Notes under the pieces: generated by a model
Database searches by the model: none
What the model was told of the DNA's origin: nothing
The model's input: only the letters and a program-made list of their open reading frames with translations
In this document: positions 1 through 64,000 of the stretch, piece after piece
How the letters are laid out: the number at the start of each line of letters is the position of its first letter
Numbering within the stretch: the stretch's first letter is position 1
Translations under genes and position numbers: made by a program
Assembly (NCBI RefSeq): GCF_002872335.1
Contig: NZ_NJAG01000001.1
Span: 186,001 to 250,000, forward strand
From: Siphonobacter sp. BAB-5405
GTDB taxonomy: Bacteria > Bacteroidota > Bacteroidia > Cytophagales > Spirosomataceae
Direction of reading: 5' to 3'
DNA: 64,000 bases

Positions 1-1
1 C

Positions 2-1036
2 TCGATTCTGGGCGTAGGTCTGGCCTACTCCCTGTTGCCTGAAAACGTATCGGGCGTGAGTTCCGTCAACTGGGACAAAGCGAAAGAAACAGGTTTTGCT
101 CTGCTTTTATCGCCGCTGGTCGGTTTTAGTCTGGTGATTATTCTGATGTTTATTCTGAAGCGTACCGTGAAGAATGACATCATTTTCAAAGAACCCAAAA
201 AGAATCAAACGCCTCCGACCTGGATTCGTAGCATTCTGATTATGACCTGTACGGGTGTTAGTTTCTTTCACGGCTCCAATGATGGACAAAAAGGAGTCGG
301 TTTGATTATGCTGATTCTGATCGGTATTACACCCGCTTATTTTGCTCTGGATGCCAGCAAGGATACCTCGCATCTCCAAACTAATCTGGTACAGATTCAA
401 CAACTCGTCAATCGGATTGAAGAACCGCGTCTGGCGACGTTAGATCAGGAACGTCTGCGGGTGGTTAAGGCCAGCATTAATGATCTGGATAGCGTCATGA
501 AGGCTACAAACGGCCATATTCCTCCCCAGCTTCGTCTGGAATCCAGAAAAGATATTCTTCTGATCTCAAGAGATTTGACGAAAATTCAGAAAGACGGTGC
601 CCTCACGCTCAACCGCGATGAAGCCGCTACGCTGAGCAGTTCACTGTCGGCAATGAAATCCTACACGGAATACGCTCCAACCTGGGTTATTCTGATGATT
701 TCCCTTTCCTTAGGTCTGGGTACCATGGTGGGCTGGAAACGTATTGTCGTAACCGTAGGAGAAAAGATTGGTAAACAACACCTGACCTACGCTCAGGGTG
801 CCAGTGCCGAATTAGTCGCCGCTAGTACCATCGGTCTGTCGTCAGGACTGGGTTTACCCGTTTCTACTACGCACGTTCTTTCCTCAGGAATTGCCGGAAG
901 TATGGTGGCCAACAAGGGTATTAAAAACTTGCAGGCCGGTACCATTCGTAACATTGTCCTGGCCTGGGTGCTGACCCTGCCCGTATCCATGTTCCTGGCC
1001 GGTACGCTGTTCATCTTCTTCCGGGCCGTCCTGTAA
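2..1036 (+). CDS. PiT-family inorganic phosphate transporter (5' end outside window)
   Basis: Inner-membrane phosphate permease of the PiT/PHO4 family, which takes up phosphate (often as a metal-phosphate complex) using an ion gradient. The frame is open to the left edge of the window, so the N-terminus is missing. The visible part has the family's GSNDGQKGVG motif at about residue 90, a soluble helical loop at about 120-200 (typical central insertion), and a second inverted half with the hallmark GLPVSTTH sequence near residue 285, followed by membrane helices up to the C-terminus. A strong terminator follows. No PhoU-like partner is visible because the upstream side is cut off. The family call is secure; the ion specificity is not visible. 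Confidence 0.93.
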   Translation, partial: SILGVGLAYSLLPENVSGVSSVNWDKAKETGFALLLSPLVGFSLVIILMFILKRTVKNDIIFKEPKKNQTPPTWIRSILIMTCTGVSFFHGSNDGQKGVGLIMLILIGITPAYFALDASKDTSHLQTNLVQIQQLVNRIEEPRLATLDQERLRVVKASINDLDSVMKATNGHIPPQLRLESRKDILLISRDLTKIQKDGALTLNRDEAATLSSSLSAMKSYTEYAPTWVILMISLSLGLGTMVGWKRIVVTVGEKIGKQHLTYAQGASAELVAASTIGLSSGLGLPVSTTHVLSSGIAGSMVANKGIKNLQAGTIRNIVLAWVLTLPVSMFLAGTLFIFFRAVL

Positions 1037-1086
1037 GGTTAGCTGGTTGTAACTAGTAGCTGGTTGTTTGTACTGGCATATGATAC

Positions 1087-1127
1087 AAAGGAAATCCCCC
1101 GAGCGGCTTCTCGGGGGATTTCCTTTT
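1087..1127 (+). terminator. Rho-independent terminator after the phosphate transporter
   Basis: A perfect 17-bp stem (1087-1103 with 1110-1126) with a CGGCTT loop and flanking A/T runs. It lies 50 bp after the transporter stop codon and could stop transcription from either side. Confidence 0.85.
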
Positions 1128-1154
1128 ATGGGATATTGTTCCCATACATGCACA

Positions 1155-1257
1155 CCATGGGTTTCACCCATGGCTAGTGAAATTGAACCCCTTCGGGGTT
1201 TGCTCTTCCAATCTCAGAGTAATAAACCAGGTAGATCAAAAAGCTTTTGATCTACCT
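1155..1257. repeat. Cluster of three short perfect hairpins
   Basis: The gap between the phosphate transporter and the M20 hydrolase holds three palindromes after the terminator. They are CCATGGGT/ACCCATGG with a 3-nt loop (1155-1173), AACCCC/GGGGTT with a TTC loop (1186-1200), and a 13-bp stem AGGTAGATCAAAA/TTTTGATCTACCT with an AGC loop (1229-1257). The middle one has the same plan (AA-pyrimidine arm, 3-nt loop, purine-TT arm) as hairpins in the repeats at 42996-43010 and 43234-43246. This is probably a dispersed REP-like sequence; the 1229-1257 hairpin may also serve as a terminator. Confidence 0.6.
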
Positions 1258-1296
1258 CCACTACTCACCCAACAACGATCCACCTAAAACCAGCAA

Positions 1297-2478
1297 CTAA
1301 TTTTCCAGCTCCTGAATGGCCAGCCAGCTCATCAGGCCAGCTCCGATTTCCAGAGCCTTTTCGTCAATATCAAAGGTAGGTGTATGCACGCCGGAGATGA
1401 TGCCACGATCTTCATTTCGCGTACCCAGGCGATAGAAGCAGGAATCGACTACCTGTGAGTAAAAGGCGAAGTCTTCGCCCGCCATCCAGATGTCCAGATC
1501 GATAATATTTTCCTCCCCAACGTAGGCTCCCGCTTCCGCCCGCAAGCGACGGGTCAGCTCGGGATGGTTTTCCAGGTACGGATAACCCCGGACAATGTCT
1601 ACGACACAGGTAGCTCCCATGCTTTCAGCCAACCCTTCGGCCAGCTTCTGGATACGCCGGAGGCCTTCTTCCCGCCAGACTTCATCCATACAACGGAAGG
1701 TACCGTCGATGTGGACTTCGTTGGGAATAACGTTCGTCGCTCCGTCAGCGATTACCCGTCCAAAGGAAAGAACCGAGGGCGATTTAGGCGGACGATTTCG
1801 TGAAATAACCTGCTGTAAAGCTACGATGAGATGCGAAGCAATGAGTACCGGATCGATTAAGGAATCGGGAGCCGCTCCGTGCCCACCCTTCCCTTTCACG
1901 GTCAGGTAGATTTCGTCGGTAGAGGCCATGTACATTCCTTCCCGGAAACCGATCTTACCTACGGGAATCTGCGGAGCTACGTGCTGACCGATCATGCCCG
2001 CCGGAGCCGGATTTTGCAGTACGCCTTCGCGGATCATCATGGAAGCTCCACCCGGAGCCTTTTCTTCACCGGGTTGAAACACCAGTTTTACGGTACCTTC
2101 AAATTCGTCCCTTAACTCCGTCAAAATACGGGCTACGCCCAATAGCGAAGCCGTGTGTACGTCATGACCACAGGCGTGCATAACGCCCGGATTCTGACTT
2201 TTGTAGACGACATCATTCGCTTCCAGAATGGGCAATGCATCCATATCGGCTCGCAGCCCTACGACCTTTTTTCCCGGATTTTTTCCTTCGATAACAGCCA
2301 CTAATCCCGTATTGGCCAAGGGCGTCGCCTGTACACCCAGGCTTTGTAGCTGAGCAGCCACAAATTTCTGCGTCTCGTATTCCTGAAAAGATAGCTCGGG
2401 ATGACTATGCAAATGCCGGCGGTTCGCTACAAAATCCGTTGCGTAAGCGGCGGCCAGTGCTTTGATTTTCTCTTTCAT
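1297..2478 (-). CDS. M20 family metallopeptidase (N-acyl-amino-acid amidohydrolase type)
   Basis: Cytoplasmic zinc-dependent amidohydrolase of the M20D group (hippurate hydrolase, IAA-amino-acid hydrolase, N-acetyl-diaminopimelate deacetylase relatives), which removes an acyl group from an amino acid. Family motifs are visible: ADMDALP, a metal-binding HACGHDVHTA, GEEKAPGGA with the catalytic Glu, GQHV, and AGEDFAFY near the C-terminus. I start at the ATG at 2478: it overlaps the stop of the upstream small gene in an ATGA arrangement and gives 393 aa, the normal family length. An open frame runs to 2577, but the extra residues look like read-through of the upstream gene. The two genes are probably translationally coupled. 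Substrate not determinable from sequence. Confidence 0.9.
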   Translation of the reverse strand: MKEKIKALAAAYATDFVANRRHLHSHPELSFQEYETQKFVAAQLQSLGVQATPLANTGLVAVIEGKNPGKKVVGLRADMDALPILEANDVVYKSQNPGVMHACGHDVHTASLLGVARILTELRDEFEGTVKLVFQPGEEKAPGGASMMIREGVLQNPAPAGMIGQHVAPQIPVGKIGFREGMYMASTDEIYLTVKGKGGHGAAPDSLIDPVLIASHLIVALQQVISRNRPPKSPSVLSFGRVIADGATNVIPNEVHIDGTFRCMDEVWREEGLRRIQKLAEGLAESMGATCVVDIVRGYPYLENHPELTRRLRAEAGAYVGEENIIDLDIWMAGEDFAFYSQVVDSCFYRLGTRNEDRGIISGVHTPTFDIDEKALEIGAGLMSWLAIQELEN

Positions 2479-2798
2479 TCGTGGTGTAACCATTGCTGTA
2501 CCTCTTTTTTCAGGGACGGCAAATGATTTTTTAGTAAAGTCCAAATACGGTCCCACGATTCCTCCTGGGAATGGCAAAATTGAAGAATCGATTGCGTCGC
2601 CGTAAATGTAATAACCGAATTTATTTCTACTAAGCGACCCAGTGCCTGGCCAATAAGCCTGATTTCCCGCTCCAGTGTTTCCTGCAAAAGTACATTAGTA
2701 TCTTCTGCCTGAAACACAAAGCCAGTTCCTAAGGAAGATTCAATTTCGTGAATGGACAACTCGATTTCAAAAAGGCAGTTTTCTTCATACGTATTCAT
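2475..2798 (-). CDS. Small conserved-looking hypothetical protein coupled to the M20 hydrolase
   Basis: A 107-aa acidic, mostly helical protein I do not recognise. The start is the ATG at 2798 (a GTG two codons upstream is possible). Its stop codon overlaps the start of the M20 hydrolase by four bases (ATGA), which is good evidence that it is translated. There is no signal peptide or membrane segment. The helical, leucine-rich middle suggests a coiled coil or helical bundle. A role with the hydrolase is an inference from the coupling only. Confidence 0.6.
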   Translation of the reverse strand: MNTYEENCLFEIELSIHEIESSLGTGFVFQAEDTNVLLQETLEREIRLIGQALGRLVEINSVITFTATQSILQFCHSQEESWDRIWTLLKNHLPSLKKEVQQWLHHE

Positions 2799-3029
2799 AC
2801 ACACTAACCAAAATGGCGGAGGTAATTAAATCAACTCAATACGTTACTTTCGTATACCTTTAGCTAACGTCAAGGCTAATGGCTAAAAGCTCGTTTTTGA
2901 ATGTATGCAAAAATAGAACTCATTTAGGCGTTCGATCCTTATAGTAAAAATTTTCAGAATAGTTCCAACCTTTTTCTCCGCAAGCGTGTCCTCCAGCCGG
3001 AGGAGCAATACATGGCTTGATCTTTACGA

Positions 3030-3575
3030 ATGGTTTTTGATGAACATGAGCTGGTAATGGGCTGCCGCCGCAAAGATCGCGTCTCGCAACGTCGTTTATA
3101 CGAAGCGTTTGCGGGCCGTATGCTGGTGGTATGTCTCCGCTATGTCAAAAGCCGCGACGAAGCCGAGGACATTTTGCAGGAATCGTTCATCAAGATTTTT
3201 GACAAAATAGACACCTTTCGCTTCGAATGCCCGCTGGCAGCCTGGGTTAAACGCATTGTTGTCAATACCACGCTGAATTACCTGCGGGATAATCGCCGGT
3301 ACCGTTTTGCTGAAGAACTTGATCACGTGGCCGAAGAAGTGGCCACTACGTTTTCAGAGGAACTTCACTGGAAAGACCTGCTCCAACTTGTTCAAGAACT
3401 ACCTCCCGGCTGTCGGGCGGTATTTAACCTCTATGCGATCGAAGGCTATCAACATCAGGAAATTGCAACGATGCTGGGTATTTCGGAAGGAACCTCCAAA
3501 TCGCAGTATAGCCGGGCCAAGAGCCTTTTGCAACGCATGTTGACAAACCATCGTCTGACTGAAAATGGACATTAA
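3030..3575 (+). CDS. ECF sigma-70 family RNA polymerase sigma factor
   Basis: 181-aa extracytoplasmic-function sigma factor. Region 2 is at about residues 25-95 (with the DEAEDILQESFIKIF core and an AAWVKRIVVNTTLNYLRD segment) and region 4 at about 115-170 (LPPGCRAVFNLYAIEGYQHQEIATMLGISEGTSKSQ... helix-turn-helix). Regions 1 and 3 are absent, as expected. The next gene begins 12 bp downstream and encodes a protein with one transmembrane helix and an outer-membrane barrel domain, so the pair probably forms an envelope-signalling operon. No classic anti-sigma (FecR or RsiW type) is adjacent; the short cytoplasmic N-terminus of the next protein could fill that role, but this is inference. Confidence 0.93.
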   Translation: MVFDEHELVMGCRRKDRVSQRRLYEAFAGRMLVVCLRYVKSRDEAEDILQESFIKIFDKIDTFRFECPLAAWVKRIVVNTTLNYLRDNRRYRFAEELDHVAEEVATTFSEELHWKDLLQLVQELPPGCRAVFNLYAIEGYQHQEIATMLGISEGTSKSQYSRAKSLLQRMLTNHRLTENGH

Positions 3576-3587
3576 CGTTTACTGGGC

Positions 3588-5081
3588 ATGAGCCAGCTGG
3601 AACCAAACGATTTCGAAGAACAATGGCGTAAAGCTTTTGATGAAGCTTCCGAGCCCCCGAGTGAAGGGCTCTGGAGTCGCATTGAACAGGAGCTTCCGCC
3701 TGAGCAGCCAATTGGCCTGCCCTTTTTCTGGGTAGGTGTGGTGCTGTTGTTTCTGGTAAGTCTGGGTAGTCTGGGATGGTGGTACAGCCACCGGGCCGAA
3801 GCAACAAAAGGCTCCGTGGCATCTACGCCCGCCGTCACACTTCGGAAATCGGCTCGTTCTCCTCAAGCCAGTGCTTCTACCCGGTCTGAGACCAGCCCTC
3901 GGGGACAGGTTACTGCTTCACAACCTACAGCGACAGTAAAACCGAATACTTCAGTGGCAGTTCCTTCGCCATCGGCTTCCAGTCGTAGAACATCGACTAC
4001 GCCTGGTCCTGTTTCACAATCCAGTTCGGTAGCCCGTCGGGTATTGAGAAGGGCTACTTCCATTGAAAAAACAGAACGGCAAACTACTGCCCGGGTGATT
4101 GAGCGAACTTCGCCGGCCCTGCAGACCATCCAGCCACTGGCTCCCTCCACCCCGTCATCGGTTAGCACCGACAGCACGGTAGCGACACGAGCAGCCGCGT
4201 TACTGCTCCAGCAGGCCACCACCAAACCCTGGTCTTTATACGCAATTACGGCCCAGCCGAAGCAACCCCCGGTAACTATGCCTGCTCTGCCGGGCAAGCG
4301 TATACCGCAGTCTAAATTCTGGATGAGTCTGAACGCTGGCATTATCCGGTTTAATCCTTCCGTAAGTTCTGTTACTGCGTTTCCCTCGTATACAAATTAC
4401 TCGTATGGCCCACTATCCCAGCGAGTAACACCTACTACAGAACCAAACTATACGAAAAAAGGCACGCATATTTCCTATCAGCTGGAGTGGCTGGCGGGAG
4501 CCCGGCTTTCACGGCACTGGTACCTGGAAAGTGGCGTTCAATTTTTACGCGGCCATTCGACCCTGAACAACAACCTGGTACTGATTCAGGGTTCTGGCAT
4601 CCTTAATGCATTCGCAGATCAGCTCAGCTATAATAAATCGAATCAGGTGCCGAATGGGCCGACTACACCGGACCCGAGCCTGCAGGGTATGAATAATCTG
4701 TACTCAGCTAACTCCTTCCGGTACACGTTTGAATACCTCTCCGTGCCCATAAGCGTAGGGTATGAATTGCGGCCCGGCAAGCGTTTGAACTACTTCGTCT
4801 CGGGCGGATTATCAGTGGATTTTTTCCTGAGAAACGTGCTCGTGGATGATTCGTACATCGGTATTCCTCCGGCGGAATACGGCCCGAAAGATGGCATTTA
4901 CCGGAATGTATCCCTCAGTACCACGGCGAATGCAGGAGCTAACTACCGGTTGAGCCGGAAGACTTCCCTGAATGTAAAAACCTTCGTCCGTAAAAGTCTT
5001 ATGAATGGCTTACAGGGTGATTACCTCAAAATACATCCCGTTACGTTAGGCGTGGGTATGGGCATTCGCCGGGATTTCTAA
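3588..5081 (+). CDS. Single-TM protein with Ser/Thr/Pro-rich linker and C-terminal outer-membrane beta-barrel domain
   Basis: 497-aa envelope protein. Residues 1-42 are charged and presumably cytoplasmic (FEEQWRKAFDEAS type start), about 43-66 form one hydrophobic helix, about 70-235 are a low-complexity Ser/Thr/Pro/Ala/Gln linker, and about 240-497 look like a small PorT/OmpA-like barrel with alternating aromatic strands ending in GMGIRRDF. The layout implies that one chain could span from the inner membrane to the outer membrane. It directly follows the ECF sigma gene, so it may sense the outer-membrane state and hold or release the sigma factor; this role is inferred from order, not from a recognised anti-sigma domain. 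A terminator follows at 5102. Confidence 0.75.
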   Translation: MSQLEPNDFEEQWRKAFDEASEPPSEGLWSRIEQELPPEQPIGLPFFWVGVVLLFLVSLGSLGWWYSHRAEATKGSVASTPAVTLRKSARSPQASASTRSETSPRGQVTASQPTATVKPNTSVAVPSPSASSRRTSTTPGPVSQSSSVARRVLRRATSIEKTERQTTARVIERTSPALQTIQPLAPSTPSSVSTDSTVATRAAALLLQQATTKPWSLYAITAQPKQPPVTMPALPGKRIPQSKFWMSLNAGIIRFNPSVSSVTAFPSYTNYSYGPLSQRVTPTTEPNYTKKGTHISYQLEWLAGARLSRHWYLESGVQFLRGHSTLNNNLVLIQGSGILNAFADQLSYNKSNQVPNGPTTPDPSLQGMNNLYSANSFRYTFEYLSVPISVGYELRPGKRLNYFVSGGLSVDFFLRNVLVDDSYIGIPPAEYGPKDGIYRNVSLSTTANAGANYRLSRKTSLNVKTFVRKSLMNGLQGDYLKIHPVTLGVGMGIRRDF

Positions 5082-5101
5082 TCAGAAGTGAATACGTAGA
5101 A

Positions 5102-5136
5102 AAAAAGGTTCGGGACCCGGTGTTTCGAACCTTTTT
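5102..5136 (+). terminator. Rho-independent terminator of the sigma/barrel operon
   Basis: An 11-bp stem (AAAAAGGTTCG at 5102-5112 with CGAACCTTTTT at 5126-5136) ends in a T run, 20 bp after the barrel gene. It can also act on the convergent toxin-antitoxin operon. Confidence 0.8.
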
Positions 5137-5178
5137 GTTTGGTATGAAAAGCAGGATGAGTACACTTGTTTTTCTTCC

Positions 5179-5577
5179 CTACCACATCACCTTTAAACCA
5201 TCCACCACGTACTTTTTGATTTGATCATCGTTGCTGATGAGCGTGTACCGATTTTGAATGGCCTGCCAGATTAACATCCGGTCGAAAGGATCTTTGTGGT
5301 ACGTGGACGCTAACTGATGATAGCTGGCGGCGTCCTCCGCCGAAAACTCCGTAATGGAAAACCGCATTTCCCGGCAAGCCCCGGGGAAATCCTGCGGGGT
5401 AAATACATCTAAATCTAATTTATCCAGAGCGTACTTAATGGAAATTTCCCAGAAACTGATCGTGCTGATGACAATTTCGTTGGTGGGATCTTCCAGCACC
5501 CGTCTAACCTTTTCGGATAGTTTTTCGGGTTCGGTTACGGCCCAGATCATGGCATGCGTATCTAACAAATAGGTCAT
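5179..5577 (-). CDS. PIN-domain toxin, VapC-like
   Basis: 132-aa PIN-domain protein of a type II toxin-antitoxin pair, predicted to be a metal-dependent RNase. The N-terminal LLDTHAMIWA carries the first catalytic Asp. SFWEISIKYA in the middle carries an acidic/Glu position typical of this PIN subgroup, and KDPFDRMLIWQA near residue 95 carries the next acidic residue; ISNDDQIKKY closes the active site. Its ATG overlaps the antitoxin stop (ATGA), the standard antitoxin-first order. The full-length protein looks intact, so the module is probably active or was so recently. Confidence 0.92.
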   Translation of the reverse strand: MTYLLDTHAMIWAVTEPEKLSEKVRRVLEDPTNEIVISTISFWEISIKYALDKLDLDVFTPQDFPGACREMRFSITEFSAEDAASYHQLASTYHKDPFDRMLIWQAIQNRYTLISNDDQIKKYVVDGLKVMW

Positions 5578-5807
5578 ACTTCGAGAAACTCTTCTTCAGT
5601 CATTTGATAATTATCTTTGAAAACCACCTTTCCTTTTCCACGTAAAATCCCCAGCGTTCTGGGCTGCAATTCTTCTTCTTTGGGAATCAGGAAGGCTTTG
5701 ATTTCTTTCTTTTTGCCAAAGGTGATGGCAATTCGCTCTCCGGCTTCCACTTCTTTCAGGACTTCCGAGAAATGGGTTTTTACTTCACCGACTGTCATTG
5801 TTTTCAT
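5574..5807 (-). CDS. Phd/YefM-like antitoxin, VapB-type partner
   Basis: 77-aa antitoxin beginning MKTMTVGEVKTHFSEVL, a Phd/YefM-type DNA-binding N-terminus. The C-terminal tail (with the MTEEEFLEV end) is expected to wrap the PIN toxin. I chose the ATG at 5807 because the only longer start is a TTG at 5831 and family members begin near MTVGEVK. The pair is expected to bind and repress its own promoter in the 5808-5900 region; I see no clear operator there. Confidence 0.87.
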   Translation of the reverse strand: MKTMTVGEVKTHFSEVLKEVEAGERIAITFGKKKEIKAFLIPKEEELQPRTLGILRGKGKVVFKDNYQMTEEEFLEV

Positions 5808-6082
5808 AATTTCCAAATAGTTATCATCCAAAGTAAAGATTTTCTTGTCAAGTTGTCAAGTAAGACTTTAACTGGATTTTAGTTGTAGCCTATTGAATCC
5901 CTTTCAGTTACGTCGAATACTGACTAGACTAGCCTTTGAGCCTGTGCTTTTTTAGCGGGAATAGCGGCTTTCATAGGTATTGAACGCCGGTCATCGTTGG
6001 CCCCAGTTATTAAATAGAGAAACCGTTCAGCCTGGTGAAGCAGTACCAAACTAAACGGCTCAAAAGAGGCTTTCGACTTACC

Positions 6083-6901
6083 TTATTCCGTATAATCAGC
6101 CGAACGACTGATATCTTCCCAGGCCTTACTATGCTTGAGTTCGTTTTCAAGTTTTTGCTGGTAACGCTCTACGGCCCAGGCACCCAGTTGTAAGCGTAGC
6201 GGAGGCTCTTCACGGTCCGCCAGTCCAATCAGAATTTCGGCGGCTTTCACGGGATCGCCCACCTGTTTGCCATTCGTTTTTTCGAAATAATCCCGAATCT
6301 TTCCGGCCGTTTCGGCGTACTCCGGCAGGGGTTCGGCTATTTTGATGGATGAACCGGCAAATTCCGTACGGAATGGTCCGGGTTCAATAATCGTCACTTT
6401 GATCCCAAAAGGTCTGATTTCCTGAGCGACACTTTCGAAAATTCCTTCCAGAGCGTATTTGGAGCCGTTGTACATCGAAAGTCCCGGCGTAGAAACCAAT
6501 CCCGCAATCGAGGAAAGCACCTGAATATACCCTTTTTTCTGCTCCCGCATGAGGGGTAGTACGGCTTTGGTGACATTGATGGTACCAAAAACATTCGTGT
6601 CAAACTGCGTCCGTAATTCTTCCTGACTTACTTCTTCCAGCCCCCCGCCCAAGCCATAACCGGCGTTGTTGATCAGTACGTCGATCCGACCGAAGCGTTC
6701 GTGAGCCGATGATACGGCTGAATTGATTGCCTCCAGATCGGTAATATCGAGCGACAGGGTAAGCAGGTTTTCAGACTCCCCTAATTCCTGTAACGTTTCA
6801 ACGCGGCGGGCCGTCGCAACGATCTGCTCGCCTTTTTCCAAGAGTTGACGGGCGATTTCCTGACCGAACCCCGATGAACAACCCGTAATGAACCAAACCA
6901 T
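6083..6901 (-). CDS. Short-chain dehydrogenase/reductase (SDR)
   Basis: 272-aa NAD(P)-dependent oxidoreductase of the classical SDR family. The cofactor motif FITGCSSGFG is at residues 4-13, INNAGYG at about 80, the catalytic Ser in VLSSIAG at about 135, and YNGSKYALEG with the Tyr-x3-Lys pair at about 150. The C-terminal part (LQLGAWAVERYQQKLENE) matches the short chain dehydrogenases often annotated as oxidoreductase/retinol-type in Bacteroidota. Transcribed alone with short spacers. Substrate unknown. Confidence 0.92.
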   Translation of the reverse strand: MVWFITGCSSGFGQEIARQLLEKGEQIVATARRVETLQELGESENLLTLSLDITDLEAINSAVSSAHERFGRIDVLINNAGYGLGGGLEEVSQEELRTQFDTNVFGTINVTKAVLPLMREQKKGYIQVLSSIAGLVSTPGLSMYNGSKYALEGIFESVAQEIRPFGIKVTIIEPGPFRTEFAGSSIKIAEPLPEYAETAGKIRDYFEKTNGKQVGDPVKAAEILIGLADREEPPLRLQLGAWAVERYQQKLENELKHSKAWEDISRSADYTE

Positions 6902-6935
6902 GGTTTCTGTATTTAAGAGTGAATGTTGGATGGGC

Positions 6936-7115
6936 TTGAGGTGGTTTGACGTTTGAGAAAGGTATCAAGTTTAAGAGGGTTTCAGGTTTGAAAATGGCTC
7001 GAGGTTTGAATGAACTTCTTCAAACTTCAAACTGCTCTAACCTTATATTGCTACTTTTTTCATTCTTAAACCTTCCAAACCTCAAACTTTATTTAGTCTT
7101 AAACCTCACCAAACC
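6936..7115. repeat. Low-complexity GGTTTGA / TCAAACC inverted region
   Basis: The intergenic region between the SDR and epimerase genes is built from variants of GGTTTGA/GTTTGAG on its left half (6936-7010) and TCAAACC/CTCAAAC on its right half (7018-7115). The two halves can fold into a long imperfect hairpin. An open frame across it is only a by-product of the repeats. Confidence 0.55.
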
Positions 7116-7122
7116 TAAAGTC

Positions 7123-8049
7123 CTACGACTTACTCAAAATTGATACCAGGGCTGGTTTGAGTTCGGGATACAGGTATTGAAAATCGGTTTCCAGCCGAAT
7201 TCGCTGGTTTAAGACATAATTGCCTCCCAGTACCACAACGGCCATTTCCCCAAATAGTGGCTTCAGTACCCAATCCGGAACCTTGGGAGCCCAGTAGGGT
7301 TTATGCAGTACTTTGGCCGTGGTACGCACCAGTTCCTCATTGGTGACGGGATGTGGGGCTACGGCATTGTAAGCTCCCGTCCAGCCCGGGTTTTCCAGAG
7401 CTTCGATGTACATCCGGCAGAGGTCGTCGGTATGAATCCAGCTGATGTACTGTTTTCCCGAACCGAGTGGCGAACCGATCCCCAGCTTCACGGGAATCAG
7501 AAAACTTTTCAAGGCTCCTCCCTTGGTGTCCAGCACAATACCCGTACGCAGTTTGGAAGTTCGAATCCCCAGAGCAGCCAATTCATCGGCCGCCGCTTCC
7601 CATTGCACCACCACGTCGGCCAGGTAATCGATCCCGGGGGTATACTGCTCGGAGAGCCATTCGGCACCGGTATCGGCTCCGTAATAGCTAATGCCCGAAG
7701 CGGAGACGAAGGATTCAAACCGATGGCCGGTTTCGCGGAGTTTACGGGCAATCAGTCCAATGGTTTTCGTACGGCTATCGATGATTTCCTGTTTGCGTTC
7801 GTCCGTCCAGCGACCTTCTGCAATGCCCGCTCCGGCCAGATGGATCAGGTACTGGCTTTCGGCGAGGGCTTTTTCGTCGAGTTCTTGCTTATTGACATCC
7901 CAGCGATATTGCTTGACTTTCGGATCAATGCTGGCTTCGCTTTTACTGCCCCGGGTGAGGTAGGCAACGGCATAGCCGCGTTCAAGTAGTAATTCGGTGA
8001 GTCGTGTACCAATCAGGCCGGTACCCCCCGTGAGCAGAACTTGTTTCAT
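7123..8049 (-). CDS. TIGR01777 family NAD-dependent epimerase/dehydratase-like protein (YfcH/SDR39U1 type)
   Basis: 308-aa extended-SDR protein. It starts with the Rossmann motif LLTGGTGLIGTRLTELL, has the family-specific stretches YLIHLAGAGIAEGRW and a DSRTKT site, SASGISYYG around the catalytic region, ISWIHTDDL near residue 205, and a C-terminal DUF1731-like domain ending KPALVSILSK. Members are cytosolic nucleotide-sugar epimerase relatives of unknown substrate. Divergently placed from the phosphodiesterase gene with about 140 bp between them, which must hold both promoters. Confidence 0.93.
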   Translation of the reverse strand: MKQVLLTGGTGLIGTRLTELLLERGYAVAYLTRGSKSEASIDPKVKQYRWDVNKQELDEKALAESQYLIHLAGAGIAEGRWTDERKQEIIDSRTKTIGLIARKLRETGHRFESFVSASGISYYGADTGAEWLSEQYTPGIDYLADVVVQWEAAADELAALGIRTSKLRTGIVLDTKGGALKSFLIPVKLGIGSPLGSGKQYISWIHTDDLCRMYIEALENPGWTGAYNAVAPHPVTNEELVRTTAKVLHKPYWAPKVPDWVLKPLFGEMAVVVLGGNYVLNQRIRLETDFQYLYPELKPALVSILSKS

Positions 8050-8189
8050 TGCCGTCTTGACTTTTTCTAAAAACCAGGCAAAAGCGGTAAAGTTCTAAGC
8101 CATTTCAGCGAATGACTAAAAACTTAACAGCTACGAAAGATTCCAGTGAAAAAGAATACCGATTTTTGCCCGAAATCTCCGCTCATTCC

Positions 8190-9044
8190 ATGCGTTATCT
8201 GCTTTCTTTCGTACTTTTTTTGATACTGTCTCCCCAAGCCTTTCATAAGGTTTGCCGCCAGAAAAACGAACCCCTTTCGCAGTTTTTCCACTGGGAACCG
8301 GGTAAGAAGATCATCATGGCTCACCGAACGACGCCCCTGCCGGGCTATTCGGAAAATACGTTGGCGGCCATGAAACACGCCTACCGAATCGCTCCTTGTG
8401 CCACGCAGGAAATCGATGTACGCATGAGCAAAGACAGCGTACTAGTACTGCTGCACGATGCGACGCTGGAACGGACGACTACGGGTACGGGCAAGCTCAG
8501 CGATTTTACGTATCAGGAACTACGTAAGCTGGAATTACGGAATGAAACGGGAAAGGTACTACTCGGTCAACGTATACCGCGACTTGAAGAACTGCTGACA
8601 TTTGCCCGGGGGAAAGTGGTACTCTTTCTCGACAAAAAACCAGAGACGGATCCGATTCGGATGATGACAGCCGTTAAGAAGGCTCGTATGCTTGGTGACG
8701 TTATCGTCATCTGCTACTCGATCGCTGAAGCTCAATTCCTTCACCAGCGGTATCCTTCCCTCATGCTGGCCTTGGGTTTCAATGACACTAAAGCCATTGA
8801 AACGATTGAAAAATCCGGATTACCCTATAAGAATCTCGTCGCTTTGACACCGGGTCACTTACAGCCTCAAGCCTTTTACGATCGGATTCATGCGATGGGC
8901 ATCATGACTTCCGTAGGCACAAATGGGAACGTGGATACGCTGCCTTTCACTCAGGCAAGACCTCTGTATGAACAAGTATTACAGCGGGGTGATATTATTT
9001 GTACGGATAGCCTTCAACGCGTACAAACGCTCTTTCAACCTTAG
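8190..9044 (+). CDS. Glycerophosphodiester phosphodiesterase family protein, exported
   Basis: 284-aa GDPD-fold TIM barrel that would hydrolyse glycerophosphodiesters to glycerol-3-phosphate and an alcohol. I start at the ATG at 8190, which gives a signal peptide (MRYLLSFVLFLILSPQAF); a longer frame to 8112 adds a non-signal extension. AHRTTPLPGYSENT is the catalytic His-Arg/Glu-Asn-Thr element; EIDVRMSKDSVLVLLHDATLERTTT supplies the metal-binding Glu-Asp and second catalytic His. Likely periplasmic. The stop overlaps the convergent bestrophin stop by four bases with no room for a terminator. Confidence 0.9.
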   Translation: MRYLLSFVLFLILSPQAFHKVCRQKNEPLSQFFHWEPGKKIIMAHRTTPLPGYSENTLAAMKHAYRIAPCATQEIDVRMSKDSVLVLLHDATLERTTTGTGKLSDFTYQELRKLELRNETGKVLLGQRIPRLEELLTFARGKVVLFLDKKPETDPIRMMTAVKKARMLGDVIVICYSIAEAQFLHQRYPSLMLALGFNDTKAIETIEKSGLPYKNLVALTPGHLQPQAFYDRIHAMGIMTSVGTNGNVDTLPFTQARPLYEQVLQRGDIICTDSLQRVQTLFQP

Positions 9045-9958
9045 TCAACAATCAAAGGCTGGACCGTCACCGGCGTCGGTACGGCTTCTCCAATGGTTTC
9101 CCGAACGCTGGCTTCAATAATCTGACACATAGCGTTCAGCGGCAGGTCATTAGGTTCGGTACCAAACGGCTCTTCAATTTCATTGCCAATCGCATCCACC
9201 GCAATAAAGGTATACCCGATGAATACCACGATAAAGGGCGTGGTCCAACCCAAAGTATCCACCAAACCAAAGGGCAGGAATAATCCGTATAAGTAGACCG
9301 TTCGGTGCAGAAGCACATTATATGTGTACGGAATGGGCGTATTGGCAATGCGTTCACACCCCGCTAAAATGCCCGAAAGATGATTGATCGTCGTGTCCAT
9401 CGTGACCAGCGTAATCGAGTCGAGCTGGCCGCGTTGGCGTTGCTGCTGCAGCCAGTACCCCATTTCCCGCAGAATCAGTACGGGTTTGAATCGAGCATGC
9501 ATGAGACGATCGGTAAGCTCCGGAGATAACAGCCGTCGCAAGTCCGCTTCCGGACTCGTTTTCCGTAACTGATGTTTCAGGGCATAAGTAAAGGCAATCA
9601 ATAAGCGGGAAAAGAGCTGAATTTCAACAGAATCCATCGACAAGCCGCTCAAGGTCGTTACCTGTCGCATCAATGAACGACTTTCCAGGACCAGAGCCCC
9701 CCACAGTTTTCTTCCTTCCCAGTACCGGTCATAGCTCGCACTATTACGAAAGCCCAGAAAGATGGCTACGGCGACGCCAATCAGCGTAAAAGGCGTAGGA
9801 TTCAGGGCAATTTTTACCTGGAAGATTTCTCCCCGTAAGTAGACGACCGCACAGCAGAAGAGGAACAGAATGATCAGCCGCGGGTAAATTTTTTCAATGA
9901 TGGAGCCTTTCCAGACGAAGAGCAGACGAAACCAATTGTGATGCGGAGGAACAACCAT
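9041..9958 (-). CDS. Bestrophin-family anion channel (UPF0187)
   Basis: 305-aa inner-membrane protein of the bacterial bestrophin family. Visible traits are hydrophobic helices at about 25-45 and 50-70, the family motif FRNSASYDRYWEGRKLWG just after, a second pair of helices at about 220-265, LLAGCERI-like GCERIANTPIPYTY, and the C-terminal IGNEIEEPFGTEPNDLPL signature. Homologues form pentameric anion or cation channels. A paralogue lies at 41830-42708 in this window. Confidence 0.92.
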   Translation of the reverse strand: MVVPPHHNWFRLLFVWKGSIIEKIYPRLIILFLFCCAVVYLRGEIFQVKIALNPTPFTLIGVAVAIFLGFRNSASYDRYWEGRKLWGALVLESRSLMRQVTTLSGLSMDSVEIQLFSRLLIAFTYALKHQLRKTSPEADLRRLLSPELTDRLMHARFKPVLILREMGYWLQQQRQRGQLDSITLVTMDTTINHLSGILAGCERIANTPIPYTYNVLLHRTVYLYGLFLPFGLVDTLGWTTPFIVVFIGYTFIAVDAIGNEIEEPFGTEPNDLPLNAMCQIIEASVRETIGEAVPTPVTVQPLIVD

Positions 9959-10390
9959 ACGAACAACAAACCAGATACGGCCGCAAAGGTAGGCATTAGC
10001 AGCCCCGGACCGAGCGGCTTTTCTATTTAATCCTGCGATTGGGTAGGGTACGGCTTAGGAACGGAGTTTTTGCAACTAAAGTCTTTCGCTTTCTTATGGG
10101 AGTACCGCGTATGAAAAGTCTAGCTAAACGTAATCCTCTTGATCTGTTTTTAACCCTTCATCAACCCACTGATTGCCTGTAGTCTGTGTATGGCTCCTGG
10201 CCTCAATCCCCAAGCAACCTGATAGGCCAGCGACGCTTCGACGTTTAGGGTATTAGGTTCATGCCCTCCGTTAACCCACCGTATACCTGTGGGGTTTTGT
10301 CTACATCCAGCGGATGTGCCAGCGAACGCACCGTTCTGCTGAACCATCCGGAGCATTTTCCTTTTCGATTATTTTTATTCTGCTCACTAC
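9959..10390. other. 432-bp gap upstream of the polysaccharide utilisation operon
   Basis: Separates the divergent bestrophin and susC genes. It must hold the utilisation-locus promoter, but I find no clear TTTG/TAnnTTTG pair. A short open frame at 10150-10356 (minus) has no protein-like features. Nothing else is recognisable. Confidence 0.4.
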
Positions 10391-13300
10391 ATGATCCACT
10401 TAAACCTTTTTTTCAGACGTGGTTTGGTATTTACACTCGGTCTGGGTGTGTTATCAGCCCATGCTCAACCGCTCGTCCGTCAGCAGGCTACGGTGGCCCT
10501 GAATATCGCACCTGCCCGGGCCGTCATTCGTATCACCGGACGGGTAACGGATGAAACCCAGCAGGGCCTGCCCGGGGTCAACGTTTACCTGAAAGAGAAC
10601 ACCAGCGTAGGGGCAACTACCGATGCCAACGGAGCATACAGCTTCAACGTCCCCGACGATCAGGCCAACGGCACGCTGGTTTTCAGTTATATTGGTTATA
10701 AAAGTCAGGAAATAGCCATCAACAACCGGACGGAAGTCAACGTACAACTTGAACCCGATAACCAGTCACTGAATGAAGTCGTCGTCATTGGTTACCAGAG
10801 CGTTCGGAAGAAAGATCTGACCGGAGCTACGGGTCTGGTAGAAATTGAGAATACGAGTAAAATCGTGACCCGTTCGGCCGTGGAATCCCTGCAAGGGCAG
10901 CTTTCGGGCGTAACGATCCGGAACGGTGGTGCTCCCGGTCAGGAAGCCGTCATTCAGATTCGGGGATTGAGTACGCTCAACGGAAATTCCAATCCACTTT
11001 ACATCATCGACGGCATGTACGCCGACGCCAATACGACCGTCAACCCCGATGATATTGCTTCGATGCAGGTATTGAAAGATGCCTCCGCAGCCGCCATCTA
11101 CGGATCACGGGCGGCCAACGGCGTGGTGATCATTACTACGAAAAAAGGCAAGGAAGGGCCGATGAAAGTAAGCGTGTCGGGACGGTACACCCTTTCCTCG
11201 ATTCCCCGCCGCTGGGATATGATGAATGCCCAGGAATACGTCGATTTCAACCGTCGGGCTTATCAGGCCGCCGGGTACGCCCTGCAACCTTCCATTGCAA
11301 ACTTCAATCCCGCTACCAGCCCCAACACCAACTGGCAGGATGAATTAATTCGAACGGGTTCGGTACAGGATTACAACCTGACGCTTTCGGGCGGTGGAGC
11401 CAATTCAAGCTATCTGATTTCGGGCAGTTATTTCAAAGACGAAGGAACGCTGATTCGTAATAATTTCGAACGGATGTCCCTGCGGATCAATACGGAAGCG
11501 AAACGTGGTCGGGTTACGTTCGGCGAAAACCTGATGATTTCCAACTCCGTACGCAATAGTCCGTTCAGTGGCGGTTTTGCGGAGGGCAATCCCTGGTACG
11601 ATCTGGCCAATAACCTGCCCATTATCCCCGTTCGGGATCCCAGTCTGATCAGTACGAGCAATCCGGGTGGCTATGGTTTCGGTTCGATCAACACCCGTAC
11701 CTTCTCCCGAAATCAGGTGGCAGTGGCCGAGCTTACCCGCAATCATACTACGTTTTTCAAAGTACTGGGAAATGCCTATGTGGACGTTAAACTCTTCGAT
11801 TGGCTGCAATACCGTTTCAATGCCGGTCTGGAAACCAGCTTCGATAACGCGGGTGGCGTTCGCCGCGAAGGCCTCTGGTACTGGAATCAGTCACCGGAAT
11901 TCAGTAGCACGGGCGAAAACCGTTCGCAATTCCTGAGTACGCTTTTTGAGCATACGCTGAACTTCAACCGGACGTTTGGCAAGCACAGCATCAACGGCGT
12001 CGTCGGGCTGGTGAATCAGACTATTCGGAATAACAACGCGTTTGCCAGTCGTCAGCAACTCACCGTCGCCAACGGTCAGTACTTTACGACGATCAGTTCG
12101 GCCACGGGTGGCATGACGGCTTCGGGCGGCAACAACCAGACGCTTATCGGCTCGTACCTGGGTCGCTTGAATTATACCTTCGATGATCGATACCTGGTTA
12201 CGCTGACCTTCCGGTCGGATAAAGATTCCCGCTTCTCCCCCAATTACCGCCGGGGTAACTTCCCCTCCGTGGCCCTGGGCTGGCGGTTGAGCGAAGAAGA
12301 GTTTTTCAAAGTTAGCTGGATCAACGATCTGAAAATTCGCGGTTCGTATGGGGTACTGGGTCAGGCCAATCTGGGCAATTATCAGTATACCGGTTTCATT
12401 ACGCAGGGTCCACGGGCCGTATTTGGTTCTGATCAAACGGCTTTTCAGGGTGCTACGCAGGCCCGGATTGTCAACCAGAATCTACGCTGGGAACAAAAAA
12501 CGACGACCAACTTCGGCGTGGATCTGAGCATGTTCAACAATCGCCTCGGCGTTACACTGGACGCCTTCCGTTCCGTTGCCCGCGATGTACTGGTGCAATC
12601 GCCCATTCCGGCGTATACCGGTAACCTCGGCGGCAATCCGCTTACCAATATCGGTTCCATCCAGAACCAGGGCGTGGAGCTGGACCTGACGTACCGCAAC
12701 AATGATAAGGATTTTAAATGGTCGATTTCGGGTAACCTTTCCGTCATCCGTAACAAAGTGCTGGAATTGGGTAACCTGGGCATCGATCCCGAAACCGGAC
12801 AATCCCGTAATTACATTGCCACGACCCTCACTCGTTCGCAGGTGGGTCGTTCGATTGGTGAGTGGTTCCTGCTCAAGACGGATGGTATCTTCCAGAATCA
12901 GGGTGAAATCGATGCTCACCGGGCTCAGGCGGCTTACGCCAAACCGGGCGATATTCGTTACGTGAATGCCGTAGACAATGGTACGAACGACGACATCAAC
13001 TCCCTGGATCGCCTATTCGTGGGTTCGCCCTGGCCGAAACTGCAAGCCGGTCTGCAATTCAATAGCTCTTATAAGAATTTCTCGCTGGCCGTACAATTCT
13101 ATGGTTCATTCGGTCAGAAAGTCTACAATGATGTACGCCGCGATCTGGATGCTCTGGGCTATTCCAACTACCGCCGGGGTATTCAGCCCTGGACGGCCGA
13201 GAATCCCAATACGGATTTTCCCCGGATTGGCGTTTCGTACGGAACGGGGATCGCCGGTGATCCGGCAGTGGATCGGGGTATCGTTTCCAACGCCCGTAAT

Positions 13301-13567
13301 GACAGCGATCGCTGGCTGGAAAGTGGTTCGTACCTGCGAATCCGGAACGTGGAATTCGGGTACTCCATTCCCAAACCGTTCCTGACCCGCTTTGGCCTGA
13401 GCGATGCCCGCGTCTACGTAAGCGGTCAGAACCTGTATACGTTTACCGGCTACACGGGCCTCGATCCGGACATCGTGGGTGGTAACGTAATCCTCGAACC
13501 GGGTCTGGATGCGGGTAACTATCCGTCTTCCCGCATGGTGTCTTTCGGCTTAAATCTCAACTTCTAA
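10391..13567 (+). CDS. SusC/RagA-family TonB-linked outer-membrane protein
   Basis: 1058-aa TonB-dependent transporter that imports oligosaccharides across the outer membrane together with a SusD lipoprotein lid. After a signal peptide (ending about residue 25) comes a carboxypeptidase-regulatory-like domain (about 45-120), the TonB box region LNEVVVIGYQ (about 130), the plug domain (KDASAAAIYGSRAANGVVIITTKKG near 225-250) and a 22-strand barrel to the terminal aromatic FGLNLNF. The susD gene follows 51 bp downstream and two GH43 genes after it, so it heads a polysaccharide utilisation locus. Full length and apparently intact, unlike the susC at 36182. Confidence 0.96.
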   Translation: MIHLNLFFRRGLVFTLGLGVLSAHAQPLVRQQATVALNIAPARAVIRITGRVTDETQQGLPGVNVYLKENTSVGATTDANGAYSFNVPDDQANGTLVFSYIGYKSQEIAINNRTEVNVQLEPDNQSLNEVVVIGYQSVRKKDLTGATGLVEIENTSKIVTRSAVESLQGQLSGVTIRNGGAPGQEAVIQIRGLSTLNGNSNPLYIIDGMYADANTTVNPDDIASMQVLKDASAAAIYGSRAANGVVIITTKKGKEGPMKVSVSGRYTLSSIPRRWDMMNAQEYVDFNRRAYQAAGYALQPSIANFNPATSPNTNWQDELIRTGSVQDYNLTLSGGGANSSYLISGSYFKDEGTLIRNNFERMSLRINTEAKRGRVTFGENLMISNSVRNSPFSGGFAEGNPWYDLANNLPIIPVRDPSLISTSNPGGYGFGSINTRTFSRNQVAVAELTRNHTTFFKVLGNAYVDVKLFDWLQYRFNAGLETSFDNAGGVRREGLWYWNQSPEFSSTGENRSQFLSTLFEHTLNFNRTFGKHSINGVVGLVNQTIRNNNAFASRQQLTVANGQYFTTISSATGGMTASGGNNQTLIGSYLGRLNYTFDDRYLVTLTFRSDKDSRFSPNYRRGNFPSVALGWRLSEEEFFKVSWINDLKIRGSYGVLGQANLGNYQYTGFITQGPRAVFGSDQTAFQGATQARIVNQNLRWEQKTTTNFGVDLSMFNNRLGVTLDAFRSVARDVLVQSPIPAYTGNLGGNPLTNIGSIQNQGVELDLTYRNNDKDFKWSISGNLSVIRNKVLELGNLGIDPETGQSRNYIATTLTRSQVGRSIGEWFLLKTDGIFQNQGEIDAHRAQAAYAKPGDIRYVNAVDNGTNDDINSLDRLFVGSPWPKLQAGLQFNSSYKNFSLAVQFYGSFGQKVYNDVRRDLDALGYSNYRRGIQPWTAENPNTDFPRIGVSYGTGIAGDPAVDRGIVSNARNDSDRWLESGSYLRIRNVEFGYSIPKPFLTRFGLSDARVYVSGQNLYTFTGYTGLDPDIVGGNVILEPGLDAGNYPSSRMVSFGLNLNF

Positions 13568-13618
13568 ACCGCTGATTTCCTGACTATTCAGAAAATCGTC
13601 GTATTGACTTTGCTACGT

Positions 13619-15163
13619 ATGAAAAAGATAAAATTTATTCTCTACGGCTTGCTGCCCCTACTGATGGGGTGCAACCGGGATTTTGATGCACCCAACCCCA
13701 ACTCGCTTACCGTTGAGCAATTCTGGCAGTCGCAAAACGATGCCGTTCGGGGCGTCAATGCCGTATACAGTGGCCTGCACCGTACGCCGCTGTACGGTCG
13801 CTGGATGTTTTACCATACCAGCCTTCGTTCGGACGAAGGGTTCGGTTCGGGGGGGGACATTGGTCTGAATAACCTGATGAGTTTTGTACAGACCGATTAC
13901 AATCAAAACCTCACGGCAGGCACCTGGGCGGATAGTTACGTGGTCATCTGGCGGGCGAATCAGGTACTCGAAAACGTTCCCGGCATCACCATGGATGAGA
14001 CCGTGAAGCGTCGCCTGCTGGCGGAAGCCAAGGTACTACGGGCCCTGATGTATTTTAATCTGGTGAGTTTGTTCAATCGGCCTCCTCTGATTCTTCGTTC
14101 GGTACTTACGTCGGATACGCCCAGCAACGCGACTCCCGAACAAGTCTGGGCCCAGATTCAAACCGACCTTACCGAAGCCGCTCCCGACTTACCCCTGCGG
14201 TACTCGGGCGACGATCTGGGTCGCGTAACCCGGGGTTCAGCGTATGGTTTGCTGGGCAAAGCTTTGATGCAGCAACGTAAATTCCAGGAAGCCCAAACCG
14301 CTCTGGCCTGGTTCATCACGGGCGAAGGACGCGACGTGTACCGGCTCATGCCGAATTACCGCGACAACTTCATCATCACCCAGGAAAACAATACCGAATC
14401 GGTATTCGAAATTCAGTTTGCCCAGAATAACAACGAAACTACCGACGACGATACGCAGGAAGGTGCCGTGATTAACGTCGGAGCGTCGCTGCCGCAGTTT
14501 CTGGCTCCCCGGGGCGTGGGCTTCTCGGACGGTGCCGCCCGCCGCTGGATGATCGGGGAAATGCAGAAGGAACGTACGACGACGGGTGCCCGTGATCCTC
14601 GCGTGGAGGCTTCGTTTTTGTACGACTCGACGGATGTACGCGGTCCCAGTCAAACGCTCATTTACGGTCAAACCTTTGCCAGTCGCTACGGTACGGGTCC
14701 GGATCGGAATTCGGTCTGGTTCCGTAAGCCACTCAACGATCACTGGAAAAATGAAGAAGGCTTCCGCTCGCCCAACAACTACCGTCTGATTCGCTACGCG
14801 GACATTCTGCTGCTCTACGCGGAATGCCTGAATGAGCTGGGTCGCACGACGGAAGCCTATACGTATGTCGATCAGGTACGCCAGCGGGTAGGACTAGCTC
14901 GCTTAACAACGGCCCAGCCGGGTCTGTCCCAAGCCCAGTTCCGGACTCAGATCAAACACGAGCGGGTTACTGAACTTTCGGGCGAAGGCCAACGCTGGTT
15001 CGACCTGCAACGCTGGGGCGAATTGACGGAAGCCAATCTCCCCGCCCTGCGGGCACGCGATCCGGAGTTTGGTTCGTTTACACTCAATAAGTCGGCATAC
15101 TATCCTATTCCGCAATCGGACCTTGATTTGAATCCCAGTCTGTCGCAAAATCAGGGTTATTAA
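13619..15163 (+). CDS. SusD/RagB-family nutrient-binding outer-membrane lipoprotein
   Basis: 514-aa surface lipoprotein that binds glycans and caps the SusC barrel. The start is the ATG at 13619 (a TTG at 13604 is less likely), giving a lipoprotein signal LLPLLMGC with the lipidated Cys at about 18. SusD hallmarks are AKVLRALMYFNLVSLFNRPPL near 140 (TPR helix), RLIRYADILLLYAECLNELG near 395, and ELSGEGQRWFDLQRWG near 455, all typical of the SusD/RagB C-terminal domain. Same operon as susC and the GH43 genes. Confidence 0.95.
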   Translation: MKKIKFILYGLLPLLMGCNRDFDAPNPNSLTVEQFWQSQNDAVRGVNAVYSGLHRTPLYGRWMFYHTSLRSDEGFGSGGDIGLNNLMSFVQTDYNQNLTAGTWADSYVVIWRANQVLENVPGITMDETVKRRLLAEAKVLRALMYFNLVSLFNRPPLILRSVLTSDTPSNATPEQVWAQIQTDLTEAAPDLPLRYSGDDLGRVTRGSAYGLLGKALMQQRKFQEAQTALAWFITGEGRDVYRLMPNYRDNFIITQENNTESVFEIQFAQNNNETTDDDTQEGAVINVGASLPQFLAPRGVGFSDGAARRWMIGEMQKERTTTGARDPRVEASFLYDSTDVRGPSQTLIYGQTFASRYGTGPDRNSVWFRKPLNDHWKNEEGFRSPNNYRLIRYADILLLYAECLNELGRTTEAYTYVDQVRQRVGLARLTTAQPGLSQAQFRTQIKHERVTELSGEGQRWFDLQRWGELTEANLPALRARDPEFGSFTLNKSAYYPIPQSDLDLNPSLSQNQGY

Positions 15164-15220
15164 GGCAACGGGTGGTTCCGGAACAGTGTTGCCGGAACCA
15201 CCCCTTTTACAGATCGTTAT

Positions 15221-16270
15221 ATGAATCTTCGCTATTTAGTATTGGTACTCTGGATTGGGTTTTCCTGCGGGAAAGACAACTCCACGCCCGTTACGCCACC
15301 GCCTGCTCCCTCGGAGGCTACCTTCCGAAATCCGATTCAAAACGGAGCCGATCCGTTTGTATACCGCAAAGACGGGCAGTACTACTACATGCAAACCGTA
15401 GGGAACCGCGTGGATTTGTGGCGTACGGAAAAAATGAGCGAGCTGAATTCCGCCCGCCGCACGACCATCTTTACACCACCCGCGACGGGAGCCAATTCGC
15501 GGAATCTCTGGGCCCCTGAAATCTATTTTCTGAACGGCAAATGGTACGTCTATTACACCGCCGGATCGGATACGGAAGAGTACTCCCAGCGTACCTGGGT
15601 ACTGGAAAACGCCAGTGCCGATCCGACCCAGGGTACCTGGACCCAGAAAGGGCGGCTGTTCAATGCCGAAAACGATAATTACGCCTTGGATGGAAATATT
15701 CTCGAACACAACGGCAGTCTGTACTTCCTCTGGAGCGGCTGGCCGAAAGGGGTCAATAAAGTTGAACGTCAGGAAATTTACATTTCCAAAATGGAAAATC
15801 CCTGGACGCTGACGGGAAAAACGACACTGCTCACCACACCCGAACTAAACTGGGAACGTAACGGCTTTGGCGTAAATGAAGGGCCTCAGGTACTGAAAAA
15901 TCCGCAGGGCCGTGTTTTCATGATTTACTCGGCCAGTTACTGCGGCACGGATGATTACGCTTTGGGTATGCTTAGTTTGCGGGAAGGCGGCGATCCGCTC
16001 AACGCCGCCGACTGGACCAAAACGCAACAGCCCGTGTTCACAAAGTCTCCCTCAGCCAATGCCTTCGGACCGGGCCATAACTGCTTTTTCCAGTCGCCCA
16101 ATGGCTCGGAAAACTGGCTTTTGTACCATGCCAACACCAATACCGGCGAAGGTTGCGGCGAAAAACGTAACATTCGGATGCAACCCTTTACCTTTACCAG
16201 CTCGGGCCTGCCGCAGTTTGGCGAACCCGTCGCTACGGGTCGCTTGATTGCCGTTCCGGCGGGCGAATGA
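15221..16270 (+). CDS. Glycoside hydrolase family 43 lipoprotein (arabinofuranosidase/arabinanase type)
   Basis: 349-aa five-bladed beta-propeller GH43 enzyme with a lipoprotein signal (WIGFSCGKDN; Cys at about 16). Likely catalytic residues are the Asp in NGADPFVY (general base), the Asp in YALDGNIL (pKa modulator) and the Glu in GVNEGPQVL (general acid). GH43 enzymes of this kind remove alpha-L-arabinofuranosyl units or cut arabinan/xylan. The lipid anchor suggests a periplasm-facing or surface location. It lies 58 bp after susD and 15 bp before the next GH43 gene. Exact linkage specificity cannot be read from sequence. Confidence 0.9.
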   Translation: MNLRYLVLVLWIGFSCGKDNSTPVTPPPAPSEATFRNPIQNGADPFVYRKDGQYYYMQTVGNRVDLWRTEKMSELNSARRTTIFTPPATGANSRNLWAPEIYFLNGKWYVYYTAGSDTEEYSQRTWVLENASADPTQGTWTQKGRLFNAENDNYALDGNILEHNGSLYFLWSGWPKGVNKVERQEIYISKMENPWTLTGKTTLLTTPELNWERNGFGVNEGPQVLKNPQGRVFMIYSASYCGTDDYALGMLSLREGGDPLNAADWTKTQQPVFTKSPSANAFGPGHNCFFQSPNGSENWLLYHANTNTGEGCGEKRNIRMQPFTFTSSGLPQFGEPVATGRLIAVPAGE

Positions 16271-16285
16271 TTTTACTTTTACACT

Positions 16286-17761
16286 ATGAAATCGATTTTT
16301 CTAACCTCTCTCCTAGCCCTTGCAACGGCTACGTATGCTCAACAGCAAGCCGTTCTTCCCGGCGATCACGCCGATCCTTCGGTTACTAAAATTGGGGATA
16401 CGTACTGGGCTTCGGCTACCTCGTCCAACTGGGCACCGGAGTATCCGTTGCTAAAATCCAAAGATTTGATTCACTGGCAAACCGTCGGGTATATCTTTCC
16501 GAAGCTGCCCGACTGGGCGGATTATTACTTCTGGGCACCGGAAATCTCCTACGAAAAAGGAAAAGTATACGCCTATTACACGGCTCACAAAAAAGGTGGA
16601 AATCTTTGCGTCGCCGTCGCCAGTGCTGATAAACCCGAAGGTCCCTGGAAAGATCACGGCCCGCTGATGTGCGAGTCCGACGGCTCGATTGATGCCTTCC
16701 CCATGCGGGACGAAAACGGCAAACTGCACCTGATCTGGAAAGAAGACGGCAACAGCATTCGGCAGCCGACGCCCATCTGGATTCAGGAAATGAACGAAGA
16801 ACGGACGGCTTTGCTGGGTGAGAAAAAAGAACTTTTCCGGAACGATCAGCCCTGGGAGGCCAATCTGGTTGAAGGCGTTTCGATGATGCGGCACGGTGGG
16901 TATTTCTACGCTTTCTACGCGGCGGCCGGTTGTTGCGGCGAAGGCTGTACGTACGTGTCGGGCGTGGCTCGGGCTAAAAATCTGCTCGGTCCCTGGGAGA
17001 AATTTTCGGGCAATCCAATTCTGACGTCGGACGAAACCTGGAAATGCCCCGGCCACGGTACGCCCATCGAAAAAGATGGAAAATACTACTTCCTCTACCA
17101 CGCGTATAGCACGAAGAGTACCGCTTACTCCGGTCGCCAGGGCCTGCTTCGGGAATTTGAATTTACGCCCGACGGCTGGATTGCCTTCAAGGCTCCCGTA
17201 GCGACGGTCAATCAGGTTCCAGCGGTCGTGAAAGATGATTTTTCGAAGGCTTCAAATCTGTGGAACTGGTCGGTTTTCCACTGGCCGGAGTATCAGACTA
17301 AAGGCGGTAAACTTCATTTGAAAGCCATTCCTGAACAGGCGGGCGTGTATCTGGCCCGTAAAACCTATACGGGTAACTACATGGCTCAGGTACAGGTAGA
17401 GGTCCCTAAAACCACGGACTTAAAAAGCGGTTTGAGTTTGATTGGGGATGATGACAATGCTCTCGGCCTTTCGGTTCAAAAGGGTGAACTGCTCGTCTGG
17501 AAGCGGGAAAAAGGAAAGGACAAAGTCCTGCAAACGCTCCCGCTGTCGAACGCGAAAACGGTAGTCTTACAGGCTCAGGTGAAAGATGGTAAAAACGTTA
17601 CCTTCAAATACCTCATCAACAGAAAAAACACGCAGGTATTCGATTCCGTGGATGGAACGTTTTTGCCACCCTGGGATCGGGCCGTTCGGGTTGGCGTAAT
17701 TGCCAAGGGGGAAGGTACGGGGGTGTTTGATAACTTCCTCTTGCGGTCAGAGAAGGAGTAG
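16286..17761 (+). CDS. Glycoside hydrolase family 43 with C-terminal beta-sandwich domain
   Basis: 491-aa secreted enzyme with a signal peptide (cleavage near ATYAQQ). The propeller covers about 25-310, with candidate catalytic residues Asp in DHADPSV, Asp in GSIDAFP and Glu in LVEGVSMM. A concanavalin-like/laminin-G type module at about 315-490 (FSKASNLWNWSVFHWPEYQTK onwards) is typical of beta-xylosidase/arabinofuranosidase GH43 members. Last gene of the locus; a terminator follows. Likely trims xylo- or arabino-oligosaccharides in the periplasm before import. Confidence 0.9.
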   Translation: MKSIFLTSLLALATATYAQQQAVLPGDHADPSVTKIGDTYWASATSSNWAPEYPLLKSKDLIHWQTVGYIFPKLPDWADYYFWAPEISYEKGKVYAYYTAHKKGGNLCVAVASADKPEGPWKDHGPLMCESDGSIDAFPMRDENGKLHLIWKEDGNSIRQPTPIWIQEMNEERTALLGEKKELFRNDQPWEANLVEGVSMMRHGGYFYAFYAAAGCCGEGCTYVSGVARAKNLLGPWEKFSGNPILTSDETWKCPGHGTPIEKDGKYYFLYHAYSTKSTAYSGRQGLLREFEFTPDGWIAFKAPVATVNQVPAVVKDDFSKASNLWNWSVFHWPEYQTKGGKLHLKAIPEQAGVYLARKTYTGNYMAQVQVEVPKTTDLKSGLSLIGDDDNALGLSVQKGELLVWKREKGKDKVLQTLPLSNAKTVVLQAQVKDGKNVTFKYLINRKNTQVFDSVDGTFLPPWDRAVRVGVIAKGEGTGVFDNFLLRSEKE

Positions 17762-17782
17762 GTTTTCGTTTTTTAAACAGAT

Positions 17783-17809
17783 AAAGGCTCGCTGGTATGG
17801 TGAGCCTTT
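17783..17809 (+). terminator. Terminator of the GH43 operon
   Basis: Stem AAAGGCTC (17783-17790) with GAGCCTTT (17802-17809), followed by a T-rich stretch, 22 bp after the second GH43 stop codon. Confidence 0.65.
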
Positions 17810-17836
17810 GTTGTTTCCTTAACTTTTACCCCTACC

Positions 17837-17869
17837 GTTGTTGGTGTTTAGCGTAGCGTCACCAACAAC
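17837..17869 (+). repeat. REP-like hairpin copy 1 (forward)
   Basis: Perfect 10-bp arms GTTGTTGGTG / CACCAACAAC around the 13-nt core TTTAGCGTAGCGT. First of eight family members between 17.8 and 24 kb. Confidence 0.85.
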
Positions 17870-18008
17870 TCAGGTGGTACGACGCAGGTAAATCAGTAGG
17901 CTGTCAGTATAAAATGAACACATGATTAGACTTTCAAACACCTAAATTCAGTGATTACAAGTGAAATTCTGCTAAAAGATTCGTAAAACAGTAGGGAGTA
18001 TACTTAGA

Positions 18009-18041
18009 GTTGTTGGTAATGCTACGTTAAATATCAACAAC
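18009..18041 (-). repeat. REP-like hairpin copy 2 (reverse, diverged)
   Basis: Arms GTTGTTGGTA / TATCAACAAC pair over 10 positions with one G-T, around a 13-nt core ATGCTACGTTAAA. The arm change is compensated (last G to A opposite C to T), so the fold is kept. Opposite orientation to copy 1. Confidence 0.7.
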
Positions 18042-18052
18042 GGCAGATACAG

Positions 18053-18397
18053 CTATGTTTTACGTAACCAAATACGAATAGTAACAATAGCGGATTTATA
18101 GCATAATGGAATGGTATTACTATCATCTTTCAGAGCTAATACTTGATGCATTGGTATTATCCTCATAGCAAATTTATCCATTATTTTTCCAAAAGTTAAT
18201 AAGCTTTTTACTGTGGCATTATCATTGGCATCATAGCTGAAAATGTACGGTCCATTTTCTTTCCAGTATTGACGTAATAATAGTCGCCAAACTGCTTTTT
18301 CATAGTAATTATTTCGACCATGTAAAAATTTAGCTAAAGCTACTTCTTGCTTGAAATTTGACAGATTTTGTTTGATCTGCACCTGTATTTTTCCCAC
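18053..18397 (-). CDS. Hypothetical small protein, AT-rich
   Basis: 114-aa basic open frame between REP copies 2 and 3. The N-terminal half is helical and lysine-rich (MGKIQVQIKQNLSNFKQE); I recognise no domain, signal or membrane helix. Base composition matches the adjacent RAYT gene rather than the GH43 operon, which suggests joint acquisition. Could be a decayed fragment; the 3' end stops 12 bp from REP copy 2. Confidence 0.35.
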   Translation of the reverse strand: MGKIQVQIKQNLSNFKQEVALAKFLHGRNNYYEKAVWRLLLRQYWKENGPYIFSYDANDNATVKSLLTFGKIMDKFAMRIIPMHQVLALKDDSNTIPLCYKSAIVTIRIWLRKT

Positions 18398-18484
18398 TGT
18401 TCAAATTATTTAAAGGTTTAACATATCGGTCTAGAATACGAAAATGAAGATGTAGATCTTTCCTAAGGATAATTGTTCTCCGCC

Positions 18485-18517
18485 GTTGTTGGTGTTTAGC
18501 GTAGCGTCACCAACAAC
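18485..18517 (+). repeat. REP-like hairpin copy 3 (forward), 6 bp after the RAYT stop codon
   Basis: Arms GTTGTTGGTG / CACCAACAAC with the TTTAGCGTAGCGT core, identical to copy 1. It sits directly at the 3' side of the transposase gene. Confidence 0.85.
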
Positions 18518-18523
18518 TCAGCC

Positions 18524-19042
18524 TCATTCACTATAATGAGTAAGAAATCCAAACGCATCCTGATTAAATTCATAAAATCGGGCACTAGAATAATAATAAT
18601 CTTCGGGTATGTGGGCCAAATTCCAGTGCGGTTGAATAGGATTATTATGAATATAGGTTAGCTTTTCTAGTATGACTTTATTTGAGTAGCAGTAGATAGA
18701 TAAAGAATTTCTTTCCCAAATCTGATATTTTCGATCACCCTGTGTACTTGCTAGTTTTTCTAAAACTGCTGGATGGTTTTTTTGAATATCATTTTTAATG
18801 TACTGACCCGTAAATTTCAAAAAATCTCGTTGTACTTCTGACTTGCTAAAGGGTGGCATTATCTTCCAAATCAAGTGAAGGTGATTTGGCATAATTACAA
18901 ATCCATATACAATGACTCTATTATTTTCTACTAAAAAGCGTAAACTGTCAATGATGATTTGCTTATATTTATCAGGTTTGAGTACGTGTTTCCAGGAAAG
19001 AATAGTCGCTGTGAAAAAAGCGGGATACTGATGCTCATGCAT
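18524..19042 (-). CDS. REP-associated tyrosine transposase (RAYT, Y1/IS200-like HUH nuclease)
   Basis: 172-aa single-strand DNA transposase of the Y1 (PF01797) type. The HUH motif is visible as MPNHLHLIW (His54 and His56); the candidate nucleophile is Tyr81 in FTGQYIK. KLTYIHNNPI near residue 135 is a further hallmark of the RAYT branch, seen in chromosomal domesticated transposases. It is flanked by matching inverted hairpin repeats: copy 3 is 6 bp beyond the stop and copy 4 about 150 bp before the start. No IS200 ends, no TnpB. AT-rich compared with neighbours. The likely role is mobilisation or processing of the REP-like hairpins. Confidence 0.88.
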   Translation of the reverse strand: MHEHQYPAFFTATILSWKHVLKPDKYKQIIIDSLRFLVENNRVIVYGFVIMPNHLHLIWKIMPPFSKSEVQRDFLKFTGQYIKNDIQKNHPAVLEKLASTQGDRKYQIWERNSLSIYCYSNKVILEKLTYIHNNPIQPHWNLAHIPEDYYYSSARFYEFNQDAFGFLTHYSE

Positions 19043-19194
19043 GAGTTTTAGCTATTTCTAACAAATATGGTTTATAGCTCTATAAAGCTATACGCCGAAT
19101 AATAAGTACTGATTGTTAGAGACACTTCGTTAAGGCAAGAGTAGAGTAATACGAAGTAAAGTTTCGTTCGATGATTAATTCTTATTGAAGTGAA

Positions 19195-19227
19195 GTTGTT
19201 GGTGACGCTATGCTAAACACCAACAAC
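19195..19227 (-). repeat. REP-like hairpin copy 4 (reverse), upstream of RAYT
   Basis: Same arms with core ACGCTATGCTAAA, the reverse complement of the forward core with one change. With copy 3 it brackets the RAYT gene as an inverted pair. Confidence 0.85.
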
Positions 19228-19279
19228 GGCGAAGAGAGATCATCATTATAAAGATCATAACTAATCTCAGGCATAACCA

Positions 19280-19316
19280 CCGTTGTTGGTGACGCTACGC
19301 TAAACACCAACAACGG
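19280..19316 (-). repeat. REP-like hairpin copy 5 (reverse)
   Basis: Longest stem of the set: 12-bp arms CCGTTGTTGGTG / CACCAACAACGG around ACGCTACGCTAAA. Together with copy 4 it fills most of the 320-bp gap between RAYT and the Imm5-like gene. Confidence 0.85.
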
Positions 19317-19362
19317 CAAGAGCGTGTCTACCTATTCCACTACAACCGCTCAACCCGAAAAA

Positions 19363-19824
19363 TCAAATCTCCTTCAGCAACTTTATCTGTGCTTCTCTTT
19401 CTTTCCTTACTTCTTCCAGATCGCCGGGAAACAGTTTATTGATCATCGTCACCGCAAAATCAGTGGCCCATAAGCCATGATATTTCGTATGCGGGCTAGC
19501 CGCTATCTGTGCCTGCGTTCTTAAAAATTTTACTTTAGCCGGGTCTTTTTCAAATTTAGCTATTCGGCTAATTTCCAGACTCAAATTCCTGGCTTCGTGA
19601 TAATTGGTCTTTCCATCGAGCCATCTTTGCATGGCTTCGAATGCTGCTCTCATTTCGTGGCAGGGTTCGAAGCCCGTTTTCTCGATCAGATGTTGTCCGA
19701 ATACCAAACAAAACTGCACCATTTCCCGGTGGCTTTTGGTATCGTACAGAGTTATAAACTCCTCCTTCAACGCAGGAATATCTTCTATTTTGCCGACTAA
19801 CCGCTGGTATTCGTAAATATTCAT
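19363..19824 (-). CDS. Putative immunity protein (Imm5-like)
   Basis: 153-aa all-helical cytosolic protein. The C-terminal half (HEMRAAFEAMQRWLDGK ... HGLWATDFAVTMI) resembles the Imm5-type immunity domain, which protects against polymorphic toxins. No toxin gene is adjacent, so it would be an orphan immunity gene. Lies between REP copies and the Arr homologue, in the accessory zone. The domain assignment is by eye and tentative. Confidence 0.5.
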   Translation of the reverse strand: MNIYEYQRLVGKIEDIPALKEEFITLYDTKSHREMVQFCLVFGQHLIEKTGFEPCHEMRAAFEAMQRWLDGKTNYHEARNLSLEISRIAKFEKDPAKVKFLRTQAQIAASPHTKYHGLWATDFAVTMINKLFPGDLEEVRKEREAQIKLLKEI

Positions 19825-19970
19825 AAGCTCCTGTTACCTTAGAAATCATTAACTGTTCATACCGACCTCACTCCGCCGTCGCTGGTAACGACTTGCCAAA
19901 CAACTGCAAAGTCAAAACCAAGCCCAAGTATAAACGAAAGCTTTTACTCAACAACCAAACTACCCAACGA

Positions 19971-20387
19971 ATGGATCAGACCAACGATTTGTCTTCCATT
20001 AGCTTCTATCATGGAACCAAGGCCGATTTGAAACCGGGTGATCTCATTCGACCGGGCTTTCAATCCAACTACGGTCAGCGGAATCAAGCAAAATACATCT
20101 ACTTAACCGCCACCCTGGATGCCGCCATCTGGGGTGCCGAGCTGGCTGTGGGTGAAGGGCCTGAACGAATCTACCAGGTAGAACCTACCGGCCCTATTGA
20201 GGACGACCCTAACCTGACCGATAAAAAATTTCCGGGGAACCCTACCCGCTCCTATCGTTCCTTACAGCCGCTCAAGGTCGTTGGTGAAATTACGGAATGG
20301 CAGGGGCATACGCCCGAGCAACTGAAAGCCATGAAGGATAACCTGGAGCGATTAAAACAACTGGGGATTGAAGCCATCGAAGATTAA
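19971..20387 (+). CDS. arr: Arr-like NAD+-rifamycin ADP-ribosyltransferase
   Basis: 138-aa homologue of Arr, which inactivates rifamycins by transferring ADP-ribose from NAD+. The start is the ATG at 19971 (MDQTND), giving the usual Arr length; an open frame extends upstream to 19893 but adds basic low-quality sequence. Visible Arr features are SFYHGTKADLKPGDLI at the start, KYIYLTATLDAAIWGAELA in the NAD pocket, IYQVEPTGPIEDDPN, and SYRSLQPLKVVGEI towards the end. Chromosomal copies occur in many environmental bacteria, so this need not reflect drug exposure. Actual activity is not shown by sequence. Confidence 0.9.
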   Translation: MDQTNDLSSISFYHGTKADLKPGDLIRPGFQSNYGQRNQAKYIYLTATLDAAIWGAELAVGEGPERIYQVEPTGPIEDDPNLTDKKFPGNPTRSYRSLQPLKVVGEITEWQGHTPEQLKAMKDNLERLKQLGIEAIED

Positions 20388-20576
20388 TTCCTAGGTTCCG
20401 GAATCACGCCGGGGAGCGGTTGTACTCCTAGGTTGATCGGTACCAACGGCCATTCATCCGAAAAAACACGTATGAACGGTTCTCTGGCTTTTCTTTACTA
20501 CTGGAACAGCTCACTCGCCTGGTGAAGGCTTCCGCTCTTTACGACCAAAATCCAGTACTCTACTCACTACGAATCG

Positions 20577-21227
20577 ATGGAAGAAATCAAACCCTACACC
20601 AGCCTTGAGGAAGCGATGCGGGAGCTAGACAATGGTGGTCGATTTTACAATCTTTTCACCGAGGCTCAAGATGAGGTCATTACCCCGGCCGAACTGTCTA
20701 AAGTATCGGGTGTATTTCTTACGAAACAGAAAATGATTCTCTTTCTGGAAATGGCCCTTTGCCGATTGGACGAAAAAGCAAAAGCAGAGGTATTATCAAA
20801 ACTGGATGATCGATTGCAACTGGATTATCAGAACTATAAACCTTTGCAGATAAGCGTTTCGGAAGCAATTCAAGTGCATTCTTCTTCCAATATTATTCTT
20901 ACGGGAACGCCTAAACCCAATACTTCGAAATCAGCTCTGGAAGGCTTTGTGCTCATTGCCTTTGGAAAAACTTTTATGCTGATTCCCACCGTTGATTTAT
21001 ACGACATTTACGAACTAACCGACGAACAGACAGCCGAGAAACTTCTCATTGCTCACAGCAAACGTTCGGTAAAACTACCCGAACAAAAGCTGCTGGTGGG
21101 TGGGATCTGGAAACAATTTCCTGCTCCGTCGGATAAAGATCAGGCATCGACTCCTGATGTCCTGGAACGATTAACGTCGAAACAAAGCGGTAAACGCTAT
21201 TTGGAAATTCATTATTTCATTGCCTAA
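20577..21227 (+). CDS. Hypothetical protein, 216 aa
   Basis: Soluble protein with mixed helices and strands; no signal peptide, membrane helix or domain I recognise. It begins MEEIKPYTSLEEAMRELDNGG and has a strand-rich centre (FVLIAFGKTFMLIPTV). Codon use is like the chromosomal core. Stands alone, 189 bp after arr, with convergent GH43 downstream. Confidence 0.6.
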   Translation: MEEIKPYTSLEEAMRELDNGGRFYNLFTEAQDEVITPAELSKVSGVFLTKQKMILFLEMALCRLDEKAKAEVLSKLDDRLQLDYQNYKPLQISVSEAIQVHSSSNIILTGTPKPNTSKSALEGFVLIAFGKTFMLIPTVDLYDIYELTDEQTAEKLLIAHSKRSVKLPEQKLLVGGIWKQFPAPSDKDQASTPDVLERLTSKQSGKRYLEIHYFIA

Positions 21228-21474
21228 AGGCCTTCATCTGTTTTTCCGGTTGTTGAGCCTCCTACGCTAGATACGAACCCTGGCGTAGTGAGTTCTCCTT
21301 TCTTTCTGACCTCATTTCAAATTTTTTCCTGTACTACTTTAGCAACCTAAAGGTATTGTCTATGAGGTAGCCAATGCCTACGCCAGGATACCGCCGGTCG
21401 TAAAGATTCGGCTTACGAAAATCAGCCTACGACTTCGGCGTTCCCGGGAGGCATCGACTACTTGGTTTTTGAAC

Positions 21475-23433
21475 TTATTTAGATGAGCTGGACGTATTCG
21501 TAACGCCTTCACTAGTCATTATGACCCGTTTCAAGGTCCCGTTCTTGTTATACTGTAGTTTATCAATGCATATCGAGCGACTAAAACTGCTACCATCGGT
21601 TTGAATACCGCCGTTGTGGTAGATGAAGTACCACTGCCCTTTATGCTGAACAATCGCCTGGTGGTTGGTATTACTATTGCCGGCAATTTCGTTGAGAATG
21701 CCTTTGTATTCGTAAGGGCCTTCGATTGCATCGGCCACGGCGTACGCAATTTTCTCCGGGAAACCCGTCGCGTAACTCAGGTAGTATTTGCCTTTGTGCG
21801 TATGAATCCAGGGAGCTTCCGTAAAATCGAAACCGGGGAACTGCACCCGTTTGATTTCTCCTTCGATTTCAATCATATTTTTCTTGAGCCGGGCATAATA
21901 ACATTCGCGATTGCCCCAGAAAAGCCAGGCCTGATCCTTGGCATCGATATACACCGTGGGGTCAATACAGGCCCAGGAATGGGACGAAGCGAAACAATCC
22001 TTGTTGGTAAGCAAGGGTTTTCCCAAGGCATCTTTGTAAGGGCCTTCCGGTCGATCGGCTACTGCCACGCCAATACCCGACCAGTTGGTGCTGATGTACC
22101 AGTAATACTTTCCGTTTCTTTCAATGACCTGCCCCGCGTACGCATCTCCACTCTTCGCCCAGGGGAAATTCGTTATTTGTAAGGGCACGGGATACTGGGT
22201 CCACGTTTGTAAATCCGTGGTTGAATACACCAGCCAGTCTTTCATTTTATACCCACTTTGTCCACCCGCGAAATCGTGACCCGCAAATAACCACAGGGTA
22301 TCCCCTTTCACCAGAGCCGCCGGATCAGCCGTGTACGCATGCGTGATGATGGGGTTGCCTTTGGACGTGAAGGTGTAGCGATCGGAAGCCTCGACGGGTT
22401 GTAACAAGTCGTTGGGAACCCCGCCCCATTTCGCCTGCAGGCGGCGGGCTTCTTCGCGGGTAATGCCGATGACACTGCCGTGCCGGGGATTAAAGTTTTT
22501 GGTAAAGGACTCGGGTTTATCCGTAAACTGATACAGATCAGTGCTCCGCTGAAACTCATACCGCAGGTTGGTGTACAGGTCATACATCAGGATATACTCG
22601 TCCGAATCATTGCGTTTGAAGACACTGGAACCTTCCACCACAATCTTTTGATCCGAATACGCATCCAGGTACTTAAAATCCTCCACCCAGGGTCCGCTCA
22701 GCGACTTCGAAGTGGCCTGTTGAATGCCATTTTTAATTTCCTTCCCACTCTCATCTTTGGTATTCCCCTTGAAGAACAGATGGTAGGTGCCGTCTTTATA
22801 TACAATATCACCGTCAATAGCTCCGTACTTGGCCCGGAACATCAGCTTGGGTTCTGCTTCAAAACCGGTAAAATCCGTATTGGCGTAGGCGGAATAAAAA
22901 TCAAGCTTGGAATCGTCTTTGAAACGTACGGTGAAGTAGATCAGATACTTTTTGGCCTGTGGATCATAAATGGTTTGCGGAGCCCATACCCATTGCACTT
23001 TCCCAAACGTCTGCGGATAGGTTTTGGCCAGGTCGATACTCCGGTGCGTCCAATCTACCAGATTAGTGGATCGCAACAGGACAATCCCCGGATTGCTGCC
23101 CCAGCCGTTCTTACCGACGAACATATCGGTCGCCGTCAAGTAGAAGGTATTTCCATCCTCCCCCCGTAACAAATGCGGATCCCGAATTCCACCCGTTTGC
23201 GAGATGTCGCTGGAGGCAAGGATAGGCTGGTTATTATTTAAAGCAGACCAATGGATGGCATCCTTGCTTATCCCTAGGCGTAACTGCTCCTGCTTGAGCG
23301 GGTCTCCTGAACCCTCGAAGTAAGCAAATAGATAGCCTTCGAAGGACGATAAATTCTTTTTAGTTTGAGTAAAAGCGGACACACTGCCTAGCAGGACGAA
23401 TAGGACAGTCAGTACTCGGTTACGTAAAATCAT
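21475..23433 (-). CDS. Two-module GH43-type glycoside hydrolase, secreted
   Basis: 652-aa exported enzyme with two five-bladed propeller modules. The start at 23433 gives a signal peptide (VLTVLFVLLGSVSAFTQ); a longer frame to 23490 is less likely. Module 1 (about 30-340) has GIRDPHLLRGEDG and GAIDGDIVY; module 2 (about 355-640) has AYTADPAALVKG, CIDPTVYID and a Glu in FTEAPWIHTHKG. It probably serves the same arabinose/xylose polymer pathway as the operon at 10.4-17.8 kb but is transcribed separately on the other strand and is cut off from it by the accessory zone. Substrate not certain. Confidence 0.87.
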   Translation of the reverse strand: MILRNRVLTVLFVLLGSVSAFTQTKKNLSSFEGYLFAYFEGSGDPLKQEQLRLGISKDAIHWSALNNNQPILASSDISQTGGIRDPHLLRGEDGNTFYLTATDMFVGKNGWGSNPGIVLLRSTNLVDWTHRSIDLAKTYPQTFGKVQWVWAPQTIYDPQAKKYLIYFTVRFKDDSKLDFYSAYANTDFTGFEAEPKLMFRAKYGAIDGDIVYKDGTYHLFFKGNTKDESGKEIKNGIQQATSKSLSGPWVEDFKYLDAYSDQKIVVEGSSVFKRNDSDEYILMYDLYTNLRYEFQRSTDLYQFTDKPESFTKNFNPRHGSVIGITREEARRLQAKWGGVPNDLLQPVEASDRYTFTSKGNPIITHAYTADPAALVKGDTLWLFAGHDFAGGQSGYKMKDWLVYSTTDLQTWTQYPVPLQITNFPWAKSGDAYAGQVIERNGKYYWYISTNWSGIGVAVADRPEGPYKDALGKPLLTNKDCFASSHSWACIDPTVYIDAKDQAWLFWGNRECYYARLKKNMIEIEGEIKRVQFPGFDFTEAPWIHTHKGKYYLSYATGFPEKIAYAVADAIEGPYEYKGILNEIAGNSNTNHQAIVQHKGQWYFIYHNGGIQTDGSSFSRSICIDKLQYNKNGTLKRVIMTSEGVTNTSSSSK

Positions 23434-23704
23434 TTGAGAAGCTAAGTAGGATACGAAAGAAAGAGGTTTACCAGGTTTCTGTTCAGGCAAAGATGTAAGC
23501 TTCTGTGAAAGATTATCCTGTCCAAGAAGTTGTCATCATTCATCTGGGCTCATGGAGTGCAGGTATCACTTTTGCTGGGGCTTGGGGCGGTGATGATAGG
23601 TATCCGTTGCTTTACGACGGATCTGCATTCCTGGAGGATCCTCTACTCATATGTTGAAACGAGTGATTCATACTCATTACGGAGCTATCAATCGTAAGAA
23701 TTTC

Positions 23705-23731
23705 GCTGTTGGTATTTAGTATAACGTCACC
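23705..23731 (+). repeat. REP-like hairpin copy 6 (forward, right arm truncated)
   Basis: Degenerate left arm GCTGTTGGTA, core TTTAGTATAACGT, then only CACC of the right arm before copy 7 begins six bases later. Looks like a copy interrupted or worn down beside a newer one. Confidence 0.6.
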
Positions 23732-23737
23732 TCTGCC

Positions 23738-23770
23738 GTTGTTGGTGTTTAGCGTAGCGTCACCAACAAC
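23738..23770 (+). repeat. REP-like hairpin copy 7 (forward)
   Basis: Identical to copies 1 and 3: arms GTTGTTGGTG / CACCAACAAC, core TTTAGCGTAGCGT. Faces copy 8 across 109 bp. Confidence 0.85.
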
Positions 23771-23879
23771 TTTATTACACTTCGGTTGTACAAAGAGTCT
23801 TGAACGAAAATTTACTTAGTATTATTGTATCGACAAATTCTATTTATTCACGATTTAGACAAACCTTATTATCACGTGA

Positions 23880-23912
23880 GTTGTTGGTGACGCTATGCCA
23901 AACACCAACAAC
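23880..23912 (-). repeat. REP-like hairpin copy 8 (reverse)
   Basis: Same arms, core ACGCTATGCCAAA. With copy 7 it forms a forward/reverse pair like that around RAYT, but with no gene in the 109-bp interval. Confidence 0.85.
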
Positions 23913-23986
23913 GGCAGTAAATACAAACAACTACGAGAACATTGGGAATAGGTAAAGACTAAATAAGGCCTAAATAGACTAGATTA

Positions 23987-24529
23987 CTATTGTCGAGAAT
24001 TAAGGTGATCTATGTATAATCGAAGATTATTTGAAATTTTTAACGCAACTTCCGGTATATAAGGAATAACATTTTGAAAATTCACTTCACTTGTTAGGGG
24101 AAATCCATGATATGAATTCAAATAATTTCTTATTTTTTGTGTTAATTCCAAATCAAGCGTCAATAGAGGATCATTTTGTTCGTAATCATGATAGTTTGTT
24201 AGATGAGTAAAACAGTTACCAAAGTTATAGACTTCTGGTGCCCAATGATTATACTGACTTGCAATATTTACCATTTTACGGTCTGTAATCCTTTCCCCAT
24301 TTTTCCTCCACTCAACGCCATTCACTGTATCTTCAATAAGTTTATTTAATTCTAAATCATTCGTTAAAGTATGCAAATAGCAAACTCGAATTAAAGAATC
24401 TAATTCCTGCCGCAGTAAAGATATACAGGTACCAAAAAGCTCCTGCTCATGTAATAATCTAATTGATTTAGTGTTCTCATTAGAACGTTGCATTAATATT
24501 CTCTTGAAATCAGCTAATTTAGGAGTCAT
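23987..24529 (-). CDS. Helical protein with a HEPN-like R-N-x5-H motif, AT-rich
   Basis: 180-aa helix-rich soluble protein, unrecognised by family. RNYLNSYH (Arg134 to His141) fits the R-x(4-6)-H pattern with a polar residue after Arg that marks HEPN RNase toxins; SLLRQELDSLIRVCYLH and FTHLTNYHDY are further helices. It is the last of three AT-rich minus-strand genes below dnaE and is followed by the REP copies. The HEPN suggestion is motif-based only; the motif is short enough to occur by chance. Confidence 0.6.
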   Translation of the reverse strand: MTPKLADFKRILMQRSNENTKSIRLLHEQELFGTCISLLRQELDSLIRVCYLHTLTNDLELNKLIEDTVNGVEWRKNGERITDRKMVNIASQYNHWAPEVYNFGNCFTHLTNYHDYEQNDPLLTLDLELTQKIRNYLNSYHGFPLTSEVNFQNVIPYIPEVALKISNNLRLYIDHLNSRQ

Positions 24530-24600
24530 AAAATTTTATTTTCAGTATTATATTATATTAGATCCGCCACACATCCAATACAATATTACATACATAGTTA

Positions 24601-25290
24601 TTAGTAAAATAACTTTTTAAAAAATCCTAATGTCTGTTCTTTCCCCTGTATTATTGTCACCAAACCACTTACGAATGTTACAAGTCCGCCTATACCAGTA
24701 AGGGTATTAAAAATTAGATTTGATTTAATTTTTCCAACAGTACTATCGGGAATTATACCAAACCAATTGAAAATATAGATTGGCAAACTAAAGAACTCTT
24801 TGAATCCTTGCTTAAGCCAAATGAATGGATTTTTCAGCTGTTTAAAATTTTCTTTTGTTAGTTGCTCAACAATTCCAATGTACCTTAGTAAACAATCGTC
24901 AACTGAATTAACGTCAAAATCCGTTATTGTACTATCTCTGAATTTTGGAATAGTGTTCAGCACTATATTATAGTTACTTATCTTGTATTGCCGAAAAGGT
25001 CCTATATACTCCATAAGTCCAGTTTGTCCAAGCATACCTTGCATTTTATTTGCATTCTTTGTCAACCAAACATATCTTTCATGATCAATTTCTCCACGTC
25101 TTTCAAAGCTGTCGTATTTTTTATAGAAATTGTTTGTAAAAATTACAAATTGTTCTCTGTATTCTAATGTAAAATTTAGCTTTTCCTGTAATAGTACAAA
25201 ACTCTTTCGTAAGGTAAAGGAACCTATCACCAAAATTGAAATGAAAAATATAATAATTATTAGTATCATGCTATAGTGTATTTGTAGCAT
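24601..25290 (-). CDS. Membrane-anchored hypothetical protein, AT-rich
   Basis: 229-aa protein with an N-terminal transmembrane helix (about 8-26, ILIIIIFFISILVIGSF), a long soluble helical part, an aromatic amphipathic stretch near 165-190 (FFSLPIYIFNWFGIIP), and a second hydrophobic helix near 200-216. No recognised domain. 71 bp separate it from the HEPN-like gene, so the two may be co-transcribed. Could be the membrane effector or sensor of a small defence cassette, but this is inference from neighbours. Confidence 0.6.
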   Translation of the reverse strand: MLQIHYSMILIIIIFFISILVIGSFTLRKSFVLLQEKLNFTLEYREQFVIFTNNFYKKYDSFERRGEIDHERYVWLTKNANKMQGMLGQTGLMEYIGPFRQYKISNYNIVLNTIPKFRDSTITDFDVNSVDDCLLRYIGIVEQLTKENFKQLKNPFIWLKQGFKEFFSLPIYIFNWFGIIPDSTVGKIKSNLIFNTLTGIGGLVTFVSGLVTIIQGKEQTLGFFKKLFY

Positions 25291-25332
25291 CTTTCAGGCA
25301 ACTATTAAATATACGAATATTACTCAGTACAT

Positions 25333-25385
25333 CTGTGACGTTTCAGTGCTGGAACATCACAGACGCCCATAGCACCGAAACATCA
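25333..25385. repeat. Three-armed imperfect inverted repeat
   Basis: CTGTGACGTTTC (25333-25344) can pair with GGAACATCACAG (25351-25362; 10 of 12), while TGACGTTTCAGTGCT (25336-25350) can also pair with AGCACCGAAACATCA (25371-25385; 13 of 15). The two folds exclude each other. It lies between the Mrr-type and membrane-protein genes. Confidence 0.5.
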
Positions 25386-25473
25386 AAATGCACTTCTCCC
25401 AAATCCGCGTTGAAAATGCAGACTAACAATAACTAATCTAACTTGATTTATAAATGCGTAAAATTTGACTAAA

Positions 25474-26139
25474 CTAATTAAACATTAACCGTAGGTTACT
25501 TTCAACATAATTTTTGATCATAGATAACAACTCATTACCATCGATTAATTTCAAATAATACTTATAAGTACTTGATGCATACTTTTTTATAACATCAGCG
25601 GAGAACTTTAAATTCGTAACCATTATACCTGTACTAGCTTTAAGTTCATTTATTTTAAAAAGAAATCTTTCTATTACATCAACACCTATTGCTTTCTTTT
25701 TACTTGTCTTGCATTCTATTAAATGATTAGTAGGCACTGTATCATCTTTTCTTGCAATCATATCATATCCACCATCTCTTGTCTTCTTAGTTGGTTCTAC
25801 ATCATAACCTAATGATATAAAGACTCTTCTTACTATACATTCAAAATCATAATGATGTGTACTAAATATTTTTTTCTTATCTCTATAAATTTCCAGTATT
25901 ATTTCGTCAATTTCATCCAGTTCATTTTTTGTTTTAACTTTATTAAATTGTATTATAGCTTTAGCATCTTTACCAACTATCTCATCACTAACTATATTAT
26001 TTACGTTTACATCTATTAAGTCACCTCCAAAAGTTGATATAAAACTTTCAATAATTGGAACTATTGGATTACTAGCAACAACGCCATTAATAGCTGCCAA
26101 CTGCTTAAGCAATGCAGAAGAACTAACGATGAATTTCAT
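25474..26139 (-). CDS. Mrr-type restriction endonuclease fused to a DnaN (sliding clamp) N-terminal segment
   Basis: 221-aa protein. Residues 94-215 form an Mrr_cat (PF04471-type) nuclease domain: YDFECIVRRVF with Glu100, GGYDMIAR with Asp126, and LIECKTSKK with Glu142 and Lys144, the D...ExK active site; a LIDGNELLSMI tail is typical. Residues 1 to about 35, and perhaps to 50, read as the start of a Bacteroidota DNA polymerase III beta clamp (MKFIVSSSALLKQLAAINGV then NPIVPIIESF); the clamp does not continue after that. About 60-90 is a charged linker. It is AT-rich in third codon positions throughout, unlike dnaE, which ends 116 bp upstream on the same strand. Such Mrr domains cut foreign, often modified, DNA. 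The fusion could direct it to the replisome or be a chance capture of a start region. Confidence 0.85.
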   Translation of the reverse strand: MKFIVSSSALLKQLAAINGVVASNPIVPIIESFISTFGGDLIDVNVNNIVSDEIVGKDAKAIIQFNKVKTKNELDEIDEIILEIYRDKKKIFSTHHYDFECIVRRVFISLGYDVEPTKKTRDGGYDMIARKDDTVPTNHLIECKTSKKKAIGVDVIERFLFKINELKASTGIMVTNLKFSADVIKKYASSTYKYYLKLIDGNELLSMIKNYVESNLRLMFN

Positions 26140-26196
26140 TTGTGCATATTTAATTGATGGAAATCTATAGTAGTTATGCTCCTAGTAAATATACCA

Positions 26197-26245
26197 TAAA
26201 AAGTAAGACCCACCAGCCAAAAGCCGATGGGTCTTACTTTTTATA
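26197..26245 (-). terminator. Terminator of dnaE
   Basis: Perfect 17-bp stem (26197-26213 with 26229-26245) with a 15-nt loop, ending in a U run on the minus strand just after the dnaE stop. It separates dnaE from the nuclease gene, so the latter needs its own promoter. Confidence 0.85.
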
Positions 26246-26255
26246 ACAAAAACTC

Positions 26256-29200
26256 TTAATTCAACCGAAAACTATTCTTCCCTACCAGCTGCTCCAACCC
26301 CTTAATCAAATCATTCGAAACGTTGATTTTATTGAAGCGGCTTTGCAAGACTACCTCTACCGGACTTTCCGAGTCTTTGAGTTTCACGAACAAGTTACAG
26401 GTGCCCGGGTTTTGTTTGAACAACTCACTCAAGCTGGCCACCAATTCGCCGCTTACTTCCTGCAAATTGATCTCCAGACTCAGCTGCTTACACATCTTCT
26501 CCCGTACTTCGGGCAGGAGCTGAATTTGTGTGGCTTTGAACTCGTACTGGCCCTGGTTCCGCCAGCTCGGTTGTAGTTTTCCCCGAATGTACAGGAAACG
26601 ATCCTGGGCTACGTATTGTCCCATTTTAACGTAATCGTCGCCAAACAGGGCCAACTCCATGCTTCCGGCATAATCTTCAATCGTAAACAGACAGAAGGGA
26701 TTGCCATTTTTGGCGTATCGCTCCTGATACTTCGTTACGATTCCGGCAATGCGGACATCGCGGTTGTACCAGTTCTTCTCTTCTTCCGAATCGCGGAAAC
26801 GGTCGAGCGTAATGTCGCAGAAGTTATCCAGCTCAATCCGGAACTCATCCAGCGGGTGACCGGAAATGTATACCCCAATCACATCGCGTTCCTGGTTGAG
26901 TTCGATCATCCGGGCCCAGGGTTCCGTCGACGGTACGCGGGGGGCCATCATGTTGGCTCCGCCACCCCCACTCATCGCTCCGAACAGTGATACCTGAGCG
27001 GCGGCTTTTTCTTCGTGGTGTTTGTTGGCGTACCGAATCAGTGTTTCAATAAACGTACCCGTTCCCGTATCGGCAAAAAACGCCGCCCGGTTGATGCCAA
27101 AGCCGTCGAAGGCTCCGGCATAGGCCAGCGATTCCAGCGTTTTCTTGTTCACCGTACGCAGGTTGATTCGGGTGACGAAATCAAAAATATCCTGGTAGGG
27201 ACCATTGGCGTTTCGTTCCTGAATGATGCTATCCACGGCCGCATCGCCCGTACCCTTGATTCCACCCAGGCCAAACCGAATCTGTTTTTTCTTATTAACG
27301 TTGAATTCCTTGATGGATTCGTTCACGTCGGGACCTAATACGTCGAGACCCATCCGGCGGGTTTCTTCCATGAAGAGCGTAATCTTCTTGATATCGCCCA
27401 GCTCGTTGGTTAAGTTGGCCGCCATGTACTCTTCCGGGTAGTGGGCCTTCAGGTAGGCCGTCTGGTAGGCCACGAACGCGTAACAGGTCGAGTGCGACTT
27501 GTTGAAGGCGTACTGAGCGAAGGCTTCCCAGTCGGTCCAGACCTTTTCGAGTTTCTTGGCGTCCAGACCTTTGGCGACGGCTCCTTCCATGAATTTGCCC
27601 TTCATCTTATCCAGCGTCGCCCGGTCTTTCTTACCCATGGCCTTCCGCAGTACGTCGGCGTCCCCTTTGGAGAAGCCCGCCAGTTTCTGCGACAGCAACA
27701 TCACCTGCTCCTGGTACACTGTGATTCCGTAGGTATCGGCCAGGTATTCTTCCATTTCGGGAAGGTCATAGACAACGGGTTTACGTCCGTGTTTCCGATC
27801 AATAAATTCAGGAATGTACTGAATCGGACCGGGTCGGTACAGGGCGTTCATGGCAATAAGGTCCTCAAACCGCGTCGGTTTCAGTTCCTTCATGTACTTC
27901 TGCATCCCGGCACTTTCGTACTGGAAGATTGCGTAGGTTTCACCGCGTTGGAACAGCTCGTAGGTCTTCGCATCGTCGAGCGGCAGGCTGTCCAGGTCAA
28001 TTTCCACACCGTGGTTTTGCCGGATTAGAGCCAGTGCGTTTTTCAGGATCGTCAGCGTGGACAATCCCAAAAAGTCCATCTTGATTACCCCGGCATCCTC
28101 AATCACTTTCCCTTCAAACTGGGTAATAAACCAGTCCGAATCTTTCGAGGTACACACGGGAATAATCTCCGTCAAATCCATCGGAGCAATGATGATCCCC
28201 GCCGCGTGGATACCCGTACCCCGCACGGAACCTTCCAGTTTCAGGGCTTCGGTTAGCACCTTTCCGGCGACGGTATTGGATTTCATCGTATCCCGCAATT
28301 TCTGGATATTCTGAATCTCCTCGCCGCCCCAGCCTTCTTTATCCTTCACGCCGCCGGGTCCGTCGATGGGAGCCAGCAGGACGCGTTGCAGGTTCAGGTC
28401 CAGGGGTTTTTCCGGAATCAGTTTGGTCAGGATATTCGTCTCATCCAGCGGCAAATCCAGTACGCGGCCTACGTCTTTGATCGCCGACTTGGCTTTCATC
28501 CCCGTATAGCTCACAATCTGGGCTACCTGATTTCGACCGTATTTATCAACGACGTAATCAATCACTTTCTGGCGACCGGCATCGTCAAAGTCCGTATCAA
28601 TATCGGGCATGGATTTCCGGTCAGGGTTCAGGAAACGCTCGAACAGTAGGTTGTACTTGATCGGGTCAATGTTCGTAATGCCAATACAGTACGCCACCGC
28701 CGAACCCGCCGCCGAGCCCCGGCCCGGCCCGACAAATACGCCAATGTCGCGACCCGCCTTGATGAAGTCCATTACAATGAGGAAGTACCCGGCGAAACCC
28801 ATCGTTTTAATGGTATGCAGCTCGAAGTTGAGGCGTTCCTCGGCTTCGGGCGAGATGGTTTCGTAGCGTTGTCGGGCTCCTTCAAATGTCAGGTGACGCA
28901 GGTATTCCCACTGGTTCAGGGTATCATCGGCGTGTACCTTGAATTCGTTGGGAATGGGGAAATTAGGCAGCAGAATGTCTTTCTTCAGTTTCGGTTCGAA
29001 ACACTTGTCGACAATCTCCTGCGTATTATCCAGGCCTTCGGGAATGTGTCCCCAGACCTGCAACATTTCGTTCTTCGTCTTGAAATAAAATTGGTCGTTG
29101 TAAAAAGCAAACCGCGAGCCGCGGGGCATGGCCTCGTCATCCGAGAAGTCCTTGGCCGAGGGCGTACTCTGCTTTTCACCGGTGTTGACGCACAGCAAAA

Positions 29201-29858
29201 TGTCGTGGGCGTTGGCATCCTGCTGATCTACGTAGTGACTATCATTGGAGACAATCACCTTTACATTGTGCTTACGGGCAAACTTGAGCAGCACCTCATT
29301 GACCCGCTTCTGATCTGGGATTTCGTGATCCTGTAGTTCGACGTAGAAGTCTTCGCCGAAGATATTCAGCCACCACAGAAACTCCTTTTCACCTTCCTCT
29401 TCGCCCTTCCGCAGAATGGCTTTCGGTACGCTAGCCCCGATACAACAGGTCGTAGCGATGAGGCCTTCGTGGTACTGTTCGATCAGGGTTTTATCAATCC
29501 GGGGGTACTTGCCGTACATGCCTTCGATGAACCCCAGCGAACAGAGCTTGACCAGATTTCGGTACCCAACTTCGTTTTTGGCCAGCATCAGCTGGTGGTA
29601 CCGAACGTCTTTCTTTTCCTTGGTAAACTTCCGCTCATGCCGATCCTGTACTACGTAAAATTCACAGCCTACAATGGGTTTTACCCCGTGCTTTCCGGCT
29701 TCGGCCACGAATTTGAACACGCCGAACATATTACCGTGGTCGGTAATGGCTACTGCCGAATGTCCGTCCGCCTTGGCTTTCTTGAACATACCGCCAATGT
29801 CAGCGGCACCATCGAGCAAGGAAAATTTGGTATGGCAGTGAAGATGGGAAAAATGCAT
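26256..29858 (-). CDS. dnaE: DNA polymerase III alpha subunit
   Basis: 1200-aa catalytic subunit of the replicative polymerase. The PHP domain is at about 3-70 (HLHCHTKFSLLDGA, ITDHGNMFG), the palm with the catalytic PDIDTDFDD near residue 415, and GRGSAAGSAVAY just before. The internal sliding-clamp-binding motif QVSLF (codons near 26982-26996) follows the helix-hairpin-helix region, and the C-terminal OB fold begins near VRIAGIVTKYQ. Length and order are normal for DnaE. Monocistronic, with a strong terminator. Confidence 0.97.
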   Translation of the reverse strand: MHFSHLHCHTKFSLLDGAADIGGMFKKAKADGHSAVAITDHGNMFGVFKFVAEAGKHGVKPIVGCEFYVVQDRHERKFTKEKKDVRYHQLMLAKNEVGYRNLVKLCSLGFIEGMYGKYPRIDKTLIEQYHEGLIATTCCIGASVPKAILRKGEEEGEKEFLWWLNIFGEDFYVELQDHEIPDQKRVNEVLLKFARKHNVKVIVSNDSHYVDQQDANAHDILLCVNTGEKQSTPSAKDFSDDEAMPRGSRFAFYNDQFYFKTKNEMLQVWGHIPEGLDNTQEIVDKCFEPKLKKDILLPNFPIPNEFKVHADDTLNQWEYLRHLTFEGARQRYETISPEAEERLNFELHTIKTMGFAGYFLIVMDFIKAGRDIGVFVGPGRGSAAGSAVAYCIGITNIDPIKYNLLFERFLNPDRKSMPDIDTDFDDAGRQKVIDYVVDKYGRNQVAQIVSYTGMKAKSAIKDVGRVLDLPLDETNILTKLIPEKPLDLNLQRVLLAPIDGPGGVKDKEGWGGEEIQNIQKLRDTMKSNTVAGKVLTEALKLEGSVRGTGIHAAGIIIAPMDLTEIIPVCTSKDSDWFITQFEGKVIEDAGVIKMDFLGLSTLTILKNALALIRQNHGVEIDLDSLPLDDAKTYELFQRGETYAIFQYESAGMQKYMKELKPTRFEDLIAMNALYRPGPIQYIPEFIDRKHGRKPVVYDLPEMEEYLADTYGITVYQEQVMLLSQKLAGFSKGDADVLRKAMGKKDRATLDKMKGKFMEGAVAKGLDAKKLEKVWTDWEAFAQYAFNKSHSTCYAFVAYQTAYLKAHYPEEYMAANLTNELGDIKKITLFMEETRRMGLDVLGPDVNESIKEFNVNKKKQIRFGLGGIKGTGDAAVDSIIQERNANGPYQDIFDFVTRINLRTVNKKTLESLAYAGAFDGFGINRAAFFADTGTGTFIETLIRYANKHHEEKAAAQVSLFGAMSGGGGANMMAPRVPSTEPWARMIELNQERDVIGVYISGHPLDEFRIELDNFCDITLDRFRDSEEEKNWYNRDVRIAGIVTKYQERYAKNGNPFCLFTIEDYAGSMELALFGDDYVKMGQYVAQDRFLYIRGKLQPSWRNQGQYEFKATQIQLLPEVREKMCKQLSLEINLQEVSGELVASLSELFKQNPGTCNLFVKLKDSESPVEVVLQSRFNKINVSNDLIKGLEQLVGKNSFRLN

Positions 29859-30275
29859 AGTAACGGGGCTCTCTATCCTACAACAAAATCAAACTTGAAG
29901 ATACGATGAAAAACGTAGGAGGGCAAGTTAGGTTCCGATTGCCCCAGGATTTTCTATATCGGGCGAATGATGATTTCGCTCGTCTCTGTGGTTTTGTAAA
30001 TTTAGAGTTCAGGCCCTATACTCAACCAGACCATGGTATTTCCTAGTAAATACGTTTATCTATACTACCTATACTTTACATTATCCAAAAATACCTATCT
30101 TACTACCGAATAACACCTAGATATTACCAAACACCTTATTATTTACTATTTTAAATTCTTTTCATTTAGTTTTAGCCTATATTCATTACCGTTACCCCAG
30201 GTGTTTCATTTTTTGCATCCGCTTTTATTTTCAAAGTACAAGTACTCTCATTTTATACTCAACTTGGTGCTGTGA

Positions 30276-30310
30276 TTTAAGCCATTTGTTAGTAACGGTT
30301 ATGGCTTAAA
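30276..30310. promoter_or_regulatory. 10-bp inverted repeat upstream of the C25 protease gene
   Basis: TTTAAGCCAT (30276-30285) and ATGGCTTAAA (30301-30310) with 15 bp between. Possible operator or RNA hairpin; about 100 bp before the candidate promoter. Confidence 0.35.
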
Positions 30311-30411
30311 CCGCAGTTAATCTTTAATAATTTAAACACTAACCTGATATCTTTTAACTTTTCATATTTTTTAAACTTATGTTAAGCCACGCAAAAAAGT
30401 AGGTAAATGAC

Positions 30412-30442
30412 TTTGTAATTGAATCCTTTGCTTTCATATTTG
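30412..30442 (+). promoter_or_regulatory. Candidate Bacteroidota-type promoter of the C25 protease gene
   Basis: TTTG at 30412-30415 and CATATTTG at 30435-30442, separated by 19 bp, match the TTTG / TAnnTTTG pattern of the Bacteroidota primary sigma factor with one mismatch. The leader would be about 108 nt. Confidence 0.4.
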
Positions 30443-30556
30443 TATGTCAACCCTATTGATTTCCATGCTACTAAGGTATTTTTTGACCGCTTAAACGCTG
30501 TAATCCGAATCCATAATTTCCACCCTTCGTTAAGTGTTTCCTTTTTTTAAAGTTGT

Positions 30557-33500
30557 ATGAAAAAACTTTACTTTTTACTCCCTCTTCTTCTACTAGGCTG
30601 GGCGAGAGAGTCCTTTTCCCAACAAGCTGGTAATGAGTGGATTAATTACCAGCAGTCGTATTTTAAAATTCCTGTTACACAGAAAGGAATTTACCGTATT
30701 ACCTACGCTGAGCTACAATCCGCCGGTTTTGATCTACAAGCCAACCCTCAACAGATTCAATTGTTCAGACGAGGCGTTGAACAGGCTATCTCTGTTGTCG
30801 GCGAGGGTGATGGGAAATTTGACGGTAGCGACTACATTGAGTTTTTTGGCGTAGGGAACGACGGCTCCCGTGATGCTGAACTGTACGTACCTAAGGAATC
30901 ACACACTAACCCCTACGTGAGTTTATTTACGGATAACTCCTATTATTTTCTGACCGTCAGTCAAAGTACCAAAGGAAAACGTGTAGCGGTATCTACGCTT
31001 TCTTCGAATGGGCTTACCGCTGAAAGCTATCACCTGGCAGAAACCGTCATTGCTTACAACAAAGCCTTTCACGTAGGTGCTTCTTACGACGCCGTTAATA
31101 ACTTACAGGATTACCAGCAGGGTATTTCGGTGAGTGAATTTGGTCCTGGTAAAGGATATATGGATGAGCGGATTTATGCCGGCAGTAGCCGTAACTACAC
31201 GCTTCCGCTGATTAACGCATACCGGCAGGGTCCGGCTCCCAGCCTGGAAACTTCGTTCTATGGCGTAGGCCGGGGAGCCCACAGCATTGACTTTACCGTA
31301 GGAAACTCGTCCGTAACCAATACAGCCTTTTCGGATCTTCAGACGGTTAAAGTAAACAAATCCCTGGACTGGAGTAACTTCAACACCAACGAAGGCACTG
31401 CTACGATTACTTCCAAGCAAGGCTCGAATGCAGTCGTTTATTTCAAGCTTAGTTATGCCCAAACACTCGACTTGTCGGGTATTAGTGGCAAAGCTATCAA
31501 TACCCGCACGAATAGCTCAGGTACTTCGCTTCTTCGCTTTTCGAATGCCACTTCCAATGACCAGGTTTATGATATTACGGATCTGAATGCCGTGCAAAAA
31601 ATTACGGCAACCCTAACGAATGGTACACTGGACGCAGTCGTCGGAAACGCACAAAGCACCCGGAATCTTTGGGTAAGTCGCACGGCTGGTTCTGTGGCTA
31701 GAATTGAACGCGTTTCGTTCCGTTCCATTAACGCCAGCGATTACAATTACCTGATTCTGACTTATAAATCCCTGCAACAGGGGGCTGATGCCTATAGTGC
31801 CTACCGGGCTTCCAGCCAGGGCGGTAGCTATAAACCTTTAGTAGTGGATATGGATTTGATTTCCAATCAGTTTAACTACGGAGAAAATAGCCCTCTGGCC
31901 ATCCGGCGGTTTGCTGACTATATGGCAAAAGGTGGTTCCAGACATCTGTTCCTGATTGGACGGGCCATTGCACCTCAGTACTTCCGGACTGGTAATCTTA
32001 CCACCAGCGAAGCCATGAACGAGGTTAATCAGATTCCTACGGGTGGCTGGCCTGGCTCCGATTGGCTGCTGGTGATGGGGCTCAACGGCAAGGCTGCCAA
32101 TGTTCCCGCTCTTTCCGTAGGCCGACTGAATACGATCACTTCAGACGAAGTATATGCTTATTTGAATAAAGTAAAAGAATACGAAAGCCAACCTGCAGCC
32201 TTGTGGCGTAAGAGATTCCTGAACCTGAGTGGCGGTCGTGATTTCAACTACGAAATTCCTACGTTTAAAAACTACGCCAACGGCTATTCCAACATCGTTA
32301 AAAACGCACCGCTCGGCGGAAATGCCAAGATTATTTCCAAACAAACGACGGCCAACGTGGAGTTTTTCGACGTTTCGAAAGATGTAAATGCGGGGCTAAG
32401 TATGATTACGTTTTTCGGTCACTCCGGTCCCGGCTATACGGACATTGACATTGGACTGGCGACGAACAGCAATTTTAACAACAAGGGTAAATACCCGATT
32501 ATGTTTGTGAATGGCTGCGAAGCAGGGAACATCTTTTCGAATGATAACATTCAGACGGTTGGTACTAACTGGGTCAATACAGCCGATCGGGGAGCAATTG
32601 TATTCCTAGGTTCTTCATTTCTGGGATGGCCGAGTTACCTGGATCGCTATTCCAGCCTTCTGTTCCAAAATCTTTCGAGCTCTACTTATCTCAACAAATC
32701 GTTTGGCGATGTACTCGTAGCGACAACCACTCGCTATGTATCGGACAACCCGAACAACAAAATGACCATAGGACACGCCCAGGAATTTAACCTACAGGGT
32801 GACCCGGCCATTGTTCCATACCCCTTAACCAAGCCTGATCTGGCTTTTGAGGCAGGTAACCTGTTTGTACAATCAGGTAGTACATCAACGGGAAATTTCA
32901 AACTGGGTGTAGTGGTTAGCAACTTGGGTACCGTACCAGGTACTAACGTTAAAGTTTCACTGAAACGGACGGTAAATACTGCTGCTTCCAACAACACGAT
33001 TGCCAATGTTTCAAACAATACGATGGACCTGGGTACACTGACTTTCAATCCGGTTCGCTATCGGGATACCCTGTATTTCGACGTTACTAACACCATGAAT
33101 GCGGTGAGTAACAATCAAATCGATGCCGTTATCGACGCAGAAAACGCCATTGATGAAGTTACCAAGAGCAATAATCAGCTCGCCTTTGACTATGTAATTG
33201 ATGCTCCTCTACCCGTTAGCATCATCTATTTTAAAGGTCAGGTTGAATCAAGTGCGGGAAAAAGCTTTACAGGCGTAGATGCGACTTCTATTCCTGAAAA
33301 CGTAGGCACCCTTTCCTGGAAAGTAAGCGATGAAAAAAACATTCTGGGCTACGGTATAGAAAAAAGCGTTGATGGGAAAAACTGGGTTAGTATTGGCTAT
33401 ACGCCCTCTCAGCATACTTCTTCAGCTCTGTACACTTTCTACGATACGAAACTTCGGGTAGGTAATAGCTATTATCGCCTGAAAATCGATGAAGCGTCAG

Positions 33501-33796
33501 AGCCGGACCATTACAGCAAGATTATTGCTCTTCGTGTGGCCCCAACGTATGGGCTGATTGCTTATCCAAGTCCAGCGGATGCGGATGTTACCATCACCAT
33601 TAAAGAGAATGCGGGTAGTACTGCCACTGCTGTACAAGCCGTTCTGTATAGCCCCATGGGTCAGGCAGTCTGGAAGGGAGAAATCCGGAATGGTGCTGTT
33701 ACCATACCTACCCAAAGTTTAACCAATGGACTTTATCATCTACACGTGAACGACGGTACCGCTATTCAAAAACAGAAGATTGTTGTAGCTCACTAG
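30557..33796 (+). CDS. Gingipain-like C25 family cysteine protease with T9SS sorting domain
   Basis: 1079-aa secreted protein. It has a signal peptide (cleavage near ESFSQQ), an N-terminal beta-rich region, a C25 peptidase domain at about 400-740 with the His of FFGHSGPGY (His622) and the Cys of VNGCEAGN (Cys654), a CARDB-like adhesion domain near 750-880, and a C-terminal T9SS type A sorting domain (about 1000-1079; YPSPADADVTI, MGQAVWKG, GLYHLHV). It would leave the cell by the gliding-linked type IX system. The family includes both exported proteases and PorU, the T9SS sortase; the CARDB domain favours an exported protease but PorU-like function is not excluded. A terminator follows. Confidence 0.88.
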   Translation: MKKLYFLLPLLLLGWARESFSQQAGNEWINYQQSYFKIPVTQKGIYRITYAELQSAGFDLQANPQQIQLFRRGVEQAISVVGEGDGKFDGSDYIEFFGVGNDGSRDAELYVPKESHTNPYVSLFTDNSYYFLTVSQSTKGKRVAVSTLSSNGLTAESYHLAETVIAYNKAFHVGASYDAVNNLQDYQQGISVSEFGPGKGYMDERIYAGSSRNYTLPLINAYRQGPAPSLETSFYGVGRGAHSIDFTVGNSSVTNTAFSDLQTVKVNKSLDWSNFNTNEGTATITSKQGSNAVVYFKLSYAQTLDLSGISGKAINTRTNSSGTSLLRFSNATSNDQVYDITDLNAVQKITATLTNGTLDAVVGNAQSTRNLWVSRTAGSVARIERVSFRSINASDYNYLILTYKSLQQGADAYSAYRASSQGGSYKPLVVDMDLISNQFNYGENSPLAIRRFADYMAKGGSRHLFLIGRAIAPQYFRTGNLTTSEAMNEVNQIPTGGWPGSDWLLVMGLNGKAANVPALSVGRLNTITSDEVYAYLNKVKEYESQPAALWRKRFLNLSGGRDFNYEIPTFKNYANGYSNIVKNAPLGGNAKIISKQTTANVEFFDVSKDVNAGLSMITFFGHSGPGYTDIDIGLATNSNFNNKGKYPIMFVNGCEAGNIFSNDNIQTVGTNWVNTADRGAIVFLGSSFLGWPSYLDRYSSLLFQNLSSSTYLNKSFGDVLVATTTRYVSDNPNNKMTIGHAQEFNLQGDPAIVPYPLTKPDLAFEAGNLFVQSGSTSTGNFKLGVVVSNLGTVPGTNVKVSLKRTVNTAASNNTIANVSNNTMDLGTLTFNPVRYRDTLYFDVTNTMNAVSNNQIDAVIDAENAIDEVTKSNNQLAFDYVIDAPLPVSIIYFKGQVESSAGKSFTGVDATSIPENVGTLSWKVSDEKNILGYGIEKSVDGKNWVSIGYTPSQHTSSALYTFYDTKLRVGNSYYRLKIDEASEPDHYSKIIALRVAPTYGLIAYPSPADADVTITIKENAGSTATAVQAVLYSPMGQAVWKGEIRNGAVTIPTQSLTNGLYHLHVNDGTAIQKQKIVVAH

Positions 33797-33811
33797 GAGT
33801 TATGTACTTAA

Positions 33812-33853
33812 AACAGAAAAAGGCCTCGCTTGAAAGCGAGGCCTTTTTCTGTT
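33812..33853. terminator. Bidirectional terminator
   Basis: Perfect 20-bp stem (33812-33831 with 33834-33853) around GGCCTCGC, with A and T runs on both sides. Serves the C25 gene (+) and the convergent S9 peptidase (-), whose stop codon overlaps its last two bases. Confidence 0.9.
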
Positions 33854-35765
33854 ACTTCAGCGTTTCTTCCAGCCAATGATAGAATTCCCGCTGCCAGACG
33901 ATCGCATTTTGAGGGCTGAGCACCCAATGGTTTTCGTCGGGGAGGTATAATAACTTGCTTTTGATGCCACGTAGCTGGGCTGCCTGAAAAGCCTGCAAGC
34001 CCTGTTCGATAGGAACCCGATAGTCTTTTCCACCCTGAATAATGAAAATAGGCGTATCCCACTTGTCGACAAAGTTGCTCGGCGACTGGCTAAAGGAACG
34101 TTGAGCTACCGCATTTTTCTTATCCCAGTACGCCCCCCCTTTTTCCCAGTTTTCGAAGAATAGTTCATCCGTAGTGCCGTACATGCTGCGGAAATCAAAT
34201 ACGCCGTCGTGGGCAATGAACGTTTTGAATCGTTTAGCGTGCACACTCGCCAGAGCGAATACCGAGAAGCCACCAAAACTTGCCCCTACACAGCCCCGAC
34301 GATCTTTATCTACGTAAGACTCCTTCGATACGGCATCAATGGCACTCAGATAATCCTGAATGACCTGTCCACCCCAGTCTTTGCTTACCTGCTCGTTCCA
34401 TTTGGTTCCATGGCCGGGCATGCCCCGACGGTTGGGGGCTACTACGATATACCCCTGGGAAGCCATCAGCTGAAAATTCCAGCGATACGAATACGACTGC
34501 GTTAATGGGGCCTGCGGTCCTCCCTGGCAATATAATAGCGTTGGGTATTTCTGAGCAGGGTCAAAATTGGGCGGATAAATTACCCACACCAGCATGTTTT
34601 TACGATCGGTAGTAGTTACCCATCGCCGCTCGGTTTTGCACAGATTCAGAGAAGACACTACATCGTCGTTTACGTGCGTAAGAGCCTGAATGGAGCCATT
34701 GGTCACATCAATCGTTACCAGTTCCGCCGGGTGATTCATGTCCGTTTTGGACGCGATCAGTTTCTGACCTACCTGCCCGATAATGTCACTCACGTCAAAA
34801 TCGCCCTTGGTAAGCTGCGTAATGACGGGCTTGGCCGATGTAGTACCGGGATAGGTCACCTTAAAGATCTGCAAGGTACCGTTGATGGGTGCCCAGAAAA
34901 ATAGAGTGCTTCCGTCTTCGCTCCATTTGAATCCCTCCACGTGAATATCATCGCGTTGCTGCGTCAAATTCAGCGTAGACTTTCCATTGGACACGACCAG
35001 ATCCTGCTTATCGGCCTCGTATCCATCCCGCTTCATCTGGAGCCAGGCCAGATTGCCTTTCGTATTAAACGATGGATTAACGTCGTATCCCTTGTTACTT
35101 TCAGTTAGGTTTCGGGTCGTTCCGGTGGTTACATCGTATTCATAAAGATCCGTATTCGTACTGACTGCGTAATCGGTACCGAATTTTTTCTTCGTTACGT
35201 ATACAACATGTTTTCCGTCGGGATGCCAGATAAAGTCCTCGTCTCCACCAAACGGTTTCTGGGGACAATCATTGGTTTCGCCGGGCATCAGATCTTTCGG
35301 CGTACCGGTTTGACCATTTACGAGCGGGGTCAGGAACACGTGATCAAACTTGCCATCTTCCCAGGTGTCCCAGTGTCGATAATTCAGTGAAGTAAAGACA
35401 TAAGCATCCGATTGTGGTAAATCTTTATACTTATCGGCTCCCGTAATGTTTAGCACGGGTACAGGCTGACTACTGATGCGATACTTGCCATCGGCGGATA
35501 CTTTTGAATCTCTTAATAAGCCTTCTGTAGTACTAATTTCCTGGGCTTCTCCGCCCGCCACTGGAATTTTATAAAGCTTCCGCTGACTCTTGTTGTCCGG
35601 CATTTGCGGTGTACTGACCGCGTATACTACGTATTGTTTATCATTGGAAATCCCCAGGCCCGATACCCTGCCCATTTTCCAAAGCTGTTCGGGTGTTAAC
35701 CGTTGTTGAGCGTTTATTGCCAGCGAGCTTAAGAACATCCCGCCCAGCAGCCAAGCTTTTTTCAT
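33852..35765 (-). CDS. S9 family peptidase (prolyl oligopeptidase type), exported
   Basis: 637-aa serine peptidase with a signal peptide (LLGGMFLSSLAINAQQ). The N-terminal beta-propeller with WD40/PD40-like repeats is at about 20-370, and the alpha/beta-hydrolase domain at about 390-637. Its active residues are the Ser of GASFGGFSVF (about 505), the Asp of GGKDYRVP (about 590) and the His of DENHWV (about 625). Such enzymes trim dipeptides or acylated residues from peptides in the periplasm. The normal GxSxGG(Y) position is Phe here. Candidate promoter at 35815. Confidence 0.92.
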   Translation of the reverse strand: MKKAWLLGGMFLSSLAINAQQRLTPEQLWKMGRVSGLGISNDKQYVVYAVSTPQMPDNKSQRKLYKIPVAGGEAQEISTTEGLLRDSKVSADGKYRISSQPVPVLNITGADKYKDLPQSDAYVFTSLNYRHWDTWEDGKFDHVFLTPLVNGQTGTPKDLMPGETNDCPQKPFGGDEDFIWHPDGKHVVYVTKKKFGTDYAVSTNTDLYEYDVTTGTTRNLTESNKGYDVNPSFNTKGNLAWLQMKRDGYEADKQDLVVSNGKSTLNLTQQRDDIHVEGFKWSEDGSTLFFWAPINGTLQIFKVTYPGTTSAKPVITQLTKGDFDVSDIIGQVGQKLIASKTDMNHPAELVTIDVTNGSIQALTHVNDDVVSSLNLCKTERRWVTTTDRKNMLVWVIYPPNFDPAQKYPTLLYCQGGPQAPLTQSYSYRWNFQLMASQGYIVVAPNRRGMPGHGTKWNEQVSKDWGGQVIQDYLSAIDAVSKESYVDKDRRGCVGASFGGFSVFALASVHAKRFKTFIAHDGVFDFRSMYGTTDELFFENWEKGGAYWDKKNAVAQRSFSQSPSNFVDKWDTPIFIIQGGKDYRVPIEQGLQAFQAAQLRGIKSKLLYLPDENHWVLSPQNAIVWQREFYHWLEETLK

Positions 35766-36181
35766 ACACGTAAATCAATAGTTACTAAAAAGGCACCGTT
35801 TATTCGGTACCCTGCAAAGGTATACTAGAATCGTCTCAGATAACGCTACTGATCCCCTGTTCAATTCGTATCCAAGCTCCCCCTCGGATGAAATATTTAC
35901 ATTTTTTATATAAATTTTTAAATTTTATAGAATAGTATTTTATTCTGTCTTTAACTAAAATTACAGAAATATATTATTTTTTAACGAAATAATACCAGTA
36001 AAAAATAGCCTTTTATTCTTCTCCATTAACACTGAGCTTCCTAAAAATTAAGTATTTTTTTGAAAATTGAACAATGCTATACGTCGGCACAATTTGACAT
36101 TTCGTAGAATAATTTTTAATAATTGCAGACAAATCACCTCCTAACAGAATAAGCCCTATTTAACTATTCAATTACTTCTAC
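35766..36181. other. 416-bp AT-rich divergent promoter region
   Basis: Between the S9 peptidase and the truncated susC. Apart from the TACCTTTG box at 35815-35822 I see no clear element and no coding signal. Confidence 0.4.
35815..35822 (-). promoter_or_regulatory. Candidate -7 box for the S9 peptidase
   Basis: TACCTTTG on the minus strand, an exact TAnnTTTG match 50 nt before the start codon. The upstream -33 TTTG is weak. Confidence 0.35.
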
Positions 36182-38184
36182 ATGAAAAAATCCTTACTTT
36201 GGGTATGTGCTATTCTACTTGGAATAGTCCAGATGGTTTATGCACAAGAACGTCGAGTCACGGGGAAAGTCTCTGCCGCGGATGGACAGGGTATTCCTGG
36301 CGTAAGTGTACAGGTAAAAGGAACCACTCGTGGCGTTGTGACGGATGCATCGGGCCTGTATGCGATCAATAGCAACAGTACTTCCGATGTGCTTGTTTTC
36401 TCTGCCGTTGGTTACCGTATTCAGGAGCTGACCGTTGGTACGCAGACCACGCTTAACGTCAGCTTACAGGAAGAAACCAAGGCCCTGGATGAAGTAGTCG
36501 TTACGGGTTATGGCACCCAGCGGAAAAAGGACATTACCGGTGCTGTAACCGTTGTCAAAGGGGCCGATCTTACGGCTCTGCCTACGGCCAACCTGACGCA
36601 GGCCCTGCAAGGTCGGGCAGCCGGGGTAACGGTAGGTAACGACAACTCGCCCGGCGGTGGTACCATGGTACGGATTCGGGGATTTGGTACCATCAACAAT
36701 AACTCGCCTCTATATATCGTCGATGGCGTTCCTACGCAGGGTACTCTGAATAATATCAACCCGAACGATATTGAAAGTCTGCAGGTACTGAAAGATGCGT
36801 CAGCAGCGTCGATTTACGGAGCCAGGGCCGCTAATGGGGTCGTAATTATCACCACTAAAAAAGGAAAGCCTGGCGAACCCAAGCTGACCTTCGACATGTA
36901 CGTGGGCGTGCAGCGTCCGGGTAAATTCCTTAACCTGCTTAACTCCCAGGAGCTAGGTCAGCAGATTTGGGCTTCGGCACGAAACGTCGGCCAAACGCCT
37001 TCACACGGCCAGTACGGCAGCGGTGAGCAGCCCGTCATTCCGGATTACATCTATCCCTCCGGTGTATTCGAAGGCGATGCCCGCGTAGCTCGTGATGCGA
37101 ATGGCAACTACGTTAACTACACCTACGATCTGCGAAATCCGGATCTGGGTAAAACGAAGTTCATGATTACGAAGGCGAACAAGCAAGGTACGAACTGGCA
37201 GAAAGAACTCTTTAATCCCGCCCTGATTCAGAACTATCAGTTGGGTACCAGCGGTGGCACGGATAAGGGTTCGTACGCGATTTCTTTCAACTATTTTGAT
37301 CAGAAGGGAATCATGAAGTATACCAACTATAAGCGGTATTCTTTACGGGCCAATACGGAGTTCAAGCTGAAAGACCGTATTCGCATTGGTGAAAACTTTA
37401 CCGTATCGTATGATGAGCGGGTGGGCATTACCAACAATGATGAATCAAACCCCATTGCCTTTGCCGTACGGATGAACCCCCTGATTCCGGTATACGACGT
37501 TGCCGGAAACTTTGCCGGAGCAAAAGGAGCGAACTTAGGTAACGCCCGCAACCCGGTAGCCGAGCTATATCGTAACAAAGACAACGTAACCAAAGGTATT
37601 CACTTGTTTGGAAACGCCTTTTTGGATCTGGACATCTTCAAAGGTCTGGTGTTCCGTACCAGTATGGGTATTGAGTACAATACTTACAATTTCAATCCCT
37701 TTACGCCGCTTGATCCCGAGTCTCCGGAAGCTCGCAATACGAATAGCTTACGGGTAGAAAACCGGTACGACAACTCCTGGACCTGGTACAACACCTTGAC
37801 GTACAATAAAACGTTTGGCAACCACAGCATCAACGTATTGGCAGGTACGGAGGCTATTGCTACGTACGACTTCATCTTCGACGCTACTCGTAGTAACTAC
37901 GCGTTTGAGGATCCCGATTACCTGTACCTGAATGCCGGTAGTCCGCTGGGCCTGCAGAACAGCGGCCGGGGCGTTAACCGTACGCGTCTGTTTTCGTTGT
38001 TTGGTAAAGTCAACTACGCCTACAAAGATTTCTTCCTGGCTGACTTTACGCTGCGGCGGGATGGTTCCTCACGCTTCAGTGCCGCGAATCGGTATGCGGT
38101 GTTCCCGGCGGCCAGTGTGGGTCTGCGTTTATCCGAACTGGCAGCTCTCAAGAATGTCAATTTCCTTTCCGACCTGAAAATTCG
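36182..38184 (+). pseudogene. susC-like gene truncated by a junction with an MscS gene
   Basis: The first about 668 residues are a normal SusC protein: signal peptide MKKSLLWVCAILLGIVQMVYA, carboxypeptidase-regulatory domain, ALDEVVVTGYGTQRKKDITG, plug with KDASAASIYGARAANGVVIITTKKG, and barrel strands up to FLSDLKIR. The intact paralogue continues LKIRGSYGVLGQ there (about 12330). Here the sequence instead turns, within one codon, into the start of a mechanosensitive channel gene, and the susC frame ends after 12 unrelated residues at 38221. About a third of the barrel and any susD partner are missing, so the product cannot form a pore. Either a genomic deletion or an assembly join. Confidence 0.88.
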
Positions 38185-39231
38185 GTGTGGAATCTGTGCG
38201 TCATTGTCTTTTCGATCCTGATTGGCGTCATCCTGAAATATCTGGTCGTACCCGTCATTCGCAAGCTCACGGCCCGTGAACTGCCCTACTCTATTTTCCG
38301 TTCGTCGATCCGGCATTTCAAGTCCATTCTGATTTTTCTGATTCCGCTACTCGTGTTCAATACGCTCTTTCCGCTTATGCATTTGGAACGGGCCTCCCGC
38401 GTAACCATCAACCGAATCCTTGAAATTTGCATTACCATTGCCTTCGCCGTCATTCTGATCAAGCTGGTTCGGGTACTGGAGGACTACCTGTACCATTTTT
38501 TCGATTCCAATAAAATTGATAACCTCCGCGAACGGAAGCTCCGTACGCAGATTCAGTTCATCCGGAAATTCGTCATTTCGCTTATTGTCATTTTATGCTC
38601 AGCAGCCGTACTACTCAACTTTGAAAGTATGCGGAAGATCGGAGCCGGGTTATTGACGGGCGTGGGGATTGGCGGTATTATCATCGGTTTTGCTGCCCAA
38701 AAGTCTCTGGGTAACCTGTTAGCCGGTTTTCAGATTGCATTCACCCAACCCATCCGGATTGATGATGTAGTCATTGTGGAAGGCGAATGGGGAAAGGTGG
38801 AGGAAATTACCTTGACGTACGTCGTCGTCAACATCTGGGATAAACGCCGCCTGATTCTGCCCATTACGTATTTCATCGAAAAGCCTTTTCAGAACTGGAC
38901 CCGTACCACCGCCGAAATTCTGGGCGTCGTGTTTATCTATACGGATTTCACCCTTCCCATCGAGCCCGTTCGCCAAGAACTCAGTCGTTTATTACGCAGC
39001 AACTCGCTCTGGGACGGAAAGGTAGACGTATTGCAAGTAACGGACTTTACCGAACGCAGTATGCAGATTCGGTGCCTGATGAGCTGCCGTAACTCCGGCG
39101 ATGCTTTTGATTTACGTTGTTACGTACGCGAACACCTGATTACATTCATTCAGAACAACTACCCCGAGACGCTGGCCCGTACCCGGATTGTCCTGGAATC
39201 GCCGGATACCTCCAGCAGTAATCCCTTCTGA
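38185..39231 (+). CDS. MscS-family mechanosensitive ion channel, 5' end at the susC junction
   Basis: Up to 348 aa. Membrane helices are at about 5-25, 45-65, 75-95 and 120-145, the pore helix region GVGIGGIIIGFAAQKSLGNLLAGF at about 155-178, and the beta domain QPIRIDDVVIVEGEWGKVEEI at about 187-207, then the C-terminal vestibule domain. The only start in the visible sequence is a GTG at 38185, exactly at the join with the truncated susC. The original N-terminus may therefore be missing, though the remaining core is complete. A frame open upstream (PENSVWNL) means the true start may have lain before the join. Opens under membrane tension to release ions. Confidence 0.85.
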   Translation: MWNLCVIVFSILIGVILKYLVVPVIRKLTARELPYSIFRSSIRHFKSILIFLIPLLVFNTLFPLMHLERASRVTINRILEICITIAFAVILIKLVRVLEDYLYHFFDSNKIDNLRERKLRTQIQFIRKFVISLIVILCSAAVLLNFESMRKIGAGLLTGVGIGGIIIGFAAQKSLGNLLAGFQIAFTQPIRIDDVVIVEGEWGKVEEITLTYVVVNIWDKRRLILPITYFIEKPFQNWTRTTAEILGVVFIYTDFTLPIEPVRQELSRLLRSNSLWDGKVDVLQVTDFTERSMQIRCLMSCRNSGDAFDLRCYVREHLITFIQNNYPETLARTRIVLESPDTSSSNPF

Positions 39232-39302
39232 TTCAATGGATAATACGTCAGGCTGGAACGCTCCTTTTTGGAAAGCAGGTCTGCACTTATCCTCTGACTT
39301 GT

Positions 39303-39725
39303 ATGTGGATCGTATTCGCCTTGCTGGCGGCACTCTCGGCCGCCATTGTGGTTATTTTCTCAAAGATTGGAGTCAAGGACGTCGATTCAAATCTGGCCTT
39401 CGCTATTCAGTCCGTACTCATCATTATTGTAGCCTGGAGCGTAGTCGCCTGGCAGGGCAGCCTTAGTCAGGTGACCCGCATTGAACGTCGTACCTGGGTG
39501 TTTCTGATTTTAGCCGGTATCATTACCTGTCTTTCCTCGCTATTCAGTTTTCGGGCTCTCAAGCTCGGTGAGGCAGGAAAGGTTTCGCCCATTACGAACC
39601 TTTCCTTCGTACTGGCTCTGATTTTCGGTATCGTTTTCCTGAAAGAAAAAATCAATTGGGTCGTAATTGCCGGAGCTGTACTCATGGCCATTGGCGGCGT
39701 TATGATTGCCACCGCCCGCGAGTAG
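39303..39725 (+). CDS. EamA-domain (DMT superfamily) small membrane transporter
   Basis: 140-aa protein with a single EamA unit: five hydrophobic helices (about 2-20, 33-50, 65-85, 92-112, 117-136) and the end motif EKINWVVIAGAVLMAIGGV. Single-unit EamA proteins work as dimers, exporting metabolites or drugs. The stop codon abuts that of the convergent lipoprotein gene with no spacer. Confidence 0.9.
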   Translation: MWIVFALLAALSAAIVVIFSKIGVKDVDSNLAFAIQSVLIIIVAWSVVAWQGSLSQVTRIERRTWVFLILAGIITCLSSLFSFRALKLGEAGKVSPITNLSFVLALIFGIVFLKEKINWVVIAGAVLMAIGGVMIATARE

Positions 39726-40226
39726 TTACTGAATGAGCAGATCGCCGTGGCCCTTACGAACACACGTACCGTCGATGAACTTGTAGTACATCCGGATGGT
39801 ATCCTTAGGAGCCGTAGCTTTTACATTGATCAGTGAAATACCAGTGAAAACCGTATCGCGGGAAAGAATTACTTTAAAATCCTGATCGACCAGTCGAATC
39901 TGTACGTGAGTTGCGGAATCTTTCTTCACATACAGGCTAAAAATACCATCGCTGGGATTAGGGTACGCGAATATGTTGTGCGTATGCGGAGTTGTGCATA
40001 CGGTTTCGTTTGTGGTTGAAAACAACTTTTCCTCTTGTTCCACCCAGGTATCGTTGAATTTCCAGTCGGTTGAATCCGTACTGATAATGATACCACTAGC
40101 ATTAGTTCTGGTGATGCCAGTAAAGTAAATCTTTTTAGGTTCCTCAGGTTTTTCGATTTCTGGGTCTTTATCTTTTTTACAGGCAAAGAATACCAGGGCG
40201 AGCAGAAGGTAGCGGAAGTTTTTCAT
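39726..40226 (-). CDS. Lipoprotein with a T9SS-like C-terminal domain
   Basis: 166-aa protein with a lipoprotein signal (LLLALVFFACKKD, Cys at about 16), a short charged linker (DPEIEKPEEPKK), and a C-terminal beta-rich domain. FAYPNPSDGIFSLYV at about 90 resembles the opening of T9SS sorting domains, though the usual GxY ending is not clear. Function unknown. If the sorting-like domain is real, the protein carries two localisation signals. Convergent with the EamA gene. Confidence 0.7.
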   Translation of the reverse strand: MKNFRYLLLALVFFACKKDKDPEIEKPEEPKKIYFTGITRTNASGIIISTDSTDWKFNDTWVEQEEKLFSTTNETVCTTPHTHNIFAYPNPSDGIFSLYVKKDSATHVQIRLVDQDFKVILSRDTVFTGISLINVKATAPKDTIRMYYKFIDGTCVRKGHGDLLIQ

Positions 40227-40352
40227 GGTAGCGGAAAGGTTATGGGTTTAGAACCCGGGCTGAAACTAAAGGTACGTTTTGGCATTTACAAATTAGAAAC
40301 GTATAATCCAATAGTCTCAGGCGTGAATGTCGTTTGCTTAAACCATAAAAAA

Positions 40353-40378
40353 AGCCTGCAAGGTTTCCCATGCAGGCT
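40353..40378 (-). terminator. Terminator of the aminotransferase gene
   Basis: AGCCTGCA / TGCAGGCT stem followed on the minus strand by a seven-U run, about 30 bp after the stop codon. Confidence 0.8.
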
Positions 40379-40409
40379 GTACGCAAACAGGCAATAAAAT
40401 CCAAAAATC

Positions 40410-41624
40410 TTAGCTCAGTCGGGCTACCGCTGCTTTGATACGGTCACAAGCTTCGGCTAGTTGCTCATCGGCAGCCGCCGTTGAAATCCGCATGCAGTTC
40501 GGAGCACCAAAACCGGAACCCGCTACCGTGGCTACGTGAGCCTGATCGAGCAGCCAGTTGCAGAAATCGTCTGAGTTGTTAATCGTCGTAGTACCGTCTG
40601 ATTTTCCGAAATACGCACTGATGTCGGGGAAGGCATAGAATGCTCCATCGGGTACATTGACTTTAAATCCGGGAATTTCTTTCAGCTTTCCAACCACCAG
40701 TTCGCGGCGACGCTGATAGGCTTCCTTCATTTTCTTGGCATCATCCAGAGGACCATTAAAGGCCGCTACCGCCGCTTTCTGGGCGATTGAATTCGTACCC
40801 GAAGTAACCTGCCCTTGTAGTTTTTCTACGCCATCGGCAATCCACTTGACGGCTCCGATGAAACCAATCCGCCAGCCCGTCATGGCGTGGCCTTTGGCTA
40901 CCCCATTTACGGTAATGACGCGATCTTTGATTTCAGGAATCGAGCCGATACTGAAATGACCTTCCGCCGTGAAGTTAATGTATTCGTAAATTTCGTCGGC
41001 GACCACGAACACGTTCTCGTGACGAGCCACGACCTCGCCAATCGCCCGCAATTCGGCTTCCGAGTATACGGAACCCGTCGGGTTGTTAGGAGATGCGAAC
41101 ATGACGACCTTGGTTTTAGGCGTAATGGCGGCTTCAAACTGCTCGGCCGTAACCTTGAAGTTATTTTCAAAAGCTCCGTCAATTACTACGGATGTACCTT
41201 CGGCAAGCTTCACCATTTCGGAGTAGCTCACCCAGTACGGAGCGAAAATGACGACTTCATCACCGGGGTTTACCAGTACTTGCAGCACGTTGGCCAGCGA
41301 GTGTTTGGCTCCGGTAGAAACCACGATGTTTTCGGGTTTCCAGTCAATATTATTATCACGCTTCAGCTTATCGGCAATGGCTTTCCGCAAATCGGGATAG
41401 CCAGCAACGGGCGAATAACCGTGGAAACCATCGTCGATGGCTTTCTTGGCGGCTTCGCAAATGTGTTGCGGGGTTTTGAAATCGGGTTCACCCACAGAAA
41501 GGCTGATGACCTTGTGTCCTTGGGCGGCCAATTCGCGGGCTTTTTTCGTCATGCCCAGCGTCGATGACTCTTCCAACGCGTTGATACGGTCGGCGAGTCT
41601 CACTTCCAGTTCTGCCACTGCCAT
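40410..41624 (-). CDS. Pyridoxal-phosphate aminotransferase, aspartate aminotransferase type
   Basis: 404-aa class I/II aminotransferase of the Ib (AspC/AAT of thermophile and Bacteroidota) type. The start at 41624 (MAVAELEVRLADR) fits the family; a longer frame to 41705 adds an unlikely extension. Features are VGEPDFKTP near 50, STGAKHSL, SPNNPTGSVY near 175, VADEIYEY near 205, and the cofactor Lys in NGVAKGHAMTGWRIGF near 240. It transfers amino groups between aspartate (or prephenate in some members) and 2-oxoglutarate. Likely cytosolic. Candidate promoter at 41684. Confidence 0.93.
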   Translation of the reverse strand: MAVAELEVRLADRINALEESSTLGMTKKARELAAQGHKVISLSVGEPDFKTPQHICEAAKKAIDDGFHGYSPVAGYPDLRKAIADKLKRDNNIDWKPENIVVSTGAKHSLANVLQVLVNPGDEVVIFAPYWVSYSEMVKLAEGTSVVIDGAFENNFKVTAEQFEAAITPKTKVVMFASPNNPTGSVYSEAELRAIGEVVARHENVFVVADEIYEYINFTAEGHFSIGSIPEIKDRVITVNGVAKGHAMTGWRIGFIGAVKWIADGVEKLQGQVTSGTNSIAQKAAVAAFNGPLDDAKKMKEAYQRRRELVVGKLKEIPGFKVNVPDGAFYAFPDISAYFGKSDGTTTINNSDDFCNWLLDQAHVATVAGSGFGAPNCMRISTAAADEQLAEACDRIKAAVARLS

Positions 41625-41683
41625 TTGAATACGTAATTTTTGATTAGAATAATCCTGTAATCGCCACAGGGCGAAATCGGCGG

Positions 41684-41691
41684 CAAAGGTA
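41684..41691 (-). promoter_or_regulatory. Candidate -7 box for the aminotransferase
   Basis: TACCTTTG on the minus strand, exact TAnnTTTG, about 60 nt before the start codon; no good -33 TTTG. Confidence 0.35.
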
Positions 41692-41829
41692 CGTGTTTTC
41701 AACACAAGAACGCACTACGAACTGGCTGATTTTTAATGGAAAGTTAGATTATTTACAAGACCGCTAAAAAAAGATTTTTTCCCTTGAAAAAATGAAAAAA
41801 ATAAGAACCTGAAACTCTCAATGCTTTCT

Positions 41830-42708
41830 TCATAGTAAATCACCAACGGCCTTACGTATACCCGTCGAAATATCATCGGTCGGTAAATCATTGTAATCCT
41901 TGCCAAAGGGGTCTTCGATTTCCTCCGCAATTTCCTCTAAACTGGACAGTACGTAGAAAATAAAAAGTACCATCGGGATCACGGAGTAGTGGAGCGTAAG
42001 TACGTAGCCAAAGGGCAGGGACAGACAGTAAATGGAGATGAATTTCTTGAGAAACAAACTATACGAAAACGGGATCGGCGTTTTTTTGATCCGTTCGCAA
42101 CCGCCGAGAATGTCCGTAAATGACTGAAATTCGGGATTGAGTACCAGCAAATGTTCGGGCCGAATGACGCCTTTCTGGTACAACTCATCCATCTTACTGA
42201 AAATCCGCATCGCCATCTGGTTAGGTACGTGTTGCTCCGGATTCAGATCAGTGGGGTTAAAACCGGGAGCGGCTTTTAAGTCTTCTGGTACAAAGACGCC
42301 GCGTAAATGGTTTTTCAGCGAGAAGGCGTAGTTGGGAATCATGTGTCGGAAAAAAGCCCGGTCGTCGGTATCCTCCTGTGGAATAATATGGGCCAGTTTT
42401 ATCGCCAGATTTCGGGAATTATTAACCAGACTTCCCCAGAGCTTCCGCCCCTCCCACCAGCGATCGTAGGCCGAATTGGTCCGAAAAACCAGTAAAAGCG
42501 ACATCACAAAACCCAGTAATGAATGAGCCGTAGCAATACTTCTCAGATCAGAGTCCGGCCCCGGATGCCAGAATTCCAGTACTAGCACGGCTACTATCGT
42601 TGTGTATACCGTCATTCCAACGAGAAGCGGAGCCAGTCGGTGAATGGTTTCAGCCTTGTGAACGCGAAAGACGGCCTTAAACCAGTCTTTGGAATTGTAT
42701 TCAACCAT
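41830..42708 (-). CDS. Bestrophin-family channel, second copy
   Basis: 292-aa paralogue of the gene at 9041. The same layout is visible: helices near 30-70, FRTNSAYDRWWEGRKLWGSL, DILGGCERIKKTPIPFSY, and the C-terminal LEEIAEEIEDPFGKDYNDLP motif. The two proteins align over their whole length but differ at many positions, indicating old duplication or separate origin. Intact. Confidence 0.93.
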   Translation of the reverse strand: MVEYNSKDWFKAVFRVHKAETIHRLAPLLVGMTVYTTIVAVLVLEFWHPGPDSDLRSIATAHSLLGFVMSLLLVFRTNSAYDRWWEGRKLWGSLVNNSRNLAIKLAHIIPQEDTDDRAFFRHMIPNYAFSLKNHLRGVFVPEDLKAAPGFNPTDLNPEQHVPNQMAMRIFSKMDELYQKGVIRPEHLLVLNPEFQSFTDILGGCERIKKTPIPFSYSLFLKKFISIYCLSLPFGYVLTLHYSVIPMVLFIFYVLSSLEEIAEEIEDPFGKDYNDLPTDDISTGIRKAVGDLL

Positions 42709-42841
42709 GAAGGGGTTTTGATTTTAGGATTATTGTCGTTGCAGTATGATTGGTTCGTCTAGCCTAATCATTTTTCAGGATTTGTACATTATCCTGCACC
42801 ATTCTTCTACTAAAAAAATCGTGTCGACCGACTAAGCCGGC

Positions 42842-43044
42842 AGGCACAGCCTACTAACTTTTACGTCCGCAGCGAATGCTACGAACAACCCGTTCCCCTT
42901 ACATGACCCTGTTTCATTTTTCGTGATTGAAACAGGAAGACTATTCTGTTTGGTACAGTTTAAAAACGTGCAACCCTTTCCTCAACCGACTTCCTAACTC
43001 CCAAGGAGTTCAATGTGATTAGCCCCGTATGCAATGCGGGGTAT
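42842..43044. repeat. Structured repeat, unit A
   Basis: First of two diverged tandem units. In order: AGGCACAGCCT hairpin, CGAATGCTACGAACAACCCGT block, stem CCTGTTTCA/TGAAACAGG (42908-42936), AACTCC-CAA-GGAGTT hairpin (42996-43010), then ATTAGCCCCGTATGCAATGC with CGGGG closing. Confidence 0.75.
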
Positions 43045-43059
43045 AGGTGCGTCCCGCCT

Positions 43060-43280
43060 GGTAGGCACAGCCTACCAACGTTTGCTTCCGTAGCGAATGC
43101 TACGAACAACCCGTCCCGTTTACGTTATCGTTTTTCTATACTGAAAATTGAAACGGGACGATTAAGTGCGACACCCCCTGTGGGGCTGGTTTGGAAACGT
43201 ATACCAGTTACTGCCTCTTTAATCGAATCCCCAAACCCGAAGGGTTCAACCTGATTAGCCCCGTATGCAATGCGGGGTAC
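43060..43280. repeat. Structured repeat, unit B
   Basis: Second unit with the same order of elements: GGTAGGC-ACA-GCCTACC (43060-43076), CGTAGC-GAAT-GCTACG (43089-43104), a 10-bp stem CGTCCCGTTT/AAACGGGACG (43112-43160), AACCC-GAA-GGGTT (43234-43246), then ATTAGCCCCGTATGCAATGC with CGGGG closing. Stem sequences differ from unit A but pairing is kept. Confidence 0.75.
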
Positions 43281-43462
43281 GAGGCACCAGCTATCCTTTT
43301 CCCGACTTCAGCCTTCATTTTCTGCCTCTTCTCCCGACCGTTTACGCCAAGCCCTACCATCCATCAATAATTTAGCCACCAACGATCAAGCAATGGTACC
43401 AAATGCAGCCTTAAGCTGCTAATTTGCATCCTGCATCTTTTGTGACATCAACCGCTTCCCCC
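43281..43462. other. Leader region of the tricorn-like protease
   Basis: About 180 bp without a clear promoter. An open frame extends the protease start to 43424 but the ATG at 43463 gives a proper signal peptide. Confidence 0.4.
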
Positions 43463-46400
43463 ATGCGTCATATACTCCTAACCGCTTTGGGAGCTTTACT
43501 TCTGGCACAAAGTCCGGAATTGAAAGCCCAGCATTCCAACGAAACTTTACTGGTTCGTCAGCCTACGTTATCCAAAACGCACATTGCCTTTACGTACGGC
43601 GGTGATCTCTGGATTGCCAATCGGGATGGTTCGCAACCCCGCCGACTTACGGTTGCTCCTGGTACGGAAAGTGGCCCCTTGTTCTCTCCGGATGGACAAA
43701 CCATTGCCTTCACCGGCACGTACGACGGCAACGCCGACATCTATACCATTTCGATCAACGGCGGTGAACCCAAACGCGTAACCTGGCATCCCAGTGCGGA
43801 TGTAGTCCGTAGCTGGTCGCCCGATGGTAAACACCTGTTGTTCACGTCGACGGCCAATTCAACCACACCCCGTTATCCTAAATTGTTTACTGTATCGCTC
43901 AATGGAGAATTACCGCAGGAATTACCCATCATCATGAGCGGTAACTGGGCCAGCTACTCACCCGACGGTCAGACGATTGCGTATACAACCATTACGGATG
44001 CTTTCAACACCTGGAAACGCTACCGGGGCGGGATGACGACGCCCATTCGTCTGGTGAATACGAAAACGATGGATTCGGAACTGATTCCGCACGTGAATGC
44101 TTCCGACGTTCAGCCCGTGTGGATTGGTTCGAAAGTCTATTTTCTTTCGGATCGGAATCGAATCATGAACGTGTTTGAGTTTGATCGTTCGACCAAACAA
44201 GTCAAGCAAATCACGCATTACACGGATTATGATGTCAAAACGCTGACGGGCAACGGATCGGAACTGGTCTTTGAATACGCCGGACGTCTGCATACCCTGG
44301 AACCTGCTTCGGGTAAAGCCACACCCGTCCCCATCAGTATATCTCCCGAAATTCTGGCTCTACGACCCACCTGGAAAAACGTTTCCAACATGATTCGGAA
44401 TGCCAGTCTTTCGCCCAGCGGGGTACGCGTGGCAATCGAAGCACGCGGCGACATTTATACCGTTCCAGCGAAAAAAGGCGACTGGCGTAACCTGACGCAC
44501 AGCGATGGTACCCACGACCGCGACCCAATCTGGTCCCCCAAAGGAGACAAAATTGCTTACGTATCCGACGCTTCCGGCGAATACCAGCTGCATTTGGTGG
44601 ATCAGAAAGGCGAGAAAGAGCCGGAGGTTATTTCGCTGGGCGAGCCTTCCTTCTATCGCCTGACGGAGTTTTCGCCCGATGGCAAGAAAATCCTGTATCA
44701 GGACAAGAAGCTGAACTTGTGGTACATGGATCTGTCGGCGAAGAAACCCGTCAAAGTAGCGACGGACACCTACGGACCCAGCACCAATCTGGAGGGCCAT
44801 TTCTCGCCCGATGGCAAATGGATTGTATACTCCGAAAAGCAGGTCAATTACCTGAATACTGTTTTCCTGCACGAAATCGCAACGGGCAAAGCAACGGCCA
44901 TTACCGATGGCAAGAGTGATGCCGGTAATGCGGTATTCAGCCGGGATGGCAAATACGTATTCTTCACAGCCAGCACCAATACCGGTACAACCGTAAGCGG
45001 GCTGGACATGAGTGCCTACGATCGGCGGGTGACCAGTAATATGTACGTGGTGGTATTGAATGCGAAAGATCCTTCCCCTTTCGCTCCGGAATCGGACGAA
45101 GAGAAGGTTTCTGACTCGGAAAAAGGTAACGATGAGAAGAAAGCAGACGAGAAAAAGTCCGATAAAAAAGACGACAGTAAAAAAGATAAAAAGTCCGACG
45201 CCGCGAAGAAAGACGAGCCCAAGAAAGATGAGCCGACGCCGAAAGTCGTCGTGGATCTGGAGGGCATTGGCCAACGCATTCTGGCACTCCCTATTCCGGC
45301 GGCTGCTCTCGGTACTCTGGCCGTAGCCGATGGGGGTAAACTGTTCTACGTCAATTACGGCGACGCGGTAACGGCTCCATCCCTGAATCGATTTGATCTG
45401 AAGGAACGCAAGTCTGAACCCTTTCTGCCGGGTGTAGCTGGGTACACGCTCAGTGCCGATGGCAAAAAACTCCTGTATTTCTCGGGCAGTTCTAATGTAG
45501 GTATTGTAGACGTCGGTGGAAAAGTGAATCCGGGTGATGGCAAAGTAGACGCCAGCGGTTTACAGGCACTGGTTGATCCCCGCCACGAGTGGAAGCAGAT
45601 GATCGACGAATTCTGGCGGATTGAGCGGGATTATTTCTACGTACCCAACATGCACGGAGCCGACTGGAAAGGTGTGAAAGAGAAGTACGCGAAATTTCTG
45701 CCGTATGTCGCTCACCGTTCCGATCTTAATTATCTGATTGGTGAGATGATGGGTGAAATGGTTGTGGGACACAACTACGTATCCGGGGGTGATTTTCCGG
45801 AAGTAAAACCCATTCAGATTGGCTTACTGGGAGCTGATTACGAAACGGACAATGGCTATTACCGCTTCAAGAAAGTGTACAACGGTGAGAACTGGAATCC
45901 AAATCTGAAAGCTCCGCTAACCCAGCCGGGCGTTACGGTCAAGGCGGGTGAATACCTGATTGCCGTTAATGGTCGTCCGCTACGGGCTACGGATAACGTT
46001 TATAGCTTCTTCGAAAATCTGGTGGGCAAGCAGGTGGTACTGAAAGTCAACAGCAAACCCAGTGAATCCGGTGCCCGTACCGTAACGGTCGTTCCGATTG
46101 CGAACGAAACAGGCCTTCGTCAGATGGATTGGGTGGAAGGCAACCGCCGCAAAGTAGACGCGGCAACGGGTGGCAAAGTAGCCTACGTATACCTGCCGAA
46201 CACGGGTTCCGATGGATACACGTTCTTCAACCGCTACTATTACAGTCAGCTGGATAAAGACGCGGTCATTATCGATGAGCGTTTCAACGGCGGTGGTTTC
46301 GTGGCGGATTACATTATCGATATGTTGAATCGGCCGCTACTGAGCTACTGGAACGGTCGGGAAGGCAAATCCTTTACGTCACCCGCGGCTTCCATTTACG

Positions 46401-46780
46401 GTCCTAAGGTGATGATCGTTAATGAGTACGCGGGTTCGGGTGGTGATGCTTTACCGAATTTCTTCCGTCGCCGGAATCTGGGTACCATTATTGGTAAGCG
46501 TACCTGGGGTGGGCTCGTCGGTATTTCGGGCTATCCTTCGCTGATTGACGGTGGTTCGGTTACTTCGCCCAGCTTTGGTATCTACTCGCCCGACGGTAAA
46601 TGGGAAGTAGAAAACATCGGCGTAGCTCCGGATATTGAAGTCGAAATGACGCCAAAGGATACGCAGAATGGCAAAGATCCCCAACTGGAAAAAGCCATTG
46701 AAACCGTACTGGATCAACTCAAAAAGAATCCGGTGAAACGTCTGGAAGCTCCCGCTCCGGATAACCGGGCGAGAGATTAA
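43463..46780 (+). CDS. Tricorn-like protease: beta-propeller, PDZ and S41 peptidase
   Basis: 1105-aa exported protein with a signal peptide (LTALGALLLAQSPELKAQ). Two successive PD40/WD40-like propellers (about 20-330 and 330-545) carry repeated SPDG motifs. A highly charged Lys/Asp/Ser linker lies at about 545-600, then a C1-type domain, a PDZ domain near 800-870, and the S41/TSP catalytic domain near 890-1070, with the Ser of NEYAGSGGDALPN. Tricorn-family proteases degrade peptides passed through the propeller. The Lys-rich linker is not usual in archaeal tricorn. Terminator follows. Confidence 0.92.
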   Translation: MRHILLTALGALLLAQSPELKAQHSNETLLVRQPTLSKTHIAFTYGGDLWIANRDGSQPRRLTVAPGTESGPLFSPDGQTIAFTGTYDGNADIYTISINGGEPKRVTWHPSADVVRSWSPDGKHLLFTSTANSTTPRYPKLFTVSLNGELPQELPIIMSGNWASYSPDGQTIAYTTITDAFNTWKRYRGGMTTPIRLVNTKTMDSELIPHVNASDVQPVWIGSKVYFLSDRNRIMNVFEFDRSTKQVKQITHYTDYDVKTLTGNGSELVFEYAGRLHTLEPASGKATPVPISISPEILALRPTWKNVSNMIRNASLSPSGVRVAIEARGDIYTVPAKKGDWRNLTHSDGTHDRDPIWSPKGDKIAYVSDASGEYQLHLVDQKGEKEPEVISLGEPSFYRLTEFSPDGKKILYQDKKLNLWYMDLSAKKPVKVATDTYGPSTNLEGHFSPDGKWIVYSEKQVNYLNTVFLHEIATGKATAITDGKSDAGNAVFSRDGKYVFFTASTNTGTTVSGLDMSAYDRRVTSNMYVVVLNAKDPSPFAPESDEEKVSDSEKGNDEKKADEKKSDKKDDSKKDKKSDAAKKDEPKKDEPTPKVVVDLEGIGQRILALPIPAAALGTLAVADGGKLFYVNYGDAVTAPSLNRFDLKERKSEPFLPGVAGYTLSADGKKLLYFSGSSNVGIVDVGGKVNPGDGKVDASGLQALVDPRHEWKQMIDEFWRIERDYFYVPNMHGADWKGVKEKYAKFLPYVAHRSDLNYLIGEMMGEMVVGHNYVSGGDFPEVKPIQIGLLGADYETDNGYYRFKKVYNGENWNPNLKAPLTQPGVTVKAGEYLIAVNGRPLRATDNVYSFFENLVGKQVVLKVNSKPSESGARTVTVVPIANETGLRQMDWVEGNRRKVDAATGGKVAYVYLPNTGSDGYTFFNRYYYSQLDKDAVIIDERFNGGGFVADYIIDMLNRPLLSYWNGREGKSFTSPAASIYGPKVMIVNEYAGSGGDALPNFFRRRNLGTIIGKRTWGGLVGISGYPSLIDGGSVTSPSFGIYSPDGKWEVENIGVAPDIEVEMTPKDTQNGKDPQLEKAIETVLDQLKKNPVKRLEAPAPDNRARD

Positions 46781-46802
46781 TACTGATTATTGGTTTTCAT
46801 TT

Positions 46803-46838
46803 AAAGGAAAGGCTCACCGAGTGGTGAGCCTTTCCTTT
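46803..46838 (+). terminator. Terminator of the tricorn-like protease
   Basis: Perfect 16-bp stem AAAGGAAAGGCTCACC / GGTGAGCCTTTCCTTT with a GAGT loop and a T run, about 20 bp after the stop. Confidence 0.9.
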
Positions 46839-46947
46839 TTTGCTGAACTGCTTACTGCCAACGATTTAGTAGGAATGTAGTATCGCCCCACCCTTTTCCC
46901 CTATCTTAGCTCAGCAAACCATTACCTCTTGATAAACCTATCGTATC

Positions 46948-48129
46948 GTGTCTGTTACTACTACTACCTTTCCCAAAGGCCGACTCCTGTCGATGGATGC
47001 GTACCGCGGCTTTGTGATGTTTTTGATGATGGCGGAAGTGCTACAGCTGGGTCGCGTCGCTGAAAACTTTCCTGAAAGTACATTCTGGCAGTTTCTGGCG
47101 TATCACCAAAGTCACGCGGAATGGCTGGGCTGCTCGCTTCATGATCTCATCCAGCCTTCGTTTTCGTTTCTGGTGGGCGTGGCTCTGCCTTATTCCCTGG
47201 CCAGTCGTATCAGCAAGAGCGAACCTTTTGGACTTCAGTTTGCCCATACGCTGCGTCGCTCGCTGATTTTAATCCTACTGGGGATTTTCCTGCGATCCAT
47301 TGGCCGTTCACAAACCAACTTTACGTTCGAAGATACACTAACCCAAATTGGTCTGGGGTATCCCTTGCTCTTCCTGATTGCTCAACGCTCGTTCCGTACG
47401 GGATGGATTGCTTTGGGGGTGATTTTAGTAGGGTACTGGCTGGCGTTTGTGCTGTACCCCGTTCCAGCCATGGCTCCCGAACGTGTCGGCGTACCCGCTG
47501 ACTGGCCGTATCATTTTACCGGCATTGCCGCTCATTTCAATAAGAATACTAATCTGGCCTGGGCCTTCGATACCTGGTTTCTTAACCTGTTTCCCCGCGA
47601 AGAACCTTTCCTTTACAACGAGGGCGGCTATGCCACCCTGAGCTTTATACCAACGCTGGCCACTATGGTACTCGGACTACAGGCGGGTCGCTGGGTACGG
47701 GCTCAGTCGGCGGGCTTATTCAAACGCTTTCTGATTGTGGGCGTAGCCGGATTACTACTCGGTAGCCTGTTATCAGTAAGCGGCCTTTGCCCCTCCGTCA
47801 AACGCATCTGGACGCCCTCCTGGGTGCTTTTCAGCGGGGGCTGGTGCTTTTTGTTACTGGCGTTATTTTACTTCTTGATTGACATTCGGAAATGGCAACG
47901 CTGGAGTTTCCCCTTACTGGTTATTGGCGTAAATTCCATTGCCGCCTACTGCATGGCTCATTTGTTTGAACCATTCATTGCAGAATCCTTTCGTACGCAT
48001 TTCGGGCCAAACGTGTATGAGTTTTTAGGCGAACCCTACGCACCTATCCTACGTGGCCTGATCGTATTGCTGTGTTACTGGCTGATTTTGTACTGGATGT
48101 ATCAGAAGAAATTATTCATCCGAATCTGA
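46948..48129 (+). CDS. HGSNAT/NagX-like membrane acyltransferase (DUF5009 type)
   Basis: 393-aa inner-membrane protein with about ten helices. The N-terminal [17 protein letters not shown] and [19 protein letters not shown] match the heparan-alpha-glucosaminide N-acetyltransferase/NagX-related family, whose members may acetylate sugars across the membrane. [15 protein letters not shown] near the end is also typical. The start is GTG at 46948; an ATG at 46993 (MDAYRGF) is an alternative. Possibly linked to glycan turnover; no sugar genes are adjacent. Confidence 0.85.
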
Positions 48130-48178
48130 ATGCGTCGTTGTAAGGTACTGGGCAGCGACTTTTCCAGCGTATCCCTTT

Positions 48179-48853
48179 TCACACTTCCAAAATTAATGCA
48201 ATAGCTCCCGAAGAAAGGGCCTCAAACTCAACCGCTCCCGTATTTTTCAGCGATAATCCATCCCGACTTTCCAGGAGTCGATCCTGCATTTCAAAGGCCC
48301 CTTCAATGATAAAAATAAATACGCCTTTGGCTGGATTATTGAGCGTATACTGACCTTCCGCCCGCCCGTCGTATTGCCCGACGTAATACGGTTGATCCTG
48401 ACTAATGGGTATCAGCTGATTGCCTGGACTCAACTCGAACGACTGGCTGGTAAGACGATACGCATCCGTTTCCTGATGAATCCAGATTTGCAGGAAATTG
48501 ATCAATTCCTCCTCATACGGATTGGCAATTTCGTACGAAAGCGTATCGGGAGTGGTTACCTCCAACGTTTGCCCAGCGGCAACAAACGTATGCCCCCCCA
48601 TTCCGTCGGTGTACTCGATGCCACCCACCAGTGGTAGAATGAGTACGCGGGTATTTCCCTCAGCCTGCATACGCAGACGAGCTCCAGCTTGTAGCGTATC
48701 GTCGTTGAATACCCGTAAGTCACCAAACGGCTGCCGACCTTCCACCTGATACAATCCGAAGTTGAATACCTGCCAGCTTCGCAACCAGTCCAATTCCGTT
48801 AGCCCCCGCTGATTAGCCAGGTAGATCTGAGCTTCTACCGAGTCCTGTTTCAT
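48179..48853 (-). CDS. Pirin-like bicupin protein
   Basis: 224-aa cupin protein of the pirin/YhaK type. FGDLRVFNDDTLQAG near 43-58 is the pirin-type N-terminal cupin; the usual metal-binding His cluster (HPH) is not seen in the normal place, so enzymatic quercetinase activity is doubtful. The second cupin (YTLNNPAKGVFIFIIEGAFEM) covers the C-terminal half. Six bases separate it from the upstream gene, suggesting an operon. Confidence 0.75.
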   Translation of the reverse strand: MKQDSVEAQIYLANQRGLTELDWLRSWQVFNFGLYQVEGRQPFGDLRVFNDDTLQAGARLRMQAEGNTRVLILPLVGGIEYTDGMGGHTFVAAGQTLEVTTPDTLSYEIANPYEEELINFLQIWIHQETDAYRLTSQSFELSPGNQLIPISQDQPYYVGQYDGRAEGQYTLNNPAKGVFIFIIEGAFEMQDRLLESRDGLSLKNTGAVEFEALSSGAIALILEV

Positions 48854-48859
48854 TCCTTG

Positions 48860-49357
48860 TTATTGAATCGAATGAATATTTAAAAGGGGTTGCAGCGGGA
48901 TTAGCTCCTTTTCTACGTCCTGACCAGCCCATAAAGCCGCCAACTGATCGCCATAGGCAACAAGCAGATGGGTTCCTACTACATCAATCCAGGTGAGCGG
49001 TTCGCTGTAAAAATCAATCACAACGGCGTGCTCTTGCTTTTGTTCCACGTGAGCATTCAGGATTTCGGACTTGAATTCCCGAAAGGGAAGCGTCCGCTGG
49101 CCGGCGGTATTTACCACGTCAGGCACGTATCCCTGCAGTTGTTCGATATAGTCCATGATTACCGTACTTACCAGCTCCTGATCGGCCTGTGGCTCTGCCG
49201 CCAGCACCTGCGTCTGGTAACGTTGCGACGACTGGTGGTATTCAAGCTTCTCAAAACGTTCCTGATACGTCTCCTCAAATACCTGCCGTTCCCAGGCAGC
49301 GGTCGAGGCTGCCGTAATTACCTTACGGTACCTCAGTCGAATCATGCTTTTTCTCAT
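48860..49357 (-). CDS. Hypothetical protein upstream of the pirin-like gene
   Basis: 165-aa soluble protein I do not recognise. Helical N-terminal half (basic start MRKSMIRLRYRK, then Glu/Gln-rich) and a strand-rich C-terminal half (HAVVIDFYSEPLTWIDVVGTHLLVAYG). No signal peptide. Ends six bases before the pirin-like start, so probably co-transcribed. Confidence 0.6.
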   Translation of the reverse strand: MRKSMIRLRYRKVITAASTAAWERQVFEETYQERFEKLEYHQSSQRYQTQVLAAEPQADQELVSTVIMDYIEQLQGYVPDVVNTAGQRTLPFREFKSEILNAHVEQKQEHAVVIDFYSEPLTWIDVVGTHLLVAYGDQLAALWAGQDVEKELIPLQPLLNIHSIQ

Positions 49358-49476
49358 AGTTATTAAAACGTAGATTTATGTACGTCGTATTAATCTGCAT
49401 TGAAATTCATCCAAACGTACCCGATCTTTTTGCATCGCCGTTTTCTTCTGGCAAAGCAACAATCCAGATACTGGCG

Positions 49477-49512
49477 ATCCGGCTACCCTCGATGATCGAG
49501 GGATAGCCGGAT
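49477..49512 (-). other. Near-perfect 17-bp hairpin after the dioxygenase gene
   Basis: ATCCGGCTACCCTCGAT (49477-49493) pairs with ATCGAGGG (49495-49502) and TAGCCGGAT (49504-49512), with one bulged A. It sits 30 bp beyond the minus-strand dioxygenase stop. It lacks a U tract on that side, so it is a weak terminator or a REP-like sequence. Confidence 0.5.
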
Positions 49513-49542
49513 ACAAAAATTCTTTCCTTGATCTCGTATGCC

Positions 49543-50259
49543 TTAAGCACTCACCACAATCGTGTGGGTGAGTACGTATCCCGCCGCCACACTACCGGTT
49601 ACGGTAGCAAGTTCGGTAGCGATGGAGTCAGCGAATACGTTGTCCCGAGCGTTGCTGGTATCCTGCTTACCACGGGTATACAGGTTCGTGGCCGTGGTAT
49701 AGACGGTGTTCGACACATCTTCGGGGAACGCAATCTGGGTAACCAGCAACGATTTTCCGCTCGAGTTATAGATGTGTACGTGAATGTGCGGAGCCCGGCC
49801 GGAGTACCAGCCCGGGAAAATCGAGGTAAAGGTAATTAATCCGTTCGCATCGGTCGTTTGCCGTCCCCTCAAAAAGTGCACGGAAGTGAAGTTACTACTT
49901 TGCATCCCCGTTCCGCCGTATTCCGAGTAATTACCGTCCTTGTCGCAGTGCCAGATATCTACTAAGGCTCCCGCTAACGCTCCACACGCATTATTTTTAT
50001 TCTGAATGTTGATTTTAATCGTAAAGGGCACCCCCGTACGGTCCGAACGAATGTCCGTGATAACCAGTGAGCTGGGCGATTTCGTAGGGAATGGACCTTC
50101 GGTTTCTGAAGGCGTTGCCGTACAGCTACCCGACCCCGTTTCGGTACCACTTTCCGGTGTTGTACTATCTTCATCCTTTTTGCAGCTACCCAACAGGGGA
50201 GCTATGGCCATGTATCCTAATGCAGAAAATCCTCGTTTCAAAAAGTCTTTACGTTCCAT
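49543..50259 (-). CDS. Intradiol ring-cleavage dioxygenase-like lipoprotein
   Basis: 238-aa exported protein. The start at 50259 (MERKDFLKRGFSALGYMAIA) gives a lipoprotein signal with the Cys in LLGSCKKDED. The rest is the protocatechuate/catechol dioxygenase fold: DIWHCDKDGNYSEYGG and GWYSGRAPHIHVHIYN supply candidate Fe(III) ligands (Tyr, Tyr, His, His). Extracytoplasmic lipoproteins of this family are common in Bacteroidota and their substrates are mostly unknown. Confidence 0.87.
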   Translation of the reverse strand: MERKDFLKRGFSALGYMAIAPLLGSCKKDEDSTTPESGTETGSGSCTATPSETEGPFPTKSPSSLVITDIRSDRTGVPFTIKINIQNKNNACGALAGALVDIWHCDKDGNYSEYGGTGMQSSNFTSVHFLRGRQTTDANGLITFTSIFPGWYSGRAPHIHVHIYNSSGKSLLVTQIAFPEDVSNTVYTTATNLYTRGKQDTSNARDNVFADSIATELATVTGSVAAGYVLTHTIVVSA

Positions 50260-50405
50260 CGTCGGTTTGTATTGGAGTGTTCGATAATGAATACGCAGGC
50301 AACGAATCCTGCGTTGCAAGGCCTTTCAACTTTGAGGGAACTGCGGGGATTCCGTAGGTTTGTATACGATTTACTTTTCTAACTATTTTCTGGCTTTCTA
50401 AACCT

Positions 50406-51446
50406 ATGCAACCAACCCTTGATCTGGCTCCGATTACCCGTCACCTGCGGGCCATGTACGGTTCGCGACTGCTCGTAGCCGCCGTGAATCACCTGAGTGT
50501 ATTCGAACATTTTGAACAGGGACCGCTTTCTTTTACGGAATTACAAACCCGGCTTCAACTCAGCGAGCGTCCCGCTCACGTCCTTATTCCGAGCCTTTGT
50601 GCGATGGAAGTTCTCACGCAAACGGCCGAAGGCAAACTCTATCCGTCGGAACTGGGCCAGTACCTGTCCCGAAAAACACCGCAAAATCTGATTGGTTACG
50701 TGGGTCTGGAAAAAGAGGACCCGGGTGTACTGGAAATGGTGACGCGTCTGCAAAACGATGGCCCGCTGGATGCCTCTGAAGGCTTTTCGTACGTCATGGA
50801 TGCCGACGCTCCATCGCCCATGGATGAACCCGAAACGGCCCGGCTGTTCACGCTAGGCTTGGCCGGACGGGCTCGTAAACTTTCCCCGATCGTGGCCGAA
50901 CACCTCCCCCGCATCGAAGGTCATCTCCTTGACGTAGCCGGTGGTACGGGCTTCTACACGTACGAATGGCTACACCGCAATCCCTCAGCAACGGCTACGC
51001 TTTTTGACCGACCCCAGGTACTGGAAGTAGCCAGAGAACTGCTGGAAGAATTCATTGCTCATACGGGTGATCAGACGATCCGCACCCGTATCCAGTTTCA
51101 GGCGGGCGATATGCTGACGGATGTTTTACCCCAAACGGATCTATTACTGGCCGCGAGTCTTTTTCACGACTGGCCGACGCAAACGTGTCAGGAACTGGCT
51201 CAACGCTTTGCGACGGCCCTTCGCCCCGGTGGTGAATTGTGGGTACACGATACGTTTTTGAACGACACGCTCGATGGCCCCAAGCCCGCTACCGACTACG
51301 GAGCCGCGTTGTTCTGGGGTACCAAGGGTCGCATTTATAGCCGACAGGAACACCGCAACTGGTTTGAGCAGGCCGGGTTACAGCCCTTACCAACGCAGAT
51401 TCCTACCCAGATGGAATATGGCCTGATCGCTGCCCGAAAGGCTTAA
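50406..51446 (+). CDS. SAM-dependent O-methyltransferase (acetylserotonin-type)
   Basis: 346-aa cytosolic enzyme of the O-methyltransferase_2 family. The N-terminal winged-helix dimerisation domain is at about 10-95 (LSVFEHFEQGPLSFTELQTRL), and the Rossmann methyltransferase at about 150-340 with LLDVAGGTGFYTYEWL (motif I), ATLFDRPQVLE and ASLFHDWP (catalytic His candidate). Members methylate hydroxyl groups of aromatic or polyketide compounds. No biosynthetic cluster is adjacent, so the substrate is open. Confidence 0.9.
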   Translation: MQPTLDLAPITRHLRAMYGSRLLVAAVNHLSVFEHFEQGPLSFTELQTRLQLSERPAHVLIPSLCAMEVLTQTAEGKLYPSELGQYLSRKTPQNLIGYVGLEKEDPGVLEMVTRLQNDGPLDASEGFSYVMDADAPSPMDEPETARLFTLGLAGRARKLSPIVAEHLPRIEGHLLDVAGGTGFYTYEWLHRNPSATATLFDRPQVLEVARELLEEFIAHTGDQTIRTRIQFQAGDMLTDVLPQTDLLLAASLFHDWPTQTCQELAQRFATALRPGGELWVHDTFLNDTLDGPKPATDYGAALFWGTKGRIYSRQEHRNWFEQAGLQPLPTQIPTQMEYGLIAARKA

Positions 51447-51460
51447 TGGGCTTGCCTGTA

Positions 51461-51492
51461 TCTTCCCGAAAGCGTAAGATCTTTCGGGAAGA
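51461..51492. terminator. Bidirectional terminator
   Basis: 12-bp perfect stem TCTTCCCGAAAG / CTTTCGGGAAGA with an 8-nt loop, between the convergent methyltransferase and OBAP genes. Confidence 0.7.
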
Positions 51493-51505
51493 TTACAAAT
51501 TATGA

Positions 51506-52270
51506 CTAGTTCAGATGGTGATGGGATAGTACACCCTTGTAGTCATCCGTTACCTTCAACTGACGGATTTCGCCTTTTTCCCAGGCATTCGCTCCCGCCT
51601 GAATAGCGGGCGTAGGAATATCCGCCCGGTTCTCTTTCTTTTCAGCCGTTGAAATACCAAAACGTTTGTCGCGGGCCGCTACTAAACTATCCTGCAACTG
51701 CCCCTCCTGCGTGAATCCCATCATCACCATCGGATGCCCCATCGGCAATACCAGATCTTTGTCGGTATGCCAGGTGTGGAACGTCTTGCCGTAGGTACTC
51801 ACCAGTTTTTCCATGAGTTCGTGTTCGGCTACTTCCGGAATGCCCGGGGCAATGAGCGTACCTGATTTTACTTCGTGGTGGTGACTGTGCCAGAGCTTAC
51901 GCTCGTCGGCGGGAAGGGTTTTAAAGACCTGCTCGGAGACAATATATTCCACCCCCATAATCTTCGCATCGGCTCCGTTTCCGTCGAAAATGACGCATTG
52001 AATACAGTCATTGTTGATTTGCCGACAGTAGTGGTGAGCTTCCATTTGTCCCTTCATGTCCCCGTTGTAAAAATGAAATCCATCTAGATACATGTCCAGA
52101 GCCTTCAGGGGACGTTTGTTTTGCAGAAGATCGGCTCCGGCTTCAAGCACTTTGTCTTTGGTCGTTTTCTCCTTGCCCGGCGTCTCCACATTGGAAGGAG
52201 TATTCTTACCTCCGCAAGCCAGCAGCAGGGCGGACAAAACCAGCACAGGGATACAGGAATGAACATTCAT
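51506..52270 (-). CDS. OBAP/DUF1264 family lipoprotein
   Basis: 254-aa protein with a lipoprotein signal (VLVLSALLLACGGKN, Cys at about 19). The rest is a DUF1264 (oil-body-associated protein) domain: HHYCRQINNDCIQCVIFDG, GVEYIVSEQVFKTLP, LWHSHHHEVKSGTLIAPG, and YGKTFHTWHTDK. The several His residues suggest a metal-binding site. In plants the family coats oil bodies; bacterial function is unknown. Confidence 0.87.
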   Translation of the reverse strand: MNVHSCIPVLVLSALLLACGGKNTPSNVETPGKEKTTKDKVLEAGADLLQNKRPLKALDMYLDGFHFYNGDMKGQMEAHHYCRQINNDCIQCVIFDGNGADAKIMGVEYIVSEQVFKTLPADERKLWHSHHHEVKSGTLIAPGIPEVAEHELMEKLVSTYGKTFHTWHTDKDLVLPMGHPMVMMGFTQEGQLQDSLVAARDKRFGISTAEKKENRADIPTPAIQAGANAWEKGEIRQLKVTDDYKGVLSHHHLN

Positions 52271-52469
52271 AAGATCGATCGGTTGTGTTACGTGGAAGCA
52301 CCGAACGCCAAAAAAATTATTCCCTGATAATCAGTAACTTATTATCTTAAATCAAGAAGATGAAGTTTTTTCTTAACTAAAAGTACACGGACAGGTAAGG
52401 TTTAATGATGATTTATTTTTTTGCTGTGATAGGGATGTCTTTCGTCCCGCTGAGACAGCTGATCTTTTA

Positions 52470-52589
52470 GTCCATATCGCGAACGCCACTCACTTCCTCT
52501 TGCTCCAGGCCACCGCCTTGCTGAGGAAGCCACCATGGAATGGCCCCCATGGAATGGAAGGTGGCTTTTCGCGATAGGACGGGGCCTGG
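52470..52589. repeat. Nested palindromic element
   Basis: Outer arms GTCC-a-TATCGCGA (52470-52482) and TCGCGATAGGAC (52569-52580); inner arms AAGCCACC (52527-52534) and GGTGGCTT (52560-52567); a further pair CCAGGCC (52505-52511) and GGCCTGG (52583-52589) crosses the outer stem. Short direct repeat CCATGGAATGG twice in the inner loop. Confidence 0.6.
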
Positions 52590-52687
52590 TTTTAAGTCGA
52601 CCATGAAGGTATTCGACTGTAGTTTAACAACTGTAAACCAACAACTGATAAATTGTTAGAAGATGATAAAACCTCTCCCGCTGGTAA

Positions 52688-52852
52688 GCTAGCCATTACA
52701 TAGGGCAACTGAACGACCTTCGACAGCAGCAATGCGGTGAACTAAAGCAGGCGGTCGCCTACATGGAATGGTTAGGCGTGGAGAGGTCCAGCCTGGAAGG
52801 CTTAGGTGCTACTAGTCAGCCTTGTATACGAGTCCAAACTCAGTCTAGGTAA
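52688..52852 (+). pseudogene. Possible transposase OrfA remnant
   Basis: A stop-to-stop frame of about 54 codons reading ...LNDLRQQQCGELKQAVAYMEWL... which resembles the coiled-coil end of an IS3-type OrfA. No start codon, helix-turn-helix, OrfB or terminal repeats remain. Weak; could be chance. Confidence 0.25.
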
Positions 52853-52991
52853 ATTACGGAACTCTAAAAGAGCAACACTTTCTTTGCCATGGAGTAGAAA
52901 TACGCTACTAGCCAACTATACCTGTGGAACGAAATTCATTTTATTCCAGAAAATACAACGTTACTCCTCCTATCATTAACTACAAACCCTA

Positions 52992-54023
52992 CTAAAACAA
53001 CTGATGATTCGTCACCACCGTCGTGCTGAAGGCTTGAGCTAATAGCTCAAAGGATCGAAGCCGATCTTCAAAATGATACGTCATGGTGGAAGCCATAATT
53101 TCATCGACCTCATATTCATTCGCCAACTGCGTAAGCTCCTCCTTTACCTGCTCGGGCGTACCCGAAACGATACGGTCGGCGTGGAAAAAGCGGAGTCGGT
53201 CTTCTTCGGCTAATGTAAACTCGTAATCTTTAATCGTTTCGTAGTCATCTACCCCTTCAAAACGTCCCTTGTCCATTTGAATCAAGCGGTATTCCAGTAC
53301 TTTTCGCAGTTGCTGGGCTTTTTCTTCCGTATCCGCACAGATCACGAACAAAGCCAGTAAGGCCGAGGGCTCGGGCATGAATTCAGATGGTCGGAAATCC
53401 CGCTTATAGGCCTCCACGATTCGGGGTGAAACCTGTCCGTTGATAAACCGGGCTACGGCCAGACCCATCCCATATTCAGCGGCCAGCTGACTACTTCCCC
53501 CACTCGAACTCAGAATCCACTGGGCCGGAATTGTATCGGCCTGCGGTACGGCCAAAACGGGACCATATTGCGTTCCGGCGGAATCCGTAAAGAAAGTTTG
53601 CAGATAATCGAGCTGTTGACGGTAACTTTGTTCACTGAAATCGTTCGACGGATTGAGCAACGCGGACGAAATCCGGTCTCCACCCGGAGCACGGCCCATC
53701 CCCAGGTCGATGCGTCCAGGAAACAGTGATTCAAGCAAACGGAAGTTTTCGGCTACTTTCAGGGCACTATGATTCGGCAGCATCACGCCACCGGAGCCGA
53801 TCCGGATTTGCTGCGTTTCGTCCGCCAGTTTTACCATCAGCACTTCCGGTGCTGAACCGGCAATGGCAGCGGCATTATGGTGTTCCGAAACCCAGAAACG
53901 GGTATATCCCCACTGATCAGCCTGTCGGGCTACCGTAATGGTCTGTTGTAAGGCATCGCGGGCAGAGCCGCCCTTCCGCACGGGCGACTGATCCAGGATA
54001 CTAAGCTTAATAGACTTGCTCAT
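52992..54023 (-). CDS. LLM-class flavin-dependent oxidoreductase (MsnO8-type)
   Basis: 343-aa bacterial-luciferase-like monooxygenase with a TIM barrel. It starts LSILDQSPVRKGGSARDAL, with WVSEHHNAAAIAGSAPEVL near 45-65, IRIGSGGVMLPNHSALKVAENFR near 75-97 and RIDLGMGRAPG near 105, all typical of the family. Uses FMNH2 to oxidise an unknown substrate. Divergent from ndh with a 327-bp gap. Confidence 0.93.
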   Translation of the reverse strand: MSKSIKLSILDQSPVRKGGSARDALQQTITVARQADQWGYTRFWVSEHHNAAAIAGSAPEVLMVKLADETQQIRIGSGGVMLPNHSALKVAENFRLLESLFPGRIDLGMGRAPGGDRISSALLNPSNDFSEQSYRQQLDYLQTFFTDSAGTQYGPVLAVPQADTIPAQWILSSSGGSSQLAAEYGMGLAVARFINGQVSPRIVEAYKRDFRPSEFMPEPSALLALFVICADTEEKAQQLRKVLEYRLIQMDKGRFEGVDDYETIKDYEFTLAEEDRLRFFHADRIVSGTPEQVKEELTQLANEYEVDEIMASTMTYHFEDRLRSFELLAQAFSTTVVTNHQLF

Positions 54024-54124
54024 GATTTTTTTGCATTATTCCGATTTCAACTAGATGCCAATTTTAGTACAATTGGCACTATAAGCTATTAAATGAACCT
54101 GATCCTGAACGTAGTATAAAATTT

Positions 54125-54156
54125 TTTGTTCTTTAGAAAGAAGAAACTGATTTTTG
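54125..54156 (+). promoter_or_regulatory. Candidate promoter of the NADH dehydrogenase gene
   Basis: TTTG at 54125-54128, a 20-bp spacer, and GATTTTTG at 54149-54156 (one mismatch to TAnnTTTG). The leader would be about 190 nt. The rest of the divergent gap (54024-54350) shows nothing clear. Confidence 0.35.
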
Positions 54157-54350
54157 TACTAAAATTCGATCAGTCCTTTTTTGAATAACAATGAGTAAGA
54201 ATACGAATCAAGCATGTTAGAATGCTCTTTTTCCCATTTTTAAACCATTAACTCTTAAACGTTTTCAGAGACCATTCGTTCCGCATGGATTTACGATGTA
54301 AATCTGGTTCGGTTTTTTTGGAAGAGAACGTTTGTTCATCGACTTGTCAA

Positions 54351-55697
54351 ATGCTTGATTTAAAAGATCTTTCGCTAAATATTCCAGAAACCACAAAACC
54401 CCGCGTGGTCATCATCGGGGGCGGTTTTGGAGGAATTAACCTGGCTCAAAAGCTTCCGGGGAAGCAGTTCCAGGTGGTTATGCTGGATAAACAGAACTAT
54501 CACGGGTTCTGGCCGCTGCTGTACCAGGTGGCTACGGCTGGTCTGGAAGCGGATGCGATCGCCGAACCGCTTCGGAAGATGTTCGATGAAGATTACGAAG
54601 ACTTTCATTTCCGTCCGGTACGCGTAACGAGTGTTAATCCAGCCACGAAAACGATCAGTACGCTGATTGGTGACCTCAGCTATGATTACCTGATCATTGC
54701 TACGGGTACGAAATCGAACTTTTTCGGTAACGACCAGATCAAGCAGAACTCGTTTCCATTAAAGAAAATTACCGATGCCCTGAACCTGCGTAGCCAAATT
54801 CTGCAGTGTTTTGAAAAGGCGAATATGACTACGAACGCGGCTCTGCGGCAGAGTTTGCTGAACATCGTTATCGTAGGCGGTGGTCCCACGGGTGTAGAAA
54901 CGGCGGGTGCTTTAGCCGAAATGCGGAAGCACGTACTGCCCGGTGATTATCCCGGTATGGACTTCACCAAAATGAATATCTATCTGGTGGAAGGCCTCGA
55001 CCGCGTACTGCCGCCGATGTCGCCCGAATCCAGTAAGAAAACGCAGGCGTACCTGGAGAAAATGGGGGTTATCGTGAAAACGAAAACGCTCGTAGAATCC
55101 TACGACGGCGAAGTCGTAACCTTTAAAGGAGGCGAACAAATCCAGACGCAGACGCTCGTATGGGCTGCTGGGGTAGCGGGTGCTACACTGCCCGGTATTC
55201 CTCAGGAAATCATCCAACGGGGCGGTCGGTACCCTGTGAACCTGTTCAATCAGATTGAAGGGTACACGGATATTTTCGCCATCGGTGATATCGCGATGAT
55301 GAAATCGGATAAGTATCCGAATGGTCACCCCGGTGTGGCTCAACCCGCGATTCAGCAGGGTCAACACCTGGCTAAAAACCTGAAACGCCTGCTGGCTGGA
55401 CAGGAATTACAACCGTTCAGCTACTTCGACAAAGGTTCGCTGGCCATTATTGGCCGGGCTCGTGCTGTTGCGGATCTGCCGGGTAAAATCACCCTGGGAG
55501 GTATCATTGCCTGGTTTGCCTGGTTGTTCGTCCACATTTACTACCTGATTGGTTTCCGTAACAAACTGGTCGTATTGAGCAACTGGCTGTACCGTTTCTT
55601 TACCTACGAACGCGGTACGCGTCTGATCATTCGTCCGTTTATCCGGAAGGGCGACAAGGCTACCGAAACGTTTATGAAACAGCAGGCGGCTGATTAG
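54351..55697 (+). CDS. ndh: Type II NADH dehydrogenase (NAD(P)/FAD-dependent oxidoreductase)
   Basis: 448-aa peripheral membrane flavoprotein that passes electrons from NADH to quinone without pumping protons. FAD-binding VVIIGGGFGGINLAQKL is near residue 18, NADH-binding NIVIVGGGPTGVETAGALAE near 170, WAAGVAGATLPG near 275, and IFAIGDIAMM near 310. A hydrophobic C-terminal stretch (IIAWFAWLFVHIYYLIGF, about 390-410) fits membrane attachment. The start is the ATG at 54351; a longer frame to 54285 adds a cysteine-rich non-conserved leader. Confidence 0.93.
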   Translation: MLDLKDLSLNIPETTKPRVVIIGGGFGGINLAQKLPGKQFQVVMLDKQNYHGFWPLLYQVATAGLEADAIAEPLRKMFDEDYEDFHFRPVRVTSVNPATKTISTLIGDLSYDYLIIATGTKSNFFGNDQIKQNSFPLKKITDALNLRSQILQCFEKANMTTNAALRQSLLNIVIVGGGPTGVETAGALAEMRKHVLPGDYPGMDFTKMNIYLVEGLDRVLPPMSPESSKKTQAYLEKMGVIVKTKTLVESYDGEVVTFKGGEQIQTQTLVWAAGVAGATLPGIPQEIIQRGGRYPVNLFNQIEGYTDIFAIGDIAMMKSDKYPNGHPGVAQPAIQQGQHLAKNLKRLLAGQELQPFSYFDKGSLAIIGRARAVADLPGKITLGGIIAWFAWLFVHIYYLIGFRNKLVVLSNWLYRFFTYERGTRLIIRPFIRKGDKATETFMKQQAAD

Positions 55698-55755
55698 ATT
55701 AGCCCGCTAAATAGGTTTGAGAGGGCACTTATACCTTTCATGCCACAGCCTATAG

Positions 55756-55791
55756 AAAAAGGGTTTTGGAAGCTTTTCCAAAACCCTTTTT
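55756..55791 (+). terminator. Terminator of ndh
   Basis: 16-bp perfect stem AAAAAGGGTTTTGGAA / TTCCAAAACCCTTTTT with a GCTT loop, also usable for the convergent isomerase gene. Confidence 0.9.
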
Positions 55792-55826
55792 TGTGACAGT
55801 CAAACTGTTCTTAGGTCAACTTACCA

Positions 55827-56663
55827 TTACTTTATACTTCCCTTCGTATAGATCATCCGGAAGTTTTTGACGCTTTCGGCAATTTCGGGAGCGTTATTTT
55901 CCCAATGGTATTCATATTCTGCCGAAATAGGACCTTTGAATTTCTGGCGTTTCATTTCAGCAATGACGGCTGGGATATCACAAACGCCGGTTCCCCAAAC
56001 GACATCGTGCGTCTTTGGAGCTTTTTCTTCCAAATCCTTAAAGTGCATGCCCAATACGCGTCCTTCGAGTTGTTTCAAACACGCTACCGGATTCAAACCT
56101 GAGCGTACCCAGTGCCCAATATCCGAGCAGGAACCCAGGTACGGGTTATTTCCAATCACGGCCAGTACGGAATCAGGATGCCAGTAGTGGGAAGGTTTGG
56201 GGTGATTGTGCAAGGCCACGTTGATTTTGTATTCCTGGGCCAGTTTACCGATGTACGGCATTTGCTTCACGTCCGGCTCGGAATTGATGTTCCGAATGCC
56301 CATTTCTTTGGCAAACTCGAACAGGGCTTTCCATTCGGCTTCGTCTTTGGCCCGAACTACACCATACGCTACCAGCGTAAGCCCTCGATCCTTGAGCATT
56401 TTTTTCACCGCCTGCCGCGTAGTCGCGTCCATCGTGAAGTTCATGGTGCCCGTCACCCCTCCGCCAATTTGCTGCGAGGGAAAAGCTTCGACGTATTTCA
56501 GACCGCAACTATCAATTTTTCGCAGGGCTTCGGCGAAAGGAAAGAGCCGGAACGAATAGGACTGGGCTCCGAGCATCCAGCCTGATTTGGATTCGGGCGT
56601 TTTCTGAGCGAACAGACTACTGGCCAGCAACAGGCTGCCCAGGAAGAGTAAGGCTTTTTTCAT
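55827..56663 (-). CDS. Sugar phosphate isomerase/epimerase (xylose-isomerase-like TIM barrel), exported
   Basis: 278-aa protein of the AP-endonuclease-2/TIM-barrel epimerase family. The start at 56663 gives a signal peptide (LFLGSLLLASSLFAQ). Metal-binding candidates are the Glu in INSEPDVKQ, His in VALHNHPKP, Asp/His in GSCSDIGHW, and Glu in ISAEYEYHW. Periplasmic members are common near sugar-use loci in Bacteroidota and act on keto-sugars or inositols; this one stands alone. Confidence 0.88.
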   Translation of the reverse strand: MKKALLFLGSLLLASSLFAQKTPESKSGWMLGAQSYSFRLFPFAEALRKIDSCGLKYVEAFPSQQIGGGVTGTMNFTMDATTRQAVKKMLKDRGLTLVAYGVVRAKDEAEWKALFEFAKEMGIRNINSEPDVKQMPYIGKLAQEYKINVALHNHPKPSHYWHPDSVLAVIGNNPYLGSCSDIGHWVRSGLNPVACLKQLEGRVLGMHFKDLEEKAPKTHDVVWGTGVCDIPAVIAEMKRQKFKGPISAEYEYHWENNAPEIAESVKNFRMIYTKGSIK

Positions 56664-57054
56664 AGGTCTAGAAATCATCTGAATAGATAGCGGAAATATC
56701 GGGAGTATTTTCAAATGCTGTATGTACAGTGGGATATTTTCCCATTGCTCAATGGTTAGCCAGTCCATTGCCTAGGCCAGCAAGCGGTTTAGATTTGGTA
56801 AATGACTTCAATTTTTATAAGTAGATACTTCATACAATATCATTAAAGTTCCAGAAGGTCTTTTCATGAAGTCATAAGCCCTTGATTTGTTAAAAACCAT
56901 TAATTTCTTCGCCCGTACTAAACCCGGCCCCGCCCAACTGATCCAAGCTTCAGTTACAAAAACAGCACAGAATTTAACATTTTTTAGGTAGTTTTTTACA
57001 CATAAAATGTTCAATTTTAGTGCTTTAAATGAATCGACTCGATTCACACCAGCC
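56664..57054. other. 391-bp divergent gap
   Basis: Separates the isomerase from the Trp-rich secreted protein. AT-rich right half, no clear promoter boxes or coding signal. Confidence 0.4.
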
Positions 57055-58494
57055 ATGAAAACAATCCGTATTTTCGCTCTGATCTGCTTCGTTTTTGCTG
57101 GCGTAGGCCGCCTAGCCGCCCAGCCTGGCGTAAGCATTTCCTTTGCGACTTTCTATAATGAATTGTCACCGTACGGTGAATGGATTCAGAATCCGCAGTA
57201 CGGTCAGGTCTGGGTGCCTAATGCGGGTCCCGACTTTCAGCCCTATGGTACGGCCGGACACTGGGAAATGACCGAATACGGAAATACTTGGGTATCGGAT
57301 TATCCCTGGGGCTGGGCTCCTTTCCACTACGGTCGCTGGCAAATGGACCCCTACCGGGGTTGGGTCTGGGTTCCCGATTACGAATGGGGACCGGCCTGGG
57401 TAGGTTGGCGGAATGGAGGCGGGTACTACGGCTGGGCTCCGCTCGGACCGGGTATGAACATCAGCGTTAACATTAACCTGCCCTGGAACTACTGGACGTT
57501 CGTACCGCAACGGTACATTTCAAGCCCTCGGATTTACAGCTATTGCGTACCCCGTACGCAGGTGGTAAACATCTATCATAATACGACGATCATTAACAAC
57601 GTCTATCGGTACAACAACCGCTCCTACGCTGCCGGGCCCCGAGCCTATGACATTCAGCGAGCTACGGGTCGTGACGTGGCGGTTCGTCGGGCGGATGATT
57701 TCGGTCGTCGGGCTGGTTTCTACGATCGGAGTAGCATGAGCGGCCGGAATGATCGCTTTGACCGAAATCAGGGCCAGTGGAATGGCAACAACCCAGGGAG
57801 AAATTCGGATAGTCGTCCGGGGAACTGGAACAACGGAAACTCTAATACTAACGATTCCCGGCCGACTCCGGACCACTCGAATCCTAACGTTTATCGTCGC
57901 GGCAATTCCGATTATAATGCTTCGTTCGACGCGAATAATCGTCCGAGACGGGAAACGGGAGCCAATCCGGAAGACGGTACCAATCCCTGGAATGCCAATC
58001 GTAACGGTAATCGTGCAGCGGACCCTAATAATTCCTTCGGAAATGGCCGACCTAACCGCGAAAGCAGTAATCCCTGGAATTCTGATCGTACGGCCGGCCC
58101 GAATCCTCAGCCTAGTCGCGAGTCTAATCCATTCGGCGGCAGTCGACCTGATCGTGAAGCCAGTAACCCCTGGAACTCCGGTCGTACTACCATGCCGAAT
58201 AACCAGCCCACTCGCGAATCCAATCCTTTTGGTGGCAGTCGCCCCGAACGGAGTGCTCCAAACCGGGAATCATTCCCCGACTTCCGGAGTAATCGGCAAT
58301 CTCCTATGAGTAGTCCTTCGGCTAACCCCTCGGAAGGTCGTTCCTGGGGAGGAGGCATGCGACAATCGTCGCCCGAAGGCCAGGGTGGTGGCTTTTCCAG
58401 AGGTAGAGAAAACGCGATGCCCCAGCAGGTTCCTGCTCAACCACAACCGGGTGGCGGCGGCGGCGGTATGCGTTCACGAGGGAGTAGAAACTAA
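57055..58494 (+). CDS. Trp/Tyr/Gly-rich secreted protein (DUF6600-like) with repeat tail
   Basis: 479-aa exported protein (signal MKTIRIFALICFVFAGVGRL). Residues about 30-165 are a Trp/Tyr/Gly-rich domain with repeated YGxW and WVPxxGP turns (QVWVPNAGPDFQPYG, WGWAPFHYGRW, GWVWVPDYEWGPAWVGW), as in DUF6600-type proteins. From about 210 on it is Asn/Arg/Ser/Pro-rich and disordered, with two tandem 32-residue repeats, ending in a Gly/Arg-rich tail. Likely cell-surface or periplasmic; function unknown. Confidence 0.82.
   Translation: MKTIRIFALICFVFAGVGRLAAQPGVSISFATFYNELSPYGEWIQNPQYGQVWVPNAGPDFQPYGTAGHWEMTEYGNTWVSDYPWGWAPFHYGRWQMDPYRGWVWVPDYEWGPAWVGWRNGGGYYGWAPLGPGMNISVNINLPWNYWTFVPQRYISSPRIYSYCVPRTQVVNIYHNTTIINNVYRYNNRSYAAGPRAYDIQRATGRDVAVRRADDFGRRAGFYDRSSMSGRNDRFDRNQGQWNGNNPGRNSDSRPGNWNNGNSNTNDSRPTPDHSNPNVYRRGNSDYNASFDANNRPRRETGANPEDGTNPWNANRNGNRAADPNNSFGNGRPNRESSNPWNSDRTAGPNPQPSRESNPFGGSRPDREASNPWNSGRTTMPNNQPTRESNPFGGSRPERSAPNRESFPDFRSNRQSPMSSPSANPSEGRSWGGGMRQSSPEGQGGGFSRGRENAMPQQVPAQPQPGGGGGGMRSRGSRN
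58057..58248 (+). repeat. Two tandem 96-bp coding repeats
   Basis: Units 58057-58152 and 58153-58248 each encode a 32-residue unit with NPWNS and SNPFGGSRP blocks. A partial third unit precedes them. In frame, so length can change without loss of the reading frame. Confidence 0.75.
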
Positions 58495-58601
58495 ATAGAA
58501 TTCTTCAGCAGGGTTAATCAAACCTTAAGCGAAGCAAATCAGTTATATAACATCATTGTTTATTGCCACAAAGCCGTACTTCGCAAGGGGTGCGGCTTTA
58601 T

Positions 58602-59472
58602 TTATGCTTTCTGATAGGCCCGGCGATACTCAATGGGCGTATAACCCGTAATACGTTTGAAATGCCGATTGAAATGCGAGAAGTTGGCATATCCACTTTC
58701 GTAACAAACCTGAGCCACGGGCCAGTCACTGGAAATCAGTAATTTACAAGCCTGCCCAATGCGTACCTCCGCCAGAAACTCGGTATAGGTTTTTCGCATG
58801 CGACTTTTAAAATACCGACAGAAGGAAGGTGGGTTGAGGGCGGCTTCGGCGGCAATGTCTTCCAGTGTAATCTTACTGGCAAAATGGGTAAAGGTGTAAT
58901 GGTATACTTTGGCCAGCCGTTCGGTATCCAGCAAATCGTTCGGTACACCGTAGCCGATACTAGCCAAGGGAACCAAATCTTTCGAATCCGCTAGCAGGCG
59001 TAAAATATCCAGCAGGCCTACCAGCCGGTACAGATCATCGCCAGTGGCACAATCCTGCATCCGTTTTTGTACGGCCTGTTGCGTCGCTCCTCGTCACTTT
59101 CAGCCCACGTTCGGCTTTCAGGAACAGATCGCGTAGGGGCTTCGTCTCGGGTAAAGTATTGAATTCTTTACCAGCAAAATTTTCGGCGAAATGAATGGAA
59201 AGCGAACTACATAGCTCCGTATTATCCGATTTAAAGTAGGCTTCATCGGAACGCCACAGATGAGGTAAGTTAGCACCTAGTATAATCAGTTCACCCGCTT
59301 CAAAGGCCTCCACGTGGTCACCTACGAGCCGCGTACCACTCCCCTGTTGTACCCAGGTAATTTCCAGTTCCGGGTGGTAATGCCAGCGATTGTAGAAAAA
59401 CGGCTCTACGACCTGCCGCATCCCAAACGAGGCCCTTCCTTCGAAATTAAACCGGTGATAAACGGGTTTCAT
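58602..59472 (-). pseudogene. AraC-family regulator split by a frameshift
   Basis: The N-terminal cupin domain (from 59472; FFYNRWHYHPELEITWV, LIILGANLPHLW) and the C-terminal double helix-turn-helix (ending 58602; KITLEDIAAEAALNPPSFCRYFK, VCYESGYANFSHFNRHFKRITGYTP) are in different frames. Removing one base near 59091 joins them as ...GLKVT-GATQQAVQKRMQD..., the usual linker. An intact protein would be about 290 aa and would control sugar-use genes. Either a true inactivating +1 insertion or a sequence error; the rest shows no decay. Confidence 0.85.
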
Positions 59473-59612
59473 GATGCTGCGTTTTCAGAACTGATTTAAA
59501 CCAAGTATAAGTTATGCAAATATAGTATCAATTGAAGTTAAGTGCGGGTAAGTAGTGCATTCAAACAATGTTGAATTTTGTTCAGTAAAACGAGCAAAAC
59601 CTAACCTCTACC

Positions 59613-60191
59613 GTGGTTTCTGATCAACAACTCTGGAATGCCTTACTGGACGGCGATTGTGAAGCGTGGGGCATCCTGTACCGCCGTCAGTACCGCCCGT
59701 TACGATCCTGGGCTTTGCGACGCTTTGCGGATTCGGCGATGGTTGAAGATGCACTCCAGGATTTATTTCTGTGGATCTGGCAACATCGGCAAAACCTCAA
59801 TCGCCATGCTCCGCTGACGCCTTATCTGAAATTTTCGCTTCGAAATCAGATTTTAAAGCTCCTACCCGCCAATCATATTTCCCTAAGTCAGGAAACGGAC
59901 GCCTTTGATCTGATTACGGAAAGTTGCCCCGAAAGTGGGTTGATTGAACGCGAAGCCGAAAATTCCTGGCAACGCTTTACGCGGCAGTCGCTCAACAGCC
60001 TGCCCCGACGGAAGCGTCAGGTCATGGAGCTGCGTTACCACGAAGGCTTTTCAATTGAAGAAATTTCCGAACGTACGGGCTTACAGTATCAGTCCGTAGT
60101 AAATGCCGTACAGCTTTCGGTCAGTCACCTGCGAAACCGAGCTTTGGAGGCGGGGTACAACTATCAGGTTTTTAGACGGAAATCCCGTTGA
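59613..60191 (+). CDS. ECF sigma-70 family sigma factor
   Basis: 192-aa sigma factor with region 2 near 25-90 (SMVEDALQDLFLWIWQHR) and region 4 near 125-180 (RRKRQVMELRYHEGFSIEEISERTGL). Start GTG at 59613. The family (FecI-like) is usually followed by a FecR anti-sigma and a SusC receptor; neither is here. The next gene encodes a DoxX-like protein 35 bp later. Confidence 0.92.
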   Translation: MVSDQQLWNALLDGDCEAWGILYRRQYRPLRSWALRRFADSAMVEDALQDLFLWIWQHRQNLNRHAPLTPYLKFSLRNQILKLLPANHISLSQETDAFDLITESCPESGLIEREAENSWQRFTRQSLNSLPRRKRQVMELRYHEGFSIEEISERTGLQYQSVVNAVQLSVSHLRNRALEAGYNYQVFRRKSR

Positions 60192-60226
60192 CTTTATGCT
60201 GGACCCAATCTTTTAGGAAGAACGGC

Positions 60227-60568
60227 ATGAGCCTCTACCTGATGTCTTTGCTCTACGTTGTTGCGGGTATTCTGCACTTCGTACGTCCGCAGACGTATCT
60301 GCGAATCATGCCTCCTTCCATTCCCGCTCCACTGACTATGGTGTACTTAAGCGGCGTTGCTGAACTGGTACTGGGCCTGGCTTTGTTGGTGCCTTCCCTT
60401 CGTACCTGGGCGGCCTGGGGCATCATTCTCCTGCTGATTGCGGTATTCCCAGCCAACTGGTATATGGCGACTTCCGGAAAGTTCACTAATATCCCCGCCT
60501 GGATTCTCTGGGCTCGACTGCCCCTACAGGGCGTTCTGATTTACTGGGCCTATACCTTTACCAAATAA
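60227..60568 (+). CDS. DoxX-like small membrane protein
   Basis: 113-aa protein with four hydrophobic helices (about 3-20, 40-58, 62-80, 92-110) and YVVAGILHFVRPQTYLRIMP, typical of the DoxX/DoxD-like family. The ATG at 60227 is favoured over the frame start at 60188, which overlaps the sigma gene. Role in the sigma operon unknown. Confidence 0.82.
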   Translation: MSLYLMSLLYVVAGILHFVRPQTYLRIMPPSIPAPLTMVYLSGVAELVLGLALLVPSLRTWAAWGIILLLIAVFPANWYMATSGKFTNIPAWILWARLPLQGVLIYWAYTFTK

Positions 60569-60655
60569 ACTACGCTTAAAATGAAACTTCCCGAACGTGT
60601 AGCACCTCCGGGAAGTCGTATTCTTGCTGTCAAAAGGCAGTCTTCATATTTAACC

Positions 60656-61609
60656 CTACTTCCAGTCACTCGCCTGATCCAGCTTTTCGATCGCCTCCGT
60701 ACTGAGCGATAATTCTGCTGCCTGGATGAACGACTGTAATTGATTCAAACTCGTAGCACTGGCAATCGGAGCCCCTATGGAAGGCCGGGCCATCAGCCAG
60801 GCCAGGGCTACACTAGCGGGTGTGACTTTGTATTCTTCCGCCACTTCATCCAGGGCCTTTAAAATTCCTAGTCCCTGTTCGTTGAGGTATTTCTTCACGC
60901 CCTGACCGCGTTGACTTTTCGCTAAGTCAGCCTCAGAACGGTATTTACCCGTGAGAAATCCACTGGCCAAGGAATAATAGTTAATCGTACTGAGTTGATG
61001 CTCCCGTACAATCGGCTCATAAATTTCTTCGTATTCTTTCCGCTCTACCAGACTATAATTGGGTTGCAGCGTTTCGTACCGGGGATACCCGTTTTTTTCA
61101 CTGGCCTGCAGCGAAGCTTTCAGTCGTTCGGGACTCATGTTCGACGTACCGATGATGCGTACCTTGCCCGCTTTCACCAGTTGATCGTATGCTTCGAGCG
61201 TTTCTTCGACGGGCGTACTTTCGTTGTCGTAGTGCGTCTGATAAAGGTCAATGTACTCCGTTTGCAAGCGACGCAGGGAGTCTTCCACACCTTTTAAGAT
61301 GTAGGCTTTTGAAACGTCCGGATGACCTTTGCCGTTGTCAGCTCCGATTTTAGTGGCTAGAATGATCTGCTCGCGATTGTTGCGTTGCTTCATCCATTTG
61401 CCCAGAATCGTCTCCGATTCACCGCCAATGTTGCCCGGTACCCACCGAGAATACACATCGGCCGTATCAATAAAATTAAAGCCAGCCGCTACAAAAGCGT
61501 CGAGTATTTCAAATGAAGTCGTTTCGTCGATGGTCCAGCCAAATACGTTTCCGCCAAAGGCCAGCGGTGCTACTTCAATGTTCGATTTTCCTAATGCTCT
61601 TTTTTGCAT
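60656..61609 (-). CDS. Aldo/keto reductase
   Basis: 317-aa NADPH-dependent oxidoreductase of the AKR superfamily. GNVFGWTIDE at the start, FIDTADVYSRW with catalytic Asp and Tyr near 47-55, ILATKIGADNG with Lys near 85, DLYQTHYDNE with His near 127, and ARPSIGAPIASATSLNQL near the end. Substrate not determinable. Confidence 0.93.
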   Translation of the reverse strand: MQKRALGKSNIEVAPLAFGGNVFGWTIDETTSFEILDAFVAAGFNFIDTADVYSRWVPGNIGGESETILGKWMKQRNNREQIILATKIGADNGKGHPDVSKAYILKGVEDSLRRLQTEYIDLYQTHYDNESTPVEETLEAYDQLVKAGKVRIIGTSNMSPERLKASLQASEKNGYPRYETLQPNYSLVERKEYEEIYEPIVREHQLSTINYYSLASGFLTGKYRSEADLAKSQRGQGVKKYLNEQGLGILKALDEVAEEYKVTPASVALAWLMARPSIGAPIASATSLNQLQSFIQAAELSLSTEAIEKLDQASDWK

Positions 61610-61788
61610 AGTTCAATGAATTTACGGAACCCGGAAGCTCCAGAAAACAGTACGGTAGCTTCTAAAAAAAACCGGACAAATAAGTCTAAAAACAGACGTT
61701 GGGTTCTGGTAAAGAAATTAAAATTTCCTGAAACACTGATTATCAAGGATTCAGAGCCAAATGTTTTCTTACTAGTGTAGAAATAAAA

Positions 61789-61816
61789 AAGCGGTCAAGC
61801 CAAGGCTCAACCGCTT
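61789..61816 (-). terminator. Terminator of the permease/aldolase operon
   Basis: AAGCGGT...ACCGCTT stem (13 positions, 11 paired) followed by a six-U run on the minus strand. Confidence 0.75.
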
Positions 61817-61840
61817 CCTATTGAGTACATTGTTTTGTAC

Positions 61841-62929
61841 TTAAATGGTAATTTTCCGCTTTCGCGATACGATGGCCCACTCGTCTAAGACTTCCCCATT
61901 TTCCACGACGGTTGCCGTTTCGTGCAGGGCTACGGTCGGGCAAATGTGATACGGCACGCCGTAGAGTAGATCGCCTACTTCGATGGATTCCCAGCTACTG
62001 ACTCGCACTACGCCATGTTCTTCACTCTGACTGAGTAATTCATACTCCGCCAAATTAAGAAACTTCACCCGTCGGTTGACTGGATTTTCAGCCGCTACCG
62101 CCTTGTGCCCTAAGTCGATGGTAACTAGACCTTCCGCAGGTTTCGATACGACCCGCGTTATCAGCAAAGCGGCCCATTCGAATGGCTGTTCTTCCAGCAA
62201 ATCATCGTAACCCCAATCCCACAGTAGACAGGTACCCGGACTCAGGTAAGTACCCGGCCGCAGGGCGTGTACTGTAAAAGAGGGCGTGCCTCCGGCAATG
62301 ATCATCCAGTTTTCATCGACCTGAATGGCATCAATCACGCGTTGATAGGCGGCGTCTACAACTTCCTTCCGTTCTTCAAAATCGGTATTACGGATATGGC
62401 CGTCGTAAATGTGCAGACCTTTCAGCTCCAGATTGGGCAGCGTATGCACATAGTCGATCAGGCTTTGTAGATTTTCTACTTCTACCCCGGTCCGATCCAT
62501 ACCATTGTTTACATCGATAAAAACCGGAGCTTTTTCCTCCCCAAAATAGGTATGGATCGCGTGAGCTGTAATCGGGTTATCGACTAAAGCCTGGAAGCTC
62601 GTTTCCGGATACTGCTGCATCAGCTGGTGCCAGCGGGCTACATTCGGTCCCACCACCGGATACGCCAGCAACACCCAGGGGGCTCCGGCCATTGCGGCCA
62701 TTTCGGCTTCGGCAATGGTCGAAACTTTAAATTTCGTAATCCCTACCTCCAGTTGCAACTTCAGGATTTCAATGGTTTTATGGGTTTTAGTATGCGGTAT
62801 GAGTCGCTCCGGACTTCCGGCAATCGCCACCATGATGGCAATATTCCGGCGAATCCGATCCTGATAAAATACAATACCGGGTGAAGGAACCAGGTCAGGA
62901 TGATGGAGCGTGAACCAATCTTCAGTCAT
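61841..62929 (-). CDS. D-threonine aldolase / D-serine dehydratase-like PLP enzyme
   Basis: 362-aa fold-type III PLP enzyme. LIPHTKTHKT near residue 45 holds the cofactor Lys, VFIDVNNGMDRTGV near 137 is the family's second motif, GGTPSF near 210, and a C-terminal metal-binding region with HICPTVALHET. Members cleave D-threonine to glycine and acetaldehyde or deaminate D-serine. It ends the same operon as the GntP permease (27-bp gap), so the substrate may be a hydroxy-acid or D-amino-acid brought in by that permease. Confidence 0.88.
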   Translation of the reverse strand: MTEDWFTLHHPDLVPSPGIVFYQDRIRRNIAIMVAIAGSPERLIPHTKTHKTIEILKLQLEVGITKFKVSTIAEAEMAAMAGAPWVLLAYPVVGPNVARWHQLMQQYPETSFQALVDNPITAHAIHTYFGEEKAPVFIDVNNGMDRTGVEVENLQSLIDYVHTLPNLELKGLHIYDGHIRNTDFEERKEVVDAAYQRVIDAIQVDENWMIIAGGTPSFTVHALRPGTYLSPGTCLLWDWGYDDLLEEQPFEWAALLITRVVSKPAEGLVTIDLGHKAVAAENPVNRRVKFLNLAEYELLSQSEEHGVVRVSSWESIEVGDLLYGVPYHICPTVALHETATVVENGEVLDEWAIVSRKRKITI

Positions 62930-62956
62930 GGAAATTTCTTGTCGTTAATGTAAATC

Positions 62957-64000
62957 TTAGATAAAAGCATTGATAATCAGAACCCCCATCAGACCAATGA
63001 CAGAAACCATGGTTTCCATGACCGTCCAGGTCTTCAGCGTGTCTTTAATACTCAGATTAAAATATTCTTTGTACAGCCAAAAACCACCGTCGTTGAAGTG
63101 CGAGCACATCAGACTGCCGGCCCCAATGGATAGTACCATCAGTTCGGGCGAAACCTCCGGACGGGCCGCCAGCAGGGGGGCAATGATGCCAACGGCCGTC
63201 AGACCCGCTACCGTAGCCGAACCCACACAGATCCGAATGAGGCCCGCCATGGCCCAACCCAGTACGAGCGGAGAGACGGGCAATTGCTGTAGCTGCTGCC
63301 CCAGAAAGGTACTAATGCCCGCTGACTGCATGATTTCCTTCAGGGCCGAGGCTCCGGCCACCACTAATAAGATTGGCGAGCAACCCTTGAAAGCTTCTTC
63401 CAACTGCTTGGTTACCATTTTCATGGACTGACCCCGAGCCAGCCCCAGCGTGTACATGGCGACCAGTACTGAAAGAAACATACCAAAGTACGGTTCGCTG
63501 ATGAGCTGAATGACCGGATTAGGCGGTAAATAAGGCTTAAAAATGGTCGTAATAGCCAGTAAAATCACTGGTAATAAAGCGGTAAACAGACTAAGACCCA
63601 GACTAGGCAATTGATCGGCAGGAAGTTTCTTTACCGATAACAAATCCGGATCAAGCGTGGGGCTGTACTGACGAAGGGTCCGCCCAAAAATGGGTCCGGC
63701 AATCGCGATGGCGGGAATGGCAATCGCAATTCCGTAGAGCAGTACCTTTCCCAAATCCGCATTAAAACGTCCGGCAATGGCTGCTGGCGAAGGATGGGGT
63801 GGCAGATACCCGTGAGCCACCGATAAGGCCGAAAGCATGGGAATACCCACCGTTAGAATGGGTACGCGGGCCGATACCGAAACGGCCACGATCAAAGGAA
63901 AAACAATGACGAAACCAGCATTATAGAACAGCGGAATGCCAATGACGAAACCCGCCAGAGCCATGCCCCAGGGTAAGTTTTTAGTACCAAACACTAGTAC
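62957..64000 (-). CDS. GntP-family gluconate/hydroxy-acid permease (5' end outside window)
   Basis: 347+ residues of a GntP-type inner-membrane symporter with about ten helices. HPSPAAIAGRFNADLGKVLLYG, GWAMAGLIRICVGSATVAGL and MCSHFNDGGFWLYKEYF are GntP hallmarks. The frame is open to the right edge, so the N-terminus is missing. It is the first gene of an operon with the D-threonine aldolase-like enzyme. Substrate could be gluconate, glycerate or a D-hydroxy/amino acid. Confidence 0.9.
   Translation of the reverse strand, partial: VLVFGTKNLPWGMALAGFVIGIPLFYNAGFVIVFPLIVAVSVSARVPILTVGIPMLSALSVAHGYLPPHPSPAAIAGRFNADLGKVLLYGIAIAIPAIAIAGPIFGRTLRQYSPTLDPDLLSVKKLPADQLPSLGLSLFTALLPVILLAITTIFKPYLPPNPVIQLISEPYFGMFLSVLVAMYTLGLARGQSMKMVTKQLEEAFKGCSPILLVVAGASALKEIMQSAGISTFLGQQLQQLPVSPLVLGWAMAGLIRICVGSATVAGLTAVGIIAPLLAARPEVSPELMVLSIGAGSLMCSHFNDGGFWLYKEYFNLSIKDTLKTWTVMETMVSVIGLMGVLIINAFI

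Follow-up and report, generated by a model that had tools for sequence, protein, structure and literature searches.

How does a restriction-type nuclease come to begin with the first residues of the sliding clamp of the cell that carries it, and what might such a beginning be good for? The question is raised by one gene of the window (the whole stretch of 64,000 nucleotides analysed here), whose parts are the following.

25474..26139, minus strand: fusion gene of 221 amino acids with an ATG start, made of a host-matched DnaN segment, a linker and an Mrr nuclease
26041..26139, minus strand: codons 1-33, a copy of the host DnaN start (31/33 amino acids identical)
25915..26040, minus strand: codons 34-75, hypervariable linker, from the alignment of fusions
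25477..25914, minus strand: codons 76-221, Mrr-type PD-(D/E)XK nuclease domain, from the PF04471 match and the model
25762..25764, minus strand: codon of Asp126, invariant in 7/7 fusions
25708..25716, minus strand: codons of Glu142-Cys143-Lys144, the ExK motif, invariant in 7/7 fusions

The gene starts 116 bp from the end of dnaE (26256..29858, minus strand), the distance first noted for it, and the same frame read on the plus strand contains 11 stops. The preliminary description had pointed to an unusual layout, a DnaN start placed on an Mrr nuclease; the layout is real and is kept across four genera. A chance or artefactual origin is ruled out by full-length relatives in these four genera and in two named Spirosoma genomes, S. 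endophyticum DSM 26130 (61% identity over the best segment) and S. arboris HMF4905 (59%). Among the papers listed by a search of the literature, none describes such a DnaN-Mrr fusion.

That the N-terminus is a near-exact DnaN start, as first proposed, is apparent from the host's own clamp, a protein of 374 residues encoded on another contig: 31 of the first 33 residues are identical, including all of the first 29, and a protein search of its own genome with the fusion recovers dnaN at E 7e-14. By Pfam, the window protein taken alone would leave the DnaN part looking unproven, since the DnaN model covers residues 1-31 with an E value of 0.05, under the Pfam cut-off. With PF00712, G188 stands above the cut-off (E 5.5e-7) and the five remaining fusions fall below it (5.8e-5 to 8e-3), so that Pfam alone accepts one fusion in seven. 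An hhalign comparison of DnaN with a profile of the seven fusion N-termini gives a probability of 99.7% (E 1.1e-26), and among solved structures the fusion profile matches beta clamp 8dt6 (residues 1-57, E 7.9e-8) and the clamp of E. coli (residues 1-50, E about 1e-3), with equal residue numbers at both ends. The DnaN match is thus significant by own-genome and profile comparisons. A weaker similarity suspected up to residue 50 was borne out in the Spirosoma fusions, but not in the window protein, where local alignment gives nothing convincing past residue 33. Compared with bacterial DnaN (PF00712; PDB 8dt6 and 1mmi), which the fusion resembles over residues 1-33 and, in the family profile, to about residue 57, the rest of domain I and the whole of domains II and III are missing; some 33-50 residues of domain I are recognisable, the three ring-forming clamp domains are absent, and a ring is impossible.

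The retained segment corresponds to clamp strand 1, pore helix 1, the DNA-contact loop I and the start of strand 2. In E. coli numbering, it spans pore residues K12, Q15 and Q16 and loop I (P20-L27), which are at or near the DNA according to an extract of PMC5042465. In the better AlphaFold model, residues 1-6 and 20-71 have a pLDDT below 50, even with DnaN starts added to the alignment, and in the first model the DnaN segment was likewise devoid of a confident fold.

The remainder of the protein is the Mrr nuclease that had been recognised in it. Mrr_cat (PF04471) matches residues 95-208 with an E value of 1.3e-19 (70.8 bits for a cut-off of 21), and six of the six other fusions also pass this cut-off. 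Asp126, Glu142 and Lys144, singled out from the start, are present and, together with Glu100 and Asp122, invariant in all seven fusions. By analogy with Mrr-type restriction endonucleases (PF04471; MspJI and AspBHI by fold), whose nuclease domain carries the same D and ExK residues, Asp126 and the ExK residues would be catalytic and the fusion is presumably an active nuclease. In the second model, the block means of pLDDT in the nuclease are 78-97 (52 at the last residue), and its best Foldseek matches are MspJI (E 7.1e-7) and AspBHI (E 1.7e-6). Unlike these enzymes, the fusion has no domain for reading modified bases, and its N-terminus is a clamp fragment. The nuclease also matches the C-terminal part of the PADLOC candidates PDC-S02, ZorD and type IV enzymes. 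The Mrr-like PDC-S02 is similar in its C-terminal half (E 2.2e-12, profile positions 164-311 of 334), whereas its first 163 positions are unmatched in the fusion and a full-length match is absent.

Within the taxonomic family, 8 of 222 genomes give fusion matches at E <=1e-16. Seven are intact and belong to four genera: one in the genus of the window (g1), three in g33 (two of whose carriers are, by sequence, the named Spirosoma genomes), one in g10 and two in g9. The eighth, G181, is broken; its fusion remnants (L016/L033) lie beside a clpB-like gene and comprise a frame of 59 codons that holds the DnaN start and, apart from it, a piece of the nuclease end. With the nuclease part alone as query and a limit of 1e-8, the 222 genomes yield the same eight, then three distant Mrr relatives (E 3e-12 to 3e-9), so that all seven intact members of the nuclease clade in these genomes bear a DnaN start. 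The distant relatives are G156, whose N-terminus was read, and G101 and G161, each with one DnaN-start match, that of G161 in a frame of 386 amino acids, the length of a clamp. In five other genomes of the window's genus dnaN was found, and no fusion. Fourteen family genomes have more than one DnaN-start match, six of them not already known as fusion carriers. In four of these (G082, G115, G141 and G202) the extra matches are clamp-length frames only, of at least 380 amino acids (translations were read for two of the three frames of G115 and the second of G202, and for none in G082 or G141); G131 has a short match at a contig edge, and in G209 one match is the true dnaN cut by the contig end, the other a clamp-like frame of 386 amino acids. 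Second, divergent full-length DnaN genes occur in several family genomes (L103 in G115, L025 in G181, L106 in G202 and L105 in G209).

Overlapping samples of the order (390 genomes), class (395) and phylum (395), searched with a family profile at limits of 1e-16, 1e-23 and 1e-23 and with at most seven candidates scored per genome, yielded no further fusion. Known fusions were recovered from the order sample (G000, G117, G186) and from the class and phylum samples (G000 alone); the other matches were Mrr-only, with DnaN genes also appearing at the looser limit. The preliminary description had considered that close Mrr homologues might carry the same sequence as an unrelated N-terminus. The N-termini of G384, G531, G729 and G156 were read, those of G849 and G822 being left aside, and these nearest non-fusion Mrr relatives carry other N-termini. 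Matches were found in 1 of 50,697 phage records and 68 of 72,556 plasmid records; among the matches listed (the phage one and 20 of the 68 plasmid ones) none has a DnaN start, all covering the nuclease part only. A viral scan for phage-borne fusions gave two IMG/VR contigs, both with a whole DnaN: the full-length genes, at L063:2875-4119 and L064:654-1898, resemble those of these hosts, and phages of related bacteria may thus bring their own clamp.

The three segments of the fusion differ sharply in conservation. Between genera (representatives G000, G186, G188, G117 and G107), identity is 16-27/33 in residues 1-33, 5-18 of 41-42 in the linker (residues 34-75) and 62-98 of 143-146 in the rest; the linker of the window fusion shares 5-9 of 41-42 residues with those of G186, G188, G117 and G107. 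Across the seven fusions, invariant columns number 13/33 in residues 1-33, 0/41 in residues 34-74 and 43/147 in residues 75-221. These figures describe a conserved peptide on a hypervariable linker ahead of a conserved nuclease.

What sets the peptide apart is that it follows its host. Eight DnaN positions of the segment vary among the four genera (4, 5, 9, 13, 15, 16, 21 and 23), which, with one genome per genus (G000, G188, G117 and G107), makes 32 cells. The fusion carries the residue of its own host in 31 of these, and that of the other hosts in 23 of 96; fusion-to-fusion agreement is 11/48. Positions 35 and 36 also vary, beyond the matched segment, and show the own-host residue in 4 of 8 cells, or 35/40 over residues 1-36. 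The corresponding Fisher value, 5e-14, treats related cells as independent and is descriptive only; when labels are permuted among the four genera, the observed pairing ranks first of 24. Compared with 65 DnaNs of 18 genera, the seven fusions and the G181 remnant all find their best match within their own genus, with one tie (G186 with g11). The matching extends below the genus. In g10, the G117 fusion has Leu4 and Thr16, like its own DnaN and that of the fusion-less G119 and unlike those of G115, G116 and G118; in g9, the fusions carry Val4-Ile5-Thr9, which is present in 4 of the 11 g9 DnaNs read (G107, G114, G112 and G113). Positions 15, 16, 21 and 23 fall among the pore and loop I residues. 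The DnaN piece therefore matches each host, and this host matching is the new result.

The N-terminus and the nuclease have separate histories. A tree was built from residues 1-34 with 31 DnaN rows picked to cover the spread of those fetched (LG+G4, 34 columns, the G181 remnant left out). In it, every fusion nests with the DnaN of its own lineage; the support is starred for g9, g10 and Spirosoma, whereas the window fusion has 89/84 and no star. On an alignment of 34 columns support is low at most forks, and it is lacking for 17 of 29 inner branches. A single clade of the seven fusion N-termini is rejected (log-likelihood 37 lower, p-AU 0.0009), and the fusion label requires five changes on the tree, four of them forced by starred branches. 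Set against three relatives, the nuclease parts fall into a single clade (99/97), the long outgroup branch being flagged. Movement of the nuclease between genera is weakly tested: when G000 is constrained to group with the g9 pair, the arrangement to which DnaN identities point, p-AU is 0.035, and the best nuclease tree places G117 with Spirosoma, as in DnaN, without support. One way to read these trees, compatible with any mechanism, is that the segment was fused once, in an ancient event, and has since changed in step with the host DnaN by point mutation. The single nuclease clade fits such co-evolution, as does the complete synonymous saturation described below, which exceeds that between dnaN genes within a genus; the reading asks, however, for parallel changes at about eight positions in four lineages and must accommodate the rejection of a single N-terminal clade on 34 columns, so that we consider it possible but rather improbable.

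The codons tell how old the resemblance is. Over codons 1-33, the window fusion and its own dnaN use the same codon at 10 of 30 same-residue positions, for 8.6 expected by chance, and in four genomes of four genera 36 such codons agree where 37.2 are expected from fusion codon usage; synonymous differences per site between fusion and own dnaN reach 0.83-1.08. With codon agreement at the chance level, recent gene conversion is excluded, and so is a recent duplication of the dnaN start, the match to the DNA of the own genome being 70/99 nt. The capture of a dnaN start region by an incoming nuclease gene, one of the possibilities raised at the outset, thus holds in an extended form (N-termini grouping with their own lineage in four genera, on one nuclease clade) but not as a simple recent capture. 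Selection against nucleotide identity with dnaN is not claimed: G183 is low (5 seen, 10.0 expected), and the sum over four genera is at expectation. The fusions are AT-rich (third-position GC of 12-36%, for 33-69% in dnaN genes). In g10, the dnaN genes of G117 and G119 have 25/31 codons in common in the first stretch and a fraction of 0.55 afterwards; set beside the residues shared by the G117 fusion, this means either that synonymous change has been fast in the fusion, as AT bias would give, or that its residues were matched by selection. Under both alternatives the peptide is kept while its codons were randomised. As a separate observation, dnaN of the window's genus (L017 against L005-L009) keeps 21-32 of 31-32 identical codons in its first 33, and a fraction of 0.44-0.49 of the last 300 codons in four of the five comparisons, G002 being at 0.80. 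In this genus the DNA at the 5' end of dnaN is thus under strong constraint, one that the fusion does not share with dnaN.

It might be argued that the first dnaN codons were merely borrowed for expression or N-terminal processing, the peptide having no role in recognition. This would account for an N-terminus that follows host lineages, and among the three Spirosoma fusions dS is indeed lower in the first 33 codons (0.38-0.76) than in the nuclease codons (1.48-1.75), so that the start of the DNA or RNA may itself be constrained to some degree; a function of the mRNA start could account for the lower variability at these synonymous sites. Upstream DNA also resembles that of the own dnaN beyond shuffles in G114 (0/200 as high), and slightly in G186 (4/200) and G188 (3/200), but is at the shuffle level in the other four of seven, the window included. 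Moreover, a peptide conserved over 33 residues is long for an initiation signal, and residues that stay while codons are randomised mean that selection acts on the peptide. In the same Spirosoma fusions dN/dS is 0.13-0.15 in residues 1-33, 0.2-0.44 in the linker and 0.04-0.07 in the nuclease. The DnaN peptide itself thus appears to be held by selection, and we regard borrowing of the start region alone as unlikely.

A copy of the host clamp on a nuclease suggests that a piece of the host replication machinery serves as bait or handle, perhaps against viruses. Our preferred reading, to which we give a probability of roughly 0.38, is that of a single-gene defence nuclease with a clamp bait as sensor. 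The protein would be an Mrr-type DNA nuclease that works on its own, probably as an anti-phage or suicide effector; its sensor, the 33-residue copy of the host clamp, would be displayed on the hypervariable linker. A phage factor that takes hold of the clamp by way of the DNA channel would take hold of the bait as well, and this capture would position or release the nuclease. A bait must resemble the local clamp; hence, each lineage's bait would have been taken from, or adapted to, the host dnaN and then held by selection at the protein level. The stand-alone Mrr relatives G384, G531 and G729, with other N-termini in the same place, and the match of the nuclease to defence candidates suggest that the DnaN segment fills a sensor slot. 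The role in defence, the function as bait and the nature of any trigger are deduced from this arrangement. Protein Gp168 of phage Twort gives an idea of a possible kind of trigger. According to an extract of PMC11139829, it binds and blocks the clamp in the DNA channel, the face from which the segment comes, and is active on selected bacteria only. It is a Staphylococcus precedent, however; the literature search found none for relatives of Spirosoma, nor any clamp-targeting phage protein for these hosts. Against the bait, the models give the segment alone no confident clamp-like fold, so that it may not show the channel face.

Host matching could also stem from binding to the clamp itself, or from an old capture followed by slow change. 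The DnaN segment could insert into, or pair with, domain I of the host clamp, taking the place of its first strand and helix in nascent or open clamps, and so carry the nuclease to replication forks, a form of tethering that we hold to be improbable. Tethering accounts for a sequence equal to the local DnaN, pore positions included, and a segment that is not predicted to fold alone is what one expects if folding needs a partner. Presumably, however, the segment lacks the partner-binding cleft and the dimer interface of the clamp, and loading of the nuclease at every fork would harm the cell unless it were further controlled, no such control being seen nearby. Domain I of the clamp is dynamic and unfolds cooperatively, according to an extract of PMC11139829, and this flexibility also fits an exchange of segments. 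Alternatively, the intact clamp or the clamp loader could bind the segment and silence the nuclease, which would then be freed once an infecting phage removes or captures the clamp. Such a guard fits the same host matching and the placing of the segment where stand-alone Mrr relatives have other N-terminal regions, but nothing in the sequence points to binding of the clamp by the segment, and horizontal spread would be dangerous until matching evolves; we think it quite unlikely. Bait, tether and guard would all require host matching, and the sequence cannot tell them apart; the replisome tethering and the decoy put forward in the preliminary description are both possible.

To return to the bait, a tentative and less probable elaboration is that of an integrated decoy: a nuclease with a host-updated bait, a piece of an essential replication protein, that was re-matched at least four times, once for every new host lineage, and afterwards kept by selection. 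It would be the bacterial counterpart of those immune receptors of plants that contain integrated decoy domains. Should the bait reading be true, bacteria employ duplicates of essential proteins of their own to sense infection, and host matching lets more baits be found from sequence alone, the rule being to search effector domains for short end fragments of housekeeping proteins with residues that follow the host lineage. It would also point to undiscovered Bacteroidota phage proteins that attack the DNA channel of the clamp. Even if the segment acts as tether or guard, a nuclease matched to the clamp of its own host would connect replication with defence in a new way.

The distribution of the fusion is patchy and tied to variable loci, as in anti-phage defence systems: 8 of 222 family genomes (one broken), a variable spot in the window's genus, and loci that differ between genera. 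Two further features delimit this spot in the window.

23915..26205, no strand: accessory stretch that holds the fusion and two further ORFs, unmatched in the sister genome G002
26196..26244, no strand: inverted repeat with 22-nt arms below dnaE, at the edge of the variable spot

At the place of the accessory stretch (about 23915-26205) G002 carries other small genes, and the inverted repeat is probably the dnaE terminator. The Spirosoma copies, three intact and one broken, share one locus, beside the clpB-like gene. The g9 fusion lies near what we take, from its translation, to be a primosomal-helicase-like gene, and the g10 fusion beside genes whose translations we assume to be peptidase-like. 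The neighbours of the copies examined, read by eye, revealed neither a partner gene in common nor a recognisable defence gene, which weighs against the bait reading. The two ORFs that adjoin the window fusion (24601-25290 and 23987-24529) have no family above cut-off, and neither was seen, by eye, beside other fusions. A repeat of about 37 nt occurs in both orientations around the accessory genes in 17828-23917, with seven close copies (at 17828, 18008, 18476, 19194, 19281, 23729 and 23879) and weaker ones elsewhere; G002 has this repeat too, both within and next to the equivalent spot. A rifampin ADP-ribosyltransferase gene lies at 19971-20387 (Arr-ms, E 4.3e-51).
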